From assembly GCA_001803635.1 (NCBI GenBank), contig MHDU01000051.1:1-63888 (forward strand): a stretch of DNA of 63,888 nucleotides, written 5' to 3'. Origin of the DNA: Nitrospirae bacterium GWB2_47_37 (GTDB lineage: Bacteria; Nitrospirota; Thermodesulfovibrionia; Thermodesulfovibrionales; Dissulfurispiraceae). How positions within the stretch are numbered: position 1 is the stretch's first letter; each line of letters begins with the position of its first letter. Shown here piece by piece: positions 1 through 63,888 of this stretch. The notes under the pieces were generated by a model. The model searched no databases and had not been told where the DNA came from. It worked only from the letters and a program-made list of their open reading frames with translations. A program made the position numbers and the translations under genes.

Positions 1-172
1 GCTGCTGCTGTCGGGCCTTTTTGAAAGTCTCTAATGCCTCTTCGTAATTTTCAGCCTTATACTCACGAATGCCTTTCTCAAGAAGGTTGTCGGCGGCATG
101 AAGATGGGCGGAAAAACCGAGGATGAACAGCACGACGATAATTACGCACAGAATACTTCTATTCCTGCCCAT
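1..172 (-). CDS. Secreted or periplasmic TPR protein, N-terminal part (cut by window edge)
   Basis: The frame starts with ATG at 172 and runs out of the window after 57 codons, so only the N-terminus is visible. Residues 1-27 look like a signal peptide: basic MGRNR start, hydrophobic core, AHAA-like cleavage region. The next 30 residues (LLEKGIREYKAENYEEALETF) match the first helix pair of a tetratricopeptide repeat. TPR proteins are protein-interaction scaffolds, and the function here cannot be named. It follows the signalling operon on the same strand after an 85-bp gap. Confidence 0.7.
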   Translation of the reverse strand, partial: MGRNRSILCVIIVVLFILGFSAHLHAADNLLEKGIREYKAENYEEALETFKKARQQQ

Positions 173-257
173 GCCCCCCCTTTTTTTATGCAGATTATGC
201 GAAATTATACTACAAATCAATGTTTTTAAGGTATATAAAAACTTTTTATTCTGGCAT

Positions 258-428
258 TTATTTTTCTTCCATCGTTGTTACTTTCATTGCCCTTTCCGCT
301 AAAAATAGAAGTCTTTCAATCTCATGTTTCGGTATAAAAATCCCTTCCGTACCGTTGCATTTATATATATCTACCGCCTTGATGAAGGCATTAATGAATT
401 GCGAACAATGAGTTGCGTTTTTATACAT
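258..428 (-). CDS. 56-aa small protein coupled to the HD-GYP gene
   Basis: A 56-codon frame starts at ATG 428, six bases after the HD-GYP stop codon, with GTGAGG as a plausible ribosome binding site overlapping that stop. This spacing suggests translational coupling. The product is soluble and probably helical. It has two Cys (residues 8 and 24), a central GTEGIFIPKHEIERLLFLAE segment and a charged C-terminus. I recognise no family. The alternative plus-strand frame over the same DNA has no ribosome binding site. Codon use and position in the operon support a real gene, but the case rests on context only. Confidence 0.55.
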   Translation of the reverse strand: MYKNATHCSQFINAFIKAVDIYKCNGTEGIFIPKHEIERLLFLAERAMKVTTMEEK

Positions 429-434
429 ATTGCC

Positions 435-1676
435 TCACTTTATCTTGCCGAGCATTTTTATGAAGACACCTAAAAGTTCGGGGTCGTAATTCCCTGTCTC
501 TTTCGCAACAATGGATAATGCGGAGAATGGAGAGACCGCAAGCTTGTAAGGACGTTGGGTTGTTAATGAGTCATAGGAATCTGCAAGCGCCGTTATTCTC
601 CCGAATAGTTTTATACCGCTTCCCGATAGGCCGAACGGATATCCTTTACCTGTAAGTTTTTCATGATGCTGTAAGACTGCGGCAAAGGATTCCTCCGGAA
701 AATCATTATGTGCGCGCAGGAGTTTTTCACCTTCGATAACGTGATTTTTTATGACCTTATACTCAATATTATTCAGTTTTCCCTGCCTGCTTAAGATTTC
801 ACTCGGGACAGCGCTTTTCCCTATATCGTGCAAAAGCGCTCCTACCCCTAACTTTTCTATATCGTTTCTTTTCATTCCGATTGCCGCCCCAAGGCCGACG
901 GATAAAACGGTCACATTTACGGAATGCGTGTATGTATAATAGTCGTAGTTCCTGAGCGAGAGCAGGTCATATATGGCGTCCTTATTCTCTAATATGCGGT
1001 CGGTTATCTTATTGACCGCGGTTGTTGCTTTTTTGACTTTTTGTCCGCTTCTGGGGTCGTCGAGGAACTCCTTTATTATCAGCTTTGAATTTTCTCTAAC
1101 GGCAAAAGCCTTTATTTTAGGCTCTTCATTTTCAGGAATATCTTTCGAATTCAAAAAAGAATTTATATACGCATAATAGCGAAGGATATCGGATCTCTTT
1201 ATAAGGACATCGCCCGTCAAATCCAATATCTTTTCGTCTATAACTGCCGGTGATGTATCCGTTGCCGCAATAATCGGTATGAAGCTGAGTTCGTTTTGCA
1301 TAAATATGCTGAAGTCTATTTTCTTTCCGGCAACTAAAAGGTTTTTATCTATCTGGAAATATTGTTCTTTGTAGAATGCGTATTCCTGAAATACGGCAGG
1401 ATCATCATAGTAAGAGTTTCTTTGAGCTTTGTTTTTAGAAATATAGGCATCAAGGTTGAAGGCATCTTTCTGCTGAATATAGATTTCAGATACCCTTTTT
1501 TCTTTCAGCAGATCTTTTGCAGCGACGGTAAAAAGCATATCTTTATCGAAAAGCGGACTGAAAAGACCTCCATCCCTGATAAAGATATCGAACGGCAGGC
1601 GCGTTCCTACAATAAGTTTTTCAGGCGATATAGGTATACGAGGGTTGTCGTCTATTTCTCTATATTTTATAACCAT
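435..1676 (-). CDS. HD-GYP domain protein, putative cyclic-di-GMP phosphodiesterase
   Basis: The protein has 413 aa. Residues 1-200 form an unassigned N-terminal region resembling DUF3391-type modules fused to HD-GYP domains. Residues 245-410 are the HD-GYP domain: H251 in THSVNV, HDIGK at 283-287, HHE at 337-339 and the GKGYPFGL signature at 343-350. The family hydrolyses c-di-GMP to pGpG or GMP using a di- or tri-iron centre. CGGAGTG lies 4 nt before the ATG. The gene follows the double-cNMP/rhodanese gene and probably forms the output arm of this signalling operon. Confidence 0.92.
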   Translation of the reverse strand: MVIKYREIDDNPRIPISPEKLIVGTRLPFDIFIRDGGLFSPLFDKDMLFTVAAKDLLKEKRVSEIYIQQKDAFNLDAYISKNKAQRNSYYDDPAVFQEYAFYKEQYFQIDKNLLVAGKKIDFSIFMQNELSFIPIIAATDTSPAVIDEKILDLTGDVLIKRSDILRYYAYINSFLNSKDIPENEEPKIKAFAVRENSKLIIKEFLDDPRSGQKVKKATTAVNKITDRILENKDAIYDLLSLRNYDYYTYTHSVNVTVLSVGLGAAIGMKRNDIEKLGVGALLHDIGKSAVPSEILSRQGKLNNIEYKVIKNHVIEGEKLLRAHNDFPEESFAAVLQHHEKLTGKGYPFGLSGSGIKLFGRITALADSYDSLTTQRPYKLAVSPFSALSIVAKETGNYDPELLGVFIKMLGKIK

Positions 1677-1700
1677 AATTCACTCCGGATAGAACCCATT

Positions 1701-2792
1701 TTAAAAAGTTTGCCTGTCCGGCATGTGAGCGCCGTTGGAACCCTTCACAACTTCTCCCAGCCAGCCGCTTACCCCTCCGCGCAAACATTGCGCGTCAAAA
1801 CCTCGGTTTTTCAAAAGGAACGCCGCCACCATGCCCCGTGAATCATTGAGGCAATAAGTGATATATTTTCTCGACGGATCCAACTCGCTGCATTTCCCCC
1901 TCAGTATTTCAAGAGGAATGTTTGTCGCCCCGTAAATATGCTCCTCTTCATATTCAGCCTGCACCCTTACATCAATTATTATGTAATCATCCAGATAGGT
2001 ATCCTGATTTATTTCTTCAGGGAAGACGTTTTCCAGAAAGGCCGATTTTACAATTTGGTTAAAGTCCTTTTTGTTTAATGATAAAACTATTGTCTCCTCC
2101 ATGGCGCGGCATGTGGCATTGCGTGGATCGTTCTTGATAAGGGCCTCTTCTCCGAAGGCGTTTCCGCTGCTCAATTCCGTTATTTTTTTAGTCTCCGCTT
2201 CCCCTTCTCTCTTCTTCAGCACCGCGATGCGGCCTGATTTGATGATGTAGTATTTGTCGCCCTTTTCTCCCTGCACAATAATATCTTCTCCCGGCATATA
2301 TGTCTTTTCAGCCATTCTTTCTATAGCTACATAAACCTTCTCGGGTTCAAGAAGCTCAAAGGGCTGAAGGGTTTTTATCTTGTTATACCGGGCATAATCC
2401 CTGACATTCCGGAGAAGCCTCCTTTTAAATACAGGTTCGCCCGCCGTGATTTTCTCAAAATCAGGCTTGGAAAGCACAAGAAGAACCGCATCCGTTATTG
2501 CGCGCACAGATGTTGAACGGGCCGCGCAGGTCAAAAGGGACGTTTCGCCGAAGCCGCGTCCGCTGCCGATAACAGACAGAAGCGCATCGCCCCCTGACCT
2601 CGCATTCTTGAAAACCTCAAGCCGTCCCTCTTTAATAAAATAGAAAGAATCCCCTTCATCACCTTCCCTCATAATTATACTGCCGGCCGGATAATGCTCC
2701 TGCTTAACGCTCGATGCAAAGAATTCCAGCGCCCCGTCCGAAAGGCTCGAAAAATAATTATACTTCCTGAGATCTGACGACATAAGTTCCAT
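1701..2792 (-). CDS. Tandem cyclic-nucleotide-binding domains with C-terminal rhodanese domain
   Basis: I place the start at ATG 2792 because AAGGAGGGAG lies just before it. An upstream in-frame start at 2840 would overlap the preceding gene. The 363-aa product has two cNMP-binding (CAP_ED) domains, about residues 12-125 and 140-260, each with the G-D-x-F/Y and FGE...A/R phosphate-cassette pattern. A rhodanese domain follows at about 270-350, with a YCLNDSRG active-site loop that keeps the catalytic Cys. There is no DNA-binding domain, so it probably acts as a ligand or persulfide sensor rather than a transcription factor. Its partners are unknown; the operon suggests the HD-GYP and REC-TPR proteins. 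Confidence 0.88.
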   Translation of the reverse strand: MELMSSDLRKYNYFSSLSDGALEFFASSVKQEHYPAGSIIMREGDEGDSFYFIKEGRLEVFKNARSGGDALLSVIGSGRGFGETSLLTCAARSTSVRAITDAVLLVLSKPDFEKITAGEPVFKRRLLRNVRDYARYNKIKTLQPFELLEPEKVYVAIERMAEKTYMPGEDIIVQGEKGDKYYIIKSGRIAVLKKREGEAETKKITELSSGNAFGEEALIKNDPRNATCRAMEETIVLSLNKKDFNQIVKSAFLENVFPEEINQDTYLDDYIIIDVRVQAEYEEEHIYGATNIPLEILRGKCSELDPSRKYITYCLNDSRGMVAAFLLKNRGFDAQCLRGGVSGWLGEVVKGSNGAHMPDRQTF

Positions 2793-2811
2793 GACTCCCT
2801 CCTTCAACCGG

Positions 2812-3993
2812 CTACAAGTCAACCTTCCCGCTTTCGGCAAGCGTCTTGAGATCAGCCGTTATCTCCATGGAAAACGGATTCAGTTCCCATGCCCTTTTGA
2901 TAGCCTCGGTCGCCTTGACCCTGTTCCCCATTTCCAGGTGAGTCTTGCCGACGGAATGGTGAATGACGGCGTTGTCGGGGATTATGACAAGTATCTCTAT
3001 ATATATTTCGAGAGCCTTCTCCGGTTTTCCCACTCTCCGGTAGGCCTCGCAGAGGCTCCGCATAAGGGAGATGTCTGAAGGGTTCTTCTTGCGGGCATTG
3101 AGGAGCGTCTCCAGCGCCTTCTCGTTCTCATTCTTCGACAGGTACATCTCGCCCATAAGATGTCCGGAAGTAGATATATCCTTTCGAACCTCGGATGCCG
3201 CATCCTTTAGAATGATTTCTGCCCTTTTATCTTCTCCTGCCTTTACTAATAACCTGCTCAGGGCAAGAAGCCGCTCCGTGTTAGCGGGACTTATACGGTG
3301 AGCTTTCTCATAATATTCAATGGCGGCTTCCAGATTTCCCATGTCTTCATACAACTCAGCAAGTGCGTTATACGCCCTCACAAACATCCGGTTACTGTCA
3401 ATGGTTTTCCTGAAAAAATCGATGGCGCTGTCGATGTTCCCCCTTGCTTGGGCCAGTCTGCCGAAACCATAAGACACTTTCGCAGCTTCAGGAGCAAGTA
3501 CCGAAGCTTGCAGCAGTTCTTCCTCTGCCTTCGCCATGTCTCTTCTCTCAAGCGAGAGTTCAAAATTCTGCAGATGCAGTTCGACCGGGTTCGGCTTAAA
3601 CTTCTTTTCGAGTACCTTTGCAAGCTTGTCCTCCAGGGTCCCCATGACAAATGGCTTTACAATGTATGCATCCCCTCCGTCCTCCGCAGCCCGCGCAACC
3701 ATCCGGCTGGTGACTTCGGCGGTGACAAACACAAAGGCGATATTATTATTTTTCCTGTCCTTTTTTACGGTTTTAAAGAGCTCGACCCCCGTCATCTCCG
3801 GCATATTGATATCTGAGACCACCAGGTCGATGGGATATGATTTGATTATGTCCAGCGCCTTTCTGCCGTGCTCGGCTACCCTGACGTTCCTGAAACCTAT
3901 TCTCGACATCATGTTATTGATAGTGAGGCGCATGGAAGATTCGTCATCGACGACAAGGCAGTTTACCTCAAGGTACTTCATCGGGATCGCCAT
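2812..3993 (-). CDS. Response regulator receiver domain fused to TPR repeats
   Basis: The protein has 393 aa. Residues 10-130 are a complete receiver domain: acidic pair D16-D17, phospho-acceptor D61 in LVVSDINMPE, T91 and K113 in IVKPF. Residues 145-385 are about six TPR units, visible as repeated FGRLAQARGN, YNALAELYEDMGN and AYRRVGKPEKALEIY patterns. Such proteins work as phosphorylation-controlled adaptors rather than transcription factors. The ATG overlaps a preceding stop codon as TAATG. No intact cognate kinase gene is adjacent; a kinase-like tail fragment sits immediately upstream. Confidence 0.93.
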   Translation of the reverse strand: MAIPMKYLEVNCLVVDDESSMRLTINNMMSRIGFRNVRVAEHGRKALDIIKSYPIDLVVSDINMPEMTGVELFKTVKKDRKNNNIAFVFVTAEVTSRMVARAAEDGGDAYIVKPFVMGTLEDKLAKVLEKKFKPNPVELHLQNFELSLERRDMAKAEEELLQASVLAPEAAKVSYGFGRLAQARGNIDSAIDFFRKTIDSNRMFVRAYNALAELYEDMGNLEAAIEYYEKAHRISPANTERLLALSRLLVKAGEDKRAEIILKDAASEVRKDISTSGHLMGEMYLSKNENEKALETLLNARKKNPSDISLMRSLCEAYRRVGKPEKALEIYIEILVIIPDNAVIHHSVGKTHLEMGNRVKATEAIKRAWELNPFSMEITADLKTLAESGKVDL

Positions 3994-4118
3994 TAAAAAG
4001 CCTCTCCTTTACCGGGTGGAAAATCAGGAAGAGTGAAGACAAACCGGGCGCCGCGGGGTTCGGCGTCCTCGAGAGTGCGGATAGTGCGGATATGTCTTTC
4101 ACATGCTTCACAGGTCAT
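3993..4118 (-). pseudogene. Possible C-terminal remnant of a sensor histidine kinase
   Basis: A short open frame directly upstream of the REC-TPR gene ends in GARFVFTLPDF, then about seven residues, then a stop overlapping the next start (TAATG). That ending is the classic last strand of a histidine-kinase ATPase domain. Nothing upstream in this frame resembles the N, G1 or G2 boxes. The preceding CRP gene stops at 4180, leaving only about 60 bp. A 9-nt tandem repeat (AGTGCGGAT twice, 4074-4091) lies inside it. I read this as the relic of a deleted kinase. A 41-aa peptide from ATG 4118 is the alternative. Confidence 0.35.
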
Positions 4119-4179
4119 GCAACAGTATGCCGGATTTTTCCCACGGGGGGGTGTAAGCAGGATTACATGCACCGGATGC

Positions 4180-5040
4180 TCACTCCCCCGCCGGGGTAAA
4201 AAAAGATTCGTTAAGCCTGATACGCCTGTTTTCAAGCGCCTCTATTGCCCCTTCGTTTTTCAATTCGTTCATTATTTTTGTTACCGTCTCACGGGTCAGT
4301 CCCGTCATGCCGGCCATATCCTGATGGGTAAGTTGGATCGAGAGCACAAAGCCCCTGCCCTCTTTTTTTCCGTGTTTACCGCACAGCAGGAGCAGGAGCA
4401 TCTTTACCCGCTGGGAAGCGCTCGTGCGGCTCATGATTTCCATGGTAGCGTTCGAGACGCGGATGCGCCGGCAAAAAGTCTGCAGCAGCAAGAGGAGGAT
4501 TTTTTTCTGGCTGTAGATGAGGGAATAAAAATCATCCTTCGATATGATCGCAATGGAGGAATCTTCCATAGCCACGACGGTGGCGGAGGCAGTCTTGCCG
4601 TCGATCAGGGACATCTCCCCGAAAAAGTCGCCGGTCCGGTGCATAGCTAAAATGATCTCTTTCCCCTCTTCGCTGACACGGATGACCTTTACCGCTCCGG
4701 CAAGGATCACATACATGAAGAGGTTCGCGTCCTCCTGTATCAGAACCGTTTCGTTTCTCACGAACTTCTTCACCCGGATTTTGTCGAGAGACTGGAAAAG
4801 CTCTTCTTCGTCGAGGGATGACAAAAGGCTGAAATTCCTGAGAAGCTCCAAATCTCCCGCCCCCGCGCGCTTCGCGCCGGAGCCGGATTCCTTTTGCCGC
4901 TTCAGCGTCCCTGTGCCGGCAGACCTCAGATACCCGGCAACAGGCATGCCGCAGGCTGCCGCGTTCTCCCTTATTCTTTCAAGCTCTTCCCGGCTCACAC
5001 GAATCGATATCCGCCTGTCGCGTCCGTTATCCCCGTTCAC
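4180..5040 (-). CDS. CRP/FNR-family regulator with N-terminal ribbon-helix-helix-like extension
   Basis: The protein has 286 aa and starts with GTG after GGGGAGAGAA. Residues 8-50 (RISIRVSREELERIRENA, then GMPVAGYLRS) look like the ribbon-helix-helix segment of MobC/Arc-type proteins. Residues 70-190 are a cNMP-binding beta-barrel with FFGEMSLIDGKTASA. Residues 215-280 are a CRP-type winged helix with LTHQDMAGMTGLTRETVTKIM. Ordinary CRP/FNR proteins have about 200-240 aa and lack the first segment. No FNR-type Cys cluster is visible. It heads the signalling operon and may control it. Confidence 0.9.
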   Translation of the reverse strand: MNGDNGRDRRISIRVSREELERIRENAAACGMPVAGYLRSAGTGTLKRQKESGSGAKRAGAGDLELLRNFSLLSSLDEEELFQSLDKIRVKKFVRNETVLIQEDANLFMYVILAGAVKVIRVSEEGKEIILAMHRTGDFFGEMSLIDGKTASATVVAMEDSSIAIISKDDFYSLIYSQKKILLLLLQTFCRRIRVSNATMEIMSRTSASQRVKMLLLLLCGKHGKKEGRGFVLSIQLTHQDMAGMTGLTRETVTKIMNELKNEGAIEALENRRIRLNESFFTPAGE

Positions 5041-5183
5041 TTCTCTCCCCTGCCTGTTTGCAGATATTTCAATAGGGAACCTTCATCCTTTCTGTCCGGA
5101 ACAAAATACGACTTAACCAATAGACTACATGCCGGGAGCATGAAAATGAATCACCCTATCGGGGTATTTTTAGGGTATAGGCG

Positions 5184-5819
5184 CTAAATAATGCCTTTTT
5201 TTCTCGCCTTTACGAGGGCTTCCTTCCTGTCTTTCGCATGAAGCTTTTCGTAGATTTTTTTGATGTGGGTGTGGACGGTGTGGGGGCTTATATTGAATTT
5301 TACCGCGATCTCTTTATAACTCAATCCGTTTTCTATCTCTTTTACTATCTCTTTCTCCCTGTGTGTTAAAAGATACTGCTCCTGAACGCCCTCTTCCTGA
5401 AATTCTATTATTACCTTTCGCGCTATTTTAGGGCTCATGGGAGCGCCGCCTTCATGGAGGTTATGAATTCCCTCTATGAGTTCTCTCGGGCCGTTTCCCT
5501 TCAGCAGGTAACCCGACGCGCCTGCCTTCAGCGCGGCGAATACATTTTCCTTATCCTCAAAGATCGTATGAGCTATTATCTCGATATCGGGCGATTCTTC
5601 CTTGATCTCTCTTATCAGGTCAACGCCCGACATGCCCGGAAGCCCTAAGTCAACCACCATCACTTGGGGCATTATCTCAGGATTATCTTTTTCTATTGCC
5701 GCTAACGCGTCCTCGGCGCTGCCGAATGCTCCTACGACGTTTATGTCCTTCTCGCCTCCCAGAACGAGCCTGAGGCTTTCGAGCAAAAGCGGGTTATCTT
5801 CGACTATCGCCAATCGCAT
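5184..5819 (-). CDS. NarL/FixJ-family response regulator
   Basis: The protein has 211 aa. The N-terminal receiver domain has E7-D8, phospho-acceptor D57 in MVVDLGLPGMSG and a YLLKGN lysine. The C-terminal LuxR-type HTH (about 147-208) has LTHREKEIVKEIENGLSYKEIA and HTVHTHIKKIYEKL. This architecture pairs with HisKA_3-type kinases, and the adjacent upstream gene encodes such a kinase. It should bind DNA as a dimer when phosphorylated. The downstream gap to the CRP gene is 143 bp. Confidence 0.95.
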   Translation of the reverse strand: MRLAIVEDNPLLLESLRLVLGGEKDINVVGAFGSAEDALAAIEKDNPEIMPQVMVVDLGLPGMSGVDLIREIKEESPDIEIIAHTIFEDKENVFAALKAGASGYLLKGNGPRELIEGIHNLHEGGAPMSPKIARKVIIEFQEEGVQEQYLLTHREKEIVKEIENGLSYKEIAVKFNISPHTVHTHIKKIYEKLHAKDRKEALVKARKKGII

Positions 5820-5873
5820 GATTTAAGAATACATTTTAAACCCCTAAAAGTCCATAACCTTTTCAGGGTATTT

Positions 5874-8768
5874 TCAGGGGATGGGCGCTTCGAGCATTAC
5901 GCATGTGCCGTTGTCCGAGGTCACTGTAAGTTTCCCTCCTATATCCCCTGCCCTCGCCTTCATGTTTGAAATCCCCCTGCCTTTGCCGTGCCCTTCTTTT
6001 ATTCCACCGCCGTCATCTTTTATCGACAGGCTTAATCTCTCTCCATCGACGTTCAGCTTTACAAAAATATTTTTAGCCGAGGCATGTTTTGCGACATTGG
6101 TCAATGCCTCTTTGTAAATCCGGACCAGGTTCAGAGACAAAAGGCTGCCGGGCCTTTCTTGCGCATCGTTCAGAACGGTTTCCATATTGAACAAGATTCC
6201 CGATGGTTCCGCCATATTGCCGCCTAAATGCCTCATATCCGAGGCAAGCGAGTGCCAGTCCGCCTTGCCTTCATCAAGGCTGTACATAAAAGTCCTCATT
6301 TCGGAAAATGCCTCTTTTGAGAGTTCCGATATTGTTGCGAGGGCTTTTTTAATATCCTCGATCGAGGATTCATTCCGGGCGATGTCGGCCAGCAGGGTTA
6401 TGTTTGTTGCTATGCCGCCTATGCCGTCATGAATATCCCTTATTATTTTCTCCTTTTCCGCCAAATATCTCTTGTCCGCTTCGATCTTTATTTTTTCTTT
6501 CAGCGTCTCTTCGGCGAGTTTTCGTTCGGCAATGTCGAGTACCGTTCCCATAACGGCAGGCAGGCCGTTATAGTTTATCATTTTCCCGTAAACCTCCACC
6601 TCTATTACATCACCGCTCTTTGTTATGCCTCTGAATGTGTAATTCGCCGCGGATACGTCTCCCTCGTCGATTCTTTTTTTAATGTCTCTCCCAACATGCA
6701 TATTCCAATCATCCGGGTGGGTAAGATGCACAGGGCCTTTTTTATTTATCAGCTCATCCGTGTTATAGCCGAATATGTCGGCTGCGGCGGAGTTCACATA
6801 TTTAAAGACATTGTCCTGTATGATATACACGCCTACGAGGGATTTCTCGGAAAGCACCCTGAATTTTTCTTCGCTGTCCCTTAGAACGGCATACATCCGC
6901 ATACGTTCGGTGACATCGTTGCCGATGCTCAGTATTTCGATCATCCGTCCGTCTTCCGCAAAGACGGGCTTGTTTGTCCATGAGATCCAGACCCTTGTTC
7001 CGTCCTTGCGTATATTTTCGTTCATATTATTCGCATACCTTTCGGGATGTTCGCAGATATCTCTGATCATAAAAATAAGGTCCCTGCCGGTCGACTCCGT
7101 TTCAGGCACTATCGTTCCCACGACATTTCTGCCCGTTATTTCCTCCACGGTAAATCCGAAGAACTCCAGGGCAAACCTATTCATAAAGACCACATTGCCG
7201 TTTGCGTCCCATCTCAGGACTATACTGTTTACATTCTCGACAATATCCCTGTACTTCTTCTCGCTTTCAAGAATATTTTCTCCGACCGGCCTGCCGCGAT
7301 GCTCCGGCAATGCCTCCCGATAAATATTATCCGTTTCTGCGGGAGATATGCCGGCAATAGGGACTTCCAGATACACGCGCATGCCGTTATCGCTGCTTAT
7401 CGCTAATTCGCCTTTTATATCGGCGGCGCCGGCCTTCATCCTGGAGACGGCGATGCCCGTTTCATATTTGTCTACCGATCCGCTGCCGTCGCCTTTTATG
7501 GAAAGCCTGAATTTTTCGTTATCGACCTGAACCACCGCCTCGATATTCCCGGCCCCGGAATGCCTCATCAAGTTTACCAGCGCCTCTTTATATATCCAGA
7601 ATATGTTGTGCGAAAAAACATTCGCGGGCTCTTTATCCATGCCGTTTAACGAGACCGTCATGTTCAATGATATTCCGAACGACTCCATTAAGGTAACGCC
7701 GAAACTTCTCATATACACTGCAAAGGTATTCCAGTCGACGTCTTGCATGTCGCCGGTCTGCATAAGATACCGTATCTCTGAAAGCCCCTCTTTTGAAAGC
7801 TCCTTGATCGTATCGAAGGTTTTCCGGACATCGGGGGCTTCCCGATCCGGCCCCAATATCGCCATCTCCGCAAGCAGGTTTATGTTCGTGATGATGCCGC
7901 CGAGACCGTCGTGCATTTCCTGAAGCATTTTATTTCTTCCCGTGATCTCCTTCCGGATATTATCGGCCATCGAGTTAAAGGCGTCGGCGAGTTGTCCGAT
8001 CTCGTCCTTTGAAGACGCGGCTACCCTGTGCGTAAAATCTCCACCGGCTAATTTCTTAGCGCCGTGAATCAGCCTGATAATAGGCGCTGTCATCCTGTCG
8101 GCAAAAATAAGGATTGTAATAAGCGAGGCGATAATCAACGCTGCCGACAATGCCAAGACCCTCTCTCTTGCCGTTTCGAATACTCCGGCTACGTCTTCGT
8201 TCAGCCTTGCCGCTGCGCCTGCGGCAATCTTATCACCCTCTATATCGGCAAAGCCCACGCGTACTACGGCGAGCCTCTTCTGTCCGAATGTTACAGGCGC
8301 CGACACCTCGAAAATATCGTCGCCCAATTTCTGCACCGTTATATCTTCAGCGGAAATCGCTTTCGCGGCAACCGCATCCTTTACCGTTCTTCCGACCATG
8401 CCGGCTCCTTTGGAACCGTCGCCTTTGAATAATGCGGACAATATTCTGCCTTCCGGGTCATGGACATAAATATATATGACCTCATCGTCCTGCATCTTTA
8501 TCTCCGCGATATTATTCACTTCGGAGACGTCGAAATTATACATGGGTTGAACAAGCCTTAAGGCTAAAAGTTTTACGGATGCCTCTACCTTTTCGAGCCA
8601 TTCCTTATTCACCGCCGTCTCGATGGCTCCCTTGCCGACGGTAGTTATATCGGAAAAAATATGTTTCTTAGCTTCGTCCAATATTTGGATAACGGCAATA
8701 CCGATCAAGGTCAGCAGCAAAAAAACGAACAGGAAAACTTTTGTTTTGATATTTATCCGCGGAAGCAT
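5874..8768 (-). CDS. Membrane hybrid-length sensor kinase with two NarX-type kinase modules and two PAS domains
   Basis: The protein has 964 aa. Order: TM at 11-30, extracytoplasmic sensor about 35-195, TM about 203-225, HAMP about 226-275, first HisKA_3-like region with H286 in MHDGLGG, first ATPase-like region about 385-475, PAS at 500-625, PAS at 635-755, second HisKA_3 with H780 in IHDGIGG, second ATPase region about 880-964. The second module is canonical (KDDGGG and GRGISNMKAR). The first has KGDGSGS and GIAVSRMKAG, so its nucleotide lid looks degenerate. It lies 5 bp after a PhnD-like binding protein gene and 54 bp before its response regulator gene, forming a three-gene sensory operon. 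Confidence 0.93.
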   Translation of the reverse strand: MLPRINIKTKVFLFVFLLLTLIGIAVIQILDEAKKHIFSDITTVGKGAIETAVNKEWLEKVEASVKLLALRLVQPMYNFDVSEVNNIAEIKMQDDEVIYIYVHDPEGRILSALFKGDGSKGAGMVGRTVKDAVAAKAISAEDITVQKLGDDIFEVSAPVTFGQKRLAVVRVGFADIEGDKIAAGAAARLNEDVAGVFETARERVLALSAALIIASLITILIFADRMTAPIIRLIHGAKKLAGGDFTHRVAASSKDEIGQLADAFNSMADNIRKEITGRNKMLQEMHDGLGGIITNINLLAEMAILGPDREAPDVRKTFDTIKELSKEGLSEIRYLMQTGDMQDVDWNTFAVYMRSFGVTLMESFGISLNMTVSLNGMDKEPANVFSHNIFWIYKEALVNLMRHSGAGNIEAVVQVDNEKFRLSIKGDGSGSVDKYETGIAVSRMKAGAADIKGELAISSDNGMRVYLEVPIAGISPAETDNIYREALPEHRGRPVGENILESEKKYRDIVENVNSIVLRWDANGNVVFMNRFALEFFGFTVEEITGRNVVGTIVPETESTGRDLIFMIRDICEHPERYANNMNENIRKDGTRVWISWTNKPVFAEDGRMIEILSIGNDVTERMRMYAVLRDSEEKFRVLSEKSLVGVYIIQDNVFKYVNSAAADIFGYNTDELINKKGPVHLTHPDDWNMHVGRDIKKRIDEGDVSAANYTFRGITKSGDVIEVEVYGKMINYNGLPAVMGTVLDIAERKLAEETLKEKIKIEADKRYLAEKEKIIRDIHDGIGGIATNITLLADIARNESSIEDIKKALATISELSKEAFSEMRTFMYSLDEGKADWHSLASDMRHLGGNMAEPSGILFNMETVLNDAQERPGSLLSLNLVRIYKEALTNVAKHASAKNIFVKLNVDGERLSLSIKDDGGGIKEGHGKGRGISNMKARAGDIGGKLTVTSDNGTCVMLEAPIP

Positions 8769-8773
8769 TTCGG

Positions 8774-9697
8774 CTAATCTGTCTCCTCTTCGTCCGGTTT
8801 TATAAGGCGCTCTATATACGTCATAAGCTTGTCTATCTTTTCGGGAGAGTCGATAAACCTGTCGAATTCATAGGCCCGGAGAGCCTTTTTGCCCTCTGCG
8901 GTCTTATTCATCATCAGCATTTCTTCTTTTATCCTCTCCACAAGCCGCTTGTCCAGTCCGGCTCCGACAAGCACCACAAACTCTATTATTTTAGGCGATT
9001 CCCATATTACCTTAAACTTCGCCTTATAAGCCTCCGGCACATCTCCGGGCGTTGACCAGTCGAGATTGCTTAACGCCCCTGCCGCAACCTTCTTATAAAA
9101 CACCCGGCTCGAAACATTCAGCTCTGTGCCCGCAAACACATAACCTATCTTACCATTAGAAGCAGAGGGATTAGGCGGGGTAATTTCCTCCATGTCGAAT
9201 CCTTCAGCCCTCAGCACGGCCCTCGGCAAATAACAGGATGAGGTCGAAGATGGGTCTTCGCATGCGATTATTTTTCCCTTCAGGTCTTCGATTGTGTTTA
9301 TCCCGCTGTCTTTCCGCACGAATATAAGGCTGTTATATTCACCGGCCCCTCTCCTCGACAGCGTAAGTATCGGATAGGCGATTCCGTCTCTCTTGAGCCC
9401 TGCCGCCTTGAAGGGACTCTCCAGAATAATGTCTATTTTCCCTTCTTTAACGCGCTTTCTGAGGGTAGCATACTTCCTGTCTCCGGCAAGCACCGCTTCG
9501 CCCCGCTCTATGCCCATATCCTTAAGCCTCGACGCGAGGTATTTTATTATAGGCTGGATCTTGCTCTGCTGTTTGACTACATGCTCCGTCGCCCTGCCCA
9601 TAGTGAGGACTTTCTTCTCCTTATTATGCCCGCAGTTCGCGCCGATAGGCATAAGGCTGAAAAATAGAATTGTGCCTATCGTAATTATCGTTCGCAT
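8774..9697 (-). CDS. PhnD-like periplasmic substrate-binding protein linked to a sensor kinase
   Basis: The protein has 307 aa. It begins with a signal peptide or N-terminal anchor (residues 1-23), followed by a PhnD/PF12974-type type 2 periplasmic binding fold. Visible motifs are LESPFKAAGLKRDG, LIFVRKDSGINTIEDLKGKIIACEDPSSTS and GYVFAGTELNVS. Members bind phosphonate, phosphite or other oxyanions. No ABC permease or ATPase gene is nearby, and the next gene, 5 bp away, is the sensor kinase. I therefore infer a sensory rather than transport role. The ligand is unknown. Confidence 0.88.
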   Translation of the reverse strand: MRTIITIGTILFFSLMPIGANCGHNKEKKVLTMGRATEHVVKQQSKIQPIIKYLASRLKDMGIERGEAVLAGDRKYATLRKRVKEGKIDIILESPFKAAGLKRDGIAYPILTLSRRGAGEYNSLIFVRKDSGINTIEDLKGKIIACEDPSSTSSCYLPRAVLRAEGFDMEEITPPNPSASNGKIGYVFAGTELNVSSRVFYKKVAAGALSNLDWSTPGDVPEAYKAKFKVIWESPKIIEFVVLVGAGLDKRLVERIKEEMLMMNKTAEGKKALRAYEFDRFIDSPEKIDKLMTYIERLIKPDEEETD

Positions 9698-9713
9698 ATC
9701 ATACCTGCCTCCG

Positions 9714-9743
9714 TTGCATTGCCTTAATGCTTAGTTATATCAT
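9714..9743 (+). promoter_or_regulatory. Candidate promoter for mtgA
   Basis: TTGCAT (9714-9719), an 18-nt spacer and TATCAT (9738-9743) lie in the divergent gap before mtgA. No Shine-Dalgarno sequence precedes the mtgA ATG, and transcription from this -10 box would leave a leader of only a few bases. Judged by eye only. Confidence 0.35.
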
Positions 9744-9757
9744 AAAATTCTTTATCA

Positions 9758-10504
9758 ATGAAAGCATTAAAGACAATCATAATAACCATTATCTCTTTGC
9801 TCTTTCTCGGCATAGTCTATTATTTCATTCTCCCGGACATATCGAAGCTGAAAAAAGAGAATCCGAAAAAAACCTCTTTTATGGAATATCGGGAACGGGA
9901 ATGGCGAGAGAAGGGCAAAAGGATAAAGACCACTCAGATATGGACACCGCTTTCGAATATATCGCCTTACCTCATGAAAGCCGTCCTCATAGCGGAAGAC
10001 GACAAATTTTACAGGCACGAGGGCTTTGATTTCGAGGCGATTCAAAAGGCGCTGGAAAAGGACATCAAAAAGAAAAAATTCAAGTTCGGCGGCAGCACCA
10101 TAAGCCAGCAGCTTGCGAAAAACCTCTACCTGACGCCGTCAAAAAATCCTGTGAGAAAAATAAAAGAAGCGGTCCTCACATGGAGAATAGAGAGCACTCT
10201 TTCAAAAAGGCGCATACTCGAATTATATCTGAATGTCGCGGAATGGGGTGAGGGCATATTCGGCATCGAAGCGGCATCGAGACATTACTACGGCAAGCCG
10301 GCTTCGGCATTAGCCCCTGAAGAGGCGGCGCGCCTCGCATCTGTGCTTCCGAACCCGAGAAAATACAATCCTATCGGAACATCGAAATACGTAGAAACCC
10401 GCTCAAGGATAATCTACGACATAATGGTAAGAAGGGGCATCGTAATACCGGAATATGAGGAGATAGAAAATATACCGGAGACCGAACAGCAAACGCAACA
10501 ATAA
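9758..10504 (+). CDS. mtgA: Monofunctional biosynthetic peptidoglycan transglycosylase
   Basis: The protein has 248 aa, close to the family size. An N-terminal TM helix (residues 4-26) anchors a GT51 domain in the periplasm. The catalytic signature is AVLIAEDDKFYRHEGFD, with the active Glu in the EDDKF motif. GGSTISQQLAKNLYL, then KEAVLTWRIESTLSKRRILELYLN, then EWGEGIFGIEAASRHYYGK follow. There is no transpeptidase domain. It polymerises glycan strands from lipid II. It is a lone plus-strand gene between two minus-strand sensory operons, followed by a structured intergenic element. Confidence 0.96.
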   Translation: MKALKTIIITIISLLFLGIVYYFILPDISKLKKENPKKTSFMEYREREWREKGKRIKTTQIWTPLSNISPYLMKAVLIAEDDKFYRHEGFDFEAIQKALEKDIKKKKFKFGGSTISQQLAKNLYLTPSKNPVRKIKEAVLTWRIESTLSKRRILELYLNVAEWGEGIFGIEAASRHYYGKPASALAPEEAARLASVLPNPRKYNPIGTSKYVETRSRIIYDIMVRRGIVIPEYEEIENIPETEQQTQQ

Positions 10505-10522
10505 TACGTATCAAAAATTTCA

Positions 10523-10748
10523 ACGCAAAGCGCAGGTCTGTTTCAATGACTTTATCGACGGAACTTTTTAATTACATTCTCTTATACTCGTCATCCGCAT
10601 CGGCGGCGTCTATTTGATTAAACATACGGTATCTTTGCTTTGCATAAAAAATAACACTTATAAAGGCGTTGAAACGGATTTGCGCTTTGTGTCATTACGG
10701 ACAAGGATGTCCGGCGAGAATGAGCGGAAATACTGAGCCCTGCCGGAC
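10523..10748 (+). repeat. Structured intergenic element A: long stem, CsrA-motif hairpin and switch-like inverted repeat
   Basis: Bases 10523-10546 pair with 10669-10692 (24 consecutive pairs, extendable by two inward). All four non-Watson-Crick pairs are G-U if the plus strand is transcribed. A 6-bp hairpin at 10698-10713 follows, presenting AGGA in the loop within ACAAGGATGT (10701-10710). GTCCGGC (10709-10715) can instead pair with GCCGGAC (10742-10748), excluding that hairpin. The tail CGAGAATGAGCGGAAAT resembles element B. It could be the 3' end of the mtgA mRNA, a small RNA, or a dispersed DNA repeat. Confidence 0.6.
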
Positions 10749-11719
10749 TATGTGCCTTCCGTATCTTCATTGGTATATTCAGGATAGAGCTTTTTCATGC
10801 AGTCCGGGCATATGCCGTGACTGAACTCCGCTTCGGAATGTTCCGACACGTACGCCTCAACCTGCTTCCAGAAGCCCTTGTCGTCCCTAACCTTTTTGCA
10901 TGAGGAACAGATAGGTATAAGGCCTCGAAGCGTCTTGATCTTTGCAAGGGCTTCAGCCAGTTTCTCATTGCCCTGTTTCAATTCTTCTATATAGTAATGA
11001 CATTTGTCCCTTGCATTTATAACCCCTTCCCTCATCGCGTTAAAAGAATTCACCAGTTCCATTACTTCCCTGCTTCCGGTCTTGATCTCTATCTCCTCCG
11101 GATTTTCCATATCGAATTTCTCCATGTATTTACCGAGCCTGTTCAAGGGATACGTCATGCACCAGCTTACGACTATTCCTATAATGAAACCTATAGCGGC
11201 TATAACAAAGGTTATAACCGCTATATGCCTCCTGACGGAAATGATCCGGGAAAGCATGACATTCTGGTTCATGCCGATATGAATATCGATCTGAGTTCCG
11301 GGGATAACAGGATAGCTGAATTCGATGATAAATTTATCCCCGGCTTTATATTTCGTCACTTTATATTCTCCGGAATCCGAAATCGGATATTCTCCGTGAT
11401 TCTTCAATAATGCCCTTGGAAATCCGCCGTCGAATGAGTGCGCGAATATTTTATTGTTAAAATCTTCTATATAGAGATATTCCATGTCCTTAGTATTGGC
11501 CGCAATATTTTTCAGGTATTCCGAGACGAAAATCACATCGCCGGTAAATATCCTGTCGGCGATATTTTCGGCAACCATCCGGGCGATAAAAAACCCCCTG
11601 TTCTTCATCTCGTTTTGCATGAAATTTTTCATGATCCCGTCCACGATTATGCTTATACTAATCCCTATGCCGAGCGTAACGGCAGATATCAGCAGTATTA
11701 TCTTCACATAAAGTCTCAT
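10748..11719 (-). CDS. Membrane sensor with HAMP-like linker and C-terminal four-Cys module
   Basis: The protein has 323 aa. TM at about 5-28, extracytoplasmic sensor about 30-165, TM about 168-190, HAMP-like region about 190-240, then a coiled coil. The last 60 residues carry ICSSCKKVRDDKGFW and FSHGICPDCMKKLYPEY, four Cys in two CxxC pairs that could bind a metal. No kinase, cyclase or methyl-accepting domain is present. The start overlaps the stop of a PhnD-like gene by 4 bp (ATGA), so the two are probably translated together. The same Cys module recurs in the plus-strand gene at 39762. Confidence 0.8.
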   Translation of the reverse strand: MRLYVKIILLISAVTLGIGISISIIVDGIMKNFMQNEMKNRGFFIARMVAENIADRIFTGDVIFVSEYLKNIAANTKDMEYLYIEDFNNKIFAHSFDGGFPRALLKNHGEYPISDSGEYKVTKYKAGDKFIIEFSYPVIPGTQIDIHIGMNQNVMLSRIISVRRHIAVITFVIAAIGFIIGIVVSWCMTYPLNRLGKYMEKFDMENPEEIEIKTGSREVMELVNSFNAMREGVINARDKCHYYIEELKQGNEKLAEALAKIKTLRGLIPICSSCKKVRDDKGFWKQVEAYVSEHSEAEFSHGICPDCMKKLYPEYTNEDTEGT

Positions 11720-12699
11720 GGCGCAGCCTTTTTTGATTTTGGAATGATCCCGAATTCAAGCATGTATTTCCTCAGTTCCGCGTAGTCTTCATCGTGAGCC
11801 GCGACAAATCCGTTAGGCATTTCCGTCCTGTCCCAGCGGTAAAGCCCTTCGGCGTCCCTGCCCTTCGGCTGAAAATCTATTAACGCCTTCGTAACATTTT
11901 TCAGGACATCGGAAGACACGTTCTTATTCGCAAAGATACCGCTCGACGGATAATATCTCGAAATGTAAATAATGCGTATAAGCCCCTCCTTTGCCAATCT
12001 CAATCCGATAATATCCTGAAGTCCGGCCGCGTCCGCCCTGCCTGCGGATACGGCATTCGCCGCGTTCAGATGCGAGCCTGTAAATTCGTAGCGGGCGAGG
12101 TCTTTTAAAACTATACCCTGATCCTTTAGCGCTATCCTCGGAATCAGATGTCCCTGAGTGGAATGCATGTTGCCGAACGCAAACCGCTTACCGCGCAAAT
12201 CTCCCGCTGTTTTTATGTTGCTGTTAGGAGCAACCGCAATAATAGAGCGGTACTCCGCCTTGTTTTTTTCGTTAAGCCCGCGGACAAGAGATATTACGCC
12301 GTATTTTTCACGCGCAACGAGATATGATCCCGCCCCGGCTATCGCGAAATGCACATTCCCCCTGCCTGCTTCATCGGCCAAAGAGCTTCCTTCCGCGAAT
12401 TTAAGCATGAATTTATAGCCTGTCTTCTTTTCCAGATACTTTAAAAAAGGGATATACTGGCGGGCGTCTTCAACCGGATTGGACCTTCTGTCGAAACCGA
12501 AGAGAAATGTTTTTTCAGAGCCCTTTCCCGGCGGCGAGAGGCGTAATTCCGTATCGCTCAACCGGTCGGCCAAATCGATGTTCTTGTAATCTCTGCTTAT
12601 ATCGGCATTTCCGAATGCGAGATAAAAGGCCGCTCCGGCCAGCGTAACAGCCAGAGCTATAAGCAAACCCTTGCGCGCTTTAATCCGGATCGGCTCCAT
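11716..12699 (-). CDS. Second PhnD-like binding protein, membrane-anchored
   Basis: The protein has 327 aa. The N-terminus is basic followed by a hydrophobic segment (residues 11-30), an anchor or signal peptide. The rest matches the phosphate/phosphonate-type type 2 binding fold: GFDRRSNPVEDARQYIPFLKYL, FAIAGAGSYLVAREKYG, AVAPNSNIKTAGDLRGKRFA, GNMHSTQGHLIPRIAL. No transporter genes are adjacent. It overlaps the four-Cys membrane sensor gene by 4 bp, mirroring the binding-protein/kinase pair at 5.9-9.7 kb. It probably delivers a ligand signal to that sensor. Confidence 0.87.
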   Translation of the reverse strand: MEPIRIKARKGLLIALAVTLAGAAFYLAFGNADISRDYKNIDLADRLSDTELRLSPPGKGSEKTFLFGFDRRSNPVEDARQYIPFLKYLEKKTGYKFMLKFAEGSSLADEAGRGNVHFAIAGAGSYLVAREKYGVISLVRGLNEKNKAEYRSIIAVAPNSNIKTAGDLRGKRFAFGNMHSTQGHLIPRIALKDQGIVLKDLARYEFTGSHLNAANAVSAGRADAAGLQDIIGLRLAKEGLIRIIYISRYYPSSGIFANKNVSSDVLKNVTKALIDFQPKGRDAEGLYRWDRTEMPNGFVAAHDEDYAELRKYMLEFGIIPKSKKAAP

Positions 12700-12749
12700 A
12701 ATTAGAGATTATCAGACTATTGCAACAGTGTCAATTTTCTGTGAAGATG

Positions 12750-12891
12750 GATAAACATTGAGGGCAAAGTATTGGAACGACTTCGGCAGCCTAAGCGTAA
12801 CAGGGATGTTTAAGCGGGCCGACGCAGCTTCGGAGGAAGGCGGGATGCCTTCCGAGAATGAAGCGGAAATGCTTTGTCCTCAATGTTTATT
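12750..12891 (+). repeat. Structured intergenic element B, related to element A
   Basis: Bases 12750-12773 pair with 12868-12891 (24 pairs). The only non-Watson-Crick pairs are G-U in the plus-strand sense. Inside, ACAGGGATGT (12800-12809) forms a small hairpin with a GGGA loop. A stem at 12827-12831/12860-12864 encloses a 7-bp hairpin (12835-12841/12847-12853) with loop GGGAT. The tail CGAGAATGAAGCGGAAAT matches element A except one base. The right arm runs into the stop codon of the DgkA-PAP2 gene on the other strand. No protein-coding gene lies within it. Confidence 0.6.
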
Positions 12892-13588
12892 AATAGAAGA
12901 CGAAAAACAACAGAACGGTGATGCCGGCCCCTAAAAGGGCTCCCGCTATAACCTCTACAGGCGTATGCGCCTTCACCGTTACCCTGCTCTGCGCGATAAC
13001 GACCGCCAGCATAAAGGAAAGGAGAGATGCCGTAAGGTTTTCGGTAATATAGGTAACCGCAACCCACGCGGAGAATGCTATGGAGGCGTGCCCGCTCGGC
13101 ATTCCGCCGCGCAGCGGCCGGCCCTTGCCTGAATAAGACTTCAATACCACAACGAGGATCAGGACGAGGATTACCGCGATGAGCGCTATCTCTTCCTTTG
13201 AGTGTTTCGCTATAAAAATTCCCTTTTCGAATATCCTGCCGAGATACGGGAAAAGTATGATGTACCCTAATACCGCAGCTCCGAATGCGGTTATCAAAAC
13301 GGCTCCTGCGGCAACGTCCTTAGCAATCCTCGCCTTTTCGCTGTGTTCGAGAGAGATCATATCCACCACGTATTCGACGGCCGTGTTTACCATCTCCGCG
13401 AGCAGCACAAGAATTACGGCGATCGATATTATCAGGAAATCGATCCTTTTGAGGCCGAGGATATAACCCAAAACCAAGACCGCAACCGCTGAATAAAAAT
13501 GATACCTCAGATGCCTCTGGGTCTTTGCGGCGTGCAGGATGCCTTCAATAGCGTTATTTGTGCTGTCTATCCATCTTCTTAACGGCAT
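12890..13588 (-). CDS. Fused diacylglycerol/undecaprenol kinase and PAP2 phosphatase membrane protein
   Basis: The protein has 232 aa. Residues 1-115 are a DgkA-type kinase with three membrane helices and the AEMVNTAVEYVVD and KDVAAGAVL motifs. Residues 120-232 are a PAP2-type phosphatase with KSYSGKGRPLRGG, MPSGHAS and SRVTVKAHTPVEV. In the last motif the usual Asp after His is Glu or shifted, which may matter. The two activities oppose each other on lipid alcohols such as undecaprenol or diacylglycerol. The start overlaps ybeY by 10 bp, in the common phoH-HD-ybeY-dgkA order. Confidence 0.9.
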   Translation of the reverse strand: MPLRRWIDSTNNAIEGILHAAKTQRHLRYHFYSAVAVLVLGYILGLKRIDFLIISIAVILVLLAEMVNTAVEYVVDMISLEHSEKARIAKDVAAGAVLITAFGAAVLGYIILFPYLGRIFEKGIFIAKHSKEEIALIAVILVLILVVVLKSYSGKGRPLRGGMPSGHASIAFSAWVAVTYITENLTASLLSFMLAVVIAQSRVTVKAHTPVEVIAGALLGAGITVLLFFVFY

Positions 13589-14058
13589 AGCTTATTTACT
13601 CCGAGCAGTTCTTCTTCCAGTTTCCTCATTTTTCGCGCCTCATATTTGCTCTTTTCATGGTCGTATCCGAGAAGATGGAGAAAACCGTGGATCAAAAGCC
13701 GCTCGACTTCCCGGTGGAAGGTTACTCCATACTCCTTCGCCTGTCTTTCAGCCTTATGAAGGTTTATGACGATATCGCCGATAGAAAATAATCGTTCAAA
13801 CTGTTTAAGCTGTTTAAACCGTTCAATTTGCGGGAATGACAGGACATCGGTGGTTTTATCTTTCCCGCGATACTGCCGGTTCAGTTCCCTCATCGTCCTG
13901 TCGTTTATCATAAGCACGCTTACCTCGCAAGTATCGAGCATTCCGAACCTGCGGGGGTAATTATTAGAGAGACGCACGGCGGCCTGTTTAAGGGTATTCT
14001 CTATCTTATGCCGGCTTATCCTTATGCGCCTTTGGCTGTTCCTTATCGCTGTTTCCAT
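13579..14058 (-). CDS. ybeY: Endoribonuclease YbeY (rRNA maturation and quality control)
   Basis: I place the start at ATG 14058 because METAIRNSQRRI matches the family N-terminus; an in-frame ATG at 14106 adds 16 unrelated residues. The 159-aa product has LNRQYRGKDKTTDVLSFP, GDIVINL and the zinc-binding HGFLHLLGYDHE motif. It takes part in 16S rRNA 3'-end processing and ribosome quality control. Between VLSFP and GDIVI the usual acidic loop is replaced by residues encoded by four copies of a 9-nt repeat. It overlaps the 7TM-HD gene by 53 bp. Confidence 0.95.
   Translation of the reverse strand: METAIRNSQRRIRISRHKIENTLKQAAVRLSNNYPRRFGMLDTCEVSVLMINDRTMRELNRQYRGKDKTTDVLSFPQIERFKQLKQFERLFSIGDIVINLHKAERQAKEYGVTFHREVERLLIHGFLHLLGYDHEKSKYEARKMRKLEEELLGVNKLCR
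13794..13829. repeat. Four 9-nt tandem units inside ybeY
   Basis: Units on the plus strand: GTTCAAACT, GTTTAAGCT, GTTTAAACC, GTTCAATTT. They encode the IERFKQLKQFERLF loop of YbeY. The consensus GTTTAAACT is the same as in queA at 17582. Confidence 0.85.
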
Positions 14059-15643
14059 TGCCCTGCGCGGAAAACACCTCCGGATTCCTGAGAACGGTCG
14101 ATTCAAATGCCGGCAGTTCGGTCCTTGGAGCGGCCTTGTGGGACGAGCCCTTCAAATCGATCTCCGGATATTCTATCCTCTTGTGGAAAATACTGGTGAG
14201 GATATACGTAAACCGTTTTTTCACCTCTGATATGTCTTTCAGGGTCAGTTCGCAGTCATCGATCTGCCCGTCGAGGAATATATTGTTTATTATCCTGTCC
14301 ACGAGGGCCGAAATCCTCGCGGGAGTAGGCTCGGTAAGGGCGCGCGACGCCGCTTCTACCGCGTCGGCCATCATCACGATGGCCGCAACCCTTGTCTGCG
14401 GCCGGGGGCCCGGATAGCGGTAGTTCCCCTGTAAGACCATATCGCCGGTCTGCTGCTCTATCGCCTTTTGGTAAAAAAAGGTTATAAGGCTTGTCCCGTG
14501 ATGCTGCTGTATGATATCCGTAACGAGCCTCGGCAGTTTATAATGCCTTGCCAGTTCTATGCCCTCTTTGACATGCGATGTCAGTATCATGCTGCTCATG
14601 TGTGGCGCGAGTTTTTCGTGCTTGCTCACTGTGCTCGCCTGATTCTCCACAAAATACTCGGGCATCTTTATCTTTCCTATATCGTGATAATAGGCGGTAA
14701 CACGCGCAAGGAGGGGATTGGCCCCCACAGCCTCAGCCGCAGCCTCTGCTAAGTTGCCTACTATAACGCTGTGGTGATAGGTGCCCGGCGCGGCTATCAT
14801 GAGATTGTGCATCAACGGCTGATCGAGATCCAGCAATTCGACAAGGCTGATATCGGTAGTTATGCCGAAGGCGTATTCGATAACGGGCAGCACGAGGGAA
14901 ATCATTGCCGAGACCATCAAGCCGGATACCGCCGCGAATAAAAAAGAGGGCGGGGCGGCGTTTGAGAAAAGCGCTCCGGAAAGCAGGAGGATTATGCCGG
15001 AAGTAACCACATTGACGGCGCTGACATACAAGCCGCCTTTCAGCAGGGCGGATCTCTTTCTGCACCGCAGAACGCCGAATGCCGCAGTAAGGCTTCCGAT
15101 AAAGGCATACACCGGATAAAACGGATTGTTAAGCCATATGCCGGTCAGAAGGCTTATCGCAAATGAAAATATTATCGCCGTATGAAAATCGAATATGAGG
15201 GTTACGAGCATGGCGCCTATGGGTATGGGAATTCCGAATATAACTGAAATCCCGTCCGGGAAATCGAGTCCCCTGCTGAGGCCTGAAAGGATATACGCGA
15301 AAACCCTTCCGGTCAGAAGGGTCCCTGTGACAAGTATGCCCAGAAGAAGGAGCATCTTATAATCCCTGAGATAGCCGGGATTATATCTTCTTATATCTTT
15401 GTAGAAGATGAGCAAAATTATCGATGCTACAAGAAAACTGCCGATGAAATATCCCGCGCCCGCTCTTTCCTGAAGCATAATGGCGGAGACAAGGCCGAAG
15501 GCTACCAGCACGGCTATCTTGCGGATGTCGTTTTTATGCCTTTCCTTGTATTCCCTTATCAGGTTTAAAAGATATTTGGCGCTGAAAACCTTTTGAATAT
15601 TTTCAATGCCGCTCTTCTGTGTCCCGTTTTTCATATCTCTCAT
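14006..15643 (-). CDS. 7TM HD-domain phosphohydrolase lacking the extracellular domain (PgpH-like)
   Basis: The protein has 545 aa, against about 700-850 for typical PgpH proteins. Residues 40-280 hold seven or eight membrane helices. Residues 300-470 are the cytoplasmic HD domain, with HHSVIVGNLAEAAAEAVG, AYYHDIGKIKMPEYF and IIQQHHGTSL. PgpH enzymes hydrolyse the second messenger c-di-AMP. The large extracytoplasmic 7TMR-HDED domain normally before the first helix is missing, so any external input must come another way. It sits between phoH and ybeY, with overlaps on both sides (41 bp with phoH). Confidence 0.9.
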   Translation of the reverse strand: MRDMKNGTQKSGIENIQKVFSAKYLLNLIREYKERHKNDIRKIAVLVAFGLVSAIMLQERAGAGYFIGSFLVASIILLIFYKDIRRYNPGYLRDYKMLLLLGILVTGTLLTGRVFAYILSGLSRGLDFPDGISVIFGIPIPIGAMLVTLIFDFHTAIIFSFAISLLTGIWLNNPFYPVYAFIGSLTAAFGVLRCRKRSALLKGGLYVSAVNVVTSGIILLLSGALFSNAAPPSFLFAAVSGLMVSAMISLVLPVIEYAFGITTDISLVELLDLDQPLMHNLMIAAPGTYHHSVIVGNLAEAAAEAVGANPLLARVTAYYHDIGKIKMPEYFVENQASTVSKHEKLAPHMSSMILTSHVKEGIELARHYKLPRLVTDIIQQHHGTSLITFFYQKAIEQQTGDMVLQGNYRYPGPRPQTRVAAIVMMADAVEAASRALTEPTPARISALVDRIINNIFLDGQIDDCELTLKDISEVKKRFTYILTSIFHKRIEYPEIDLKGSSHKAAPRTELPAFESTVLRNPEVFSAQGNGNSDKEQPKAHKDKPA

Positions 15644-16574
15644 ATGCCCTTACGACTTCCTGAACGAGCCTATGTCTTACCACATCCCGTTCCGAAAAGT
15701 ATACTATTTTTATGTCCTCCACGTCCTTGAGTATCCGCATGGCCTCGACAAGCCCCGATGTCTTTCCGGCAGGCAGGTCTATCTGCGTAATATCGCCGGT
15801 TATCACCGTCTTTGAGCCGAAGCCGAGCCTCGTCAGATACATCTTCATCTGCTCGGATGTAGTATTCTGAGCCTCGTCGAGTATTATAAAAGAATCGTTA
15901 AGCGTCCTTCCCCTCATAAACGCGAGCGGCGCTATCTCTATTATGCCGCGTTCTATCAATTTCGATGACTTGTCTACATCCATCATATCGAAAAGAGCGT
16001 CATACAACGGCCTGAGATAAGGGCTCACCTTCTCGGCTATGTCGCCCGGCAAAAAACCGAGTTTTTCTCCGGCCTCCACGGCGGGCCTCACAAGCACGAT
16101 CCTCGAAACCTGTTTGGTAAGGAATGAGTTTATGGCCATTGCCATCGCTAAATACGTCTTTCCCGTTCCGGCGGGGCCGATGCCGAAGACTATGTCGTAA
16201 GCGTTTATCGCGTCTATATAGTGCTTCTGATTTTCGGTCTTGGGGATTATAAACCTTTTTTTTGATGAAACCGGGATGCTTCCGCTAAAAAGGCCTTTTA
16301 CGGATATATCTTTACCTTCGGAAAGGGCTTTAACCGCGTAAGATATATCTTCCGGCTTGAGTATGTATCCGTTCCGGTTGACCTCGCGTATCTCCTGAAT
16401 TAATTTCCCGGCTTTTTCGGCAAGGCCGTCTTCGCCTTGGATCAAGAGCCTGTTCCCCCTTACGGTAACGGCAACGCCGAACGCGCTTTCTATAATCTTG
16501 AGTGTCTTGTCGATTCCGCCGTGAAGAAAAGGATACTCTTTTTCCTCATCAAGCTCTATCTCTATTATCTTCGT
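15603..16574 (-). CDS. PhoH family ATPase (YbeZ-like), with non-canonical start
   Basis: The PhoH core (GPAGTGKTYLAMA Walker A, IILDEAQN Walker B, TGDITQIDLP) is clear. The first usual start codon is TTG at 16445, giving 280 aa. However, homology-like coding continues upstream in frame (KIIEIELDEEKEYPFLHGG, IDKTLKIIESAFG, VAVTVRGNRLL), giving the usual PhoH N-terminal domain and about 323 aa. No ATG, GTG or TTG opens that stretch. GGAGG at 16579-16583 is followed by ACG (16574) then AAG, ATA, ATA. I therefore mark the start at ACG 16574, a near-cognate ATG, as the best guess. PhoH/YbeZ proteins work with YbeY in RNA metabolism. Confidence 0.9.
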   Translation of the reverse strand, partial: TKIIEIELDEEKEYPFLHGGIDKTLKIIESAFGVAVTVRGNRLLIQGEDGLAEKAGKLIQEIREVNRNGYILKPEDISYAVKALSEGKDISVKGLFSGSIPVSSKKRFIIPKTENQKHYIDAINAYDIVFGIGPAGTGKTYLAMAMAINSFLTKQVSRIVLVRPAVEAGEKLGFLPGDIAEKVSPYLRPLYDALFDMMDVDKSSKLIERGIIEIAPLAFMRGRTLNDSFIILDEAQNTTSEQMKMYLTRLGFGSKTVITGDITQIDLPAGKTSGLVEAMRILKDVEDIKIVYFSERDVVRHRLVQEVVRAYERYEKRDTEERH

Positions 16575-16592
16575 AAAGCCTCCAATATCAGG

Positions 16593-17369
16593 CTATTTCG
16601 CGGTTACAAAATTCTGCATGCCGGTCTTTTTCTGCATGGACACCGCCGACGAACCGGCCTCTTTTTTGGTCTTATAAGCCCCTGCCCTTACCCTGAAGTA
16701 AGGATCGCCTTCGCTCCTCTCGACAATATACGCCTTGATCCCTTTTGATTTTAGAGCGGCCTGCAACTGCTCCGCCCCCTCCTTGCTTGGAAACGCCCCG
16801 AATTGAACGGCATAAAGCCTTTCATGGGAGTTTTTTGAATTTTTTGAAGTTTTGGAAATTTTCTGCGAACCTTTGCTTTTTACGTCCTTTTTAGCCGGCT
16901 TAACGCCTTTAGCCTTAACGTCCGCTTCTGCGGGCTGCGGCTTGTCGGCAGGCTGTTCAGCGCCTGCCTGTTCGGTCTTCACAGGTTCTTTTTCCTTAGG
17001 CGGCTCAGGAGGGAATGGAGGAGGAGCAGGAAATTCCTTTGGAGCTTCCTTGCCTTTATCGGCCTCCGCCGATGAAGGTTTCTGGGCTTTATTTTCCTGA
17101 GGGAATTCGGAAGGAGGCATAATAGGAGGCGGTATTACGGACTTATCCGCAGACGCGGCATCCAGCACCTTCTTTTCCTCTAAAATCGCCGCAGCCTTAT
17201 CCTTCCCGGATATCTCGGCGTCTTTTTCAGACTGGAGAAACTCTCCGCCCTTATAGCCGAAAAAATACCCGAGCCCGAAAGCGACGATGATAATTACAAC
17301 GGCGCCTATCACCACCGTGTTTCGTCCGAGGAGCAAAATCGATGATCTCTCGGGGCTCCTAAATCTCAT
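16593..17369 (-). CDS. SPOR-domain membrane protein
   Basis: The protein has 258 aa. A short cytoplasmic N-terminus is followed by one TM helix (about 19-40), a long Pro/Lys/Glu/Ala-rich linker (60-175) and a C-terminal SPOR domain (about 183-255: YAVQFGAFPSKEGAEQL, YIVERSEGDPYFRVRAGAY). SPOR domains bind denuded septal peptidoglycan, so a cell-division or envelope role is likely. SKTSKNSKNS at the linker end is encoded by a 9-nt tandem repeat. It overlaps queA by 4 bp and ends 18 bp before the phoH start region. Confidence 0.92.
   Translation of the reverse strand: MRFRSPERSSILLLGRNTVVIGAVVIIIVAFGLGYFFGYKGGEFLQSEKDAEISGKDKAAAILEEKKVLDAASADKSVIPPPIMPPSEFPQENKAQKPSSAEADKGKEAPKEFPAPPPFPPEPPKEKEPVKTEQAGAEQPADKPQPAEADVKAKGVKPAKKDVKSKGSQKISKTSKNSKNSHERLYAVQFGAFPSKEGAEQLQAALKSKGIKAYIVERSEGDPYFRVRAGAYKTKKEAGSSAVSMQKKTGMQNFVTAK
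16831..16857. repeat. 9-nt tandem units in the SPOR protein linker
   Basis: TTTTTTGAA occurs twice, followed by GTTTTGGAA. The units keep codon phase and encode SKN-type repeats just before the SPOR domain. Confidence 0.8.
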
Positions 17370-18427
17370 AAAATGAGCATAGCATCCCCGTAGGAAAAAA
17401 ATCTATAACCCATAGAGATAGCCTCCTCGTAAGCCTTATTCAATCTTTCAAAACCGCACATCGCGGACGTAAGCATCAGCGGCGTGGAGCGGGGCAGATG
17501 GAAATTGGTTATAAGGCCGTCTACCGCCTTAAAAGCATATCCGGGCCGGATAAATATGTCCGTATATCCCTGAAGAATACCGTTTAAACTGTTTAAACTG
17601 TTCGAGCCCTTCTTCTTACTACTGACCGCCGACCAATGACCCGATGCCGTTGCCTCAATCGCCCTTGTGGTTGTTGTGCCTACCGCAAAAAGCCTTCCGC
17701 CTGCCTCCTTAACTTTAGATATCCTGCCTTCGAGAGACGATTTTATTTCAAAATATTCCGGTTCCATTCTATGCCCGCTTAAAAATTCCGCTTTAACCGG
17801 CTTGAATGTGCCTATACCCACATGAAGCGTCAGGGTTTCGACAGAGACGCCCTTATCCTTTATTTTACTTAAAAGCTCCCCGGTAAAGTGCAGCCCGGCG
17901 GTTGGAGCGGCTATCGAGCCCTGATGTTCGGCATAAACGGTCTGGTATCTTTGCCTGTCCTCATTATCCGGCAATCGTTTTATGTATGGAGGCAAAGGCA
18001 TGGAGCCGAATTCCCATATACTATCCTTTACCTGCTCTGTATTTAAAAATTTGAGGAACTTTTTTGACCCTTGCCCCTTTCCCATCCATATCTCGGCCTT
18101 TACATCGTTTCCGACGGTTATCATGCCCTCGAACCTGCCTTTATACATTACTTCCCATATGCCGCCTTCGCCGGCCTCCTTAACGAGCAGTATATCTATA
18201 TTGCCGCCTGAAGGTTTTTCAGCGATAATCCGCGCCGGGAAGACTTTTGTGTTATTCAACAGGAGCATATCCCCTTTGTTGAGGTATCCTGCAATATCGG
18301 CAAACCGCCTGTGCTCTATAGTCCCGTCCCTGTGAAGGACGAGAAGCCTTGAGCCGTCTCTCTTTTCGACCGGCCGCAGCGCGATGGAATCCTTCGGAAG
18401 GTCGAAATCGAAATCGGAGGTTTTCAT
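17366..18427 (-). CDS. queA: S-adenosylmethionine:tRNA ribosyltransferase-isomerase (queuosine synthesis)
   Basis: The protein has 353 aa, the usual length. Motifs include MKTSDFDFDLPKDSIALRP, LLNNTKVFPARI, GSIAAPTAGLHFT, LHVGIGTFKPV and YAFKAVDGLITNFHLPRSTP. It transfers and isomerises the ribose of SAM onto preQ1 in tRNA, giving epoxyqueuosine. queH, for the next step, lies two genes upstream in the same operon. The segment after ATASG is an insert of about 20 residues (HWSAVSSKKKG, then NSLNSLNG) built from 7-nt and 9-nt repeats. Confidence 0.97.
   Translation of the reverse strand: MKTSDFDFDLPKDSIALRPVEKRDGSRLLVLHRDGTIEHRRFADIAGYLNKGDMLLLNNTKVFPARIIAEKPSGGNIDILLVKEAGEGGIWEVMYKGRFEGMITVGNDVKAEIWMGKGQGSKKFLKFLNTEQVKDSIWEFGSMPLPPYIKRLPDNEDRQRYQTVYAEHQGSIAAPTAGLHFTGELLSKIKDKGVSVETLTLHVGIGTFKPVKAEFLSGHRMEPEYFEIKSSLEGRISKVKEAGGRLFAVGTTTTRAIEATASGHWSAVSSKKKGSNSLNSLNGILQGYTDIFIRPGYAFKAVDGLITNFHLPRSTPLMLTSAMCGFERLNKAYEEAISMGYRFFSYGDAMLIL
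17582..17646. repeat. 9-nt and 7-nt tandem units inside queA
   Basis: GTTTAAACT occurs twice at 17582-17599, followed by GTTCGAGCC. Further on, GACC recurs at 7-nt spacing (about 17624-17644). The two sets encode a loop insert in QueA. The 9-nt unit matches the ybeY repeat. Confidence 0.8.
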
Positions 18428-18451
18428 GAATCAAAAGTTAGAGTCATAGGT

Positions 18452-19456
18452 TTATTTTTCGTACAACTCAATGACGGTTCCGGGATAAAATTTGGAAAGT
18501 ATATCCCTGTAACTCATTCCCTTCTTTGCCATATCGAGGGCGGTCCACTGGCACATCCCGACCCCGTGCCCGTATCCTTTGCCTTCGAATATATAAACAT
18601 CTTCGGCTCTTCTGATATTTGTTATCATGGTGCTCGGGAGTTTATCCCATCCCAAATTTTTTCTCAGGTCTTTCGCGGGCATACTGTATTCCCCGCTTTC
18701 CGTAATAATTTTTAAAGTCCGCGCCCGATTGGAAACGGTATACGACTCTATGATAATGTCTTTTATCTGTACGCTGTTCGAGGCTTTTTCAATATCGGAT
18801 ACCGGTATCCGCTTCTCCCACATAAAATATGGGGAAAGTTCGCAGTTTGTCTCTACCGGCTTCAGATAAGGATAGCTCTTCCCGAAAGCCTCGGCCGGGT
18901 CTTCCGTCATGCCTCCGCTTGTGGAATGATAATATGCTGTTATAGGCTTGCCTTCGTATGAGAGTATCTCTCCCTTCGTCTCATTGACCGCCTTCGCTAT
19001 GCTCTCCGGCACATTCCCGCTTTTATACACCTGATGGAGCACGGACGATGTAAGATGGTACGGCATTTTGCCGTTATTCAGTTTTTGATTAAGGGCGTAC
19101 GTCCTTGATACTACGGCCTGAGCCTTCAACGCTTCGATGTCCCAACTGCTTCCGACCTCGGCGGCGACCACACCCTTTATGTAATCCTCCAGAGAAACCT
19201 CATTCACTATATAAAGGCCGTTATCTCCCTTCCACACCTCGATAACTCCCGAATATTTCAACCCGCTCAAAAGCACCTCTCCCTTCACGTTGCCGAGACG
19301 CTCGACCTTTTCGTTCTTTTTCGGGATCTTCGGATTCTTATTGTCCATGAGCAATACACGTATGGTAGTCTCGGCAGAAACAGTGACCGGCGAACAATAA
19401 ACTGTGAACAGCAAAGCAATAACGAGCAATGAACAATAACTAATAAACCTTTTCAT
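18452..19456 (-). CDS. SpoIID/LytB-domain protein, putative lytic transglycosylase or peptidoglycan-remodelling factor
   Basis: The protein has 334 aa. Residues 1-28 are a signal peptide. The SpoIID domain spans about 85-330, with YIKGVVAAEVGSSWDIEALKAQAVVSRTYAL, AYYHSTSGGMTEDPAEAFG and GKGYGHGVGMCQWTALDMAKKG. SpoIID in Bacillus cleaves denuded glycan strands; relatives outside spore-formers are common and less well characterised. The signal-peptide coding sequence is made of 7-nt repeat units. The gene overlaps queH by 17 bp. Confidence 0.92.
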   Translation of the reverse strand: MKRFISYCSLLVIALLFTVYCSPVTVSAETTIRVLLMDNKNPKIPKKNEKVERLGNVKGEVLLSGLKYSGVIEVWKGDNGLYIVNEVSLEDYIKGVVAAEVGSSWDIEALKAQAVVSRTYALNQKLNNGKMPYHLTSSVLHQVYKSGNVPESIAKAVNETKGEILSYEGKPITAYYHSTSGGMTEDPAEAFGKSYPYLKPVETNCELSPYFMWEKRIPVSDIEKASNSVQIKDIIIESYTVSNRARTLKIITESGEYSMPAKDLRKNLGWDKLPSTMITNIRRAEDVYIFEGKGYGHGVGMCQWTALDMAKKGMSYRDILSKFYPGTVIELYEK

Positions 19457-20012
19457 ATCTCCCCTTCATGTCGAGTCCTTTACTCTTTTTATCGTATCTT
19501 TCCATTTCCGAATATATGCAACCGCAATATTTCTGCCTGTAAAGCCCGAGTTCCTTAGACATCCTTCTGCCTTCGTTGAATCCGCTCCTGAAATCCCCGC
19601 CGTAAAATTCCACCGAATATTTCTCCTGCATTGCCCTGCCTATATCCATAATCATACCAAATTTTTGATACGGGCTTACCAACAAAGAAGTGGTAAACGC
19701 ATCGACATTCATTTCCTTAGCCTTCTTTGCCGATTCCTCCAGCCTGACGGAATAGCAGTATTCGCATCTATTTTCTTCGCTGCCGACCGTATTTCTCAGA
19801 TATTCCTTCAAACCGTAATAATCGGTATATTCAACATCGAGATCCCACAATCTTTGCAGTTCCTTCAGCGCATCCAGCCTGTTTTTATATTCCGTATACG
19901 GATGGATATTGGGATTAAACCAGAGGCCGATGCCGGCTATTCCTTTTTGTTTGATATCCGTGAGCGGATAAACGGCGCATGGAGCGCAGCATATATGCAT
20001 CAGCAGCTTCAT
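19440..20012 (-). CDS. queH: Epoxyqueuosine reductase QueH
   Basis: The protein has 190 aa and matches the DUF208/QueH family. It has HICCAPCAVYPL near the N-terminus, ENRCEYCYSVRLEESAKKA, LLVSPYQKFG and YCGCIYSEMERY. The cysteine pairs (ICC, CEYC, YCGC) form the iron-sulfur and metal sites. It reduces epoxyqueuosine to queuosine in tRNA, replacing the cobalamin-dependent QueG. Its place in an operon with queA supports this. It begins 2 bp after ruvB. Confidence 0.95.
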   Translation of the reverse strand: MKLLMHICCAPCAVYPLTDIKQKGIAGIGLWFNPNIHPYTEYKNRLDALKELQRLWDLDVEYTDYYGLKEYLRNTVGSEENRCEYCYSVRLEESAKKAKEMNVDAFTTSLLVSPYQKFGMIMDIGRAMQEKYSVEFYGGDFRSGFNEGRRMSKELGLYRQKYCGCIYSEMERYDKKSKGLDMKGRYEKVY

Positions 20013-20014
20013 TA

Positions 20015-21037
20015 TTAAAACAACCCCTGCGGCAATTTTAATCCTAAATGCTCATATGCCAGCCTTGTGGCGAGCCTGCCTCGCGAAGTCCTTTCAAGCA
20101 GCCCCTCCTGCAGAAGGTAAGGCTCATAGACATCTTCAATCGTCTCTTTATCTTCCCTCAGCGCCGCCGCTATCGCGTCAACCCCGGCAGGGCCTCCGCC
20201 GAATTTTTCGATTATGGTAAGCAGCAGCTTTCTGTCTATCTCGTCCAAGCCCCTCTTATCGACATCAAGGGACTTAAGCGCGCTTTTCGTTATGGCAATA
20301 TCTATACCTCCGTCTCCCTTGACCTGAGCAAAATCGCGGATACGCTTTAAGAGCCTGTTGGCGATCCTCGGAGTGCCCCTTGAGCGCGAAGCTATCTCCG
20401 ACGCGGCATCCGCCTTTATCTCCATCTCAAGCAGTTTTGCGGATCTCATGACAATATGTTTGAGTTCTTCGGTATTGTAAAACTCAAGCCTGTTGATAAC
20501 GCCGAACCTGTCTCTAAGCGGCGAAGTGAGCAACCCCGTCCTCGTGGTAGCACCTATAAGGGTAAACCTCGGAAGGTTTATTTTCAGCGTACGCGCATTA
20601 GGCCCCTGTCCTATGATTATGTCCAGCTTATAATCCTCCATAGCCGAATATAAAACCTCTTCGACTATTCTCGGCAGGCGGTGAATTTCATCGATAAAAA
20701 GAATATCCCTCTCGGATAGATTTGTGAGTATGGCCGCGAGATCTCCCTGCCTTTCAAGCACAGGGCCTGTGGTGGTCTTGATATTTACTCCGAGTTCGTT
20801 TGCTATGATAACGGCAAGGGTCGTCTTGCCGAGTCCCGGAGGCCCGAAAAACAAGGTGTGGTCGAGGGGCTCTTCCCGCATCTTCGTGGCGGAGATAAAC
20901 ACCTTAAGATTTTCTTTTATCTTTTCCTGACCGACAAACTCGTCGAGCGAGCGGGGACGGAGATTTACCTCATACGGAATATCCTCCTGAACGGCTTCAG
21001 GGGAAAGGGGATGGATTTCTTTGTCTTCTATTCTCAT
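20015..21037 (-). CDS. ruvB: Holliday junction branch-migration helicase RuvB
   Basis: The protein has 340 aa, full length. N-terminal [19 protein letters not shown] precedes Walker [23 protein letters not shown] (Walker B), [18 protein letters not shown] (sensor 1 and arginine finger) and a C-terminal winged helix ([33 protein letters not shown]) follow. It drives branch migration as a hexamer with RuvA. The gene directly follows ruvA. Confidence 0.99.
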
Positions 21038-21607
21038 CTATTCCTTTGTCAGATATTTTAACGCCTCTTTCAGAAGACTTTCAATGTCCTTACGGCCGCC
21101 GTCATACGCCTTTTCGAGGACTTCCTGAGCTATATTCTTTTTATAGCCTAAATTCACAAGGGCGGAAAGGGTGTCGTCATAGACCGTGTCTTTCTTCTCC
21201 TTTAGGAACGGGAGTTTCCCCCTGAGTTCGAGGATTAAGCGGTGAGCCGTCTTTTTGCCGAGGCCCGGCGCTTTGCAGAGCATGTCCACATCTTCGGAGT
21301 TTATCGCGTTGTAAAAATTATCGGGCGAAATAGTCGAGAGTATATTTAACGCCACCTTCGGCCCTATTCCCGATATGCCGAGCAGTGTCGTGAAAATCCT
21401 CTTGTCGTCATCTGTCTGAAAACCGTAAAGCTGTATGGCGTCTTCCCTGACATGGGTGTAAACAAAGAGGAACACATCCTTATGCTCATCGGGCAGATCG
21501 GAAAGCAGCGTAACCGGGACATTGACATGGTATCCCACTCCTCCCACCTCAACGATAAGATAATCCGGCTTCTTTGAAATAAGCCTGCCTCTGAGCGACG
21601 CTATCAT
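21038..21607 (-). CDS. ruvA: Holliday junction DNA-binding protein RuvA
   Basis: The protein has 189 aa. An N-terminal OB fold (MIASLRGRLISKKPDYLIVE) precedes two helix-hairpin-helix motifs (LLGISGIGPKVALNIL and APGLGKKTAHRLILEL). A C-terminal RuvB-binding domain (ALVNLGYKKNIAQEVLEKA) completes it. It binds four-way junctions as a tetramer and recruits RuvB. It overlaps ruvC by 4 bp and abuts ruvB. Confidence 0.99.
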   Translation of the reverse strand: MIASLRGRLISKKPDYLIVEVGGVGYHVNVPVTLLSDLPDEHKDVFLFVYTHVREDAIQLYGFQTDDDKRIFTTLLGISGIGPKVALNILSTISPDNFYNAINSEDVDMLCKAPGLGKKTAHRLILELRGKLPFLKEKKDTVYDDTLSALVNLGYKKNIAQEVLEKAYDGGRKDIESLLKEALKYLTKE

Positions 21608-22134
21608 GCTCCCCTCAAAGCGCTGTTATTACACAGTCTGCCGACATTCGTCATATTCGCATGGCATATCGCGATGGCAAGGGCGTCGGCGCTGTCTGCC
21701 GACAGAACCCTGTTCACTCCCAATATCTGCTTTACCATTTTCTGCACCTGATTCTTGTCGGCCCTGCCGTAGCCCACGACAGCTTTCTTTACCTCAAGAG
21801 CGCTGTACTCATGAATCGGAATGCCCGATGCGGCAGCGGAAAGAAGCGCCACACCTCTCGTATGACCGAGGCTTAGAGCCGCCTTTATGCCCTTTGCAAA
21901 AAAAATCTTCTCTATCGCTATTTCATCGGGATTATATTCGGAAATCACGTCAACGAGGGAAACATAAAGCTCTTTAAGTCTTTCATGAAGAGGCTTTGAC
22001 GCCTGCATTGCTATCCTGCCGGAAGAGAGATACTGGAGCGATGGAGTGCCGGAATATCGGAGTGCCGGAGTGATTTTTCTTATCAGCCCATACCCGCAGT
22101 TTACGCTGCCGGGGTCTATTCCGAGAATTTTCAT
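21604..22134 (-). CDS. ruvC: Holliday junction resolvase RuvC
   Basis: I choose ATG 22134 because MKILGIDPGSVNCGYG is the family N-terminus and GAGGGG lies just before it. An upstream in-frame start at 22161 adds nine unrelated residues. The 176-aa product has catalytic acidic residues D7 in IDPG, E in EIAIEKIFFAKG and the C-terminal DSADALAIAICH. It cuts Holliday junctions. Residues about 22-40 (PALRYSGTPSLQYLSSG) replace a short loop and are encoded by five 8-nt repeats. It overlaps ruvA by 4 bp. Confidence 0.98.
   Translation of the reverse strand: MKILGIDPGSVNCGYGLIRKITPALRYSGTPSLQYLSSGRIAMQASKPLHERLKELYVSLVDVISEYNPDEIAIEKIFFAKGIKAALSLGHTRGVALLSAAASGIPIHEYSALEVKKAVVGYGRADKNQVQKMVKQILGVNRVLSADSADALAIAICHANMTNVGRLCNNSALRGA
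22034..22073. repeat. Five 8-nt tandem units inside ruvC
   Basis: Units: TGGAGCGA, TGGAGTGC, CGGAATAT, CGGAGTGC, CGGAGTGA. Because 8 is not a multiple of three, each unit is read in a different phase. A related unit (TGGAGCGATGGA on the other strand) occurs at the recJ/panB junction. Confidence 0.85.
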
Positions 22135-22138
22135 CCCC

Positions 22139-22723
22139 TCATCTTTTCCTCGGCGCCTCAAAAAGTATCTCTTCTATCATCTGGCACAACACATGGCCGA
22201 GCGTTATATGCGTTTCCTGAATCCTCGGAGTGTCGTCCGTAGGCACAACGAAGGCGTAATCGCTCTTGGAGGCAAATTTGTCGCCCTTCGTACCGGTGAA
22301 GGCGATGGTCTTTAATCCCTTCTTCTTTGCAGCGTCGACCGCCTTGAGGATATTTTTAGAACCGCCGCTTGTGCTTATAGCAATGGCTATATCTCCCTGC
22401 TCACCCAGCGTCTTGACCTGCCTCGCGAAAATCTCTGCATAATCGTAATCATTGGCTATGGATGTCAGCACGGCCATATCGGTATTCAACGCGATTGCCG
22501 GAAGTCCGGGCCTGTCCTTTTTAAAACGGTTTACGAATTCCGCCGCAATATGAGACGCATCGCAGGCGCTGCCGCCGTTGCCGAAAATTATCAGTTTTTT
22601 GCCGTCATTAAAGGCGTCGGCTATCATCCTTGACACATCAGCGATAAGGGAGGCATTCTCCTTAACGAACTTGGATTTCACGCTTATGCTGTCTTCAAAC
22701 GCCTTGAGTATCTTTTTTTCCAT
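22139..22723 (-). CDS. gmhA: Sedoheptulose-7-phosphate isomerase (heptose synthesis for LPS)
   Basis: The protein has 194 aa, the family size. It is a single SIS domain with FGNGGSACDASHIAAEFVNRF, ISTSGGSKNILKAVDAAKKKG and TPRIQETHITLGHVLCQMIE. It converts sedoheptulose 7-phosphate to D-glycero-D-manno-heptose 7-phosphate, the first step towards LPS inner-core heptose, which supports a Gram-negative envelope. A promoter-like pair lies so close upstream that the mRNA is probably leaderless. It heads the ruv-que-pho operon. Confidence 0.95.
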   Translation of the reverse strand: MEKKILKAFEDSISVKSKFVKENASLIADVSRMIADAFNDGKKLIIFGNGGSACDASHIAAEFVNRFKKDRPGLPAIALNTDMAVLTSIANDYDYAEIFARQVKTLGEQGDIAIAISTSGGSKNILKAVDAAKKKGLKTIAFTGTKGDKFASKSDYAFVVPTDDTPRIQETHITLGHVLCQMIEEILFEAPRKR

Positions 22724-22729
22724 GCAGGT

Positions 22730-22759
22730 AGTCTACTAAAGATAAAAGTTTATAGTCAA
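22730..22759 (-). promoter_or_regulatory. Promoter of gmhA and the long downstream operon
   Basis: TTGACT (22754-22759), 18-nt spacer, TAGACT (22730-22735). The start codon at 22723 lies 6 nt beyond the -10 box, about where transcription would begin. No Shine-Dalgarno sequence is present. Confidence 0.6.
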
Positions 22760-22806
22760 GAAAACATAGGCCTATCAAGGGTTAAAAACCGGCGCCCATA
22801 ATGTTT

Positions 22807-23544
22807 TCACCGCGCCTCCTCTAATCTTTTCAATACCGCCTGCGCGTCCGTCCATGTCAGCGGCTTGTCTTTACGATTTCTAAGAAAATACGCCGGATGA
22901 AACGTAGGCATCACCGGAATCCCCTTATACTCGAAAAAATGCCCCCTTGCCTTCACAATAGAAAATTTGGCCAAAGGCGTCTCCGATCCCATAAGCGTAT
23001 GTGACGCCGTCTTTCCGAGCGCCATTATCACCCCCGGAGCTATTATCTCTATCTGCCTTTCAAGAAAGGGTAAACATGCCGCTATCTCGTCCTCGCGGGG
23101 ATCTTGATTCGCCGGAGGCCTGCATTTTACGATATTCGCGATATAAACATCCTCTCTCGTAAAATTCGAGCCCGATGCCTTTCCCATATTACCGATAAGG
23201 CTCGTCAGAATCTCTCCCGCCTCTCCAACAAACGGACGCGCCTGAATATCTTCATCCTCCCCCGGCGCTTCTCCGATGAACATAATCGAGGCATTCGCAT
23301 TGCCTTCGCCGAATACTATATTCGTCCTGCCGTTCGAAAGCTTGCATCTCCGGCAATCGCCTATCTCCGCGCGAAGCGCATATAAAGCAGCCTCTTTATC
23401 TATAGACGAGTTTTGAGTTAATGGTTTCGAGTTAAGCGTTGTACCTTGGACTCCCGAACTTATTTCTATCGGCAGCCTGTCAAAGCCGAGTTCTTTATAG
23501 AACTCTAGCACTGTCCTTATATTTCCGGCAATATCATTAACCAT
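22807..23544 (-). CDS. Type 4 uracil-DNA glycosylase (iron-sulfur)
   Basis: The protein has 245 aa. The core shows GEAPGEDEDIQARPFVG, IANIVKCRPPANQDPREDE, IIALG-type MALGKTASHTLM and the catalytic PTFHPAYFLR. Four Cys (CRRC, the CRPP Cys and a CLPF Cys) match the 4Fe-4S ligands of family 4 enzymes. It removes uracil from DNA. An N-terminal extension of about 45 residues contains TLNSKPLTQNSS, encoded by 7-nt repeats. It lies between gmhA and the TPR gene with short gaps. Confidence 0.95.
   Translation of the reverse strand: MVNDIAGNIRTVLEFYKELGFDRLPIEISSGVQGTTLNSKPLTQNSSIDKEAALYALRAEIGDCRRCKLSNGRTNIVFGEGNANASIMFIGEAPGEDEDIQARPFVGEAGEILTSLIGNMGKASGSNFTREDVYIANIVKCRPPANQDPREDEIAACLPFLERQIEIIAPGVIMALGKTASHTLMGSETPLAKFSIVKARGHFFEYKGIPVMPTFHPAYFLRNRKDKPLTWTDAQAVLKRLEEAR
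23408..23435. repeat. Four 7-nt units in the uracil-DNA glycosylase gene
   Basis: Units: GAGTTTT, GAGTTAA, TGGTTTC, GAGTTAA. They encode part of the N-terminal extension before the Fe-S Cys pair. Similar GAGTTNN units occur in recJ at 36167. Confidence 0.8.
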
Positions 23545-23569
23545 AAAACCCCCTCGTCGTTTTTAGTCT

Positions 23570-24946
23570 TTATTCGTTTTTCATTTTTGTATATTTCTCG
23601 ACTCTCGCCCGGTCGTTGCTTTTTTGGGCGTATATTATAATATCATCTATGAAATTCCGTTTTATGCCGAATCTCTCCGCGCGATCCATATTGTCTTCGA
23701 GCGCCTTGATCGCCTCTCCGTACTCGTGTTTAAGCGCGTGAATTTCAGCCGTCTCCCACCACGCGAAAAGCTCTCCGCTTAGGTCTCCCGATTCTTTGAA
23801 CGCGCTTATCGCTTTAACCGCGCTCTTTATCGCCTCTTCGAGCTCCCCGAGTTTTTTCCGGATGCGGCACACGCTCATGTGCCCTTTAGCGACAAAGCGT
23901 TTACCTAACCCTGATTCAAAACCTGCCGTCAAGGAATCCTCATAATGACTGAAGGCGTCTTTAAAAACATCGTCCGATGCTCCTGCCCTGTCTTCGTTTG
24001 CAATAATATTCTTTATGGATGTCAGATATTTTTCGTAAGAGAGCAGCGCATTTTTATACATCCCTCCCTGCTCGAAAACCCTTCCCATAAGCTTATAAAC
24101 TACACTCAGCTTTATGTCGTCGCGCATCTTTTCTCCGAGTTCCTGAGCGCGGAGCCCGAAATCTATAGCGTTATGGTAATCCTTGACGTTTACGTAATAT
24201 AGGGCTAAATAATAATGCCCGACAAACATGGCTCTCTCATCCCCCGCTTTTTTTGCCTCTATTAAGGCATTCCCGGCCGTCACCTTCATGGCCGGATAAT
24301 CGCCCTTCTTGTAAGACTCCCATGCCGAATCGAGCGCTTTGTTCGCATCTCCTATTGTTTCATGCCGCGTCCCTGCTTCGGATGCGGCAATGGATTTGTT
24401 TTCGTTCCTTTGGTTTCCGGCGACTTTCGGCTGCTTTAAGGCGGAAACCGTTCCGCCGCCCGGAAGGGCTATATCATAGTCTTTAACGTTTTCCGGAATA
24501 TCGAACACGACAACATCCTCTATCTCCATGCGTGAGCCCATCTTCATCATCGTAAAACTCCGGGTGCCGAGCCTCAAAGATCCCGTAGCGCTATCCGACC
24601 TCTTCCAGCGCTTTTTTTTTGCATCGATCAGCGTGATATTCGACAATGCATCGGTAGGGAATGATATGGAACTCATGTTTTTAACCTTGAATTTCACGAT
24701 AACGAATTTACCATCCGGCTTCCGTAAAAATATCCCGTCTCCTAAATGTTTTGCTTCCTTTATGCCCGTAATCGTATATGTTGCCTTAATCCTGTTGTTG
24801 TTTTTATCTTTTACCGTCAGGGTTACGGGCCGGTTAATGCCTGCCGGATTATCCTCTGCCTCTGCGGCAACCGCATGAAAAACCAACAACGCTGAACACG
24901 CCATGAGCCGGACTACGCACGCTATGTCCAAACTCTTACCGCTCAC
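23570..24946 (-). CDS. Exported TPR protein with N-terminal immunoglobulin-like (DUF4352-like) domain
   Basis: The protein has 458 aa. Residues 1-31 are a signal peptide. Residues 40-165 resemble DUF4352 or copper-chaperone-like beta domains (FVIVKFKVKNMSSISFP, then LIDAKKKRW). Residues 200-450 are TPR-type helices (AMFVGHYYLALYYVNVKDYHNAIDFG and similar repeats). It probably acts in the periplasm as a scaffold. It overlaps nadK by 11 bp. No specific role can be assigned. Confidence 0.8.
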   Translation of the reverse strand: MSGKSLDIACVVRLMACSALLVFHAVAAEAEDNPAGINRPVTLTVKDKNNNRIKATYTITGIKEAKHLGDGIFLRKPDGKFVIVKFKVKNMSSISFPTDALSNITLIDAKKKRWKRSDSATGSLRLGTRSFTMMKMGSRMEIEDVVVFDIPENVKDYDIALPGGGTVSALKQPKVAGNQRNENKSIAASEAGTRHETIGDANKALDSAWESYKKGDYPAMKVTAGNALIEAKKAGDERAMFVGHYYLALYYVNVKDYHNAIDFGLRAQELGEKMRDDIKLSVVYKLMGRVFEQGGMYKNALLSYEKYLTSIKNIIANEDRAGASDDVFKDAFSHYEDSLTAGFESGLGKRFVAKGHMSVCRIRKKLGELEEAIKSAVKAISAFKESGDLSGELFAWWETAEIHALKHEYGEAIKALEDNMDRAERFGIKRNFIDDIIIYAQKSNDRARVEKYTKMKNE

Positions 24947-25790
24947 CCCATTTCAGCTTTGTCCTTAATATCTGAAAATAATCCCGCTCGCACGGTATAA
25001 GAAGCTGCGTCGTAAATGCGGCCTTTTTTATCTCTATGATGTCGTCTTTCTTTAAAGAAAATCCGACCTGACCGTCAAGGGTGAGGAACACGTCTTCGCT
25101 CTCGGATCTGACGATAATCTCTACGGTGAAATCGTCGGGCAACACTATAGGCCTGTTTGTAAGCGTATGGGGACAGATAGGTGTAAGCACGATGCTGTTC
25201 AGAGTCGGATAGAGTATCGGTCCTCCGGCAGATAGTGAATACGCCGTAGAACCCGTGGGAGTGGCTATAATAAGTCCGTCCGCTTTGAATGTGGTCACAT
25301 AAGAATTGTTGATATATGTTTCGAGGTCTATAATTCTTGCCGGCGCGCCTTTGTTCACAACCACGTCGTTCAGGACGACAAAATCCGCGATCTTTTCTCC
25401 ATGCCTTACCACAAAAGCGGTAAGCATTATACGCTCTTCTACGGAACAGCTTCCGGAAAGCATTTTTTCGACCGCGTCGAATATCTCTTCCCTGTTGACC
25501 TCTGTAATAAACCCGAGCCCTCCAAGGTTGACGCCGAGTATCGGGATTCCTTTATCTCCAACAAGCCGGGCAACGCCGAGCATGGTGCCGTCGCCTCCGA
25601 GCACCACGATAACATCGACCATCGAGGGTATCTCCGTCCTCGAAAAGCCTTGTATGTTCAGGTTGGAAACGGTTTCGGAATCAGGGAATACGGCGTATCC
25701 CTTGCTTTCGAGCCATGGAATGAACTCCTTCAATATCTCGGCCGGTTCCGGTCTTCCTGCCTTGCCTATTATTCCGATCCGTTTCATCAC
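24936..25790 (-). CDS. nadK: NAD kinase
   Basis: The protein has 284 aa, the usual size. It has GGDGTMLGVARLV, GVNLGGLGFITEV, the catalytic-site NDVVVNKG, PTGSTAYSLSAGGPIL and LTPICPHTLTNRPIV. It phosphorylates NAD to NADP. It overlaps tsaE by 4 bp and the TPR gene by 11 bp, within the CBS-tsaE-nadK transcription unit. Confidence 0.98.
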   Translation of the reverse strand: MMKRIGIIGKAGRPEPAEILKEFIPWLESKGYAVFPDSETVSNLNIQGFSRTEIPSMVDVIVVLGGDGTMLGVARLVGDKGIPILGVNLGGLGFITEVNREEIFDAVEKMLSGSCSVEERIMLTAFVVRHGEKIADFVVLNDVVVNKGAPARIIDLETYINNSYVTTFKADGLIIATPTGSTAYSLSAGGPILYPTLNSIVLTPICPHTLTNRPIVLPDDFTVEIIVRSESEDVFLTLDGQVGFSLKKDDIIEIKKAAFTTQLLIPCERDYFQILRTKLKWGER

Positions 25791-26242
25791 TCCAACGATT
25801 CGACTCCTTCAATAATTATCTCTCTTGAATTTTCATCGATATGATCTATTCTCACTTTAACCGCATCTTCGTAGATTTCGGCAGACGGCACGGCAAGCCT
25901 CTCTGCCCACTCTACAATCGCAACCCCCTCGGAATCCATATATTCCCATATCCCGAGCGCCTCGATATCTTCCTCGCGTTCCACCCTGTAAAGGTCTATG
26001 TGATAAAAAGGCGGCGAGGTCTCGTATTCGGCGGCGATCACAAAGCTGGCGCTCCCTATATCCCTTTTTGCAATGCCGAAGGCCGATGCAACGCCTTTGA
26101 CAAATACCGTTTTACCGGCGCCGAGGTCTCCGTAAAGCAATGCCATACCTTTGCCCTTTGCCTTTAAAAGCCTTCCGAGTTTAAACCCCAATTCTTCCGT
26201 TTCGGACGGAGAATTTGTAATAATCCGCAGATCATGGCTCAT
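25787..26242 (-). CDS. tsaE: tRNA threonylcarbamoyladenosine synthesis ATPase TsaE
   Basis: The protein has 151 aa, full length. It has Walker A GDLGAGKTVFVKG, switch-like SASFVIAAEYE, then HIDLYRVEREEDIEALGI and VAIVEWAERL. TsaE is the ATPase of the TsaB-TsaD-TsaE complex that makes t6A37 in tRNA. Partners tsaB and tsaD are not in the window. It lies 18 bp after the CBS gene. Confidence 0.96.
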   Translation of the reverse strand: MSHDLRIITNSPSETEELGFKLGRLLKAKGKGMALLYGDLGAGKTVFVKGVASAFGIAKRDIGSASFVIAAEYETSPPFYHIDLYRVEREEDIEALGIWEYMDSEGVAIVEWAERLAVPSAEIYEDAVKVRIDHIDENSREIIIEGVESLE

Positions 26243-26260
26243 AGTCTATTGCCGCCGAGG

Positions 26261-26710
26261 CTATTTAGACATTCCCTTAATCATATCCATCTTGCCGATT
26301 ATGCCGATAATCTTTTTGCCGTCGACAACCGGGATCAAATGGACATTTTTTCCCGTCATGATGTCGGCTATATCCTCAACCGATGCGTCTTCGGTAACGG
26401 TTATGACATCCTTTGTGCAGATATCATCCACGGTAACCGCCGCCATTTTTTTCATCTCTTTTTCGAGCTTTCCGGGGCTTTCGAGCATTATAAAGGCATC
26501 GAACAGCCTGACGACGGTAGGGATATGAAACCTCTTGTTCTGGCTTATAAGGTCGTTCTCCGTGACAATGCCGTACAGATTGCCGTCCCCGTCCACAACC
26601 GGCGCTCCGCTGATTTTATGTTCCATGAGCGTGCGCGCAAGCCCTTCTATCGTAACAGCCGGGCCGACCGTTATTATTTCCTTTGTCATTATGTCTTTAG
26701 CTTTCAGCAT
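26261..26710 (-). CDS. CBS-pair domain protein
   Basis: The protein has 149 aa and consists of two CBS motifs: residues 1-60 (AKDIMTKEIITVGPAVTIEG, GAPVVDGDGNLYGIVTENDL) and 85-147 (KDVITVTEDASVEDIADIM, LIPVVDGKKIIGIIGKMD). CBS pairs bind adenine nucleotides such as AMP, ATP or SAM and act as energy sensors. AAGGAGATGCA precedes the ATG. It is the first gene after a strong promoter. Confidence 0.94.
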   Translation of the reverse strand: MLKAKDIMTKEIITVGPAVTIEGLARTLMEHKISGAPVVDGDGNLYGIVTENDLISQNKRFHIPTVVRLFDAFIMLESPGKLEKEMKKMAAVTVDDICTKDVITVTEDASVEDIADIMTGKNVHLIPVVDGKKIIGIIGKMDMIKGMSK

Positions 26711-26742
26711 TGCATCTCCTTTGTGTTATCTTCCATGCATCT

Positions 26743-26771
26743 ATTATAAACCGTTAAGCGGTATCAAACAA
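26743..26771 (-). promoter_or_regulatory. Promoter of the CBS-tsaE-nadK operon
   Basis: TTGTTT (26766-26771), 17-nt spacer, perfect TATAAT (26743-26748). The spacer contains the palindrome ACCGCTTAACGGT, a possible operator. The promoter overlaps the end of pgeF. Confidence 0.7.
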
Positions 26772-27438
26772 TCCCTATGAAGCCGCACTGTCTTCCCGTA
26801 ACACCCTTCGCATATCGGTACGAATAATATTTTTCGGGCAGGCAGGAGGTGCATTCCTCCGACATCCATATATTGTCCGCAGGAACTCCTGAATAAAGCG
26901 CCTGATATTTATTAGCGGTAGGCAGATCAAGGCAATATTTCTCCCCTCTTTTTATAAAATATTCGCCCTCTCCGGTTGCCTTGCTCACCGCCTCAATAAC
27001 CTCATATCCTACATTATAACAGCACCAGCGTATTGCAGTCCCGACGGCAATCAATATATCGTCCGGCGATGAGTAAAACCTGTCCGACATCGCCTGTATC
27101 GTGTTCCCCAGTATTCCGGCTGCGGTTCCCCTCCATCCGGCGTGAACGGCGCCTACTATATGCCTTTTAGCATCATACAGAAGAACAGGCACGCAGTCCG
27201 CAGTCTGAACTCCAATCAGAATACCTTTCCTATCCGTAATAACGGCATCGGCTACCTTAGGCTCAGTGTCATAATCGAGCGTCAAAACCTTATCCGTATG
27301 CTTCTGAACGGGCAAATATATATTATCCGCCGATATGCCGGCTATTTTTGAAACGCCGGCCTTATCGCAGCTGGACGCCTTTGTAGTGAAAAAGGCCTTT
27401 ACCGGCATTTTATGAAAAACAGGAGGGTTTATTATCAT
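26764..27438 (-). CDS. pgeF: PgeF/YfiH family polyphenol oxidase-like purine nucleoside phosphorylase
   Basis: The protein has 224 aa. It shows VQTADCVPVLLYD, AVHAGWRGTAAGI and CCYNVGYEV, carrying the two-His-one-Cys zinc site of the YfiH/laccase-domain family. Members have adenosine deaminase and nucleoside phosphorylase activity, and some edit peptidoglycan precursors. It starts 4 bp after the nnr gene and ends over the CBS promoter. Confidence 0.93.
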   Translation of the reverse strand: MIINPPVFHKMPVKAFFTTKASSCDKAGVSKIAGISADNIYLPVQKHTDKVLTLDYDTEPKVADAVITDRKGILIGVQTADCVPVLLYDAKRHIVGAVHAGWRGTAAGILGNTIQAMSDRFYSSPDDILIAVGTAIRWCCYNVGYEVIEAVSKATGEGEYFIKRGEKYCLDLPTANKYQALYSGVPADNIWMSEECTSCLPEKYYSYRYAKGVTGRQCGFIGIV

Positions 27439-27442
27439 CTTC

Positions 27443-28999
27443 TCATTTAGAGAATGCCGCCGGCAAAAAATCTATAATATCGGAGGCGATCATGGAATAT
27501 TCGCCCATGCGCTCTGCGGCCATGTCTCCCGCAAGACCGTGAAGATACGCTCCAGCCATGGAAGCGTCTGTAGGATTCAACCCCTGCCCCAATAGAGACG
27601 CTATCACACCCGTTAAAACATCGCCGGAGCCGGCAGTAGCCATGCCGGGATTGCCTGTAGGGTTTATAAACACATCGCCGTCCGGTTCCGCAACAATGGT
27701 CGGAACTCCTTTTAAAACAAGATACGTTCCTGTTTCCTTTGAAAATGATATAGCAGTATTAATTCTGTCTCTTCCTATTTTTTTTACTGCCTGCCCCCTG
27801 CCCGTTGACGCCGACAAGAGCCTCGCCATCTCCCCCGCATGCGGCGTGAGGATAATAGGGGCTTTTGCTTTCTGCAAAACTCCTATCGCCTCTTGCCTAT
27901 TGCCTATTGGCCTACTCAGCGAATTTATTCCGTCCGCATCAATCACCATCGGGACCGTGGATTTTTGAACGAGTCCGTTTACTATCTTTTCCGTGCCGCT
28001 TGAAACCCCGATGCCGGGACCGACAGCAATAATATCCGCCTTTTGAGCGGCGAACGTAAGAATTTGATCTATTGCTTTAGACGAGAGTATCCCGCTTCCG
28101 TCATCCGCTAAAGGCAATGTCATCTCCTCCGTAACCCTGCCCTGAAACACATCCATCAGCGATTCGGGAACTCCGAGAGTAACAAGCCCTGCGCCGCTTC
28201 TGAGACACGCCTTTGCAGCCATCAATGCCGCTCCGGTCTTTCCCTTTGATCCCGCTATTATAAAGACATGGCCGTAATCGCCCTTATGGGAATATTTCGG
28301 CCTCTGGAGGATCGAACCGGCTATATGTTCTTTGCATATGAGATTCGCCTTTATCCCGCTGGATGCGAGAAGCCTTTCAGGAAATCCTATATCCTCAATA
28401 AAGAGCCTGCCCGTGCATTCCGCGCCCGGATACAGATAATGTCCGCGTTTAGGAAGTCCGAAGGTTACGGTAAAATCGGCCTTTACAGCTTCTCCTAATA
28501 TTTCTCCCGTGTCCGAAGAAACGCCCGACGGCATATCGACCGATATGACAGGAGCCTCCGAATTGTTTATAAACTCAAAAATTCCGGCAAGATTCCCTTT
28601 CACAGGGCGGCTGAGGCCTGTTCCGAATACGGCGTCAATAATGACCGCGCTGTGAATATCCTTTGCATTAACGGCATTGCGAAATTCTATAGGCATGCCG
28701 ATCTTTTTCGCTATCTGATACTGCTTGTTACAGTCAGGACTGAGATCATTTTTTTTAACGCAAATTAAAACATGTACATTAAAACCCCGATTGTAGAGAT
28801 CGCGCGCGGCAACAATGCCGTCTCCGCCGTTGTTTCCTCCGCCGCAAAGGGCAATAACCTTCTTCTCCGGATAAAGTTCTCTAACCTTTGAAGCAACCGC
28901 AAGACCGGCCCTTTCCATAAGGACTAACGACGGAATGCCGTAGTCCTTAATGGTAATCCTGTCGATCTCACGCATTTCCTGAGATGTAACGACTTTCAT
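27443..28999 (-). CDS. nnr: Bifunctional NAD(P)H-hydrate epimerase and ADP-dependent dehydratase
   Basis: The protein has 518 aa. Residues 1-215 are the epimerase (YjeF_N: ALCGGGNNGGDGIVAARDL, SVDMPSGVSSDTGE). Residues 230-518 are the dehydratase/kinase-like domain (GSKGKTGAALMAAKACLRSGAG, ILTPHAGEMARLL, TAGSGDVLTGVIASLLGQG). The pair repairs hydrated NAD(P)H. GNRQEAIGV in the dehydratase domain is encoded by four 7-nt units, placed before AKAPIILTPHAGE. Confidence 0.97.
   Translation of the reverse strand: MKVVTSQEMREIDRITIKDYGIPSLVLMERAGLAVASKVRELYPEKKVIALCGGGNNGGDGIVAARDLYNRGFNVHVLICVKKNDLSPDCNKQYQIAKKIGMPIEFRNAVNAKDIHSAVIIDAVFGTGLSRPVKGNLAGIFEFINNSEAPVISVDMPSGVSSDTGEILGEAVKADFTVTFGLPKRGHYLYPGAECTGRLFIEDIGFPERLLASSGIKANLICKEHIAGSILQRPKYSHKGDYGHVFIIAGSKGKTGAALMAAKACLRSGAGLVTLGVPESLMDVFQGRVTEEMTLPLADDGSGILSSKAIDQILTFAAQKADIIAVGPGIGVSSGTEKIVNGLVQKSTVPMVIDADGINSLSRPIGNRQEAIGVLQKAKAPIILTPHAGEMARLLSASTGRGQAVKKIGRDRINTAISFSKETGTYLVLKGVPTIVAEPDGDVFINPTGNPGMATAGSGDVLTGVIASLLGQGLNPTDASMAGAYLHGLAGDMAAERMGEYSMIASDIIDFLPAAFSK
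27883..27910. repeat. Four 7-nt units inside nnr
   Basis: Units: CTATCGC, CTCTTGC, CTATTGC, CTATTGG. The same CTATTGC unit is found in the intergenic gap after pgsA at 58947. Confidence 0.85.
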
Positions 29000-29021
29000 A
29001 TTTTAACCCCTCATACCCCTC

Positions 29022-29432
29022 TTACTGCGCAATCCATCCCTTTTCAATAAGCCATTGTTCCGCCCATGAGACAAAACTTTTTGCGTTGTCAAGAAGCCTT
29101 TTTGCCTGCTCCGCTGTTATAACTGCCTGTTCGTCGTAATCGCCCCAGCTTCTCAAATTAAAGGCATCCCGCAAAACCTTAGACCAAATAGGATCTATTT
29201 CTTTCTTATTCACAAATTCTCTGTCTAACAAGGAAATAACGCCGTAATGTTTTGATGTTCCGAGTTCCTTGGTCAGAATGATTGCAAGCGCTGCATAAAA
29301 CATTGCATAGTATCCCCTATTGACTACACCATTATGTTGTTGAATGTTATAAAGAGCTTCGGCCTGAATTAGGGTGTCTTTCGCTTTTTTAATGTTGTTG
29401 CCGATAAGAATGGAAATATCATCTTTTTTCAT
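29022..29432 (-). CDS. HEPN-domain protein, putative toxin of an MNT-HEPN pair
   Basis: The protein has 136 aa, all helical. It matches PF05168-type HEPN proteins: NRGYYAMFYAALAIILTKE, SKHYGVISLLDREFV and FNLRSWGDYDE. The RxxxDY pattern replaces the RxxxxH motif of nuclease-type HEPN toxins, so RNase activity is uncertain. Its start overlaps the nucleotidyltransferase stop by 4 bp. The pair is typical of HEPN-MNT toxin-antitoxin modules, in which the MNT partner neutralises HEPN by modification. Confidence 0.88.
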   Translation of the reverse strand: MKKDDISILIGNNIKKAKDTLIQAEALYNIQQHNGVVNRGYYAMFYAALAIILTKELGTSKHYGVISLLDREFVNKKEIDPIWSKVLRDAFNLRSWGDYDEQAVITAEQAKRLLDNAKSFVSWAEQWLIEKGWIAQ

Positions 29433-29770
29433 AAAACCACCCCTTCATTATGAACTGCTCTAATAAAAGGCGAAGAGCGGCGCGGGGTATCCCATACATC
29501 GCTTTTGCGATAAACAACCGCTTGAATGACCCTGTCATTATCAAATCCGACTCCCCATGCAATATCGTTTATCTGCGTCCTAATCGTTTCAATATCGTAT
29601 GCGTCCGGCACTTCGACATAAATATCAATATCGCTGAACTCCTCCATTTCTCCGCGTGCAGCCGAGCCGTATAATAAAACCTTGGCATCAGGAAACAAAG
29701 CATGAATCCGTTCCGCAAATTTTTTGCCGATTTCAAGAGCCGCTAAATCTGCCTGTTTTACTGTCGCCAT
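29429..29770 (-). CDS. Minimal nucleotidyltransferase, putative antitoxin partner of HEPN
   Basis: The protein has 113 aa. The pol-beta-type signature GSAARGEMEEFSDIDIYVEV (GSx10DxD) holds the two catalytic Asp. AGGAGGTGATAC precedes the ATG. In characterised pairs MntA-type proteins AMPylate a HEPN tyrosine. Here the HEPN has a Tyr in its DY motif, which would be a natural target. The upstream 36-aa membrane-peptide gene has an almost identical ribosome binding site. Confidence 0.92.
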   Translation of the reverse strand: MATVKQADLAALEIGKKFAERIHALFPDAKVLLYGSAARGEMEEFSDIDIYVEVPDAYDIETIRTQINDIAWGVGFDNDRVIQAVVYRKSDVWDTPRRSSPFIRAVHNEGVVL

Positions 29771-29828
29771 GTATCACCTCCTAAAGCTGTCTGCTCTTAT
29801 TTTACCTTAATCTTATCTCCAAATGTAG

Positions 29829-29939
29829 TCAGCGAGCAGTCAAAACAAAAAGCAGAACGAGAACAAGGAATCCGATTGCCAGAAAAACAAAAAAAGTTTT
29901 TAAAAGAAATTTAACATCAAACTCTATCTCTATTTTCAA
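29829..29939 (-). CDS. 36-aa single-span membrane peptide
   Basis: A 36-codon frame opens with TTG at 29939, 7 nt after a perfect GGAGG in GGGGAGGTGATACC. The product starts charged (MKIEIEFDVKF), continues as one hydrophobic helix of about 20 residues and ends LTAR. The strong ribosome binding site and position just before the MNT-HEPN pair suggest a real co-transcribed gene. Small single-span peptides of this kind include type I toxins and regulators of membrane enzymes. I recognise no family. Confidence 0.6.
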   Translation of the reverse strand: MKIEIEFDVKFLLKTFFVFLAIGFLVLVLLFVLTAR

Positions 29940-29973
29940 GGTATCACCTCCCCCTCAAATTCCTTCAGAAAAT

Positions 29974-30002
29974 CATTTACTTCTGCCATTTCATGTTATA
30001 AT
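29974..30002 (+). promoter_or_regulatory. Candidate promoter before the 48-aa membrane peptide
   Basis: Perfect TATAAT at 29997-30002 with a weak CATTTA at 29974-29979 (17-nt spacer). The ATG at 30008 is 5 nt beyond the -10 box, so any transcript would be leaderless. Confidence 0.45.
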
Positions 30003-30007
30003 GTTCT

Positions 30008-30154
30008 ATGAATCTTGTTAACATTCTCATATGGGCAGCAGGGCTTAATATCGCTTTATACGGCGGCATCATAGGCATACTTGCCTTACTCGTCAATCCC
30101 TTCTTTGGCATCGCTATCCTTGCCATTATTATTGTCATCGCGAAGTATCTGTAA
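30008..30154 (+). CDS. 48-aa hydrophobic peptide, plus strand
   Basis: A 48-codon frame starts at ATG 30008. The product is almost wholly hydrophobic, with two helices (residues 3-16 and 18-45) separated by YGG, ending IAKYL. No Shine-Dalgarno sequence is present, but a TATAAT box sits just upstream. It runs against the surrounding genes and ends next to the relic of a restriction-modification gene. No family is recognised, and a chance frame cannot be excluded. Confidence 0.45.
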   Translation: MNLVNILIWAAGLNIALYGGIIGILALLVNPFFGIAILAIIIVIAKYL

Positions 30155-30165
30155 TTCCTTTTCCA

Positions 30166-30234
30166 CTACCGCAGGCATCTCTCCTCTTCCGTTACCCCAT
30201 AAAGCCCATAGACAATATCGTCTATCTGTTGCTC
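30166..30234 (-). pseudogene. C-terminal relic of a second Eco57I-like restriction-modification gene
   Basis: The 22 codons before the stop at 30166 read EQQIDDIVYGLYGVTEEER plus three residues. The intact enzyme at 30692 ends DEKIDEIVYGLYGITKEERR plus four residues. The DNA shares 27 of 28 bases at 30200-30227 and 30732-30759. Only the last 23 codons survive; the upstream part is replaced by the 140-aa coiled-coil gene. Confidence 0.75.
30200..30227. repeat. 28-bp direct repeat, copy 1
   Basis: It differs by one base from 30732-30759. The two copies flank the 140-aa membrane/coiled-coil gene in the same orientation. They derive from the conserved C-terminus of the restriction-modification gene. 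Confidence 0.85.
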
Positions 30235-30239
30235 ATAAA

Positions 30240-30662
30240 CTATTTATTTGACTGGATAAGTTTGTCTTCTACCGTAGAAGTCGTTTTAGCATTTGTGAAA
30301 ACCGTTTCGTGATAAATAGTTCTGATTTCTTTAGCTGTTTCTTTAGATATCATGCCAACTTCTACAAGCTTATTTAACTTTGTTTCAAATACAGTCTGTT
30401 TTTCAATCATTGTTTGTTGCGATTTGCTCAGTTCTTCTTGTTGTTTAATTATTTTTTCTCGGTGTTTCTGACCTTCTTCTCTAAGTCTCTCAAATTCTTT
30501 ATCTTTTTCATATTTCAAAAAACCTTGAAAGGTGTATAGCCCAATACAAAGTACTGCGGAGAATATCAGAATATAATTACGTTTTTTCCCTTTCCAGATA
30601 AAAGGTGTGAGGGTTATAGAAAGAATAAGTATTCCAATTAATGCATCAAGCCACGTTATCAT
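30240..30662 (-). CDS. Membrane protein with two N-terminal TM helices and cytoplasmic coiled coil
   Basis: The protein has 140 aa and starts at ATG after GAGGAAATT. Residues 5-22 and 29-48 are membrane helices. Residues 52-105 form a highly charged coiled coil (EKDKEFERLREEGQKHREK, then QQEELSKSQQTMIEKQ). A Ser/Thr-rich tail follows. No domain is recognised. It lies between the relic and the intact copy of the same restriction-modification C-terminus, so it is probably a passenger of a recombination event and part of the accessory island. Confidence 0.7.
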   Translation of the reverse strand: MITWLDALIGILILSITLTPFIWKGKKRNYILIFSAVLCIGLYTFQGFLKYEKDKEFERLREEGQKHREKIIKQQEELSKSQQTMIEKQTVFETKLNKLVEVGMISKETAKEIRTIYHETVFTNAKTTSTVEDKLIQSNK

Positions 30663-30691
30663 AATTTCCTCGGTATTTCAAAATCAAATAT

Positions 30692-33600
30692 TTATCCCTC
30701 AATTATCCTCCTCTCCTCCTTGGTAATTCCGTAAAGCCCATAGACAATCTCGTCTATCTTTTCGTCTGTAACAGCAATTTCCCGCTCTATTTTATCCCTC
30801 TCTGCCGACGGTGGGAGGGAGTTTTTCTTTTTGTGCAGTTCAAGCATACGGTCTATGAGGGAGACGAGTTTGTCGTGGATGGCTTTTTCTGAGGGGTTGT
30901 TAAAGTCTATGGTGCGGATGGGAAGGCGTGAAATATACATCGGCTTGTATTCGAAATAACCGCCTTGCTTTGTCGAAGCGATGGAATGCATGACAAAATC
31001 GGAAACCTTTGAATTCAATATTCCGAGAAGATATAAATCATCAGTAGAGATGATTGTGGTTTTATCATTGGAATAAAAACCTTCTCTGTCAAAGGCATAT
31101 GACGCACTTTTTACTATTGCGGGGACTATTATTTTAGGCTTTTCAAATTCTTCGTAATAATCACACGCCCTTAGTTCCCACCAGTATTCACCCTTGTCAT
31201 AGCGTTTTTTACCTCTATCTGCAAATGGGGCAAGATATGAAGCTATTGCCGGATAAGTCTCGCTGAACCAAAGCCATGCGTTCTTTTCGGTCATGCCCGA
31301 AGTTCGTAATCGGGCATCCAGTTGTCGTTTCTCTGGATTCCCGCCTTCGCGGGAATGACTTATCTGTGCATGAGTCCAGCCCTTAGGCATCAAAATCAAA
31401 TACCGTTCGCTTTGCGGTGACTCATAGCGTTTGACATCACGCCCTAAAAGAAATGGCTTAATCATCTCTTTGCTTTTAGAAATTTCTTTTATTAAACGAT
31501 TCTTTGTCTCTTCATCAATGACAAACGCCTCATTAAGACCTGTCTTTATGCCATAGAAAATCTTTCCTTTTACATACTCACCCAACGGACTACCTGCTTT
31601 GCGCAATTTGTTCAAAAGGTTCTGAGACTGTTTATTGACCAGTGACCAGCCTTTGTCGTCGAGAGATGATTTTTCAATAGCAAATGAATTTTCTGAGACA
31701 TAGTCAGAGAGCTTGCTAAAGTTAAGGGTTTTTACTTGCGTTGCGCTGAACTGTGAAGCGGCAGTCCCTTTACGGATACGAACAATGCACGGATAAGTGG
31801 TTGCACTCTCGAAAACAGGTAAATCTCCAAAGTCTGTTATCTCCTCAATGCGCTGTTTCTTCATCCATCTGCGGAGTGGTTCGCCATAATTTGCACGCAT
31901 CCACTTGTTTGCAACGATATAGCTGAAAAGGCCATTGGTTTTTAAAAGTGAAACGCCTTTTTCAATAAAGTAGGCGTAGAGGTCAGCCGTGCCATGATAG
32001 ACCTCGTAGCGCTTTTGGAAATATTCCTTGAACTCTCCAATCATCTCTTGTCTCACATACGGCGGATTTCCTATCACGCAATCAAACCCGCTGTTCGCCA
32101 TAATCTCGCCGAAGCCGACACTTTTTGAATTCCAGTCAAAGGGATTGATGCGGCTCTTATCTTCATCAGACAATTCAGCTACAGGGACAGTCCCGAATCT
32201 ACGGCCTTTGGCCCGTAATTCTGGGGCAGTCCCTTCGTAAAGTTGTCCCTGTTCAAATATGTCATACCCGATCAAACTATTGCCGCATTTTATGTTATTC
32301 CCCAGAGACGGCAGAAGATGCTGCTTTCTCGGCAGCAGCCCTCTCTCGCCTTCAAGTGCCTTGAGATAGAGGCTCATCATGGTTATCTCAACAGCTTGAG
32401 GGTCAATGTCTACTCCGAAAATATTATTTCTCAAAATCTTTGCCTTTTCATGGATTGGAAGAGCCAATTCTTCCGGCGATATTTTCCAGTACGGGAACAG
32501 GTGAAGCGTCTGCGCCTCTTTCGGATGCTCGCGGTAGTATTTGAGATGATAGTCAATCAGATATTGATAAGCTCCTAAAAGAAACGAGCCGGAGCCGCAC
32601 GCAGGGTCAAGAATCTTTATCTTCTCTATCTGTCTGGGCGTCTTGCCCTCTACAAGCTTACCGACTGTGTTTTTTACGATGTAATCAACGATATATTTCG
32701 GCGTATAGTAAACTCCGCCCGCCTTTCTTACCTCCGGCTTTTCTTCGACCTTTACCCTTTGAGGCGTTACCCGTATTGTGCTTCCAAGATAGCGTTCATA
32801 AATGCTTCCAAGAAGCTCAACTCCGATAGCGTCAAAGCGGTAACGGCTTTTAGGGAAATAGAGGTTTTCAATTATGTCCGATAAAAGGGAAGAATCCGTT
32901 TCTGCCGTTTCACAGGCATGCGGCTTGAATATGTCGCCGTTAAGGTCGTCATTAATTTCTTTAAAGAGGTCTTTCAGGTGCGTCATTATGGGCTTTCTCT
33001 TGCCCTCTTCCTTCCATTGAGCGGCGATTTCCCATAATTCCCTGTCCGGCCGTATCCTCCTGTCCTCTGCAATACGGATAAATACAATCCGGTCGAGCAG
33101 TCTTTGAACAACATCGTTCAGAAGCTTTGCATCGAATTCAGGATTTCTTTTATGAATATCCTTTGCAAGCTCTGTGCGCCAATCCGTAAGGTCTTCGAGG
33201 AAAGATTTATCGGGCGGAATTCTGAGTCTCTTGCTCTTTGTGTCTTTCGGCAGCAAGGCTTCTAATGAACCCTGCTCAACTCTTTCCTTTGACAGCTCCC
33301 ATAATTTTTCAATGCCGGCAAGATAGTCCGTGTATTTGAAGTCGAGGATTAAACCTTCATTCGGGAATTTTGGATTCGGCTTTAAAGACGCGTCATAAAG
33401 CCTGAACTCTTCAAAGTCTGTAAGAATTACAAAATAGACCTCTTTAGTTGACCATGCATAACTTTTTGCTTGAAGGATATGGTTTATATCATCGAGGGCA
33501 ACTGAAGGGGCCTTTGCTTCAATAAAGAATTTTGTCGCGCCGTTTATCCTGAAATTATAATCCGGCCTCCCTGTGGTTTCGGGCGAGAGTTCGACAATCA

Positions 33601-33790
33601 CATCTCTTTCATGGGGAGGCTTATGCGCCTTATTTTCTATGTCCCAGCCGAGGGCTTTGAATAATGGGTTTATGAAATCAATTCTGACCTGAGCCTCAAG
33701 ATAGCCTTTTGAGAGATAATGGGTCTTGTCTTTCTCAAATTTTGAGATTAGTGTGAGAAGCTTTTCCCTGAATATACCGCTATCGCTCAT
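30692..33790 (-). CDS. Single-polypeptide (type IIG-like) restriction-modification enzyme, Eco57I/TaqI family
   Basis: The protein has 1032 aa. The N-terminal nuclease has D77 in GRPDYNF and E91-x-K93 in FIEAK (PD-(D/E)xK). An N6-adenine methyltransferase core follows, with YYTPKYIVDYIV, D395PACGSGSF (motif I) and N575PPY (motif IV). The C-terminal TaqI-like target-recognition region spans about 700-960. Two palindromic DNA elements are inserted in frame: residues 519-537 and about 811-834. The second lies inside the target-recognition part. No separate specificity or nuclease gene is needed. It forms an accessory locus with the HEPN/MNT pair. Confidence 0.93.
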   Translation of the reverse strand: MSDSGIFREKLLTLISKFEKDKTHYLSKGYLEAQVRIDFINPLFKALGWDIENKAHKPPHERDVIVELSPETTGRPDYNFRINGATKFFIEAKAPSVALDDINHILQAKSYAWSTKEVYFVILTDFEEFRLYDASLKPNPKFPNEGLILDFKYTDYLAGIEKLWELSKERVEQGSLEALLPKDTKSKRLRIPPDKSFLEDLTDWRTELAKDIHKRNPEFDAKLLNDVVQRLLDRIVFIRIAEDRRIRPDRELWEIAAQWKEEGKRKPIMTHLKDLFKEINDDLNGDIFKPHACETAETDSSLLSDIIENLYFPKSRYRFDAIGVELLGSIYERYLGSTIRVTPQRVKVEEKPEVRKAGGVYYTPKYIVDYIVKNTVGKLVEGKTPRQIEKIKILDPACGSGSFLLGAYQYLIDYHLKYYREHPKEAQTLHLFPYWKISPEELALPIHEKAKILRNNIFGVDIDPQAVEITMMSLYLKALEGERGLLPRKQHLLPSLGNNIKCGNSLIGYDIFEQGQLYEGTAPELRAKGRRFGTVPVAELSDEDKSRINPFDWNSKSVGFGEIMANSGFDCVIGNPPYVRQEMIGEFKEYFQKRYEVYHGTADLYAYFIEKGVSLLKTNGLFSYIVANKWMRANYGEPLRRWMKKQRIEEITDFGDLPVFESATTYPCIVRIRKGTAASQFSATQVKTLNFSKLSDYVSENSFAIEKSSLDDKGWSLVNKQSQNLLNKLRKAGSPLGEYVKGKIFYGIKTGLNEAFVIDEETKNRLIKEISKSKEMIKPFLLGRDVKRYESPQSERYLILMPKGWTHAQISHSREGGNPEKRQLDARLRTSGMTEKNAWLWFSETYPAIASYLAPFADRGKKRYDKGEYWWELRACDYYEEFEKPKIIVPAIVKSASYAFDREGFYSNDKTTIISTDDLYLLGILNSKVSDFVMHSIASTKQGGYFEYKPMYISRLPIRTIDFNNPSEKAIHDKLVSLIDRMLELHKKKNSLPPSAERDKIEREIAVTDEKIDEIVYGLYGITKEERRIIEG
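30732..30759. repeat. 28-bp direct repeat, copy 2
   Basis: It lies within the last codons of the intact restriction-modification gene and matches 30200-30227 at 27 of 28 positions. Confidence 0.85.
31290..31359. repeat. 70-bp palindromic element inserted in frame in the restriction-modification gene
   Basis: It is bounded by GTCAT and ATGAC. It holds two perfect hairpins: TGCCCGA/TCGGGCA (31294-31316) and ATTCCCGC-CTTC-GCGGGAAT (31337-31356). The second fits the ATTCCC-N8-GGGAAT pattern of dRS3-like repeats. It encodes the SREGGNP and RLRTSGMTE type peptide, often seen where such repeats enter genes. Confidence 0.85.
32183..32234. repeat. Second palindromic element in the restriction-modification gene
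   Basis: The ends are inverted: AGGGACAGTCCCGAAT at 32183-32198 against the complement of 32218-32234 (AGGGACTGCCCCAGAAT). A GC-rich hairpin (ACGG...CCGT, 32201-32216) lies between them. It encodes GTAPELRAKGRRFGTVPV between methyltransferase motifs I and IV, without breaking the frame. Confidence 0.75.
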
Positions 33791-33799
33791 TTGCTCAAG

Positions 33800-34225
33800 T
33801 TACGGTTTCAATCCGGTCTGCATATACCACGGCGTCTCCGTCGGCTTCTGGAAGCCGCAGAGCTTATAGATATAATCGCTCACCTGCTCCGCCGTAAACG
33901 GCCTCATGAGAACGCCGCTCACCGTCTTCGCCTGAATAAGACCTACGAGTTCCTCATTTGTAGTTCCGGAAGAAGCAATGAGGAGGATTTTAAGAGACTC
34001 ATTTTTACTCTTTATCTCTTTCGCGAAATCAACGGTTGATTCGTCCTTGATGACGGAATCGAGAATAAGAGTACAGCAGTTTTCTATATCTCCAATAACC
34101 GCTTCAAGCTGCTTTGTGGTGTCGAAATATTTTGCCTTTACACTGCTTTCAAATTCCCTTAACGCCCAGCCGATGGGATGCACCAAATCTTTTTTTACGC
34201 ATACCAAAACCAATTTCTTCGACAT
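33800..34225 (-). CDS. Degenerate receiver-domain protein
   Basis: The protein has 141 aa and a single CheY-like fold. The phospho-acceptor position is present (D56 in TLILDSVI) and the Thr/Ser position is in LLIASSG. The conserved Lys of the KPF motif is Arg (LMRPFT) and the N-terminal acidic pair is reduced to one Asp in CVKKDL. It may be a pseudo-receiver working without normal phosphorylation. It lies 9 bp before the restriction-modification gene and 10 bp after panB. Confidence 0.75.
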   Translation of the reverse strand: MSKKLVLVCVKKDLVHPIGWALREFESSVKAKYFDTTKQLEAVIGDIENCCTLILDSVIKDESTVDFAKEIKSKNESLKILLIASSGTTNEELVGLIQAKTVSGVLMRPFTAEQVSDYIYKLCGFQKPTETPWYMQTGLKP

Positions 34226-34235
34226 CTATCCTCCC

Positions 34236-35039
34236 TTAAAATGAATGTTCTTTTCCCGGAAATACGCCCTTCTCAACTTCTTCTCTATACTGTTTTACAG
34301 CCTTCAAAGCGTCTTTTTTAAGATCGGCATACCTCTTTACGAATTTAGGCGTAAACCTCTCGAATAACCCTATAACGTCGTGCAGCACCAAAACCTGCCC
34401 GTCGCAATGAACGCCCGCGCCGATGCCTATGGTCGGGATCGACAGCTTTTTTGTTATCTGTTCCGCGAGCTTCGCGGGTATGGCTTCAAGAAGCAGGGAA
34501 AACGCGCCCGCATCCTGAAGTATCTTCGCGTCCTCCATAAGCCTTTTTGCGGCTTCCTCGGTTTTGCCCTGAATCTTATAACCGCCCATCCTGTGAACGG
34601 CCTGCGGGGTAAGTCCTATATGAGCCATTACCGGAATTTCGGCCTTTGTCATCGCCTCTATTTTTTCCGCCGTCTCTCTGCCGCCTTCTATTTTCACCGC
34701 CTGCGCGCCCGCTTCTTTAATAAAGCGTCCCGCGTTCCTTACCGCGTCCTCAATGCTCACCTGATACGAGAGATACGGCATATCTCCGATAACCATAGCG
34801 CTCTTTGCCGCCCTCGAAACCATCTTTGTGTGATATACCATTTCATCCATAGTGACAGGGAGTGTATTTTCGAGCCCCTGAACTACCATAGCGAGCGAAT
34901 CTCCTACTAAAATAGCATCTATGCCTGCCTCATCCATGATCTGAGCGAAGGGATAATCATAGGCGGTGAGCATAGTAATCTTCCGCCCTTCCTGCTTTTT
35001 TTTCAAAAAATCGTTAATTGTAGTTTTCTGTTTTTCCAT
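34236..35039 (-). CDS. panB: 3-methyl-2-oxobutanoate hydroxymethyltransferase (pantothenate synthesis)
   Basis: I place the start at ATG 35039, where recJ's TAA overlaps it (TAATG). An upstream in-frame start at 35117 lies inside recJ and adds unrelated residues. The 267-aa product has [53 protein letters not shown] and [18 protein letters not shown]. It adds a hydroxymethyl group from methylene-THF to alpha-ketoisovalerate. panC and panD are not in this window. Confidence 0.97.
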
Positions 35040-35057
35040 TATTCCATCGCTCCATTG
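35034..35057. repeat. Three 8-nt units at the recJ/panB junction
   Basis: Units: TTCCATTA, TTCCATCG, CTCCATTG. They supply the last codons of recJ and the start codon of panB. On the minus strand they read TGGAGCGATGGA, as in the ruvC repeat. Confidence 0.7.
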
Positions 35058-36769
35058 TTTGATTTTGACGGCCTTATCGCCTTTAAATTCAACTGCACGT
35101 ATTTTCCGCCGTCCCATTCATTTATTATCGGATGAAACGCCGCGTCAATCGCGCCGGCGTTTTCAACGGCATCGAGCAGTCCTCCGAAATCAAAACCTAT
35201 GCTGTCTACGCTTCTGCCGTTCTGCTTCAAGCGCATCTTCAGATGATTTTTCCCCACAACCCTCGGCTGCATGACCTCGAAACCCTTCCCTCCGAACAAC
35301 GGTTCCTCGTTTCCGCATCCGAAAGGCTCCAGGCGCGCAATTTCGTTTATCAAATCTATGGTAACATCCGACATGGAAACGGCCGCGTCTATGTGAAGTG
35401 CAGGCACGCGGTCGTCATCGGAAACCGAATCCGCGGCAATCCCCGAAATCATTTCCCTGAACCGTGAGATATCTTCGGACAAGAGGCTCAATCCCGCCGC
35501 CTGTTTGTGTCCGCCGAACCTCTTCAGCACGCCCTTACACTTCGTGAGTCCCTCATGTATGTCGAACGCGGGTATGCTCCGGGCAGAGCCTTTAGCCGTG
35601 CCGTTTTCTATAGATAGGATAAATGTCGGCCTGTAGTATTCCTCCGCGATCCTCGAAGCTACTATGCCCACCACTCCGAGATGCCACCCCTCCGATGCTA
35701 AAACAATAGCGCCGCCAATCTCGAATTTTTGGAGCATTCCTTTTGCTTCATTATAAACGACTTCCTCTATTTCCTGCCTCTTCGAATTCAATTCATTAAG
35801 CCGCTTCGCAAGGCCTTCGGCCTCGATTTCCGAATCCGTGGTTAAAAGCCTCACTACATCCGCCGCGTCCGCTATCCTGCCGGCGGCATTAATCCTCGGT
35901 ATGAGCACGTAGGGCAATAATGTTGTTTTAAAAAAATCGGGCTTTATCCCGGCCGCGTCCTTCAACGCCTTGATGCCTGCCCGTTGTCCCGATTGAATGA
36001 GCTTAAGACCTGCTTTAAGAATAATTCTATTGTCTCCCGTCACAGGCACAACATCCGCGGAGGTCCCGATTGCCGCAAGGTCAAAAAATTCATGCACGTC
36101 ATCGATGTTATTCTCAAACAACCCCATAACGAATTTAAAAGCAACACCGGCTCCGGATAAATTTGAGAGTTCAGAGTTATAAGCTAAGAGTTTGGGATTG
36201 ACTATTGCAAAGGCATCAGGCAATTCATATTCACCTATTGCCTTTCTTACGGGTTCATGATGGTCGGTAATGATTACATCGATTCCGAGGGCGGTTGCCT
36301 GCGAGACCGCGTCAAACGATGTAATGCCGCAGTCAACGGTTATTATCAGCCGCGCGCCTCTCTCTTTTGCCTTCTCGACGCCGGCAGTCCCGAAGCCGTA
36401 GCCGTGCGCAATCCTGTCGGGTATGAAATAATCTGCATCTATGCCGAATTTCTTCAGGCCTTCCATCATTATCGAAGTTGCTGTGACGCCGTCGGCGTCG
36501 TAATCTCCGCAAATCAAAACACGTTCTCCCCTGCTCTTTGCCTCGCGTATCCTGTCTATCGCGGTCTTCATATCGGGCAATTCGAAAGGGTCGGATAATT
36601 TACCGATATCGGGATTAAGGAAGGAACTAAGCTGCTCCGGGGTTTTTATTCCCCTGTTGATCAATACCTGCGCGAATGCGGGAGAGACGGAGGCCGCGCG
36701 CGAGACGTAATCAACATACTCGGCATTGGTCTTATTTACCAGCCATTTGTATGTTGTGCCGTCAAGCAC
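35039..36769 (-). CDS. recJ: Single-stranded-DNA-specific exonuclease RecJ
   Basis: The protein has 576 aa. The DHH part has [26 protein letters not shown] and [10 protein letters not shown]. The DHHA1 part has [14 protein letters not shown]-terminal OB-type domain follows. It degrades single-stranded DNA 5' to 3' in repair. [15 protein letters not shown] after AIVNPK is a loop encoded by 7-nt repeats. The stop overlaps the panB start. Confidence 0.97.
36167..36194. repeat. Four 7-nt units inside recJ
   Basis: Units: GAGTTCA, GAGTTAT, AAGCTAA, GAGTTTG. They encode [10 protein letters not shown] and resemble the units in the uracil-DNA glycosylase gene. Confidence 0.8.
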
Positions 36770-36778
36770 TAAAACACC

Positions 36779-37675
36779 TTATCTCTTTTTTCCCAAAAGC
36801 ACGACGACAGGACTCGCTATGAAGATGGATGAATATGTCCCTACGGAAATGCCTATGAGCATCGCCAGCGCGAAGTCATGTATCACCTCTCCGCCGAATA
36901 AAAACAGCGCGAAGGCCGCAAGAAAAGTAGTAAGCGATGTTATGATCGTCCGCGAAAGAACCTCGTTAACGCTCCTGTTAACTACCGTTTCGATGGGTTC
37001 TTTGAGCATGCGCTTCATGTTCTCCCGTATCCTGTCGAACACAACGACCGTATCGGTAAGCGAGTAGCCGGCAATGGTCAAAAGGGCGCTTAAAACGATC
37101 AGGTTCATCTCCTTATCGAGGAGATAAAATATGCCGAGTACCGCAAGGACGTCGTGGAATGTAGCGACGGTGGCTCCGACGCCGAACTTTAACTGAAACC
37201 TCCATGCTACATATATCAGAATCCCCGCGGTAGCCATGATTACTGCCCACATTGAGTCCTCCCTCAATTTAGAGCCTACCTTCGGGCCTATCTCTGTGGT
37301 GGAATCTACAACGGGTTTCTTATCCGAGAACTTGGCGGAAAGAACCTGCACTATTTTTTCGGAGAAGCCGCCGAGTTTCTCTTCCTGTTTTTTTACCCTT
37401 ATGAGTATCTTGTTCTCCGTGGGCAGATCCTGCAGGTCGAAATCCCTCAACCCTCCTTCATCCAATGCCTTTCTGACATCGTGCAGGGATACCGATTGCG
37501 CGAACTTTATCTGCACCGCCGTTCCGCCCGCGAAATCGACGCCTAAATTCGCATTGCCGAGGGCTATCTGAACAATAGCTATAATGCCGAGAGTCGATAA
37601 TATGCCCGTAACTATAAAGGCGTATACCTTTTTGCCCATAAAATCTATATTTGTGCCTTTCAGCAGTTCTATCAT
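36779..37675 (-). CDS. secF: Protein translocase subunit SecF
   Basis: The protein has 298 aa with six predicted membrane helices. It has [16 protein letters not shown] in the first periplasmic part, [14 protein letters not shown]-like helices and the RND signature [17 protein letters not shown]. With SecD it uses the proton gradient to pull preproteins through SecYEG. It overlaps secD by 4 bp. Confidence 0.98.
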
Positions 37676-39306
37676 ATGCTCAACCTCTTGATCTCTTTCC
37701 TGGAGTGTATGATGTCAAAGACAGTCTTTGTCCCTATAAGGGCTGTGAATAGATTTATCGCCACGCCCAGGCTCAATGTAACCGCGAATCCTTTTATCGG
37801 CCCTGTGCCGAACTGAAATAACACCGCAGCGGTTATGAGGGTCGTTACATGGGAATCGAATATTGTCCAGAACGCCTTTTTATATCCGCTCTCGACCGCG
37901 GCCTTCGGCGTTTTGCCGCCCCGTATCTCCTCCCGCATCCTTTCAAACATAAGGACGTTCGAATCGACCGCCATGCCTATGGCAAGGATTATACCGGCAA
38001 TACCCGGCATTGTAAGGGTTGCGTTAAGGGATGCCATAGCCCCCAGCAGAAGCAATATATTAAGCACAAGGGCAAAATCCGCTACGACTCCCGACAGCCT
38101 GTAATAAAAAATCATGAATATAACGACTAATATTGTGCCTACAAGGCCCGCCATTTTCCCGGCCTCGATAGAATCCCTTCCGAGAGAAGGACCCACCGTA
38201 ACATTCTGGAGCGTTTTAACGGGGGCAGGCAGTGCGCCGGCCCTCAGCACTATCGCGAGGTCTTTTGCCTCTTCCATCGCAAAGCCGCCGCTTATCTGGG
38301 CATCGCCGCCGCCTATCCTTTCCTGTATCACAGGCGCGGAATAAACATTCTTGTCCAGTATGATAGCCAACCGTTTTTTTACGTTCTGCGCCGTTATATC
38401 CTCAAATATCTTAGCGCCGGTGCTGCTGAACTTTATAGAGACGTATGGCTCGCTGAATCTCTCGTCTATGCTTACCCTCGCTTCGGTCAAAAGGTCTCCG
38501 CTGAGCAATGTCTCTTTTTTAAGAAGAATCGGTCTTTTCGTAACAACGCCGGTCTCCTTATTCGCAACCCTCTGGAATAATATCTCATCCCCTTCCGGGA
38601 TCTTATTTTTGAATTTCTCCAAAAGCTGTATTTCTTCCTCCGGCATGATAGAAGGAGGCATCTCTGCCGCAAGAGACGATTCGTCGTCAACTATCTTGAA
38701 TTCGAGTTGTGCCGTCTTGCCTATTATCTCGACAGCCCTTTTCGGGTCCTTCACTCCGGGCAACTGCACAACTATCTCGTTTTCACCCTGCCTGTGAATT
38801 ATCGGCTCCGCAACGCCGAACTGATCTATCCTGTTCCTGATGACCTCCAATACCTGATCTGTTGCCGTATCCTTAATCCTTTTCCTTTCCGTTTCCGATA
38901 TTTTATACTTCAGCACATCCTTGTCTTGAGAAAATGTCATCGACGGATACATTTCCTGCATCGTCTTTCTGGCATTCAGCGCTGCCGGCGCATCCGCAGG
39001 CGTCACAACCACAAACATCCCGTCTTTTTTTACGCCCGCCTGTATCTTTTTCCTTTCGAACACGCCGCTTAAGGAAGACGCGATCCTTTCCGTCGCGATC
39101 TCGACGGCCTTCTCGCCCTCGACTTCAAAGACAAGATGGAGTCCGCCCTGAAGGTCGAGGCCCATGACTATTCCCTTATTAGGCATAATTTTTTTCCACC
39201 ACTCGGGCATTCCCTGAAAGAGCGGGGTGTTAGGCAAAAAGAAAACTGCGGCAATAACCACGGTAAGGGCTATAAGGACAATCCTCCACAACACACCTTT
39301 TTTCAT
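37672..39306 (-). CDS. secD: Protein translocase subunit SecD
   Basis: The protein has 544 aa. An N-terminal TM helix is followed by [14 protein letters not shown], the periplasmic P1 domain ([35 protein letters not shown]) and five C-terminal helices with [17 protein letters not shown]. Full length. It works with SecF and YajC, encoded on either side. Confidence 0.98.
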
Positions 39307-39324
39307 CTATCCGACATCCTCCGA

Positions 39325-39678
39325 TTAATCTTCGTCCGACGCCGCTCTTACGGCGGCAATGTAACCCTTTCCGAATTTCACCTTCACGTTCTCGGCTACC
39401 TTAAGTACAACCGTGTTATTGCCCACGCTTTCGACTACCCCGTAAATGCCGCCTCCTGTTATCACCTTATCGCCCTTTTTAATATTGTCGAGCATCTGCT
39501 TGTGCTCCTTCGCCTTTTTCTGCTGGGGCCTGATGAGAAGAAAATAAAAGACCACGAATATCAATATCAGCGGCAAAAGGCTCGTTATCATCCCCTGAGC
39601 GCCGCCCGGCTGCCCACCCTGCGGGGCAGGACCCATGGCATACGCCTCTGTAACGGTAAAATTCAATAATTCCAGCAT
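39325..39678 (-). CDS. yajC: Sec translocon accessory protein YajC
   Basis: The protein has 117 aa. One TM helix (about 30-50) is followed by LLIRPQQKKAKEHKQML, then GDKVITGGGIYGVVESVG and a basic C-terminus. It associates with SecDF. A CGGAGGTG ribosome binding site precedes the ATG. It is the first gene of the yajC-secD-secF-recJ-panB unit. Confidence 0.96.
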   Translation of the reverse strand: MLELLNFTVTEAYAMGPAPQGGQPGGAQGMITSLLPLILIFVVFYFLLIRPQQKKAKEHKQMLDNIKKGDKVITGGGIYGVVESVGNNTVVLKVAENVKVKFGKGYIAAVRAASDED

Positions 39679-39722
39679 CCGACACCTCCGGTAATCTCTA
39701 AACTTTTAGCATATATACTAAC

Positions 39723-39747
39723 AACCTTACGCAAAAATCGCAAGGTT
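39723..39747. promoter_or_regulatory. Hairpin in the divergent yajC/39762 gap
   Basis: AACCTT (39723-39728) pairs with AAGGTT (39742-39747), with two further inner G-C pairs and a CAAAAAT loop. It lies between the divergent starts and could be an operator or 5'-leader hairpin. No good -35/-10 pair is visible around it. Confidence 0.3.
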
Positions 39748-39761
39748 TTTAGGAAATTTCC

Positions 39762-40370
39762 ATGCTTGACAAAGACAAACGCCCTCATGCAAATTTAATG
39801 ATGGATAATCCGGCAAATGAAAACGTAGGCAAAAAAAGTTTGCCGGTATTTATCTGCCTATTGGCTCTGCTTTTTTTCTCGGTCGATCTGATAACCGAAT
39901 TAGGCGTTGCGGATGGAGTCCTCTATGTATCCGTAGTGTTGCTTTCCATGAGCCTGCCGCAACGCCGATATATAATAATCTTTGCAGGCATGAGTTCGCT
40001 GCTCACCGTTTTAGGCTTTTTCCTTTCCCCTCCAGGAGGCGAATTATGGAAAGTAATCGCCAACCGGCTGCTTTCTCTATACGCCATCTGGGTTACGGCA
40101 ATACTTTCATTGCAGCGGAAAAAGGCCGAAGGAGAACGCGAGAAAGTCATCGATGATCTCCGGGAAGCGAATTCGAAGATTAAAATTTTAAGCGGACTGC
40201 TTCCCATCTGCGCCTCCTGCAAAAAAATACGCGACGACAAAGGATACTGGAACCGGATAGAAACTTACATTCACGACCATTCGGAGGCGGAATTCAGCCA
40301 CGGGATATGTCCGGATTGCGCAAAAAAATTATATCCGGAATATTACAAGGAAAAAGAAAAAACCGGCTAA
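39762..40370 (+). CDS. Four-helix membrane protein with C-terminal four-Cys module
   Basis: The protein has 202 aa. TM helices lie at about 26-45, 50-66, 70-88 and 97-118. A short coiled coil (about 122-145) leads to LLPICASCKKIRDDKGYW and FSHGICPDCAKKLYPEY. AGGA lies 7 nt before the ATG. The last 49 residues are about 75 percent identical to those of the sensor at 10748, so the two are paralogous in this module only. The two CxxC pairs suggest metal or redox sensing. No catalytic domain is present. Confidence 0.8.
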   Translation: MLDKDKRPHANLMMDNPANENVGKKSLPVFICLLALLFFSVDLITELGVADGVLYVSVVLLSMSLPQRRYIIIFAGMSSLLTVLGFFLSPPGGELWKVIANRLLSLYAIWVTAILSLQRKKAEGEREKVIDDLREANSKIKILSGLLPICASCKKIRDDKGYWNRIETYIHDHSEAEFSHGICPDCAKKLYPEYYKEKEKTG

Positions 40371-41152
40371 CAACAGAAAAGTTCCCTTAAATATTTATCG
40401 AAAAGCTCAAGCCCCTTTTTATGCTTATCGGTTAAATCATAATCGATCTTGTTCCAATAAGAAATGATTTCGCCCTCGGTCATGAAGGCCCTCATGGGAG
40501 AATATCTTGCTGCTTCAGAAAAATTCTTTATTGCGACCTCTTTTGCCCTGTTAAGATCTTTTATGAATTTATCCAGCAGTTCCGCTTTGGCGTGAAGTTT
40601 TTTTCTCGCGATCCAAAGAGCAAAAACAAAAGGCAGATTTGTTTTTTTATACCACAGCTCGCCAAGGTCATAAACCCTTACCTCTTGCCTTTTGTCTCTT
40701 GCCTTGTATTTAAGCGCATCGTCCCCGATTAAAAGAAACGCCTCGCCCTCCGAATCCTCCGGGTTTATCGATATATGCAACCTGCACTGAATCCCGTAAA
40801 ATTCCCGGAGTATTATATCCAGCAAGGCAACGGATGTCTCGGACTGGGAAGACACGTATATCGTGCCGCCGTTTAATTCCTCGATCGGTATTTTACTGAA
40901 CAGCAATATACTCTCTATCGGCCCTTGAGAACTTATCGAATGGCCTTCTATTATCCGGTAGATGGACGGATTTTTGAGATATTCTATGGATGAAGAGGGA
41001 CTTACATCCAGATCGCCGTTTCTGAGCATTTTATTAAGGATAGACGGAACCCCTTCTACAAACTCATAAGACGAGCAATCGCACTCTTTTTCGAGCGTAT
41101 AAAAAATCGGGAAAAGGTTAGCGTACGGAATTTTTCCTATTCTAAGTTTCAT
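40367..41152 (-). CDS. mqnA: Chorismate dehydratase MqnA (futalosine menaquinone pathway)
   Basis: The protein has 261 aa, the family size. It has RIGKIPYANLFPIFY, VEGVPSILNKMLRNGDLDVSPSSS, then YVSSQSETSVALLDIIL, FLLIGDDALKY and YDLGELWYKKTNLPFVFALW. It makes 3-enolpyruvylbenzoate from chorismate in the alternative menaquinone route, pointing to menaquinone-based respiration. ARDKRQEVR in the GDDALKY to YDLGELW loop comes from 7-nt repeats. Confidence 0.95.
   Translation of the reverse strand: MKLRIGKIPYANLFPIFYTLEKECDCSSYEFVEGVPSILNKMLRNGDLDVSPSSSIEYLKNPSIYRIIEGHSISSQGPIESILLFSKIPIEELNGGTIYVSSQSETSVALLDIILREFYGIQCRLHISINPEDSEGEAFLLIGDDALKYKARDKRQEVRVYDLGELWYKKTNLPFVFALWIARKKLHAKAELLDKFIKDLNRAKEVAIKNFSEAARYSPMRAFMTEGEIISYWNKIDYDLTDKHKKGLELFDKYLRELFCC
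40683..40703. repeat. Three 7-nt units inside mqnA
   Basis: Units: TCTTGCC, TTTTGTC, TCTTGCC, followed by TTGTATT. They encode the ARDKRQEVR loop. Confidence 0.8.
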
Positions 41153-41156
41153 GTTT

Positions 41157-42605
41157 TTATCCTTTTATAACTCCCATCGGCCTCAATCTCGCCACTTTTC
41201 TGGAAATCCCGGCGTTATGCACAACATCGACTACATTGGAAATATCCTTGTACGCCTCGGACATCTCCTCCGCAAGAGTCTCCCTTCCGGCAGCCCTGAC
41301 AATTATACCCTTATCCTCCATCTCGCGCCATATCGCCCTTCCCTTTGCCTGCCTTATTGCCTGATGCCTCGACATCACCCTTCCCGCGCCGTGGCACGTA
41401 GAGCCGAATGTCTCGCTCATCGCCTTTTCCGTGCCGATCAAGACGAACGACGCCCTGCCCATATCGCCGGGGATCAGCACAGGCTGTCCTAAATTCCGGT
41501 AAACGGCGGGGAGTTCCGGGTGCCCCGGAGGGAACGCCCTTGTGCTTCCCTTTCTATGAACCACCAGCTTTCTCTTTTTGCCGTTGACGATATGCTCCTC
41601 CACCTTTGCTATATTGTGCGCTACGTCATAAATCAATGTCATGCCGAGTTCTGCCGGCGGCATCCCGAATACCGACATGAAAACCTCTCGTGTCCAGTGC
41701 ATGAGGCACTGTCTGTTGCCCCACGCATAATTCGCAGCGGCCTTCATTGCAGCAAAATAATCCTGAGCCTCCGGACTGTTAAACGGGGCGCAGGCAAGTT
41801 CTCTGTCCGGCAGTTCTATATTATATTTTTGTACAGCCCTGCTCATTACTTCAAGAAAGTCAGTGCATACCTGATGTCCGAACCCCCTCGAACCGGTATG
41901 TATCATGACCGTTATTTGGTCTTTAAAAAGTCCGAGCGCATTTGCCGTCTTTTCATCGTATATCTCATCCACATATTGCACTTCTAAAAAATGATTTCCC
42001 GCTCCTAAAGTCCCCTGCTGAGCCCTGCCCCTTTCGTATGCCCTTTGGCTTATAATGGAAGTATCCGCCCCATCGAGACAGCCTCCCGACTCTATTTTTT
42101 CGAGGTCGGACACATCGCCGAGCCCTTTCTCGACAGCCCACCGCGCCCCTGTTAAAAGAAGTTTTCCCTCCTCGTCCGGGCCAAGCCTGATCTTTCCTTT
42201 TGAGCCTACTCCCGAAGGAATTTCATTGTAAAGGGCATCGGCAAGCTCTTTAAGCCTCGGCGCGAGCGTTTCTTTTTTCAGATTGCTCCTTAAAAGCCTC
42301 ACCCCGCAGTTTATGTCGTACCCCACGCCGCCCGGAGATATTACTCCCTCTTTGATGTCAAAGGCGGCCACGCCTCCTATCGGAAAACCGTAACCTGTAT
42401 GTATATCCGGCATTGCCATCGACGCGCCTACAATACCCGGAAGCGTCGCGACGTTAGCCACCTGCTCAACAGAGCCTGATTCCAGATCTTTTTCCAGAAC
42501 AGTGTCCACATAAATAATCCCGTTCGTCCTCATTCCGGGCTTATAACCTTTCGGAACCTCCAGCCTGTTTTCATCTATCCTTTTAAGACCTTCGGGCAAT
42601 GACAT
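41157..42605 (-). CDS. rtcB: RNA-splicing ligase RtcB
   Basis: The protein has 482 aa, full length. It has GGVGYDINCGVRLLRSNL, GTLGAGNHFLEVQYV, MIHTGSRGFGHQVC, LVVHRKGSTRAFPPGHPE and the active-site histidine region CHGAGRVMSRHQA. It joins 2',3'-cyclic phosphate or 3'-phosphate and 5'-OH RNA ends with GTP and Mn2+. The archease gene directly upstream encodes its activator, so this is the self-contained RtcB-archease repair pair. Confidence 0.98.
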   Translation of the reverse strand: MSLPEGLKRIDENRLEVPKGYKPGMRTNGIIYVDTVLEKDLESGSVEQVANVATLPGIVGASMAMPDIHTGYGFPIGGVAAFDIKEGVISPGGVGYDINCGVRLLRSNLKKETLAPRLKELADALYNEIPSGVGSKGKIRLGPDEEGKLLLTGARWAVEKGLGDVSDLEKIESGGCLDGADTSIISQRAYERGRAQQGTLGAGNHFLEVQYVDEIYDEKTANALGLFKDQITVMIHTGSRGFGHQVCTDFLEVMSRAVQKYNIELPDRELACAPFNSPEAQDYFAAMKAAANYAWGNRQCLMHWTREVFMSVFGMPPAELGMTLIYDVAHNIAKVEEHIVNGKKRKLVVHRKGSTRAFPPGHPELPAVYRNLGQPVLIPGDMGRASFVLIGTEKAMSETFGSTCHGAGRVMSRHQAIRQAKGRAIWREMEDKGIIVRAAGRETLAEEMSEAYKDISNVVDVVHNAGISRKVARLRPMGVIKG

Positions 42606-42619
42606 TGAAATCGCCTCCC

Positions 42620-43042
42620 TTAAATATCAAATATAACCTCTATCTCCCATTTATCGCCTGTTTTCTCAACTCTGATATTATGATACGTCGCCGCCTTCAC
42701 AAGCAGTCTCCTCTCATGCCTCTCCACATCAAATTCCTCGCCGAAAATTTTAGCCTTTATGAAAAATGGCGGCTGAATGCTGAGATCGCTTATTTCAATC
42801 CTGCTGCCTATAAAATTATATGTATCGAACCGGAATATCAGCTCATTAAGAAACGAGACCAACAGCCCTTCTATCGAATCGCTCTTTACCTCTATGTCTA
42901 TCTCCTGTCTCTCATTAATATTCCCGATGTCCGTAATCAGGCTGTACATGCCGAAACCCGCATTCACAAACGCCTCTTCACGGCTTTTTCCATAAGCCTT
43001 TATTCCGGCATCGCCGGATATATCGATAGTCTCGAAATCCAT
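42620..43042 (-). CDS. Archease, activator of RtcB
   Basis: I place the start at ATG 43042; an in-frame TTG at 43066 adds eight residues not typical of the family. The 140-aa product has DISGDAGIKAYGKSREEAF, SFLNELIFRFDTYNF, VKAATYHNIRVEK and a hydrophobic C-terminus. Conserved acidic residues coordinate the metal needed to speed RtcB guanylylation. TATTAT at 43048-43053 is 5 nt from the start, with no Shine-Dalgarno sequence, so the mRNA may be leaderless. Confidence 0.93.
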   Translation of the reverse strand: MDFETIDISGDAGIKAYGKSREEAFVNAGFGMYSLITDIGNINERQEIDIEVKSDSIEGLLVSFLNELIFRFDTYNFIGSRIEISDLSIQPPFFIKAKIFGEEFDVERHERRLLVKAATYHNIRVEKTGDKWEIEVIFDI

Positions 43043-43059
43043 ATTAAATAATACCACAC

Positions 43060-43088
43060 GCCACAAAAGACGGAATATCGGATATAAT
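43060..43088 (+). promoter_or_regulatory. Candidate promoter for the phospholipase-D-family gene
   Basis: GCCACA (43060-43065), 17-nt spacer, perfect TATAAT (43083-43088). The start codon follows at 43109 with an AAAGGGAAA stretch before it. Confidence 0.5.
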
Positions 43089-43108
43089 TACAAAGGGAAA
43101 ACAAACAT

Positions 43109-44266
43109 ATGAGCTATACCTTTACAACTCCTTTCATCGAAAAGCTATTCGGGTGCAAGTTCTCGGCAGCCGCCGACGTACAACTCCTGTGGAAGGATGA
43201 CGAATCATTCAAAACCATCTTCGATGCGGTAAGGAGTGCAAAGGATTTCATATGCCTCGAATTTTACATCTTCAGAAACGACGAGACAGGCAAAGAACTG
43301 GCGGAAATACTGAAGCAAAAGAGCAGGGAAGGCGTTAAAGTATATCTTCTGTATGATCACTTCGGCTCATTCGGCACGCCCTCCGAATTCTGGAAAGACT
43401 TAAAAAATACGGGCATAAAAATAATGGCATCGCACCCTTTCAAGTGGACGAATCCATGCCGGTACATCCACAGGGATCACAAAAAACTGATCATAATAGA
43501 CGGCCGAAAGGCATTTGCCGGAGGACTGAATATCGCCGACGAATACAGCGGCTTTCACCTGAGGCGCAAAGGCAGGACATGGCGCGATACCGGCATAATG
43601 CTTCAGGGCCCGATAGTAGGGGAGCTTTTTGATATATTCAAGAAAAGCTGGCGCATATGGAGAGGAGAGCCCATCACCATTTCAAATCTCAAATCTCAAA
43701 TCTCGGATTTCAAGGAAACGATCCCTGCCATCCCGATCTTTGTAAGCTCTGCCCGCGGGCGCAGGAGGATGAGGAGGCTTCTCTATTACAGCATCAACCA
43801 TTCTAAAAAAAGCATATCGTTGACTACCGCGTACTTCACCCCGAGCAGGAGAATGGTCGAAACTCTGGAGAATGCCGTAGATCGCGGGGTAAAGGTCAGG
43901 CTGCTCGTACCGGGCGACAGCGACATTCCTGCCGCGTCATACGCGGGAAAGGCTTTCTTTTCACGGCTTTTAAAAGCGGGCGTCGAGATATACACCTATA
44001 CCGGCGAGATACTCCATGCAAAGACATTTATATTCGACGGCTGCTGGAGCATTATAGGCTCGACAAACCTCGATTTTCAGTCGCTGAGATATAATGACGA
44101 GGGGAACGTCGGGATATTGAATTCCGGTTTCGCAACGCGCATGAACGAGGTTTTTGAAGAGGACTTAAAACGCTCGATAAAAATAGAACTTGGCGAATGG
44201 CGTAAAAGGCCGCTCAAAGAAAAAATTAAGGAATGGTTCTTTTCGCTTTTCAGGAGAAGGCTGTGA
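43109..44266 (+). CDS. Cardiolipin synthase-like phospholipase D family protein
   Basis: The protein has 385 aa. Two HKD motifs are intact: YIHRDHKKLIIIDGRKAFAG (about 120-140) and LHAKTFIFDGCWSIIGSTN (about 300-320). They form the two-histidine active site that transfers phosphatidyl groups. No N-terminal membrane helices are present, as in ClsB-type enzymes. SNLKSQISDFKE between the two halves is encoded by 7-nt repeats. It is a plus-strand gene meeting the atp operon tail to tail at 44266/44267. Confidence 0.93.
   Translation: MSYTFTTPFIEKLFGCKFSAAADVQLLWKDDESFKTIFDAVRSAKDFICLEFYIFRNDETGKELAEILKQKSREGVKVYLLYDHFGSFGTPSEFWKDLKNTGIKIMASHPFKWTNPCRYIHRDHKKLIIIDGRKAFAGGLNIADEYSGFHLRRKGRTWRDTGIMLQGPIVGELFDIFKKSWRIWRGEPITISNLKSQISDFKETIPAIPIFVSSARGRRRMRRLLYYSINHSKKSISLTTAYFTPSRRMVETLENAVDRGVKVRLLVPGDSDIPAASYAGKAFFSRLLKAGVEIYTYTGEILHAKTFIFDGCWSIIGSTNLDFQSLRYNDEGNVGILNSGFATRMNEVFEEDLKRSIKIELGEWRKRPLKEKIKEWFFSLFRRRL
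43683..43703. repeat. Three 7-nt units in the phospholipase-D-family gene
   Basis: CAAATCT occurs three times in a row, followed by a degenerate copy. It encodes the SNLKSQIS linker between the two catalytic halves. AAATCT-type units also occur between atpC and atpD. Confidence 0.85.
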
Positions 44267-44677
44267 TCAGCGGGGTTTTCTGCTCTCCGCTATCTGAATC
44301 CTTATCGTCGCCCTTTCGAGCGATGCGGTAGCCCTCGCAAAGTCTATTTCCTCGGCCTTCCTCAGCCTTTCTTCGGCTCGTTTCATCGCGGCCTTAGCCC
44401 TCTCCACATCTATTCCTTCGGATTTTTCCGCGCTGTCGGCGAGTATAACGACCTTATCCGGAGAGACTTCGGCATACCCGGAACTCACGAACACATACTC
44501 TGTATTGCCGCCTTTTCTCAGGACGACCATGCCTATCCTCAGCGTTGTGATGAACGGAACGTGTCCGGGCAGTACTCCGAACTCTCCTTCCGTGCCGGTT
44601 GCCGCCACCTCATCGACTTCCTCGCTCAGCACAAGGCCGTGCGGTGTTACGATATCCAATTTTAAATTATTCTCCAT
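44267..44677 (-). CDS. atpC: ATP synthase F1 subunit epsilon
   Basis: The protein has 136 aa. The N-terminal beta domain has [39 protein letters not shown] and [22 protein letters not shown]-terminal helical hairpin follows ([15 protein letters not shown]). It belongs to the central stalk and can inhibit ATP hydrolysis. It is the last gene of the atp operon. Confidence 0.97.
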
Positions 44678-44688
44678 TTCCTATCCTT

Positions 44689-44709
44689 AATTTCAAATCT
44701 GAAATTTAA
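44689..44709. repeat. Three 7-nt units between atpC and atpD
   Basis: Units: AATTTCA, AATCTGA, AATTTAA. They fill most of the 34-bp gap, close to the atpC start. Confidence 0.65.
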
Positions 44710-44711
44710 TG

Positions 44712-46163
<1,452 letters not shown>

Positions 46164-46168
46164 TCAAA

Positions 46169-47041
46169 TTATTGTTTTAATGCCTCGACCCCGCCGACGA
46201 TATCCATCAATTCTTTAGTAATCGATGCCTGTCTTGCCTTGTTATACTGAAGGGTCAGGCTCGCTATCATATCGTCCGCGGCCTTTGTGGCATTCTCCAT
46301 CGAAGTCATTCTCGCGGCCTCTTCGGACGCCTGTGATTCGAGAAGCGCCCTGAACACCTGTATCTCAAGATTTTTCGGCAGCAATTTATCGAAGATATCC
46401 TGCTGTGAAGGCTCGTACAGAAAATCCGCCATGCTTTCCTGCGCTTCGGCCCCGGCGGCCTTTACGGGTGAAAGCGGCAATAAACGCGCTGTAGCGACCT
46501 TCTGAACAAGGGCCGATCTGAATTCGTTATACACAAGTAATACCTCATCAAATATCTCGTTTGTGTAATTTTCTATTATGTCCCCTATAATTTCCTGCGC
46601 GTTTAAATAGGATATTCTTCCCGAGATTCCGACCCACGATTTCCTTAAAACAACTCCCCTTCTTTTAAAAAGATCGTTCCCTTTCTTGCCGATTGCGCTG
46701 ACGCTTACTTCTATGCCTTCCTCACGGGTCTCTTTGATGAGTTTGAAGGCGGCCTTCATGACATTAGTATTGAATGCGCCGCATAACCCCTTGTCTCCGG
46801 TCATAACGATAATCTCGATCTTTTTCCTCGGCCTGAGTTCAAGGAGAGGATGTCCTGTTTCAACCGTCCCGGCAAGATTTGAAAGCACCGAGTTCATCTT
46901 GTCCGCATACGGTCTCAATTCCAGTATCCTTGTCTGCGCCTTCCTGAATTTGGCTGCGGATACCATCTTCATGGCCTTTGTTATCTGCTTTGTGCTCTTT
47001 ACGGAGCCTATTCTTTTGCGTATCTCTTTTAATCCGGGCAT
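46169..47041 (-). CDS. atpG: ATP synthase F1 subunit gamma
   Basis: The protein has 290 aa. The N-terminal helix has MPGLKEIRKRIGSVKSTKQI, then TKAMKMVSAAKFRKAQ. The central part has VMTGDKGLCGAFNTNVMK. The C-terminal helix has ASEEAARMTSMENATKAADDM and QASITKELMDIVGGVEAL. It is the rotating central shaft. Confidence 0.98.
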   Translation of the reverse strand: MPGLKEIRKRIGSVKSTKQITKAMKMVSAAKFRKAQTRILELRPYADKMNSVLSNLAGTVETGHPLLELRPRKKIEIIVMTGDKGLCGAFNTNVMKAAFKLIKETREEGIEVSVSAIGKKGNDLFKRRGVVLRKSWVGISGRISYLNAQEIIGDIIENYTNEIFDEVLLVYNEFRSALVQKVATARLLPLSPVKAAGAEAQESMADFLYEPSQQDIFDKLLPKNLEIQVFRALLESQASEEAARMTSMENATKAADDMIASLTLQYNKARQASITKELMDIVGGVEALKQ

Positions 47042-47119
47042 TCTTTATACCTCAATTTAAAATAACGGATTGAAAAATTATCGTTTCCAGCATCCGGCAT
47101 TCATAGTTTAACATTGCCT

Positions 47120-48628
47120 TTATGCAATAAAACCTTTCTTAAACTCTGCAATCGCCGCCGTGAGCTTCTCTTTCAGAGATTCGTCTATCGCATTTTTATC
47201 TTTAAGCTCTGTCCTCACGTCCGCTTTTTTGTCCTTCATAAAACCGATAAACTCGGCCTCAAATTTCTTCAGCGCCTCGACCGGCACATCATCGAGATGC
47301 CCGTGCGAACCCGCAAAAAGCACCATTATCTGGTCTTCCACAGGCAGGGGCACATACTGGTCCTGTTTCAGTATCTCGACCATCCTCCTTCCCCTCTCGA
47401 TTTGCGCCATTGTAGACTTATCGAGGTCGGAACCGAACTGGGCAAATGCGGCAAGCTCCCTGAACTGCGCGAGGTCGAGCCTGAGCGTTCCGGCAACCTG
47501 TTTCATTGCCTTGGTCTGGGCGGCGCTGCCGACACGGCTGACTGAAAGTCCTACGTTAACTGCAGGCCTGACGCCGGCATAGAAAAGGTCGGGCTCCAGA
47601 TATATCTGACCGTCTGTGATGGATATGACGTTTGTGGGGATATACGCGGAAACGTCGCCCGCCTGCGTTTCGATTATAGGCAGCGCGGTTAACGACCCGC
47701 CGCCGAGTTCATCGCTTAATTTTGCGGCCCTTTCAAGGAGCCTTGAATGGAGATAAAAAACGTCGCCGGGGAATGCCTCGCGTCCCGGGGGACGTCTCAG
47801 GATAAGCGAGAGCTGCCTGTAAGCGGTGGACTGCTTGCTGAGATCGTCATATATTATCAATGCATGTTTTCCGTTGTCCCTGAAATATTCTCCTATCGCG
47901 CAGCCCGTGTAAGGAGCGATATACTGGAGAGGCGCAGGCTCGCTTGCAGTCGCCGAAACGACAATGGTATGTTCCATCGCTCCGTACTGTTCAAGCGTTT
48001 TAACCACACGCGCAACACTCGCCCTTTTCTGCCCGATCGCAACATATATACATACGACATCGCTGCCTTTCTGGTTTATGATAGCATCTATCGCTATGGC
48101 CGTTTTCCCGGTTTGACGGTCGCCGATAATAAGTTCTCTCTGACCTCTGCCGATAGGGATCATCGCGTCTATCGCCTTAACTCCAGTCTGGAGGGGCTCC
48201 CTGACGGGCTGCCTGTCTACGATGCCGGGGGCAACAACATCCACTATCCTGGTTGCTTGAGCATTTATGGGTCCCTTGCCGTCTATAGGCTGTCCGATGG
48301 CATTGAGTACCCTGCCGATCATGGCTTCACCGACAGGCACCGACATGATTTTTCCGGTTCTCTTCGCGACATCGCCTTCCTTGATAAGGGTGTCCTCTCC
48401 GAACAGAACAGCTCCGACCGAATCTTCTTCAAGGTTAAGGGCCATTCCGAATACGCCGTTCGGAAATTCGAGAAGCTCCGAAGTCATGCAGTTGTCCAGC
48501 CCATAAATTCTTGCGATACCGTCGCCGACTCCCGTCACAACGCCGACTTCGCTGACATCGACGCGTTTCTCGAAATCGGTTATCTGTTTTTTCAGGTACT
48601 CGCTGATCTCATCCGTCTTGATTTCCAT
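47120..48628 (-). CDS. atpA: ATP synthase F1 subunit alpha
   Basis: The protein has 502 aa. It has [15 protein letters not shown], Walker [55 protein letters not shown] and [20 protein letters not shown]. It alternates with beta in the F1 hexamer and carries the non-catalytic nucleotide sites. It lies 4 bp after atpH. Confidence 0.99.
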
Positions 48629-48632
48629 ATCA

Positions 48633-49172
48633 TCACCCCTTGATAAGCTTATCTCTTAAAAGCCCTAAATGGCCCTTTATACTACTGTCATACATAGTGC
48701 TGCCTACCTTTATTCTCATGCCGCCGAGCAGAGACGGGTCTATAACAAATTCAAGATCGACATCCCGACCCGTAACCTGCTTTAAAGAACCTGCCAGTTT
48801 CTCTTCATACTCCTTGCTCACATGCACCGGGCTTGTAACTATCGCCTTTGCCCGCTTCTTCATTTCGAGGTATTGAAGCGTTATCGTCTCTATTATCTCG
48901 GGCAGCGCATGGATTACCTTAGAGACTAAAAGATACCCCAGATACTTAACAGTCTTTTCCGACATTTTCAGTTTCCCGCTGATGTAAGTAATGACCTGAC
49001 TGCCTTCTTCATAACTGAAAAGGGGACTTGTCAGGAGGCTCCTGAAGTTCTTGTCCTTTTTCATCAGGCCTGCAACTGCGCTTAACTGCTCAATCCCCTG
49101 CGGGACTTCGCCCAAATCGACGGCGCTTAAAAATTGTTTAGCGTATTTATTTATGCCCTTTACCTTTTTCAA
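48633..49172 (-). CDS. atpH: ATP synthase F1 subunit delta
   Basis: The protein has 179 aa, the typical size. It has [22 protein letters not shown], a helical N-terminal domain, and C-terminal [20 protein letters not shown], then [20 protein letters not shown] and [11 protein letters not shown]. It joins the peripheral b-b' stalk to the top of F1. Confidence 0.96.
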
Positions 49173-49213
49173 TCCTTTAACCTCGCCTTTATCAAGCAGG
49201 AAGCAACCGGTTC

Positions 49214-49825
49214 TTAATTCCCTCTCAGCAATTTAATTGATTCCTGCATGAGTCTTTCCTGATCTTCCTTCGTCAATTTGCTTTTTATCTTTTCTTCTGC
49301 AAGCTGCATTGCGGCTTCGACGGCTTCGGCCTTAATCGTATCTTTCGCGCGTTTCACTTCAAAATCTATGTTGGCCTTCGCCTGCTCCAATATCTTGACC
49401 TTCAGTTTCTCCCCTTCCGCTATAAGCCTTTCCTTCTCCCTTTCGCCGGAGGTTTTCGCGGAAGAAATAATCTCCTCTATTTCCTTGTCTTTGACCTTAA
49501 GCCTTTCCTCGACCTCGGCAAGCGCCTTTAACGCAAGTGCCTTCGCCTCCTGAGCTTCTTTAATGCTCTTTTCGATCAATTCCTTTCTCTGCTGAAGAAA
49601 ACTCCTGAGAGGCTTATTAAGGAACTTAACGAGCACGAATACGAGTATCGCGAAATTAACTATCCTCCACACCCAATCCATTAATGAACTGCCGTGCTCA
49701 CTGCCTTCTGCTGCGAAGGCTGAAGAACTCTGGAATACAAGCAGCAGGATGCAAACTGCCGCGCCGATAGAAATTATCTTCTTAAAATCAGGAATTTGGA
49801 ATTTTAAATTTGAAATGCTTTTCAT
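49214..49825 (-). CDS. atpF: ATP synthase F0 subunit b
   Basis: The protein has 203 aa. Residues 1-37 look like a cleavable or additional signal segment; the TM helix is about 50-68 (VWRIVNFAILVFVLVKFLN). A long charged coiled coil follows. The leader differs from short b subunits and starts MKSISNLKFQIPDFKK, encoded by 7-nt repeats. The genuine N-terminus may therefore be longer than needed. It overlaps the b' gene by 4 bp. Confidence 0.95.
   Translation of the reverse strand: MKSISNLKFQIPDFKKIISIGAAVCILLLVFQSSSAFAAEGSEHGSSLMDWVWRIVNFAILVFVLVKFLNKPLRSFLQQRKELIEKSIKEAQEAKALALKALAEVEERLKVKDKEIEEIISSAKTSGEREKERLIAEGEKLKVKILEQAKANIDFEVKRAKDTIKAEAVEAAMQLAEEKIKSKLTKEDQERLMQESIKLLRGN
49791..49811. 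repeat. Three 7-nt units at the atpF start
   Basis: GGAATTT occurs twice, followed by TAAATTT and a partial GAAATGC. They encode SNLKFQIP at the extreme N-terminus of subunit b. Confidence 0.8.
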
Positions 49826-50241
49826 GCCTTCACCAGTTTATTGACTATTTCTTCCGAGAACTTTTCGATATCCGCCTTCAACGCGGAACGCGCCTTTCCC
49901 GCCTCGGCCTGAAGCTCCTTCCTCGCGATTTCGATCATAGCCACAGCTTCCGCCTCGGCCTTGGAAAGCGTTTCTTTTTGCCGCGAGAGGCCGGCTTCCC
50001 GCAGCGCTCCGAGCGCCTCTTTCGCCCTGCCTTTTGCCGAAGAAAGCTCCGCGTTCATTTTAGCGAGGGCATCTTCTTTTTTGAAGGAAAGAGATTTTGC
50101 TTCGTCGAGGGCGCCGCCGGTGGCGGCTTCTCTTTCTTTGAATACCTTCGCGAGGGGTTTAAAAAGAAGTGCGCTTAATATAAAAAATAAAACTATGAAA
50201 TTTGCGAGGAGGACGAAAAACCACTGATTGAATTCCAACAT
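49822..50241 (-). CDS. ATP synthase F0 subunit b'
   Basis: The protein has 139 aa. A TM helix at about 7-27 (FFVLLANFIVLFFILSALLF) is followed by KPLAKVFKEREAATGGALDEA and a coiled coil to the end. Together with b it forms the heterodimeric peripheral stalk seen in photosynthetic and many anaerobic bacteria. It is the first gene of the operon. GGGGTGG near its start codon lies within a 5-bp hairpin (50246-50250/50261-50265) that could limit translation. Confidence 0.93.
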   Translation of the reverse strand: MLEFNQWFFVLLANFIVLFFILSALLFKPLAKVFKEREAATGGALDEAKSLSFKKEDALAKMNAELSSAKGRAKEALGALREAGLSRQKETLSKAEAEAVAMIEIARKELQAEAGKARSALKADIEKFSEEIVNKLVKA

Positions 50242-50290
50242 AAATTACCACCCCGGGCCTTGGTATTATTTAAAAAAAAGACTGATGTGA

Positions 50291-50319
50291 ACATTACCAC
50301 ACGTGTTTTTATTTGTCAA
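50291..50319 (-). promoter_or_regulatory. Strong sigma-70-type promoter of the atp operon
   Basis: Perfect TTGACA (50314-50319), exactly 17-nt spacer, TAATGT (50291-50296). The spacer contains the palindrome ACACGTGT (50299-50306), a possible operator. Transcription should begin near 50284, leaving a leader of about 45 nt. Confidence 0.8.
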
Positions 50320-50327
50320 GAATTTGG

Positions 50328-50359
50328 GCGATTATAATTTTTTATAAAGTTATTATCGC
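50328..50359 (-). terminator. 14-bp inverted repeat after the cysteine desulfurase gene
   Basis: Bases 50328-50341 pair with 50346-50359 around a TTAT loop, with one mismatch and one G-T. It begins 15 bp beyond the stop of the upstream operon and just before the atp promoter. The stem is AT-rich and lacks a clear U-tract, so it is a weak or bidirectional terminator candidate. Confidence 0.4.
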
Positions 50360-50373
50360 AACAATCATATACC

Positions 50374-51486
50374 TCACAACTCTTTTACACAGGCGATTAT
50401 CATTTCCGAAGCGCTCAGGATTTCATCGAGAGTATTGTCTTTGCCCACGCTCAGCCTGACCGCTGAAAGGGCGTCCTCGTCGGATAATCCCATCGCCTTT
50501 AAGACCGGCGAAGGTTTGCAAGTTCCGGAGTGACACGCCGAGCCGGCAGAAAAGGCAACGCCGGCTTTCAACTTTTCGACGAGGTCATTACCTATAACAC
50601 CCCTTATAGAAATATTCAATGTATTCGGAAGCCGCAATGTTTCATGCCCGTTAAGCCTGACATCAAGCGCGTTTCTCAATAAAGAAAAAAGCTTATCCCG
50701 CAGTTTAACGGCATGGTCATACCGGAAAGACATATTATGCCCTGCCGTTTCGCATGCCTTCCCGAGTCCGGCGATTCCTATGACATTTTCGGTTCCGGGC
50801 CTTATTCCCCTTTCGTGCCCCGCGCCGAACATTATGGGCATCACATCAACCCCATTTCTTATGTATAACGCTCCAACGCCCTTCGGTCCGTAAAACTTGT
50901 GCGATACTATAGTGAGCATATCTACCGTTAATTCGGAAGCCTTCACTTCTATTTTTCCGACGCTCTGCGCGGCGTCGGAATGAAAAGTTATGCCGTATTC
51001 CCGCGCGATCCTGCCGATCTCCCGTATCGGCTGAAGAGCGCCCGTCTCATTATTTGAATGCATGACGGTTATCAGAATAGTATCTTTCCTTACCGCCTTT
51101 CTTACATCATCCGGATTGACCGTGCCGGCAATATTCACGGGAAGATATGAGACCTCGAATCCTTTTGTTTCAAGCCAGCTCACCGGATTTAAAACAGCAG
51201 GATGTTCTATAACGGACGTTATTATGTGCCCTTTTTGATGTTTATGCGCGGTGCCGATTATCGCCAGATTATCCGCTTCCGTCCCCCCGGAGGTGAATAT
51301 TATTTCCGACGCATCCGCTCCGATCAAGTCCGCTGCCTGCTTTCGCGCATTATCTACGGCAGCCTTTGCCGCCTTGCCGATACTGTGCCCGCTCGACGGG
51401 TTGCCGAACAAAGAAAAGGCGTCGGCCATCGCATTTTTCACTTCCTCATCTATAGGGGTAGTGGCATTGTGATCGAGATAAATCAT
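50374..51486 (-). CDS. Cysteine desulfurase (NifS/IscS family)
   Basis: The protein has 370 aa. It has MIYLDHNATTPID, FTSGGTEADNLAIIGTA, SVIEHPAVLNP, HSDAAQSVGKI, the PLP lysine in VSHKFYGPKG and the active Cys in AGSACHSGTCKPSP. It supplies sulfur for Fe-S clusters and tRNA thiolation. No scaffold gene is adjacent, so the exact role is open. It overlaps rapZ by 4 bp at the end of the lpt-rpoN operon. Confidence 0.96.
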   Translation of the reverse strand: MIYLDHNATTPIDEEVKNAMADAFSLFGNPSSGHSIGKAAKAAVDNARKQAADLIGADASEIIFTSGGTEADNLAIIGTAHKHQKGHIITSVIEHPAVLNPVSWLETKGFEVSYLPVNIAGTVNPDDVRKAVRKDTILITVMHSNNETGALQPIREIGRIAREYGITFHSDAAQSVGKIEVKASELTVDMLTIVSHKFYGPKGVGALYIRNGVDVMPIMFGAGHERGIRPGTENVIGIAGLGKACETAGHNMSFRYDHAVKLRDKLFSLLRNALDVRLNGHETLRLPNTLNISIRGVIGNDLVEKLKAGVAFSAGSACHSGTCKPSPVLKAMGLSDEDALSAVRLSVGKDNTLDEILSASEMIIACVKEL

Positions 51487-52340
51487 GCCATGTCCCTGTG
51501 GATCACATTCGGTTTTATGCCGTGTTTCTCCTTTATATATCCGGCTATGTTCTCAACGATAGCCGGAGACCTGTGCATGCCGCCGGTGCATCCTATGCCG
51601 ATTACAAGATACGACCTTCCTTCTTTTATATAATTCGGCATAAGAAAATCGAGCATTGAAGTCAAACGGGCTAAAAAAGCCGACGTATTCTCGTTATTAA
51701 GCACGAAATCGCTCACAACCGAGTCCGTGCCTTTCAAGGGTTTAAGTTCCGGAATAAAATAAGGATTCGGCAGGAATCTCACGTCGAATAAAAGATCCGC
51801 GTTCTGCGGCACTCCGAATTTATAGCCGAAAGATATTATAGAAATATTAATGCCTTGCGTCTCCTTAAATTCCCCGTATGTCGATGATATCAAATGCCTC
51901 AACTGATGAGGGGTATAATTCGATGTGTCTATTATTCTATCGGCAGCGTCCCTTATCACCGAGAGCATGGCGCGCTCTTCTTCCATGGCCGCTTCGATGT
52001 CCATTCCGCCGCGCATGGAAAGCATGGGATGAGGACGTCTCGTCTCGCGGTAACGCCTCAGCATTACCTCTTTTTCGGCCTCAAAATATAATATCTCGAT
52101 ATTGTATTTTTTCTTAAGTGAGGAGATCGTCTGATACGCTCCGGACAGGAATTCTTTCTCGCGGATGTCTATGCCTATTCCTACCTGCCGGATATCTTTC
52201 CCGGTTTCTATAGTTGAGAGGAATGATCCTATAAGCGTTACAGGGAGATTGTCTATGCAGAAATAGCCGGTATCCTCAAGCGCTCTCAGGGCAACGGTCT
52301 TACCCGCGCCCGAGAGCCCGCTGATAATAACTATACGCAA
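51483..52340 (-). CDS. rapZ: RNase adapter / nucleotide-binding protein RapZ
   Basis: The protein has 285 aa. It has Walker A ISGLSGAGKTVALRALEDTG, FCIDNLPVTLI, RYRETRRPHPM, VSFGYKFGVPQNADLLFDVR and the C-terminal GCTGGMHRSPAIVE. In enterobacteria RapZ controls glmS small RNAs; in others (YvcJ) its role is less clear. Proximity to hpf and rpoN is conserved widely. Confidence 0.97.
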   Translation of the reverse strand: MRIVIISGLSGAGKTVALRALEDTGYFCIDNLPVTLIGSFLSTIETGKDIRQVGIGIDIREKEFLSGAYQTISSLKKKYNIEILYFEAEKEVMLRRYRETRRPHPMLSMRGGMDIEAAMEEERAMLSVIRDAADRIIDTSNYTPHQLRHLISSTYGEFKETQGINISIISFGYKFGVPQNADLLFDVRFLPNPYFIPELKPLKGTDSVVSDFVLNNENTSAFLARLTSMLDFLMPNYIKEGRSYLVIGIGCTGGMHRSPAIVENIAGYIKEKHGIKPNVIHRDMA

Positions 52341-52342
52341 CT

Positions 52343-52861
52343 TTATCTCACCGGTTCTATCAACCCGTAATTGCCGTCTTTTCTTCTGTAAACGACATTG
52401 ACGTCTCCGCTCGCCTGATTTGCGAATACGAAGAAATCCTTGTCCAGCAGCTCCATCTGATCGACGGCTTCATCGGCCGCCATAGGCTTCATGTCGAACC
52501 TTTTATTCTTTATTATCCTGCCGGTTTCCGCCTGCGCCTTTAACGAGACCTCTGAGGTTTTCTTTTCGCCCTTTCTGTAATCATGGCTCCTCTCTTTATA
52601 TTTCACGATCTGCTTTTCAAGCTTTTCCACCACTTCGTCTATGGAAGAATATACTTCTCCCGTTACGCTTTCAGCCTGAATCATAACGCCGTTGACCTTA
52701 AGAAGCACCTCCGCCTTGTGCCTGTATTTTTCTACGCTGAGTGTGACGACGGCTTCCGTAATATTGGATACATACTTGCTGAACCTCCCTATTTTTTCTT
52801 CGGAATAACTTTTCAATGCCGGCGTTATTTCCAGATGACGTCCGTTGACGATGATATTCAT
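52343..52861 (-). CDS. hpf: Ribosome hibernation-promoting factor, long form
   Basis: The protein has 172 aa. The N-terminal S30AE domain (1-100) has IIVNGRHLEITPALKSYSEEK and HKAEVLLKVNGVMIQAE. The C-terminal dimerisation domain (115-172) has KPMAADEAVDQMELLDKDFF and VVYRRKDGNYGLIEP. Long HPF dimerises ribosomes into 100S particles in stationary phase. AGGAGGAAGAC precedes the ATG. Confidence 0.96.
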   Translation of the reverse strand: MNIIVNGRHLEITPALKSYSEEKIGRFSKYVSNITEAVVTLSVEKYRHKAEVLLKVNGVMIQAESVTGEVYSSIDEVVEKLEKQIVKYKERSHDYRKGEKKTSEVSLKAQAETGRIIKNKRFDMKPMAADEAVDQMELLDKDFFVFANQASGDVNVVYRRKDGNYGLIEPVR

Positions 52862-52886
52862 GTCTTCCTCCTATAGGTCATAGACC

Positions 52887-54317
52887 TTATTCGTATTTTT
52901 TTCTCTGATTTTGCGGGGGGATCTTCAATTCCTCCCGATATTTAGCTACGGTCCTGCGCGCTATATTTATACTCTGCACCTTTAATTTATCGGTTATCGC
53001 CTGATCGCTCAACGGCTTTTGAGCGTCTTCTCCTGCCGTTATCTTTTTAATTAAATCCTTCACAAATGTTGAGGAAACATCGCCGGAATCGGATTGTATC
53101 GCGCTGCTGAAAAAGAACCTGAAACCGAAAACGCCGTGATTGCAGGCAAGGAACTTGTTGGACGTTACCCTGCTTATGGTGCTTTCGTGCATGCTTATAT
53201 CCTCCGCCACATCCTTGAGATTAAGCGGTCTTAAACTCTGCACCCCTGCTTCGAAAAACTCCATCTGGAATTTAAGAATGCTCTCGGATACTCTATATAT
53301 GGTCCTGTTCCTTTGATCGAGGCTCTTCATAAGTTCTACGGCAAGCCTCAGCTTTTCCTTCAAAAACTCCCGCTCTTCTTTCGTGAGCGTCTCTTTATTC
53401 AAAAGGAGCTTTCTATAAGTGTTGTTAAGCCTTAATCTCGGCATCCCGTCATCATTCAGTATTATCTGATATCCCTCGTCCGTCTTATCTATAAACACAT
53501 CGGGGACTATATAATTGGTCTCGGCGCCCGTAAAATTAACGGCAGGCCTCGGCTCAAGGCCCTCTATTATCTTTACCGCGGTTATTATGTCGTCCATCGG
53601 CGAATTATACTGCTTAGCTATATTGGAGTATCGCTTCTTCTGAAGGTCCTCCATATTATTCTCTATAATCCTTTGGACAAGGGTTCCGCCCAGGTTGAGG
53701 ACATTTATCTGCAAAAGCAGGCATTCCTTCAAATCTCGCGCGCCTATCCCCGGCGGATCAAAACTATGGACAAGAGAAATCGCCGCTTCCATAATATCGA
53801 TATCCGTGCCGGCCGCTGAGGCAAGTTCATCCGCCGTGGCCCTTAGATAGCCGTCATCGTCGATATTACCGATTACTATCTCGGCAACCCTTCTTATTTC
53901 ATCGTCGGCGGTACACAGCCTCAACTGCCAAAACAGCCGGTCATAGAGGTCGGGTTTCTTAGCGTAGAAAAGCTCGTGCGACGGCTGTTCTTCAAGCCCC
54001 GGCGAGAAATATCCCAAATCCCTGCCGTCGCTGCCGCGCTCGTCGAAATATTCATCGCTGCCGAAGTTAATGAGACCTTCGAGCGGCATCTCGGCATCGT
54101 CTTCCGGCGGAGGAGACCCCTCTTCTTCAGAGACATATTCTTCAGTCTCGGGCTCTTCCGTCACCTCTTCAAGAAACGGATTCTCTACAAGCTCCAGATT
54201 CAATGTCTGGGCGAGTTCGAGCTGCGGCATCTGCAAAAGCTTAATAGCCTGCTGAAGCTGCGGAGTCAGGATAAGTCTCTGCGACAGTCTTAGATCGAGC
54301 CTGTTCTCTAATGCCAT
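52887..54317 (-). CDS. rpoN: RNA polymerase sigma-54 factor
   Basis: The protein has 476 aa, full length. Region I is Gln/Leu-rich (LSQRLILTPQLQQAIKLLQM). Region II is acidic. The core-binding and HTH parts have IGARDLKECLLLQ and DVAEDISMHESTISRVTSNK. The RpoN box ARRTVAKYREELKIP recognises the -24 element. It needs AAA+ activators, none of which is in this window. Its start overlaps the lptB stop by one base. Confidence 0.98.
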   Translation of the reverse strand: MALENRLDLRLSQRLILTPQLQQAIKLLQMPQLELAQTLNLELVENPFLEEVTEEPETEEYVSEEEGSPPPEDDAEMPLEGLINFGSDEYFDERGSDGRDLGYFSPGLEEQPSHELFYAKKPDLYDRLFWQLRLCTADDEIRRVAEIVIGNIDDDGYLRATADELASAAGTDIDIMEAAISLVHSFDPPGIGARDLKECLLLQINVLNLGGTLVQRIIENNMEDLQKKRYSNIAKQYNSPMDDIITAVKIIEGLEPRPAVNFTGAETNYIVPDVFIDKTDEGYQIILNDDGMPRLRLNNTYRKLLLNKETLTKEEREFLKEKLRLAVELMKSLDQRNRTIYRVSESILKFQMEFFEAGVQSLRPLNLKDVAEDISMHESTISRVTSNKFLACNHGVFGFRFFFSSAIQSDSGDVSSTFVKDLIKKITAGEDAQKPLSDQAITDKLKVQSINIARRTVAKYREELKIPPQNQRKKYE

Positions 54318-55057
54318 TACAGTCTGAATTCCTCCCCTAAATACGCCTCTTTGACTGCAGGGTTACTTACGAGGGCGTCCGGCGTGCCTTCCGCCAATAC
54401 CTGCCCGTTGCTTATGATATACGCCCTGTCGGTTATCGAGAGAGTCTCCCTCACGTTGTGGTCGGTTATAAGAATACCGAGTCCCTTGGATTTGAGATAA
54501 CCGAGCATCTTCTTCAACTCGATTATGGCGATAGGGTCTATCCCCGCGAAGGGCTCGTCAAAGAGCATAAACAGCGGATTTAAGGCTATGGCGCGCGCGA
54601 TCTCAGCGCGCCTTCTCTCTCCGCCTGAAAGCCTGTATCCGTCCCTGTCCGCGAAATTCTTCAAGTTGAATTCTTCCAGCAGCCGTTCGACGTCGTCCTC
54701 TATAACGGAATTGTTTTTATTGCCCTGCCCCTTTTGTTTAATCTCCAGCACAGCCCTGAGATTTTCTCGTACGGTCAATTTCCTGAATATGGACGGCTCC
54801 TGCGGCAAATAGCCTATTCCCTTAGCCGCCCTCAGATACATGGGGAGCTTCCTTATATCCTCTCCGTCGAGGGTTATATCCCCGCTCTCCGGCAGTATCA
54901 TGCCGACAATCATATAAAACGTCGTGGTCTTGCCCGCGCCGTTGGGGCCGAGGAGTCCGACAATCTCGCCTGTCCTGACCGAGATATCGACATTCTTCAC
55001 TACGTACCGCTTGCCGTAAGCCTTGGATAAATCTTTTATTTCAAGGGCGTGATTCAT
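54317..55057 (-). CDS. lptB: LPS export ABC transporter ATPase LptB
   Basis: I place the start at ATG 55057, preceded by AGGA at 7-nt spacing; an in-frame TTG at 55072 is weaker. The 246-aa product has Walker A GLLGPNGAGKTTTFYMIVG, YLPQEPSIFRKLTV, signature LSGGERRRAEIARAIA and Walker B LFMLFDEPFAGIDPI. It powers LPS extraction with LptFG, which are not in the window. Confidence 0.98.
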   Translation of the reverse strand: MNHALEIKDLSKAYGKRYVVKNVDISVRTGEIVGLLGPNGAGKTTTFYMIVGMILPESGDITLDGEDIRKLPMYLRAAKGIGYLPQEPSIFRKLTVRENLRAVLEIKQKGQGNKNNSVIEDDVERLLEEFNLKNFADRDGYRLSGGERRRAEIARAIALNPLFMLFDEPFAGIDPIAIIELKKMLGYLKSKGLGILITDHNVRETLSITDRAYIISNGQVLAEGTPDALVSNPAVKEAYLGEEFRL

Positions 55058-55092
55058 AGTAGATTCCTGCAATCCGGGGGATGCTGAAAGGG

Positions 55093-55656
55093 TTACTGCT
55101 TATCGGTGCCTTGCCCTTTACCGCCCGCCCCTTGACCTTTATTGATCATAAATACCTTGCTGTTTTCGACTAAAGAACGGTCGTCCATCATAAAATAGGT
55201 CATCTTTGTGCCGGTGACCACGTTCTCTCCCTCTGTCGCGCGCGGCTCCCCGGTGAATATTATCTTCTCCTCCGGCTCGGCGAAATATACGGCAAACTTG
55301 GAAGTCACTATGCGTTCGCCTTTTATAAGCTTGACATTGCCTTCGGCGTCGATCTTCTTTATATTGCTGCCGCCTTTCTCTTCGGAATAATACACAAGCA
55401 TCTTATCGGCGAACAATGTCATCTCGCCCTTTTTAGCCACAACCGACCGCTCAAAGAGCGCAGTCTTAGCCTTATTGTCGGCGGTCAGGATTTCGGAGGT
55501 AATAACCGTCGGCTCCTTAGAGGAAGAAGCGGCCTTCTTTTCCTGAGCGAATACATCGGGCACGAGGTAAGAGGTTATGGTCAAGAGGCAAAAAACAAGT
55601 ATTGCTATAAAAACGAATTGTTCTCCTTTTACTATCGCCCTGTTCTTATTTTCCAT
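55093..55656 (-). CDS. lptA: LPS transport periplasmic protein LptA
   Basis: The protein has 187 aa. An N-terminal signal or anchor (about 13-38) is followed by an OstA/LptA beta-jellyroll (about 50-165) with SEILTADNKAKTALFERSVV, MLVYYSEEKGGSNIKKIDAE and ITSKFAVYF-like strands. It forms the periplasmic LPS bridge. The C-terminal KGQGAGGKGQGTDKQ is encoded by five 7-nt repeats. It lies between lptC and lptB. Confidence 0.92.
   Translation of the reverse strand: MENKNRAIVKGEQFVFIAILVFCLLTITSYLVPDVFAQEKKAASSSKEPTVITSEILTADNKAKTALFERSVVAKKGEMTLFADKMLVYYSEEKGGSNIKKIDAEGNVKLIKGERIVTSKFAVYFAEPEEKIIFTGEPRATEGENVVTGTKMTYFMMDDRSLVENSKVFMINKGQGAGGKGQGTDKQ
55106..55140. repeat. Five 7-nt units at the lptA C-terminus
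   Basis: Units: GTGCCTT, GCCCTTT, ACCGCCC, GCCCCTT, GACCTTT. They encode the Gly/Lys/Gln-rich tail of LptA. Confidence 0.8.
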
Positions 55657-56152
55657 AAAAAACCGCCTTTACGTTTTTATTTAATATCGCCTTATCCGTT
55701 GTAGCAGTCATAGTGTCGCCTACCGCGGAAAACCTCTTCCCGGTTATATACACCTGCTCGTCCGAAAGCAATTCATTTCGCGAAGAATCCCAAAAAAGGG
55801 TCGTCGCCGTTATATCGTAATCTTTTGTGGATGCCTTTATGTTGTCCTCTATTTTCAGGCTTTTATTATCTACGTCATAAAGACCGCTGTCGGATGTAAG
55901 GACCAGTTCCTTTTCGGGAAAAAATATCTTCATGCTATGGAGCTTTATGTCGTTAGCAGTTAAAAATACGGCCTTTTTAGCGTCCAGCACCCATTTAACC
56001 GCTCCTTCTTTTTTCTGGATTATGCGGACGTTATCCATATAGGAGTTATCTTCAAGGCGCAGCTTGATCTTCGCGTCCTTATCCTGACTCAAATAAAACA
56101 CAAGCACCGATAAAAGCGCTAAAGCGGCTGCCGTAAACGATAGTTTTTTCAT
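55646..56152 (-). CDS. lptC: LPS export protein LptC
   Basis: I place the start at ATG 56152 because MKKLSFTAAALALLSVLVFY is a classic LptC membrane anchor; the longer frame from 56251 adds 33 unrelated residues. The 168-aa product has a single TM helix and a periplasmic jellyroll (VRIIQKKEGAVKWVLDAKKA, LTSDSGLYDVDNKSLKIED). It passes LPS from LptBFG to LptA. It overlaps lptA by 11 bp. Confidence 0.9.
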   Translation of the reverse strand: MKKLSFTAAALALLSVLVFYLSQDKDAKIKLRLEDNSYMDNVRIIQKKEGAVKWVLDAKKAVFLTANDIKLHSMKIFFPEKELVLTSDSGLYDVDNKSLKIEDNIKASTKDYDITATTLFWDSSRNELLSDEQVYITGKRFSAVGDTMTATTDKAILNKNVKAVFYGK

Positions 56153-56264
56153 ATTTAAAATTTTACCACAGGAGGATAGTCTTGTAAAGGCAAATAACGT
56201 GCCGGCTAAAAGCGTTGTAACGCAAAAGTGTTCGGCAGCACGGCAAAACAAACCTCAACAGGCG

Positions 56265-57104
56265 TTACAATCCTCTACGCAATAACGCTTCACGCATTAT
56301 TTCTGCCGGAGGCATTATACCCGTCCATATCTCAAATGCAAAGACCCCCTGCCACAATAACATTCCGAGGCCGTCCATTGTCTTACAGCCTTTTTTAGCG
56401 GCCTCGCGAAGGAGAGGGGTTTCTTTATAAATCAGGTCGCATACTATATGCCTGCCTTCAATCAATGATATGTCCACAGACATCGGGTCATCCGGCTTTA
56501 GTCCGAGAGGAGTCGCGTTGATAATAATGTCCATGTCGGAAAACAACTCTTTGCTCTTTATTGAATCTGCGTTTATCAGAGTCGCATTTCCTTTGAGCTT
56601 GTTCAAGTGTTCTTTCAGCAAGCCCGCCTTATTGGAATCGACATCGAAAAGACGGACAGATGACGCTTCTTTGCAGAGGTAATATCCTATGGCCCTCGAT
56701 GCCCCTCCCGCGCCGACGATAAGAATATTTTTATCCTTAACAGCTATGCCGGCCTCCGAGAGGGACTGCATAAAACCCCTGCCGTCGGTATTAAACCCGG
56801 TCAGCCTTCCGTTATCGCTCTTTATGGTATTTACGGCGCCGATAAAAGCCGCCTCTTCGCTTATTTCATCCAGGAAAGGCATTACATTTTCCTTATGCGG
56901 CACGGTTACGTTAGCTCCGCCAAGACCCAATCCCCTTATGCCTTTTACCGCATCGCTCAATAAATCGGGCCTGACAGGAAAAGTCACATAGCAGTAATCG
57001 AGATTTAAATGCCCGAAAGCGGCATTATGCATCGCCGGGGAAAGGCTGTGTTCAACCGGCCGGCCGAGAAGTCCCACCACTTTTGTCTTTCCGCTTATAT
57101 TCAT
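56265..57104 (-). CDS. aroE: Shikimate dehydrogenase
   Basis: The protein has 279 aa. It has GLLGRPVEHSLSPAMHNAAF, GANVTVPHKENVMPFLD, GAVNTIKSDNGRLTGFNTDG, NADP-binding ILIVGAGGASRAIGYYL and INATPLGLKPDDP. It reduces 3-dehydroshikimate with NADPH in aromatic amino acid synthesis. It overlaps the DUF512 gene by 4 bp. Confidence 0.98.
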   Translation of the reverse strand: MNISGKTKVVGLLGRPVEHSLSPAMHNAAFGHLNLDYCYVTFPVRPDLLSDAVKGIRGLGLGGANVTVPHKENVMPFLDEISEEAAFIGAVNTIKSDNGRLTGFNTDGRGFMQSLSEAGIAVKDKNILIVGAGGASRAIGYYLCKEASSVRLFDVDSNKAGLLKEHLNKLKGNATLINADSIKSKELFSDMDIIINATPLGLKPDDPMSVDISLIEGRHIVCDLIYKETPLLREAAKKGCKTMDGLGMLLWQGVFAFEIWTGIMPPAEIMREALLRRGL

Positions 57105-58402
57105 AAAACCTCCTTAACAATCGCCTCTACTATCCCTTTCGGCGTCGATTCAATAACTATAGCCCTTACCTCAAGTATATCCTCTATGTCCTTTACAGAC
57201 ACATCATCGAGAAAAATATTATCCCCCTCACGCATAACAACATCGGGTATAAGCAGGATGTCATTTTTCTTTGTCATGCCTGAAAGCGATTTCATCACAT
57301 CTCTTCCGGTAAGCAGTCCCGTAACCGTAATGCTTTTTCCGAAGAACGTGTTTTCCACAACCGAGGCTTCTATGTCGATGCCGGCTTTTACAAGCCTGTC
57401 GATAAATTTCGACAGATACGGATAAAAAGAAACGCCGGTGAATGTAACGAATCTATTTTTCTTCGCCGCATCGGAAATCTTTACCTTCTTTGACTGATGA
57501 AGGAACAAGGGAACCAGCCCGACGCCGTTTTCTATCTGAGGCAGATCCCCATATTGCTGCAGCGCGGGGAACTGCATACCGGCCTTTATATAAAGCTCAT
57601 CCGCGGCGTAAACGATATTATCACCGTGCTTCCTTTTAAATCTTGCCTGAAATTTATGGATCGTTTCGACGGCCTTAACGGCATCTTCTTTTTCTACGGG
57701 CCTGATCGCTTTCTTTCTATGCGCCGTCAGCCCCACCGGGACCACTGCGATGGACATCACATACGGATAATATTTATACAGATCGGTTATGGTCTTTTCA
57801 AGGTTCTTGCCGTCGTTGTATCCCGGACATAGGACTATCTGCGCGTGCATCCTTATTTTATGGGCGGCAAGAAACTTTATCTCCTTTAAGATATCCGCAG
57901 CGCCCTCATTGCCGATCATTTTGTTCCTTATCTCGCTGTCCGTCGAATGGACGGATATGTAAAGAGGACCGAGCCTTTGCCTCACAATCCTTTTTTTATC
58001 GGCATCGGAAAGGTTAGTCATGGTGATGTAGTTTCCGTAAAGGAACGACATCCGGTAATCTTCGTCCTTTACATAAAGAGGTCTTCTCAGTCCCTTTGGA
58101 AGCTGCGACACAAAACAGAATATGCAGTTATTCCTGCATATCTTGATCTTAAAGGGCTTCAACACTATGCCGAGCCCCTGAGCGGAGACATCACCCGCGT
58201 CTATCGAAGCGGTTATCTTTTCCTTGCCCCTTTTAACCCGAAGCTTCAAATCGGGCTCGGAGGCGTAAAACATCAGGTCTATAGCGTCGTTGACTTCACG
58301 GCCGTTTATCGAGACAAGACAGTCATGAGGCCTCAGCCCCGCCTTTTCAGCGGCGCTTCCCTTCTTTATATGCTCTACCTCTACGCCGCAATTACTTTTC
58401 AC
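57101..58402 (-). CDS. DUF512/PDZ radical SAM-like iron-sulfur protein
   Basis: The protein has 433 aa. An N-terminal PDZ-like segment (about 8-60: HIKKGSAAEKAGLRPHDCLV) precedes a radical SAM-type Cys cluster CRNNCIFCFVSQLPKG and YNDGKNLEKTI. A C-terminal DUF512 domain (about 225-430) has VVPVGLTAHRKK, VYAADELYIKAG and SVVENTFFGKSITVTGLLTG. The family is conserved in anaerobes and cyanobacteria, with no established reaction. It overlaps pgsA by 11 bp. Confidence 0.92.
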   Translation of the reverse strand: MKSNCGVEVEHIKKGSAAEKAGLRPHDCLVSINGREVNDAIDLMFYASEPDLKLRVKRGKEKITASIDAGDVSAQGLGIVLKPFKIKICRNNCIFCFVSQLPKGLRRPLYVKDEDYRMSFLYGNYITMTNLSDADKKRIVRQRLGPLYISVHSTDSEIRNKMIGNEGAADILKEIKFLAAHKIRMHAQIVLCPGYNDGKNLEKTITDLYKYYPYVMSIAVVPVGLTAHRKKAIRPVEKEDAVKAVETIHKFQARFKRKHGDNIVYAADELYIKAGMQFPALQQYGDLPQIENGVGLVPLFLHQSKKVKISDAAKKNRFVTFTGVSFYPYLSKFIDRLVKAGIDIEASVVENTFFGKSITVTGLLTGRDVMKSLSGMTKKNDILLIPDVVMREGDNIFLDDVSVKDIEDILEVRAIVIESTPKGIVEAIVKEVL

Positions 58403-58931
58403 TTGCCTGCCTTAATCCCCTGTAAATATATTGCAATCCGGACGCAGCAGTGAGCGCCGCGACAGTTAAAAACATCGCGTTCGCCGGAGACGGGATGAAA
58501 TCCGTATTGACCGAAAGCAAAGTGTAGGCAATGAGTATAAGCTGAGAGGCGATCGCCGCTTTGCCTGTGAATGTCGGCTCGACTTTTGTTATATGGTAAA
58601 TAAGATACAATGATACCCATCCGAGCATCACGATAAGGTCGCGGCTTATCACGATTATGGTCAGCCACATCGGTATCCAGCCGTAGACCGAAAAGAGGAC
58701 AAAAGACGTAACGAGCAGGGATTTATCGGCAAGGGGGTCGAGGAACGCGCCGAGCTTTGTCTTCTGTTTTGTGATCCTCGCCAAAAGCCCGTCAAGGGCG
58801 TCCGAAACCGCTGCGGCTATAAATAAGAACAGAGCATAATCATACCGCCTGTATATCAGAGCCGTCACAAACACAGGGATTATCACTATCCTGATAAAGG
58901 TGATTATATTGGGAATGTTCAGTACCTTCAT
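58392..58931 (-). CDS. pgsA: CDP-diacylglycerol-glycerol-3-phosphate 3-phosphatidyltransferase
   Basis: The protein has 179 aa with about five membrane helices. The CDP-alcohol phosphatidyltransferase motif is complete: DALDGLLARITKQKTKLGAF followed by LDPLADK. It makes phosphatidylglycerophosphate, feeding the PLD-type synthase at 43109 if that makes cardiolipin. It follows the TPR gene after a gap that contains 7-nt repeats. Confidence 0.96.
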   Translation of the reverse strand: MKVLNIPNIITFIRIVIIPVFVTALIYRRYDYALFLFIAAAVSDALDGLLARITKQKTKLGAFLDPLADKSLLVTSFVLFSVYGWIPMWLTIIVISRDLIVMLGWVSLYLIYHITKVEPTFTGKAAIASQLILIAYTLLSVNTDFIPSPANAMFLTVAALTAASGLQYIYRGLRQASEK

Positions 58932-58946
58932 GACATTACTCCAAAT

Positions 58947-58967
58947 CTATTGCCTATTGCCTATAGC
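58947..58967. repeat. Three 7-nt units between the TPR gene and pgsA
   Basis: CTATTGC occurs twice, followed by CTATAGC, in the 40-bp gap. It is the same unit as inside nnr at 27883. Confidence 0.85.
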
Positions 58968-58971
58968 CTGT

Positions 58972-60063
58972 TTACGGCATATTAAATGGAATACCCGCAA
59001 AATTTAAATCCACTCCTATTTTTTTGTAACATGCGGTCTTAACTGCCGTCTGACTGCCGCCGGCCGCCGTCAACAGCATCATGGAATGGCATGTTTCGAG
59101 CTTGAAATCATGTTTTTCCGCATTAGCGAGGGCGGAAAGAAAGCTCTTTACAGCCGCCTTTCTCTTGCCTTCCATAAACTCAACCTCTCCCAACGTGAGG
59201 CCGCAATATATAATCCCCCGCGGGTCTTTTGTCTTTTTAAAATTCCGCAGCGCTTTATTTATATAGCTCCTCGCATTGACGAAATCCCTTTTTATTTTAT
59301 AGACGTTCGCAAGGCTCCAGACCGTGTAAGAATAACTCACGATATCTCCTATCTCCTTATAAAGAACCGCAGCCCTGTTAAAATGCTTCACTGCATCCGC
59401 GTAATTATCCTTCATTCTGAGGGCATTGCCGATACCGCAGTGCGAATAGGCTGTGCCGAACTTATCTTTAAGCCCTTTGAATGTTTCGTTAGCTTTAATA
59501 TAATAATCCATCGAGTCCTTAAATTTTCCGGCAATCCTGTGCGTGCCGCCGAGCCCGCATAATGCGTAGGCTACCCCGGATTTGTCTTTGGAACGACCGA
59601 AAATATTCTTAGATTCCCTGAATTTTTCGATAGCGCCGGGTATGTTGCCGGCGACCCTTAATGCTCCCGCCTCTGCCCATAAAGAAAAGGCGACGCCCTT
59701 TTTATCTTTCTCTTTTTCATATATTTTCCGCGCGCTTTTTATAAACCTTATCGCCTCTTTCCACATGCCTATCGCCCTTAGAGACAGCCCTATCCCCGCC
59801 ATGCAGTCAGCTGCGGTGAGTTTATTGCCCAGCGCCTCACAGGCCTCCAGCGCATCTTCATAGTTTTTTATGGCGCTGTCGAAACCGCCCACCATCCGGT
59901 AAATATCCGCCATCGCTATGGTGGCGTCGAGCACACCGTCAAGGATGCCGTGTTTTTTACTCAGGGATAACGCCTTTTTAAAAAGATCGAGGGAATCCTT
60001 ATATTGCGACTTTTCCCTTAATCTCTCGGCATTTTTTATTAATTCGTATATCTTGCTTTCCAT
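58972..60063 (-). CDS. Cytoplasmic TPR-repeat protein
   Basis: The protein has 363 aa. Eight TPR-like units of about 40 residues run from residue 15 to 330, several with strong internal similarity (GVAFSLWAEAGALRVAGN, GVAYALCGLGGTHRIAGK, GTAYSHCGIGNALRMKDN). No signal peptide or catalytic domain is seen. The 40-residue period and Gly-rich turns resemble LGN/Rapsyn-type TPRs. It abuts rpe with no gap. No function can be named. Confidence 0.85.
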   Translation of the reverse strand: MESKIYELIKNAERLREKSQYKDSLDLFKKALSLSKKHGILDGVLDATIAMADIYRMVGGFDSAIKNYEDALEACEALGNKLTAADCMAGIGLSLRAIGMWKEAIRFIKSARKIYEKEKDKKGVAFSLWAEAGALRVAGNIPGAIEKFRESKNIFGRSKDKSGVAYALCGLGGTHRIAGKFKDSMDYYIKANETFKGLKDKFGTAYSHCGIGNALRMKDNYADAVKHFNRAAVLYKEIGDIVSYSYTVWSLANVYKIKRDFVNARSYINKALRNFKKTKDPRGIIYCGLTLGEVEFMEGKRKAAVKSFLSALANAEKHDFKLETCHSMMLLTAAGGSQTAVKTACYKKIGVDLNFAGIPFNMP

Positions 60064-60720
60064 TTACTCACCCAATAAGCCCCGGAGTTTCTTCATCAAA
60101 ACGCCGTAATCTTCAGAATTAAAAAACGCCGATCCCATAACGAGAATATCCGCGCCTGCCGATGCAACTTCTTTTGCGTTGTCCGGCTTTACGCCGCCGT
60201 CGACTTCGATAAGCACGCTCAATCCCTTTTCTTTGATAATACCTTTCAATGCCTTTACCTTATTCAGCACAAAGGGTATGAAAGCCTGCCCTCCGAATCC
60301 CGGATTTACCGACATCAAAAGAGCCATATCGAGGTCGGCCAATATATCGTCGAGGCTCCACAAAGGGGTCGCCGGATTAATCGATACCCCCGCCTTTACG
60401 CCGTTCTCTTTAATCAATTGCACCGTCCTATGCATATGAACGGACGCCTCCGCGTGGACCGTAATATAGTCGGCTCCGGCCTTCACAAAATCCCCCACGA
60501 ACTTATCCGGATTTTCTATCATCAGATGCACGTCGAGAGGCAACGAAGTTACCTTTCTAACCGCCTCTACAACTCCGGGGCCTATAGTGATATTCGGCAC
60601 GAAATGACCGTCCATTATATCCAGATGCAGCATATCCGCGCCCGCTGCCTCCGCTGCCTTTATCTCGTCTCCGAGCCTCATAAAATCGGCAGATAATATC
60701 GATGGGGCTATCCTGACCAT
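60064..60720 (-). CDS. rpe: Ribulose-phosphate 3-epimerase
   Basis: The protein has 218 aa, full length. It has IAPSILSADFMRLGDEIKA, LHLDIMDGHFVPNITIGPG, DVHLMIENPDKFV, MSVNPGFGGQAFIP and EVDGGVKPDNAKEV. It interconverts ribulose and xylulose 5-phosphates with a divalent metal held by the HLD, DGH and VDGG residues. Confidence 0.98.
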   Translation of the reverse strand: MVRIAPSILSADFMRLGDEIKAAEAAGADMLHLDIMDGHFVPNITIGPGVVEAVRKVTSLPLDVHLMIENPDKFVGDFVKAGADYITVHAEASVHMHRTVQLIKENGVKAGVSINPATPLWSLDDILADLDMALLMSVNPGFGGQAFIPFVLNKVKALKGIIKEKGLSVLIEVDGGVKPDNAKEVASAGADILVMGSAFFNSEDYGVLMKKLRGLLGE

Positions 60721-60728
60721 TTGTCCTC

Positions 60729-61238
60729 CTAATTCTCGAAGTCTCCGAGGCTTACAATCACGCTGAAATTGTCCCCGCCTTTTTCGTTGGTTTCGGGCCT
60801 TTGCGCCGTAATAATATTTTTAGCCGTTTTTTCGGAATGCGCGTAAAGGATCTTTCCGATTCGTATTCCCTTTTCCTTAAGGATAGCCTCGGCCGCGTCG
60901 AGGGGCTGTCCCACAACGTCGGGAACGTATCTTACCCTCGGGCCTTTGCTCAACGCAACCCGTATTTCCCTTCCTTCCTTGACCTTATGGCCGGAAGGTA
61001 TGTCCTGCCTTATGATATAACCCTGCGGGATGTATGAATCGTAATCTTCACCCTCCAGCCTGATATGCAGTCCTTTCTTTCTCAGGATATCGTTGGCGTC
61101 CACCATTCCCTTGCCCTTCAGATCCGGCACGGTAATGGTCCTGCTGAAACTGAGCACCTTAAAGGTAAAGTGCCCGGATATCATCCCGATGACGAATATG
61201 GCGATGACGTAAGCGGATATTTTTATTAACCTATTCAT
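60729..61238 (-). CDS. Membrane-anchored two-PASTA-domain protein
   Basis: The protein has 169 aa. A TM helix (about 8-28) precedes two PASTA domains: about 35-100 (VPDLKGKGMVDANDILRKKG) and 102-168 (VPDVVGQPLDAAEAILKEKG). PASTA domains bind peptidoglycan fragments or beta-lactams and are usually attached to Ser/Thr kinases or PBPs; here no catalytic part is present. It overlaps rsmB by 8 bp, a pairing often seen with rsmB. Confidence 0.9.
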   Translation of the reverse strand: MNRLIKISAYVIAIFVIGMISGHFTFKVLSFSRTITVPDLKGKGMVDANDILRKKGLHIRLEGEDYDSYIPQGYIIRQDIPSGHKVKEGREIRVALSKGPRVRYVPDVVGQPLDAAEAILKEKGIRIGKILYAHSEKTAKNIITAQRPETNEKGGDNFSVIVSLGDFEN

Positions 61239-62544
61239 TCTTTTTAAGCCTTACGGCGAAAAAGCCGTCCATATCGTGCCTGTGGGGAAACGTCCTGTAA
61301 AACAAATGCCCGTCCTTGTCCGATGCCTCGAAAGGCCCCATGAGATCATCATCACCTTTTATAATACTAAAATCAGGGTTATCCTGTAAAAAAGAAATAA
61401 CGACGTTTTCCCCTTCTTCCGGCTCCGTGGAACATACTGAATATACCATAACACCGCCTGTTTTAAGCAATCGCGATACGGCATTAAGCATGGATTTCTG
61501 GTTCTCCCCGAACCTGAGAAGGTCTTTAGCGCTGTGCCTGTATTTTACATCGGGATTCCTTCTTATCACGCCTATGGAAGAACACGGCGCATCGAGGAGT
61601 ATCTTATCGAATCGACCCATGTCGAGGGATTTCACATCACCATGAACGATTTTTATTGATTTAAGACCGAGCCTTAAAACATTTTCCTCTAACTGCTTTA
61701 GCCTTTTCTCTTCGGATTCTACTGCTGTGACCTCCCCGCTGTCTTTCATCATTTGCGCTATATGCGTGGTCTTTCCGCCCGGAGCGGCGCAGGCATCGAG
61801 CACCCTTTCTCCGGATTGAGGATTCAGCAGATATGTCACAAGCTGCGCGGCCTCATCCTGAATAAATAATTTATGCGTTAATAGTTCAGACTCTAAAGCC
61901 GCAGGGAATTCTTTTAGCACAATTCCGACAGGCGAGAACTCGGTTGAATGCGCTTCAATTCCCTTTCCGGCAAATTCCTTTAATATTTCTTCTCTATTTT
62001 TTTCGCTCTCTACGCGAAGAACAACCGGCGGTATTTTGTTGTTAGCCTCGGCAAGCGCCAATGTTTCGTCATATCCGAACCTTTTTATCCATTTCTTTAC
62101 GAGCCATTTAGGATGCGATGTGGTAATGGAAATGTAATCAACAGTATTATCTTTTGAAGGGTCTTCTATTTGGTCTTTATTCCTCAAAAAATTTCTCAAT
62201 ACAGCATTCACCAACGACCTTTTGCCTTCGCTGAACCTTTCTAAATTCACAGCCTCATTGACAACCGCCCATTCAGGCGCGCGCATGTATTTAAGCTGAT
62301 AAACGGCGGTTCGCAGATTGTTCAATGTATTCTGCAAAAGGCCGGAAGGCTTTTTCAAAAAATCCTTGAGCATATAATCGAGATAATCCCTGTATCTCAA
62401 AACGCCGTAGACAATCTCCATCAGAAACGCCCTGTCGCGCTTGTCGAGGTCGCCCGACAATTCATCGAGCGCTTCCTTGGGCTTTATGCCTTTGTTGAAG
62501 ATCTTATTGAGGGCTGTTACTGCAATATGGCGGGTAGAGGGCAT
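61231..62544 (-). CDS. rsmB: 16S rRNA m5C967 methyltransferase RsmB
   Basis: The protein has 437 aa. The N-terminal NusB-like domain (1-130) has TALNKIFNKGIKPKEALDEL and FLMEIVYGVLRYRDYLD. The methyltransferase has ERVLDACAAPGGKTTHIAQ, DKILLDAPCSSIGVIRRNPD and YSVCSTEPEEGENV with the two catalytic Cys. It methylates C967 of 16S rRNA with SAM. Confidence 0.97.
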   Translation of the reverse strand: MPSTRHIAVTALNKIFNKGIKPKEALDELSGDLDKRDRAFLMEIVYGVLRYRDYLDYMLKDFLKKPSGLLQNTLNNLRTAVYQLKYMRAPEWAVVNEAVNLERFSEGKRSLVNAVLRNFLRNKDQIEDPSKDNTVDYISITTSHPKWLVKKWIKRFGYDETLALAEANNKIPPVVLRVESEKNREEILKEFAGKGIEAHSTEFSPVGIVLKEFPAALESELLTHKLFIQDEAAQLVTYLLNPQSGERVLDACAAPGGKTTHIAQMMKDSGEVTAVESEEKRLKQLEENVLRLGLKSIKIVHGDVKSLDMGRFDKILLDAPCSSIGVIRRNPDVKYRHSAKDLLRFGENQKSMLNAVSRLLKTGGVMVYSVCSTEPEEGENVVISFLQDNPDFSIIKGDDDLMGPFEASDKDGHLFYRTFPHRHDMDGFFAVRLKKNE

Positions 62545-62565
62545 AAAATTAGAGCTTATAAAGAT

Positions 62566-62895
62566 TCACCGGCTTAATTTAGCGGCAGCAAGCCGGTTTA
62601 GGCTTACCCCGCTTTCAGCCGCCTGCACAGCAAGGTCTTTATGTGTTTCAGGAGTAACACGCACAACAAATTTTCCGCTGTAATGACGATTTGCTATCGG
62701 TGCAGGTATAGCCTCGCCTGTTTTTCTCATATCTTCTATTACCCGGGCAACAACTTTGCGGATACCCCTTAAAGCTTCTTCCGGGGTTTTCGCTAACCAG
62801 CTCAAGCTCGGAAATTCAGCGCACAGTCCGACATACTCGTTATCTGCCGCCGACCATGTTACTCTGTAGGTGTAATGATCATTTTTCAGCGCCAT
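62566..62895 (-). CDS. hicB: HicB-family antitoxin
   Basis: The protein has 109 aa. The N-terminal partial RNase-H-like fold (YRVTWSAADNEYVGLCAEFP, ALRGIRKVVARVIEDM) is followed by a C-terminal ribbon-helix-helix (KFVVRVTPETHKDLAVQAAE, GVSLNRLAAAKL). It neutralises HicA and represses its own promoter. It overlaps hicA by 17 bp, and here the toxin gene comes first. Confidence 0.92.
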   Translation of the reverse strand: MALKNDHYTYRVTWSAADNEYVGLCAEFPSLSWLAKTPEEALRGIRKVVARVIEDMRKTGEAIPAPIANRHYSGKFVVRVTPETHKDLAVQAAESGVSLNRLAAAKLSR

Positions 62896-63139
62896 AATTT
62901 ACCTCCAATATCTCGATAGCTTTAAGCACCTGCTTTACCTGATATGCCTTAGCCTTTCCTTTATCGTTTTGAATATTAATTCTCGGGTCCCCTTGCCATG
63001 GTGTTTTATATATTCTATGGCTGCTTCCTTTTTGTCGGGCAGTTCCAAAGTAGTAATCACAAACCATGCATAAATCGGCGAAGCGCACATTATGAGGATT
63101 GCTTTTCATTTGCAGAACTATCTCTGCAACCTTACCCAT
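62879..63139 (-). CDS. hicA: HicA-family mRNA interferase toxin
   Basis: The protein has 86 aa. It has NVRFADLCMVCDYYFG, the catalytic-site GSSHRIYKTPWQGDPRINIQ and KAKAYQVKQVLKAIEILE. The His of SSH matches the catalytic residue of the dsRBD-like HicA fold. It cleaves mRNA when free of HicB. No Shine-Dalgarno sequence is visible, and the promoter -10 box lies 5-8 nt upstream, so the transcript is probably leaderless. Confidence 0.9.
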   Translation of the reverse strand: MGKVAEIVLQMKSNPHNVRFADLCMVCDYYFGTARQKGSSHRIYKTPWQGDPRINIQNDKGKAKAYQVKQVLKAIEILEVNYGAEK

Positions 63140-63144
63140 ATAAA

Positions 63145-63175
63145 ATTATAGTATCAATAGTAGTATCGCTGTCAA
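63145..63175 (-). promoter_or_regulatory. hicAB promoter with direct-repeat operator candidate
   Basis: Perfect TTGACA (63170-63175) is followed by either TACTAT at 16-nt spacing (63148-63153) or TATAAT at 19 (63145-63150). Two GATACTA repeats, 12 bp apart, cover the spacer and -10 region and suit HicB ribbon-helix-helix binding. Confidence 0.65.
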
Positions 63176-63254
63176 TCTTTATTTTACACGCTTCCCGACT
63201 TCCCGCAGCGGATGAAAAATGTAGCTATTGGATTTTCTACGCTAATTTTTCGCC

Positions 63255-63888
63255 CTATCTCTTATTCAAGAAATTCAAAGCCTTTTGCAAATTCTTGCAC
63301 CCACCTTCTTCATCCCCCATATCACATGCCTTTTGAAAATCAGATATCGCCCTGCCCATATTTCCTTTCATAGCATAGGCAATCCCACGATTGTTGTAGG
63401 CTAAAGCATAATTCGGATCTAATGCTATTGCCTTATTATAATCCTCAATCGCCCTGTCATATTGTCCTTTGTCGTTATAGGCAGCCCCACGACCAGAGTA
63501 GGCATAGACATAATTCGGATTTAATGCAATTGCAGAGGAATATGCCTCTATTGCAGAATCATATTCCTTTTTCAAACTATGCTGATACCCTTTTTTAAAC
63601 CAATCAGCAGCGCTTAATGTGTCTGTGGCTCTTACATATTCTTTCTGCTTGTTTTTATCTGCCTTGACTGCCTCAAGTTCAGATTTTAACTTCTCTATCT
63701 CCTTGAATGCCTCATCAGCCTTTTTCTTTACATCCTCAAGTTCTTTTGACTTCTGAACATCCTTGCGGAGGACATCCAGCGATGCCGCAACCTCTTTGGG
63801 GTCTGCCTTTATCCTTGCCTTGAGATAATACCTCTCGCCGTCCCATTTCTCGTTGAGTATCTCTGTCTGCACTATGCCTGCAGTAAGC
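63255..63888 (-). CDS. TPR protein, C-terminal part (cut by window edge)
   Basis: The frame is open to the window edge; in-frame codons upstream of GTG 63872 read LTAGIVQTEIL, so the gene starts outside. Visible part: a beta segment (NEKWDGERYYLKARIKADP), a coiled coil (about 40 residues) and three TPR units (AIEAYSSAIALNPNYVYAYS, AIEDYNKAIALDPNYALAYN, ending CDMGDEEGGCKNLQK). The AGIVQTEILNEKWDG segment resembles regions found after caspase-like or periplasmic domains. Function unknown. Confidence 0.8.
   Translation of the reverse strand, partial: LTAGIVQTEILNEKWDGERYYLKARIKADPKEVAASLDVLRKDVQKSKELEDVKKKADEAFKEIEKLKSELEAVKADKNKQKEYVRATDTLSAADWFKKGYQHSLKKEYDSAIEAYSSAIALNPNYVYAYSGRGAAYNDKGQYDRAIEDYNKAIALDPNYALAYNNRGIAYAMKGNMGRAISDFQKACDMGDEEGGCKNLQKALNFLNKR

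Follow-up and report, generated by a model that had tools for sequence, protein, structure and literature searches.

We recovered two families of short structured repeats, A and B, from the genome of Nitrospirae bacterium GWB2_47_37. Both are probably non-autonomous, mobile-element-like repeats whose plus strand would act as a folded single strand. The site studied here is a chimera of an A copy and a B fragment, and the fragment is probably a relic. A is a previously uncatalogued folded repeat. The window, the whole stretch of DNA analyzed, is contig C51 (63,888 nucleotides) of this 2.47-Mb genome (G000). About 100 A-type and 20 to 40 B-type matches per genome of about 2.2 to 2.6 Mb, with clear strand-specific covariation, is an unusual density.

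The site downstream of mtgA

The site lies between mtgA, which ends at 10504, and a convergent minus-strand gene at 10748 to 11719. The original prediction treated 10523 to 10748 as one element. The stretch instead holds an A copy (about 10513 to 10696) joined to a 3' fragment of B (10697 to about 10748). These are two adjoining repeats, because a separate set of BLAST matches covers 10697 to 10742 alone.

(a) The A copy. This copy was retrieved on the plus strand (10513 to 10696) by BLAST against its own genome and by covariance model R1. It consists of a closing stem and a conserved core. From pairing and folding, the left arm (10523 to 10548) pairs with the right arm (10667 to 10692) in 26 contiguous pairs, 21 Watson-Crick and 5 G-U, with no other exception. 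The stem had been predicted with only G-U exceptions, which holds over all 26 pairs; its predicted length of 24 bp was slightly short. Beyond it come a single A10549·G10666 mismatch and six further pairs. Comparison of copies identified these pairs as a nearly invariant inner closing helix, CTTTAT (10550 to 10555) with ATAAAG (10660 to 10665). The same comparison delimited the core (10556 to 10659), which is conserved, noncoding, and without a consensus helix. The fold of 10500 to 10770 has an energy of -80.7 kcal/mol (z = -4.79). None of 200 shuffles was as good, and the fold is far beyond chance.

(b) The B fragment. BLAST against the same genome and comparison of B copies placed the 3' part of a B copy at 10697 to 10748 on the plus strand. 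It contains hairpin P3, the junction GAGAATGAGCGGAAATA, and the 3' arm of the outer stem P1. It lacks the 5' half. P3 (10698 to 10713) reads CGGAC-AAGGAT-GTCCG and carries the ANGGAN-type hexaloop AAGGAT. This is the CsrA-type hairpin of the original prediction. Its place was given correctly, and it belongs to the truncated B copy and not to A. The usual 3' flank of A (ATTACGGAT) and the sequence GACGGACA of B have the 5-bp ACGGA in common at the junction. A probably became joined to a B copy, or was inserted within one, at this shared ACGGA, leaving the fragment behind.

(c) A second B copy. Comparison of B copies also located a full-length member of subfamily 2 in the window, at 12751 to 12890 on the plus strand. 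Its outer arms (12751 to 12773 and 12868 to 12890) form the outer stem ATAAACATTGAGGGCAAAGTATT/AATGCTTTGTCCTCAATGTTTAT. It is flanked by two minus-strand genes.

Pairing in family A is maintained on one strand

Folding of single copies cannot decide the strand, because plus and minus energies lie close together (35 of 68 copies favor plus); only comparative data do. Over 65 copies, the stem cells contain 225 G-U and 30 A-C combinations, although the copies are related and cell counts overstate their independence. Counted by column, 22 favor G-U and 2 favor A-C (p = 4e-5). In alignment A1, 92.2% of cells are paired and 19 of 27 pairs have changed on both sides, which none of 500 shuffles reached. 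Slid controls for the same alignment were 29 to 50% paired. The covariation in related elements that the original prediction called for is thus present.

Orthologous copies give a stricter test than cell counts. They show 15 pair-keeping and 3 pair-breaking transitions (p = 0.008) and 5 double compensations, with a large share of the changes coming from one locus pair (L132/L148). A strand-asymmetric C-to-T process is insufficient as the sole cause, because A-to-G type changes contribute as well (at one pair, A-T occurs 32 times and G-T 26 times).

The covarying stem and the excess of G-U over A-C strongly support selection that keeps the plus strand of A foldable, as read from aligned copies. 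Both A and B covary in a way that retains standard pairs on one strand, as is expected of a structured RNA family. The proposal of selection for an RNA structure therefore stands as far as plus-strand pairing; sequence alone does not separate RNA from single-stranded DNA. The folded single strand would most likely be RNA, and the long closing stem of A would present the conserved core of about 110 nt.

The core of A does not code for protein. Its frames are mostly closed, and it shows no conserved open frame and no third-position or codon periodicity; a protein-coding core was rejected on these grounds. Further helices in the core had no consensus support. A known RNA family was likewise rejected as the identity of A or B. 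Rfam gave no match for either over the whole window at the gathering score, and a search of nine loci at E <= 1 turned up nothing but tRNAs and one weak match to mir-4079 (E = 0.22).

Copies and spread of family A

BLAST against the own genome retrieved about 22 near-full copies of 10513 to 10692 at 78 to 88% identity. Model R1 was built from 47 diverse A-type sequences, and its best match in this genome is 10526 to 10690 (183.5 bits). Three congeneric genomes, this one among them, contained about 104, 96, and 108 matches, which are approximate counts from rough E-values and at most 150 candidates per genome. Within the family, 12 of 31 genomes had matches, and within the order 13 of 149 did, so members of A also occur in other genera of both. 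Copies measure about 170 to 190 bp, and the distal stem varies in sequence while its pairing is conserved. Like MITEs, A is dispersed, multicopy, and short, with inverted-repeat ends.

A 24-base core pattern had no match in viral contigs, and spread was not found there. A 17-base core pattern had many matches in Nitrospirae contigs and scattered single ones in other phyla. The latter are probably due to chance at such a length.

A could also comprise expressed noncoding RNA genes, or regulatory RNAs, that serve the host and have merely been amplified, the core binding a protein or partner RNA. We regard this as possible and rather unlikely. The core is conserved across genera while the stem varies, and compensatory change is seen at orthologous copies; the preference of A for positions 5' of divergent genes would also suit such RNAs. 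The number of copies, about 100 per genome, and their mostly non-orthologous sites speak against it, as do core-deleted and half copies.

Half copies of A-type repeats occur alongside core-deleted elements in which only the stem is left, as a short hairpin (L041, 1049 to 1109; G000:C46, about 62251 to 62357). For the element at L041, the full element is present at the same site in G001 (L123). A-type members with other stem sequences, here called C, often lie about 20 to 35 bp away from an A copy, head-to-head. Such C(-)/A(+) pairs occur at L010, L117, L116, L159, and other loci, with a conserved AT-rich spacer of about 20 to 35 bp between them. The spacer is possibly a divergent promoter.

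Orientation to genes

By mechanical ORF calling, 50 of 67 A copies have a gene on their 5' side that points away from them (50:17; p = 7e-5), and the 3' side is unbiased. By the same calling, 34 of 50 B copies have their 3' neighbor on the opposite strand. The folding strand of both families is thus mostly antisense to neighboring genes, probably since a plus-strand copy within an mRNA would interfere. The A copy in the window has the minority orientation, 3' of mtgA and on the same strand.

G-T pairs are tolerated in DNA hairpins too. By analogy with attC or REP, the pairing signature might come from single-stranded DNA, with the plus strand folding during transposition or replication and a recombinase or HUH enzyme recognizing it as a DNA hairpin. 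The tolerance of G-T pairs fits this, and so does the antisense orientation of most copies, which leaves neighboring mRNAs carrying the minus strand. A Y1 transposase is missing from the own genome, and pair-keeping change continues at vertically inherited copies; with these points against it, we give this origin tentative standing, on the unlikely side. A and B offer a tractable case for asking in which form, RNA or single-stranded DNA, a bacterial interspersed repeat works.

Orthologous sites

The closest relatives available for comparison were G001 and G002. The orthologous mtgA spacer in G001 contains no A and has a B of the other subfamily. In G002, G034, and G007, mtgA is followed by a different gene with no A-family match. 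As a regulator confined to the mtgA locus, A was rejected on its copy number and its absence from the orthologous spacer. An ordinary transcription terminator or 3'-end stabilizer for mtgA would suit a site directly downstream of that gene and between convergent genes. It would account poorly for the large conserved core within the stem, for the position of most A copies upstream of divergent genes, and for the lack of A at other mtgA loci of the family. This explanation is very unlikely.

The positions of both families largely differ between congeners, and only for few A copies can both flanks be aligned in a congener. Syntenic comparison also found B copies that G001 has and G000 lacks. The few A copies that are vertically inherited show continuing compensation, which suggests that they serve some function in the host and are not purely parasitic. 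Some orthologous sites hold different family members in each species (L117/L141, L118/L163, and L022/L120/L164). This suggests that one member replaced another at these sites or was inserted within it.

Family B

Intact B copies measure about 120 to 150 bp. They fold as a three-way junction with the outer stem P1 and hairpins P2 and P3. The stems covary, with 122 G-U and 17 A-C combinations over 51 near-complete copies. The P3 loop has GGA in all 51, preceded by T, C, A, or G. The ANGGAN hexaloop is in P3 in subfamily 1 and in P2 in subfamily 2.

The outer arms are copy specific. In pairs of B copies with cores about 94.5% identical, the arm is about 51% identical at 13 to 18 bp from the core and about 36% at 19 to 24 bp, against a background of 32%. 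The two arms of one copy pair over a median of 20 bp, compared with 14 bp for arms taken from different copies. Either strong purifying selection acts on the core while the arms drift but must stay paired, or each copy makes or picks up its distal arms when it inserts. Arms that are copy specific yet complementary around such similar cores are unlike the terminal repeats of ordinary MITEs, and this counts against our preferred explanation of A and B as mobile-element-like repeats. They also provide a way to ask how cores that are nearly identical come to be flanked by outer arms that are copy specific yet pair with each other.

The B fragment in the window is most likely a relic and not a regulatory switch for mtgA, because it lacks P2 and its 5' arm. 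The original prediction had proposed a two-state switch in which GTCCGGC (10709 to 10715) pairs with GCCGGAC (10742 to 10748). That pairing can form. It uses an orphaned outer arm that differs between copies and whose proper partner is absent, so a conserved switch is unlikely. From the sequence of the arms, the pairing looks accidental.

CsrA

The genome encodes csrA (PF02599, 85.1 bits; C76:9584-9739), for which the original prediction had asked. The gene directly adjoins fliW, and a flagellin/FlgL-like ORF lies with them (L180, 992 to 1656, minus strand), as in the flagellar arrangement of FliW and CsrA. ANGGAN hexaloops and the consensus RUACARGGAUGU have been described for CsrA/RsmE (PMC7652899).

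B has the conserved GGA in a hairpin loop that is expected of a CsrA target. With these hexaloops and a csrA gene in the genome, B in general is a reasonable candidate for CsrA binding. B resembles the CsrA/RsmE-binding hairpins of CsrB/RsmZ-type RNAs in having an ANGGAN-type hexaloop on a short closing stem (PMC7652899). It differs from these RNAs in having one or two candidate sites per dispersed copy instead of forming one sponge RNA. The consensus of A has no such hairpin. If B copies bind CsrA, mobile repeats may wire many genes to the FliW-CsrA system or may titrate it, and the repeats would be a route for genes into a post-transcriptional regulon. The broader proposal that A and B are amplified, expressed RNA families under host selection, with B copies as dispersed CsrA-binding RNAs, draws on an ANGGAN loop that is kept even where it has moved from P3 to P2; it appears distinctly unlikely from the sequences.

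Control of the window locus by CsrA through the hairpin at 10698 to 10713, with the competing pairing as a two-state switch, is highly improbable. The ANGGAN-type loop, the retention of GGA in 51 of 51 B copies though the stems vary, and the presence of csrA beside fliW are consistent with it. The competing strand is the copy-specific outer arm of a truncated B copy, the G001 spacer carries a different B subfamily and no A, and the site lies between convergent genes with no start-codon region near; all of these argue against such control.

Comparison with known repeat systems

(a) BOX, RUP, and SPRITE. These pneumococcal repeats are short, dispersed, structured, and lineage restricted; they are presumed to be non-autonomous mobile elements, and the terminal repeats of BOX and RUP pair together (PMC3049150). 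A and B are likewise short, dispersed, structured, and lineage restricted. The likeness is by description, with no sequence relation seen. A differs in its core of about 110 nt and its strand-specific G-U evolution, and B differs in its copy-specific outer arms and GGA loop.

(b) ERIC/IRU, MITEs, and stem-loop repeat families. These are intergenic palindromic repeats that can fold once transcribed (PMC2267715). A and B are also intergenic palindromic repeats that could fold if transcribed. Their cores are conserved and their arms variable, the reverse of terminal-repeat recognition, and no parent transposon or target-site duplication was found for them.

(c) REP/REPIN with RAYT transposases. 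These are many-copy hairpin repeats, sometimes in inverted pairs, which recalls the head-to-head C/A pairs. REPs are 20 to 40 bp long (PMC3733652), and A and B measure 120 to 190 bp. A REP/RAYT identity was rejected on the lack of a Y1 transposase in the own genome.

A and B appear to work like non-autonomous, structure-bearing interspersed repeats. We do not claim membership in MITE, REP, or BOX, because the defining features were not found or lie beyond the reach of sequence.

Movement

We infer that A and B are mobile-element-like and move in trans. They would be moved or copied by an enzyme supplied in trans, with a functional likeness to MITE, ERIC, or BOX elements. No autonomous partner or transposase was found, and no recurrent transposase ORF was recognized beside the A copies examined with flanks of about 1 kb. 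The Y1 (RAYT-type) transposase domain PF01797 had no match in G000 and had matches in G001, G002, G007, and G034. The distal arms of both families vary between copies. The outer terminal inverted repeat CATAATCCGTAAT was rejected as a common transposon end; it has just 7 exact copies in the genome and no associated transposase was identified. No target-site duplication was established, since insertion points could not be located exactly at the divergence of the congeners.

Two other species-specific segments were seen. A G000-specific segment of about 680 bp (G000:C46, 45455 to 46133) is absent from G001, and by eye its start resembles a HigB-like toxin-antitoxin reading frame. Compared with 16584 to 16594 of the window, G001:C65 contains a G001-specific insertion of about 100 bp (about 49106 to 49210) with a palindromic AACCTCAACCT/GGTTAAGGTCAAGG pattern. 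It may represent an additional repeat family.
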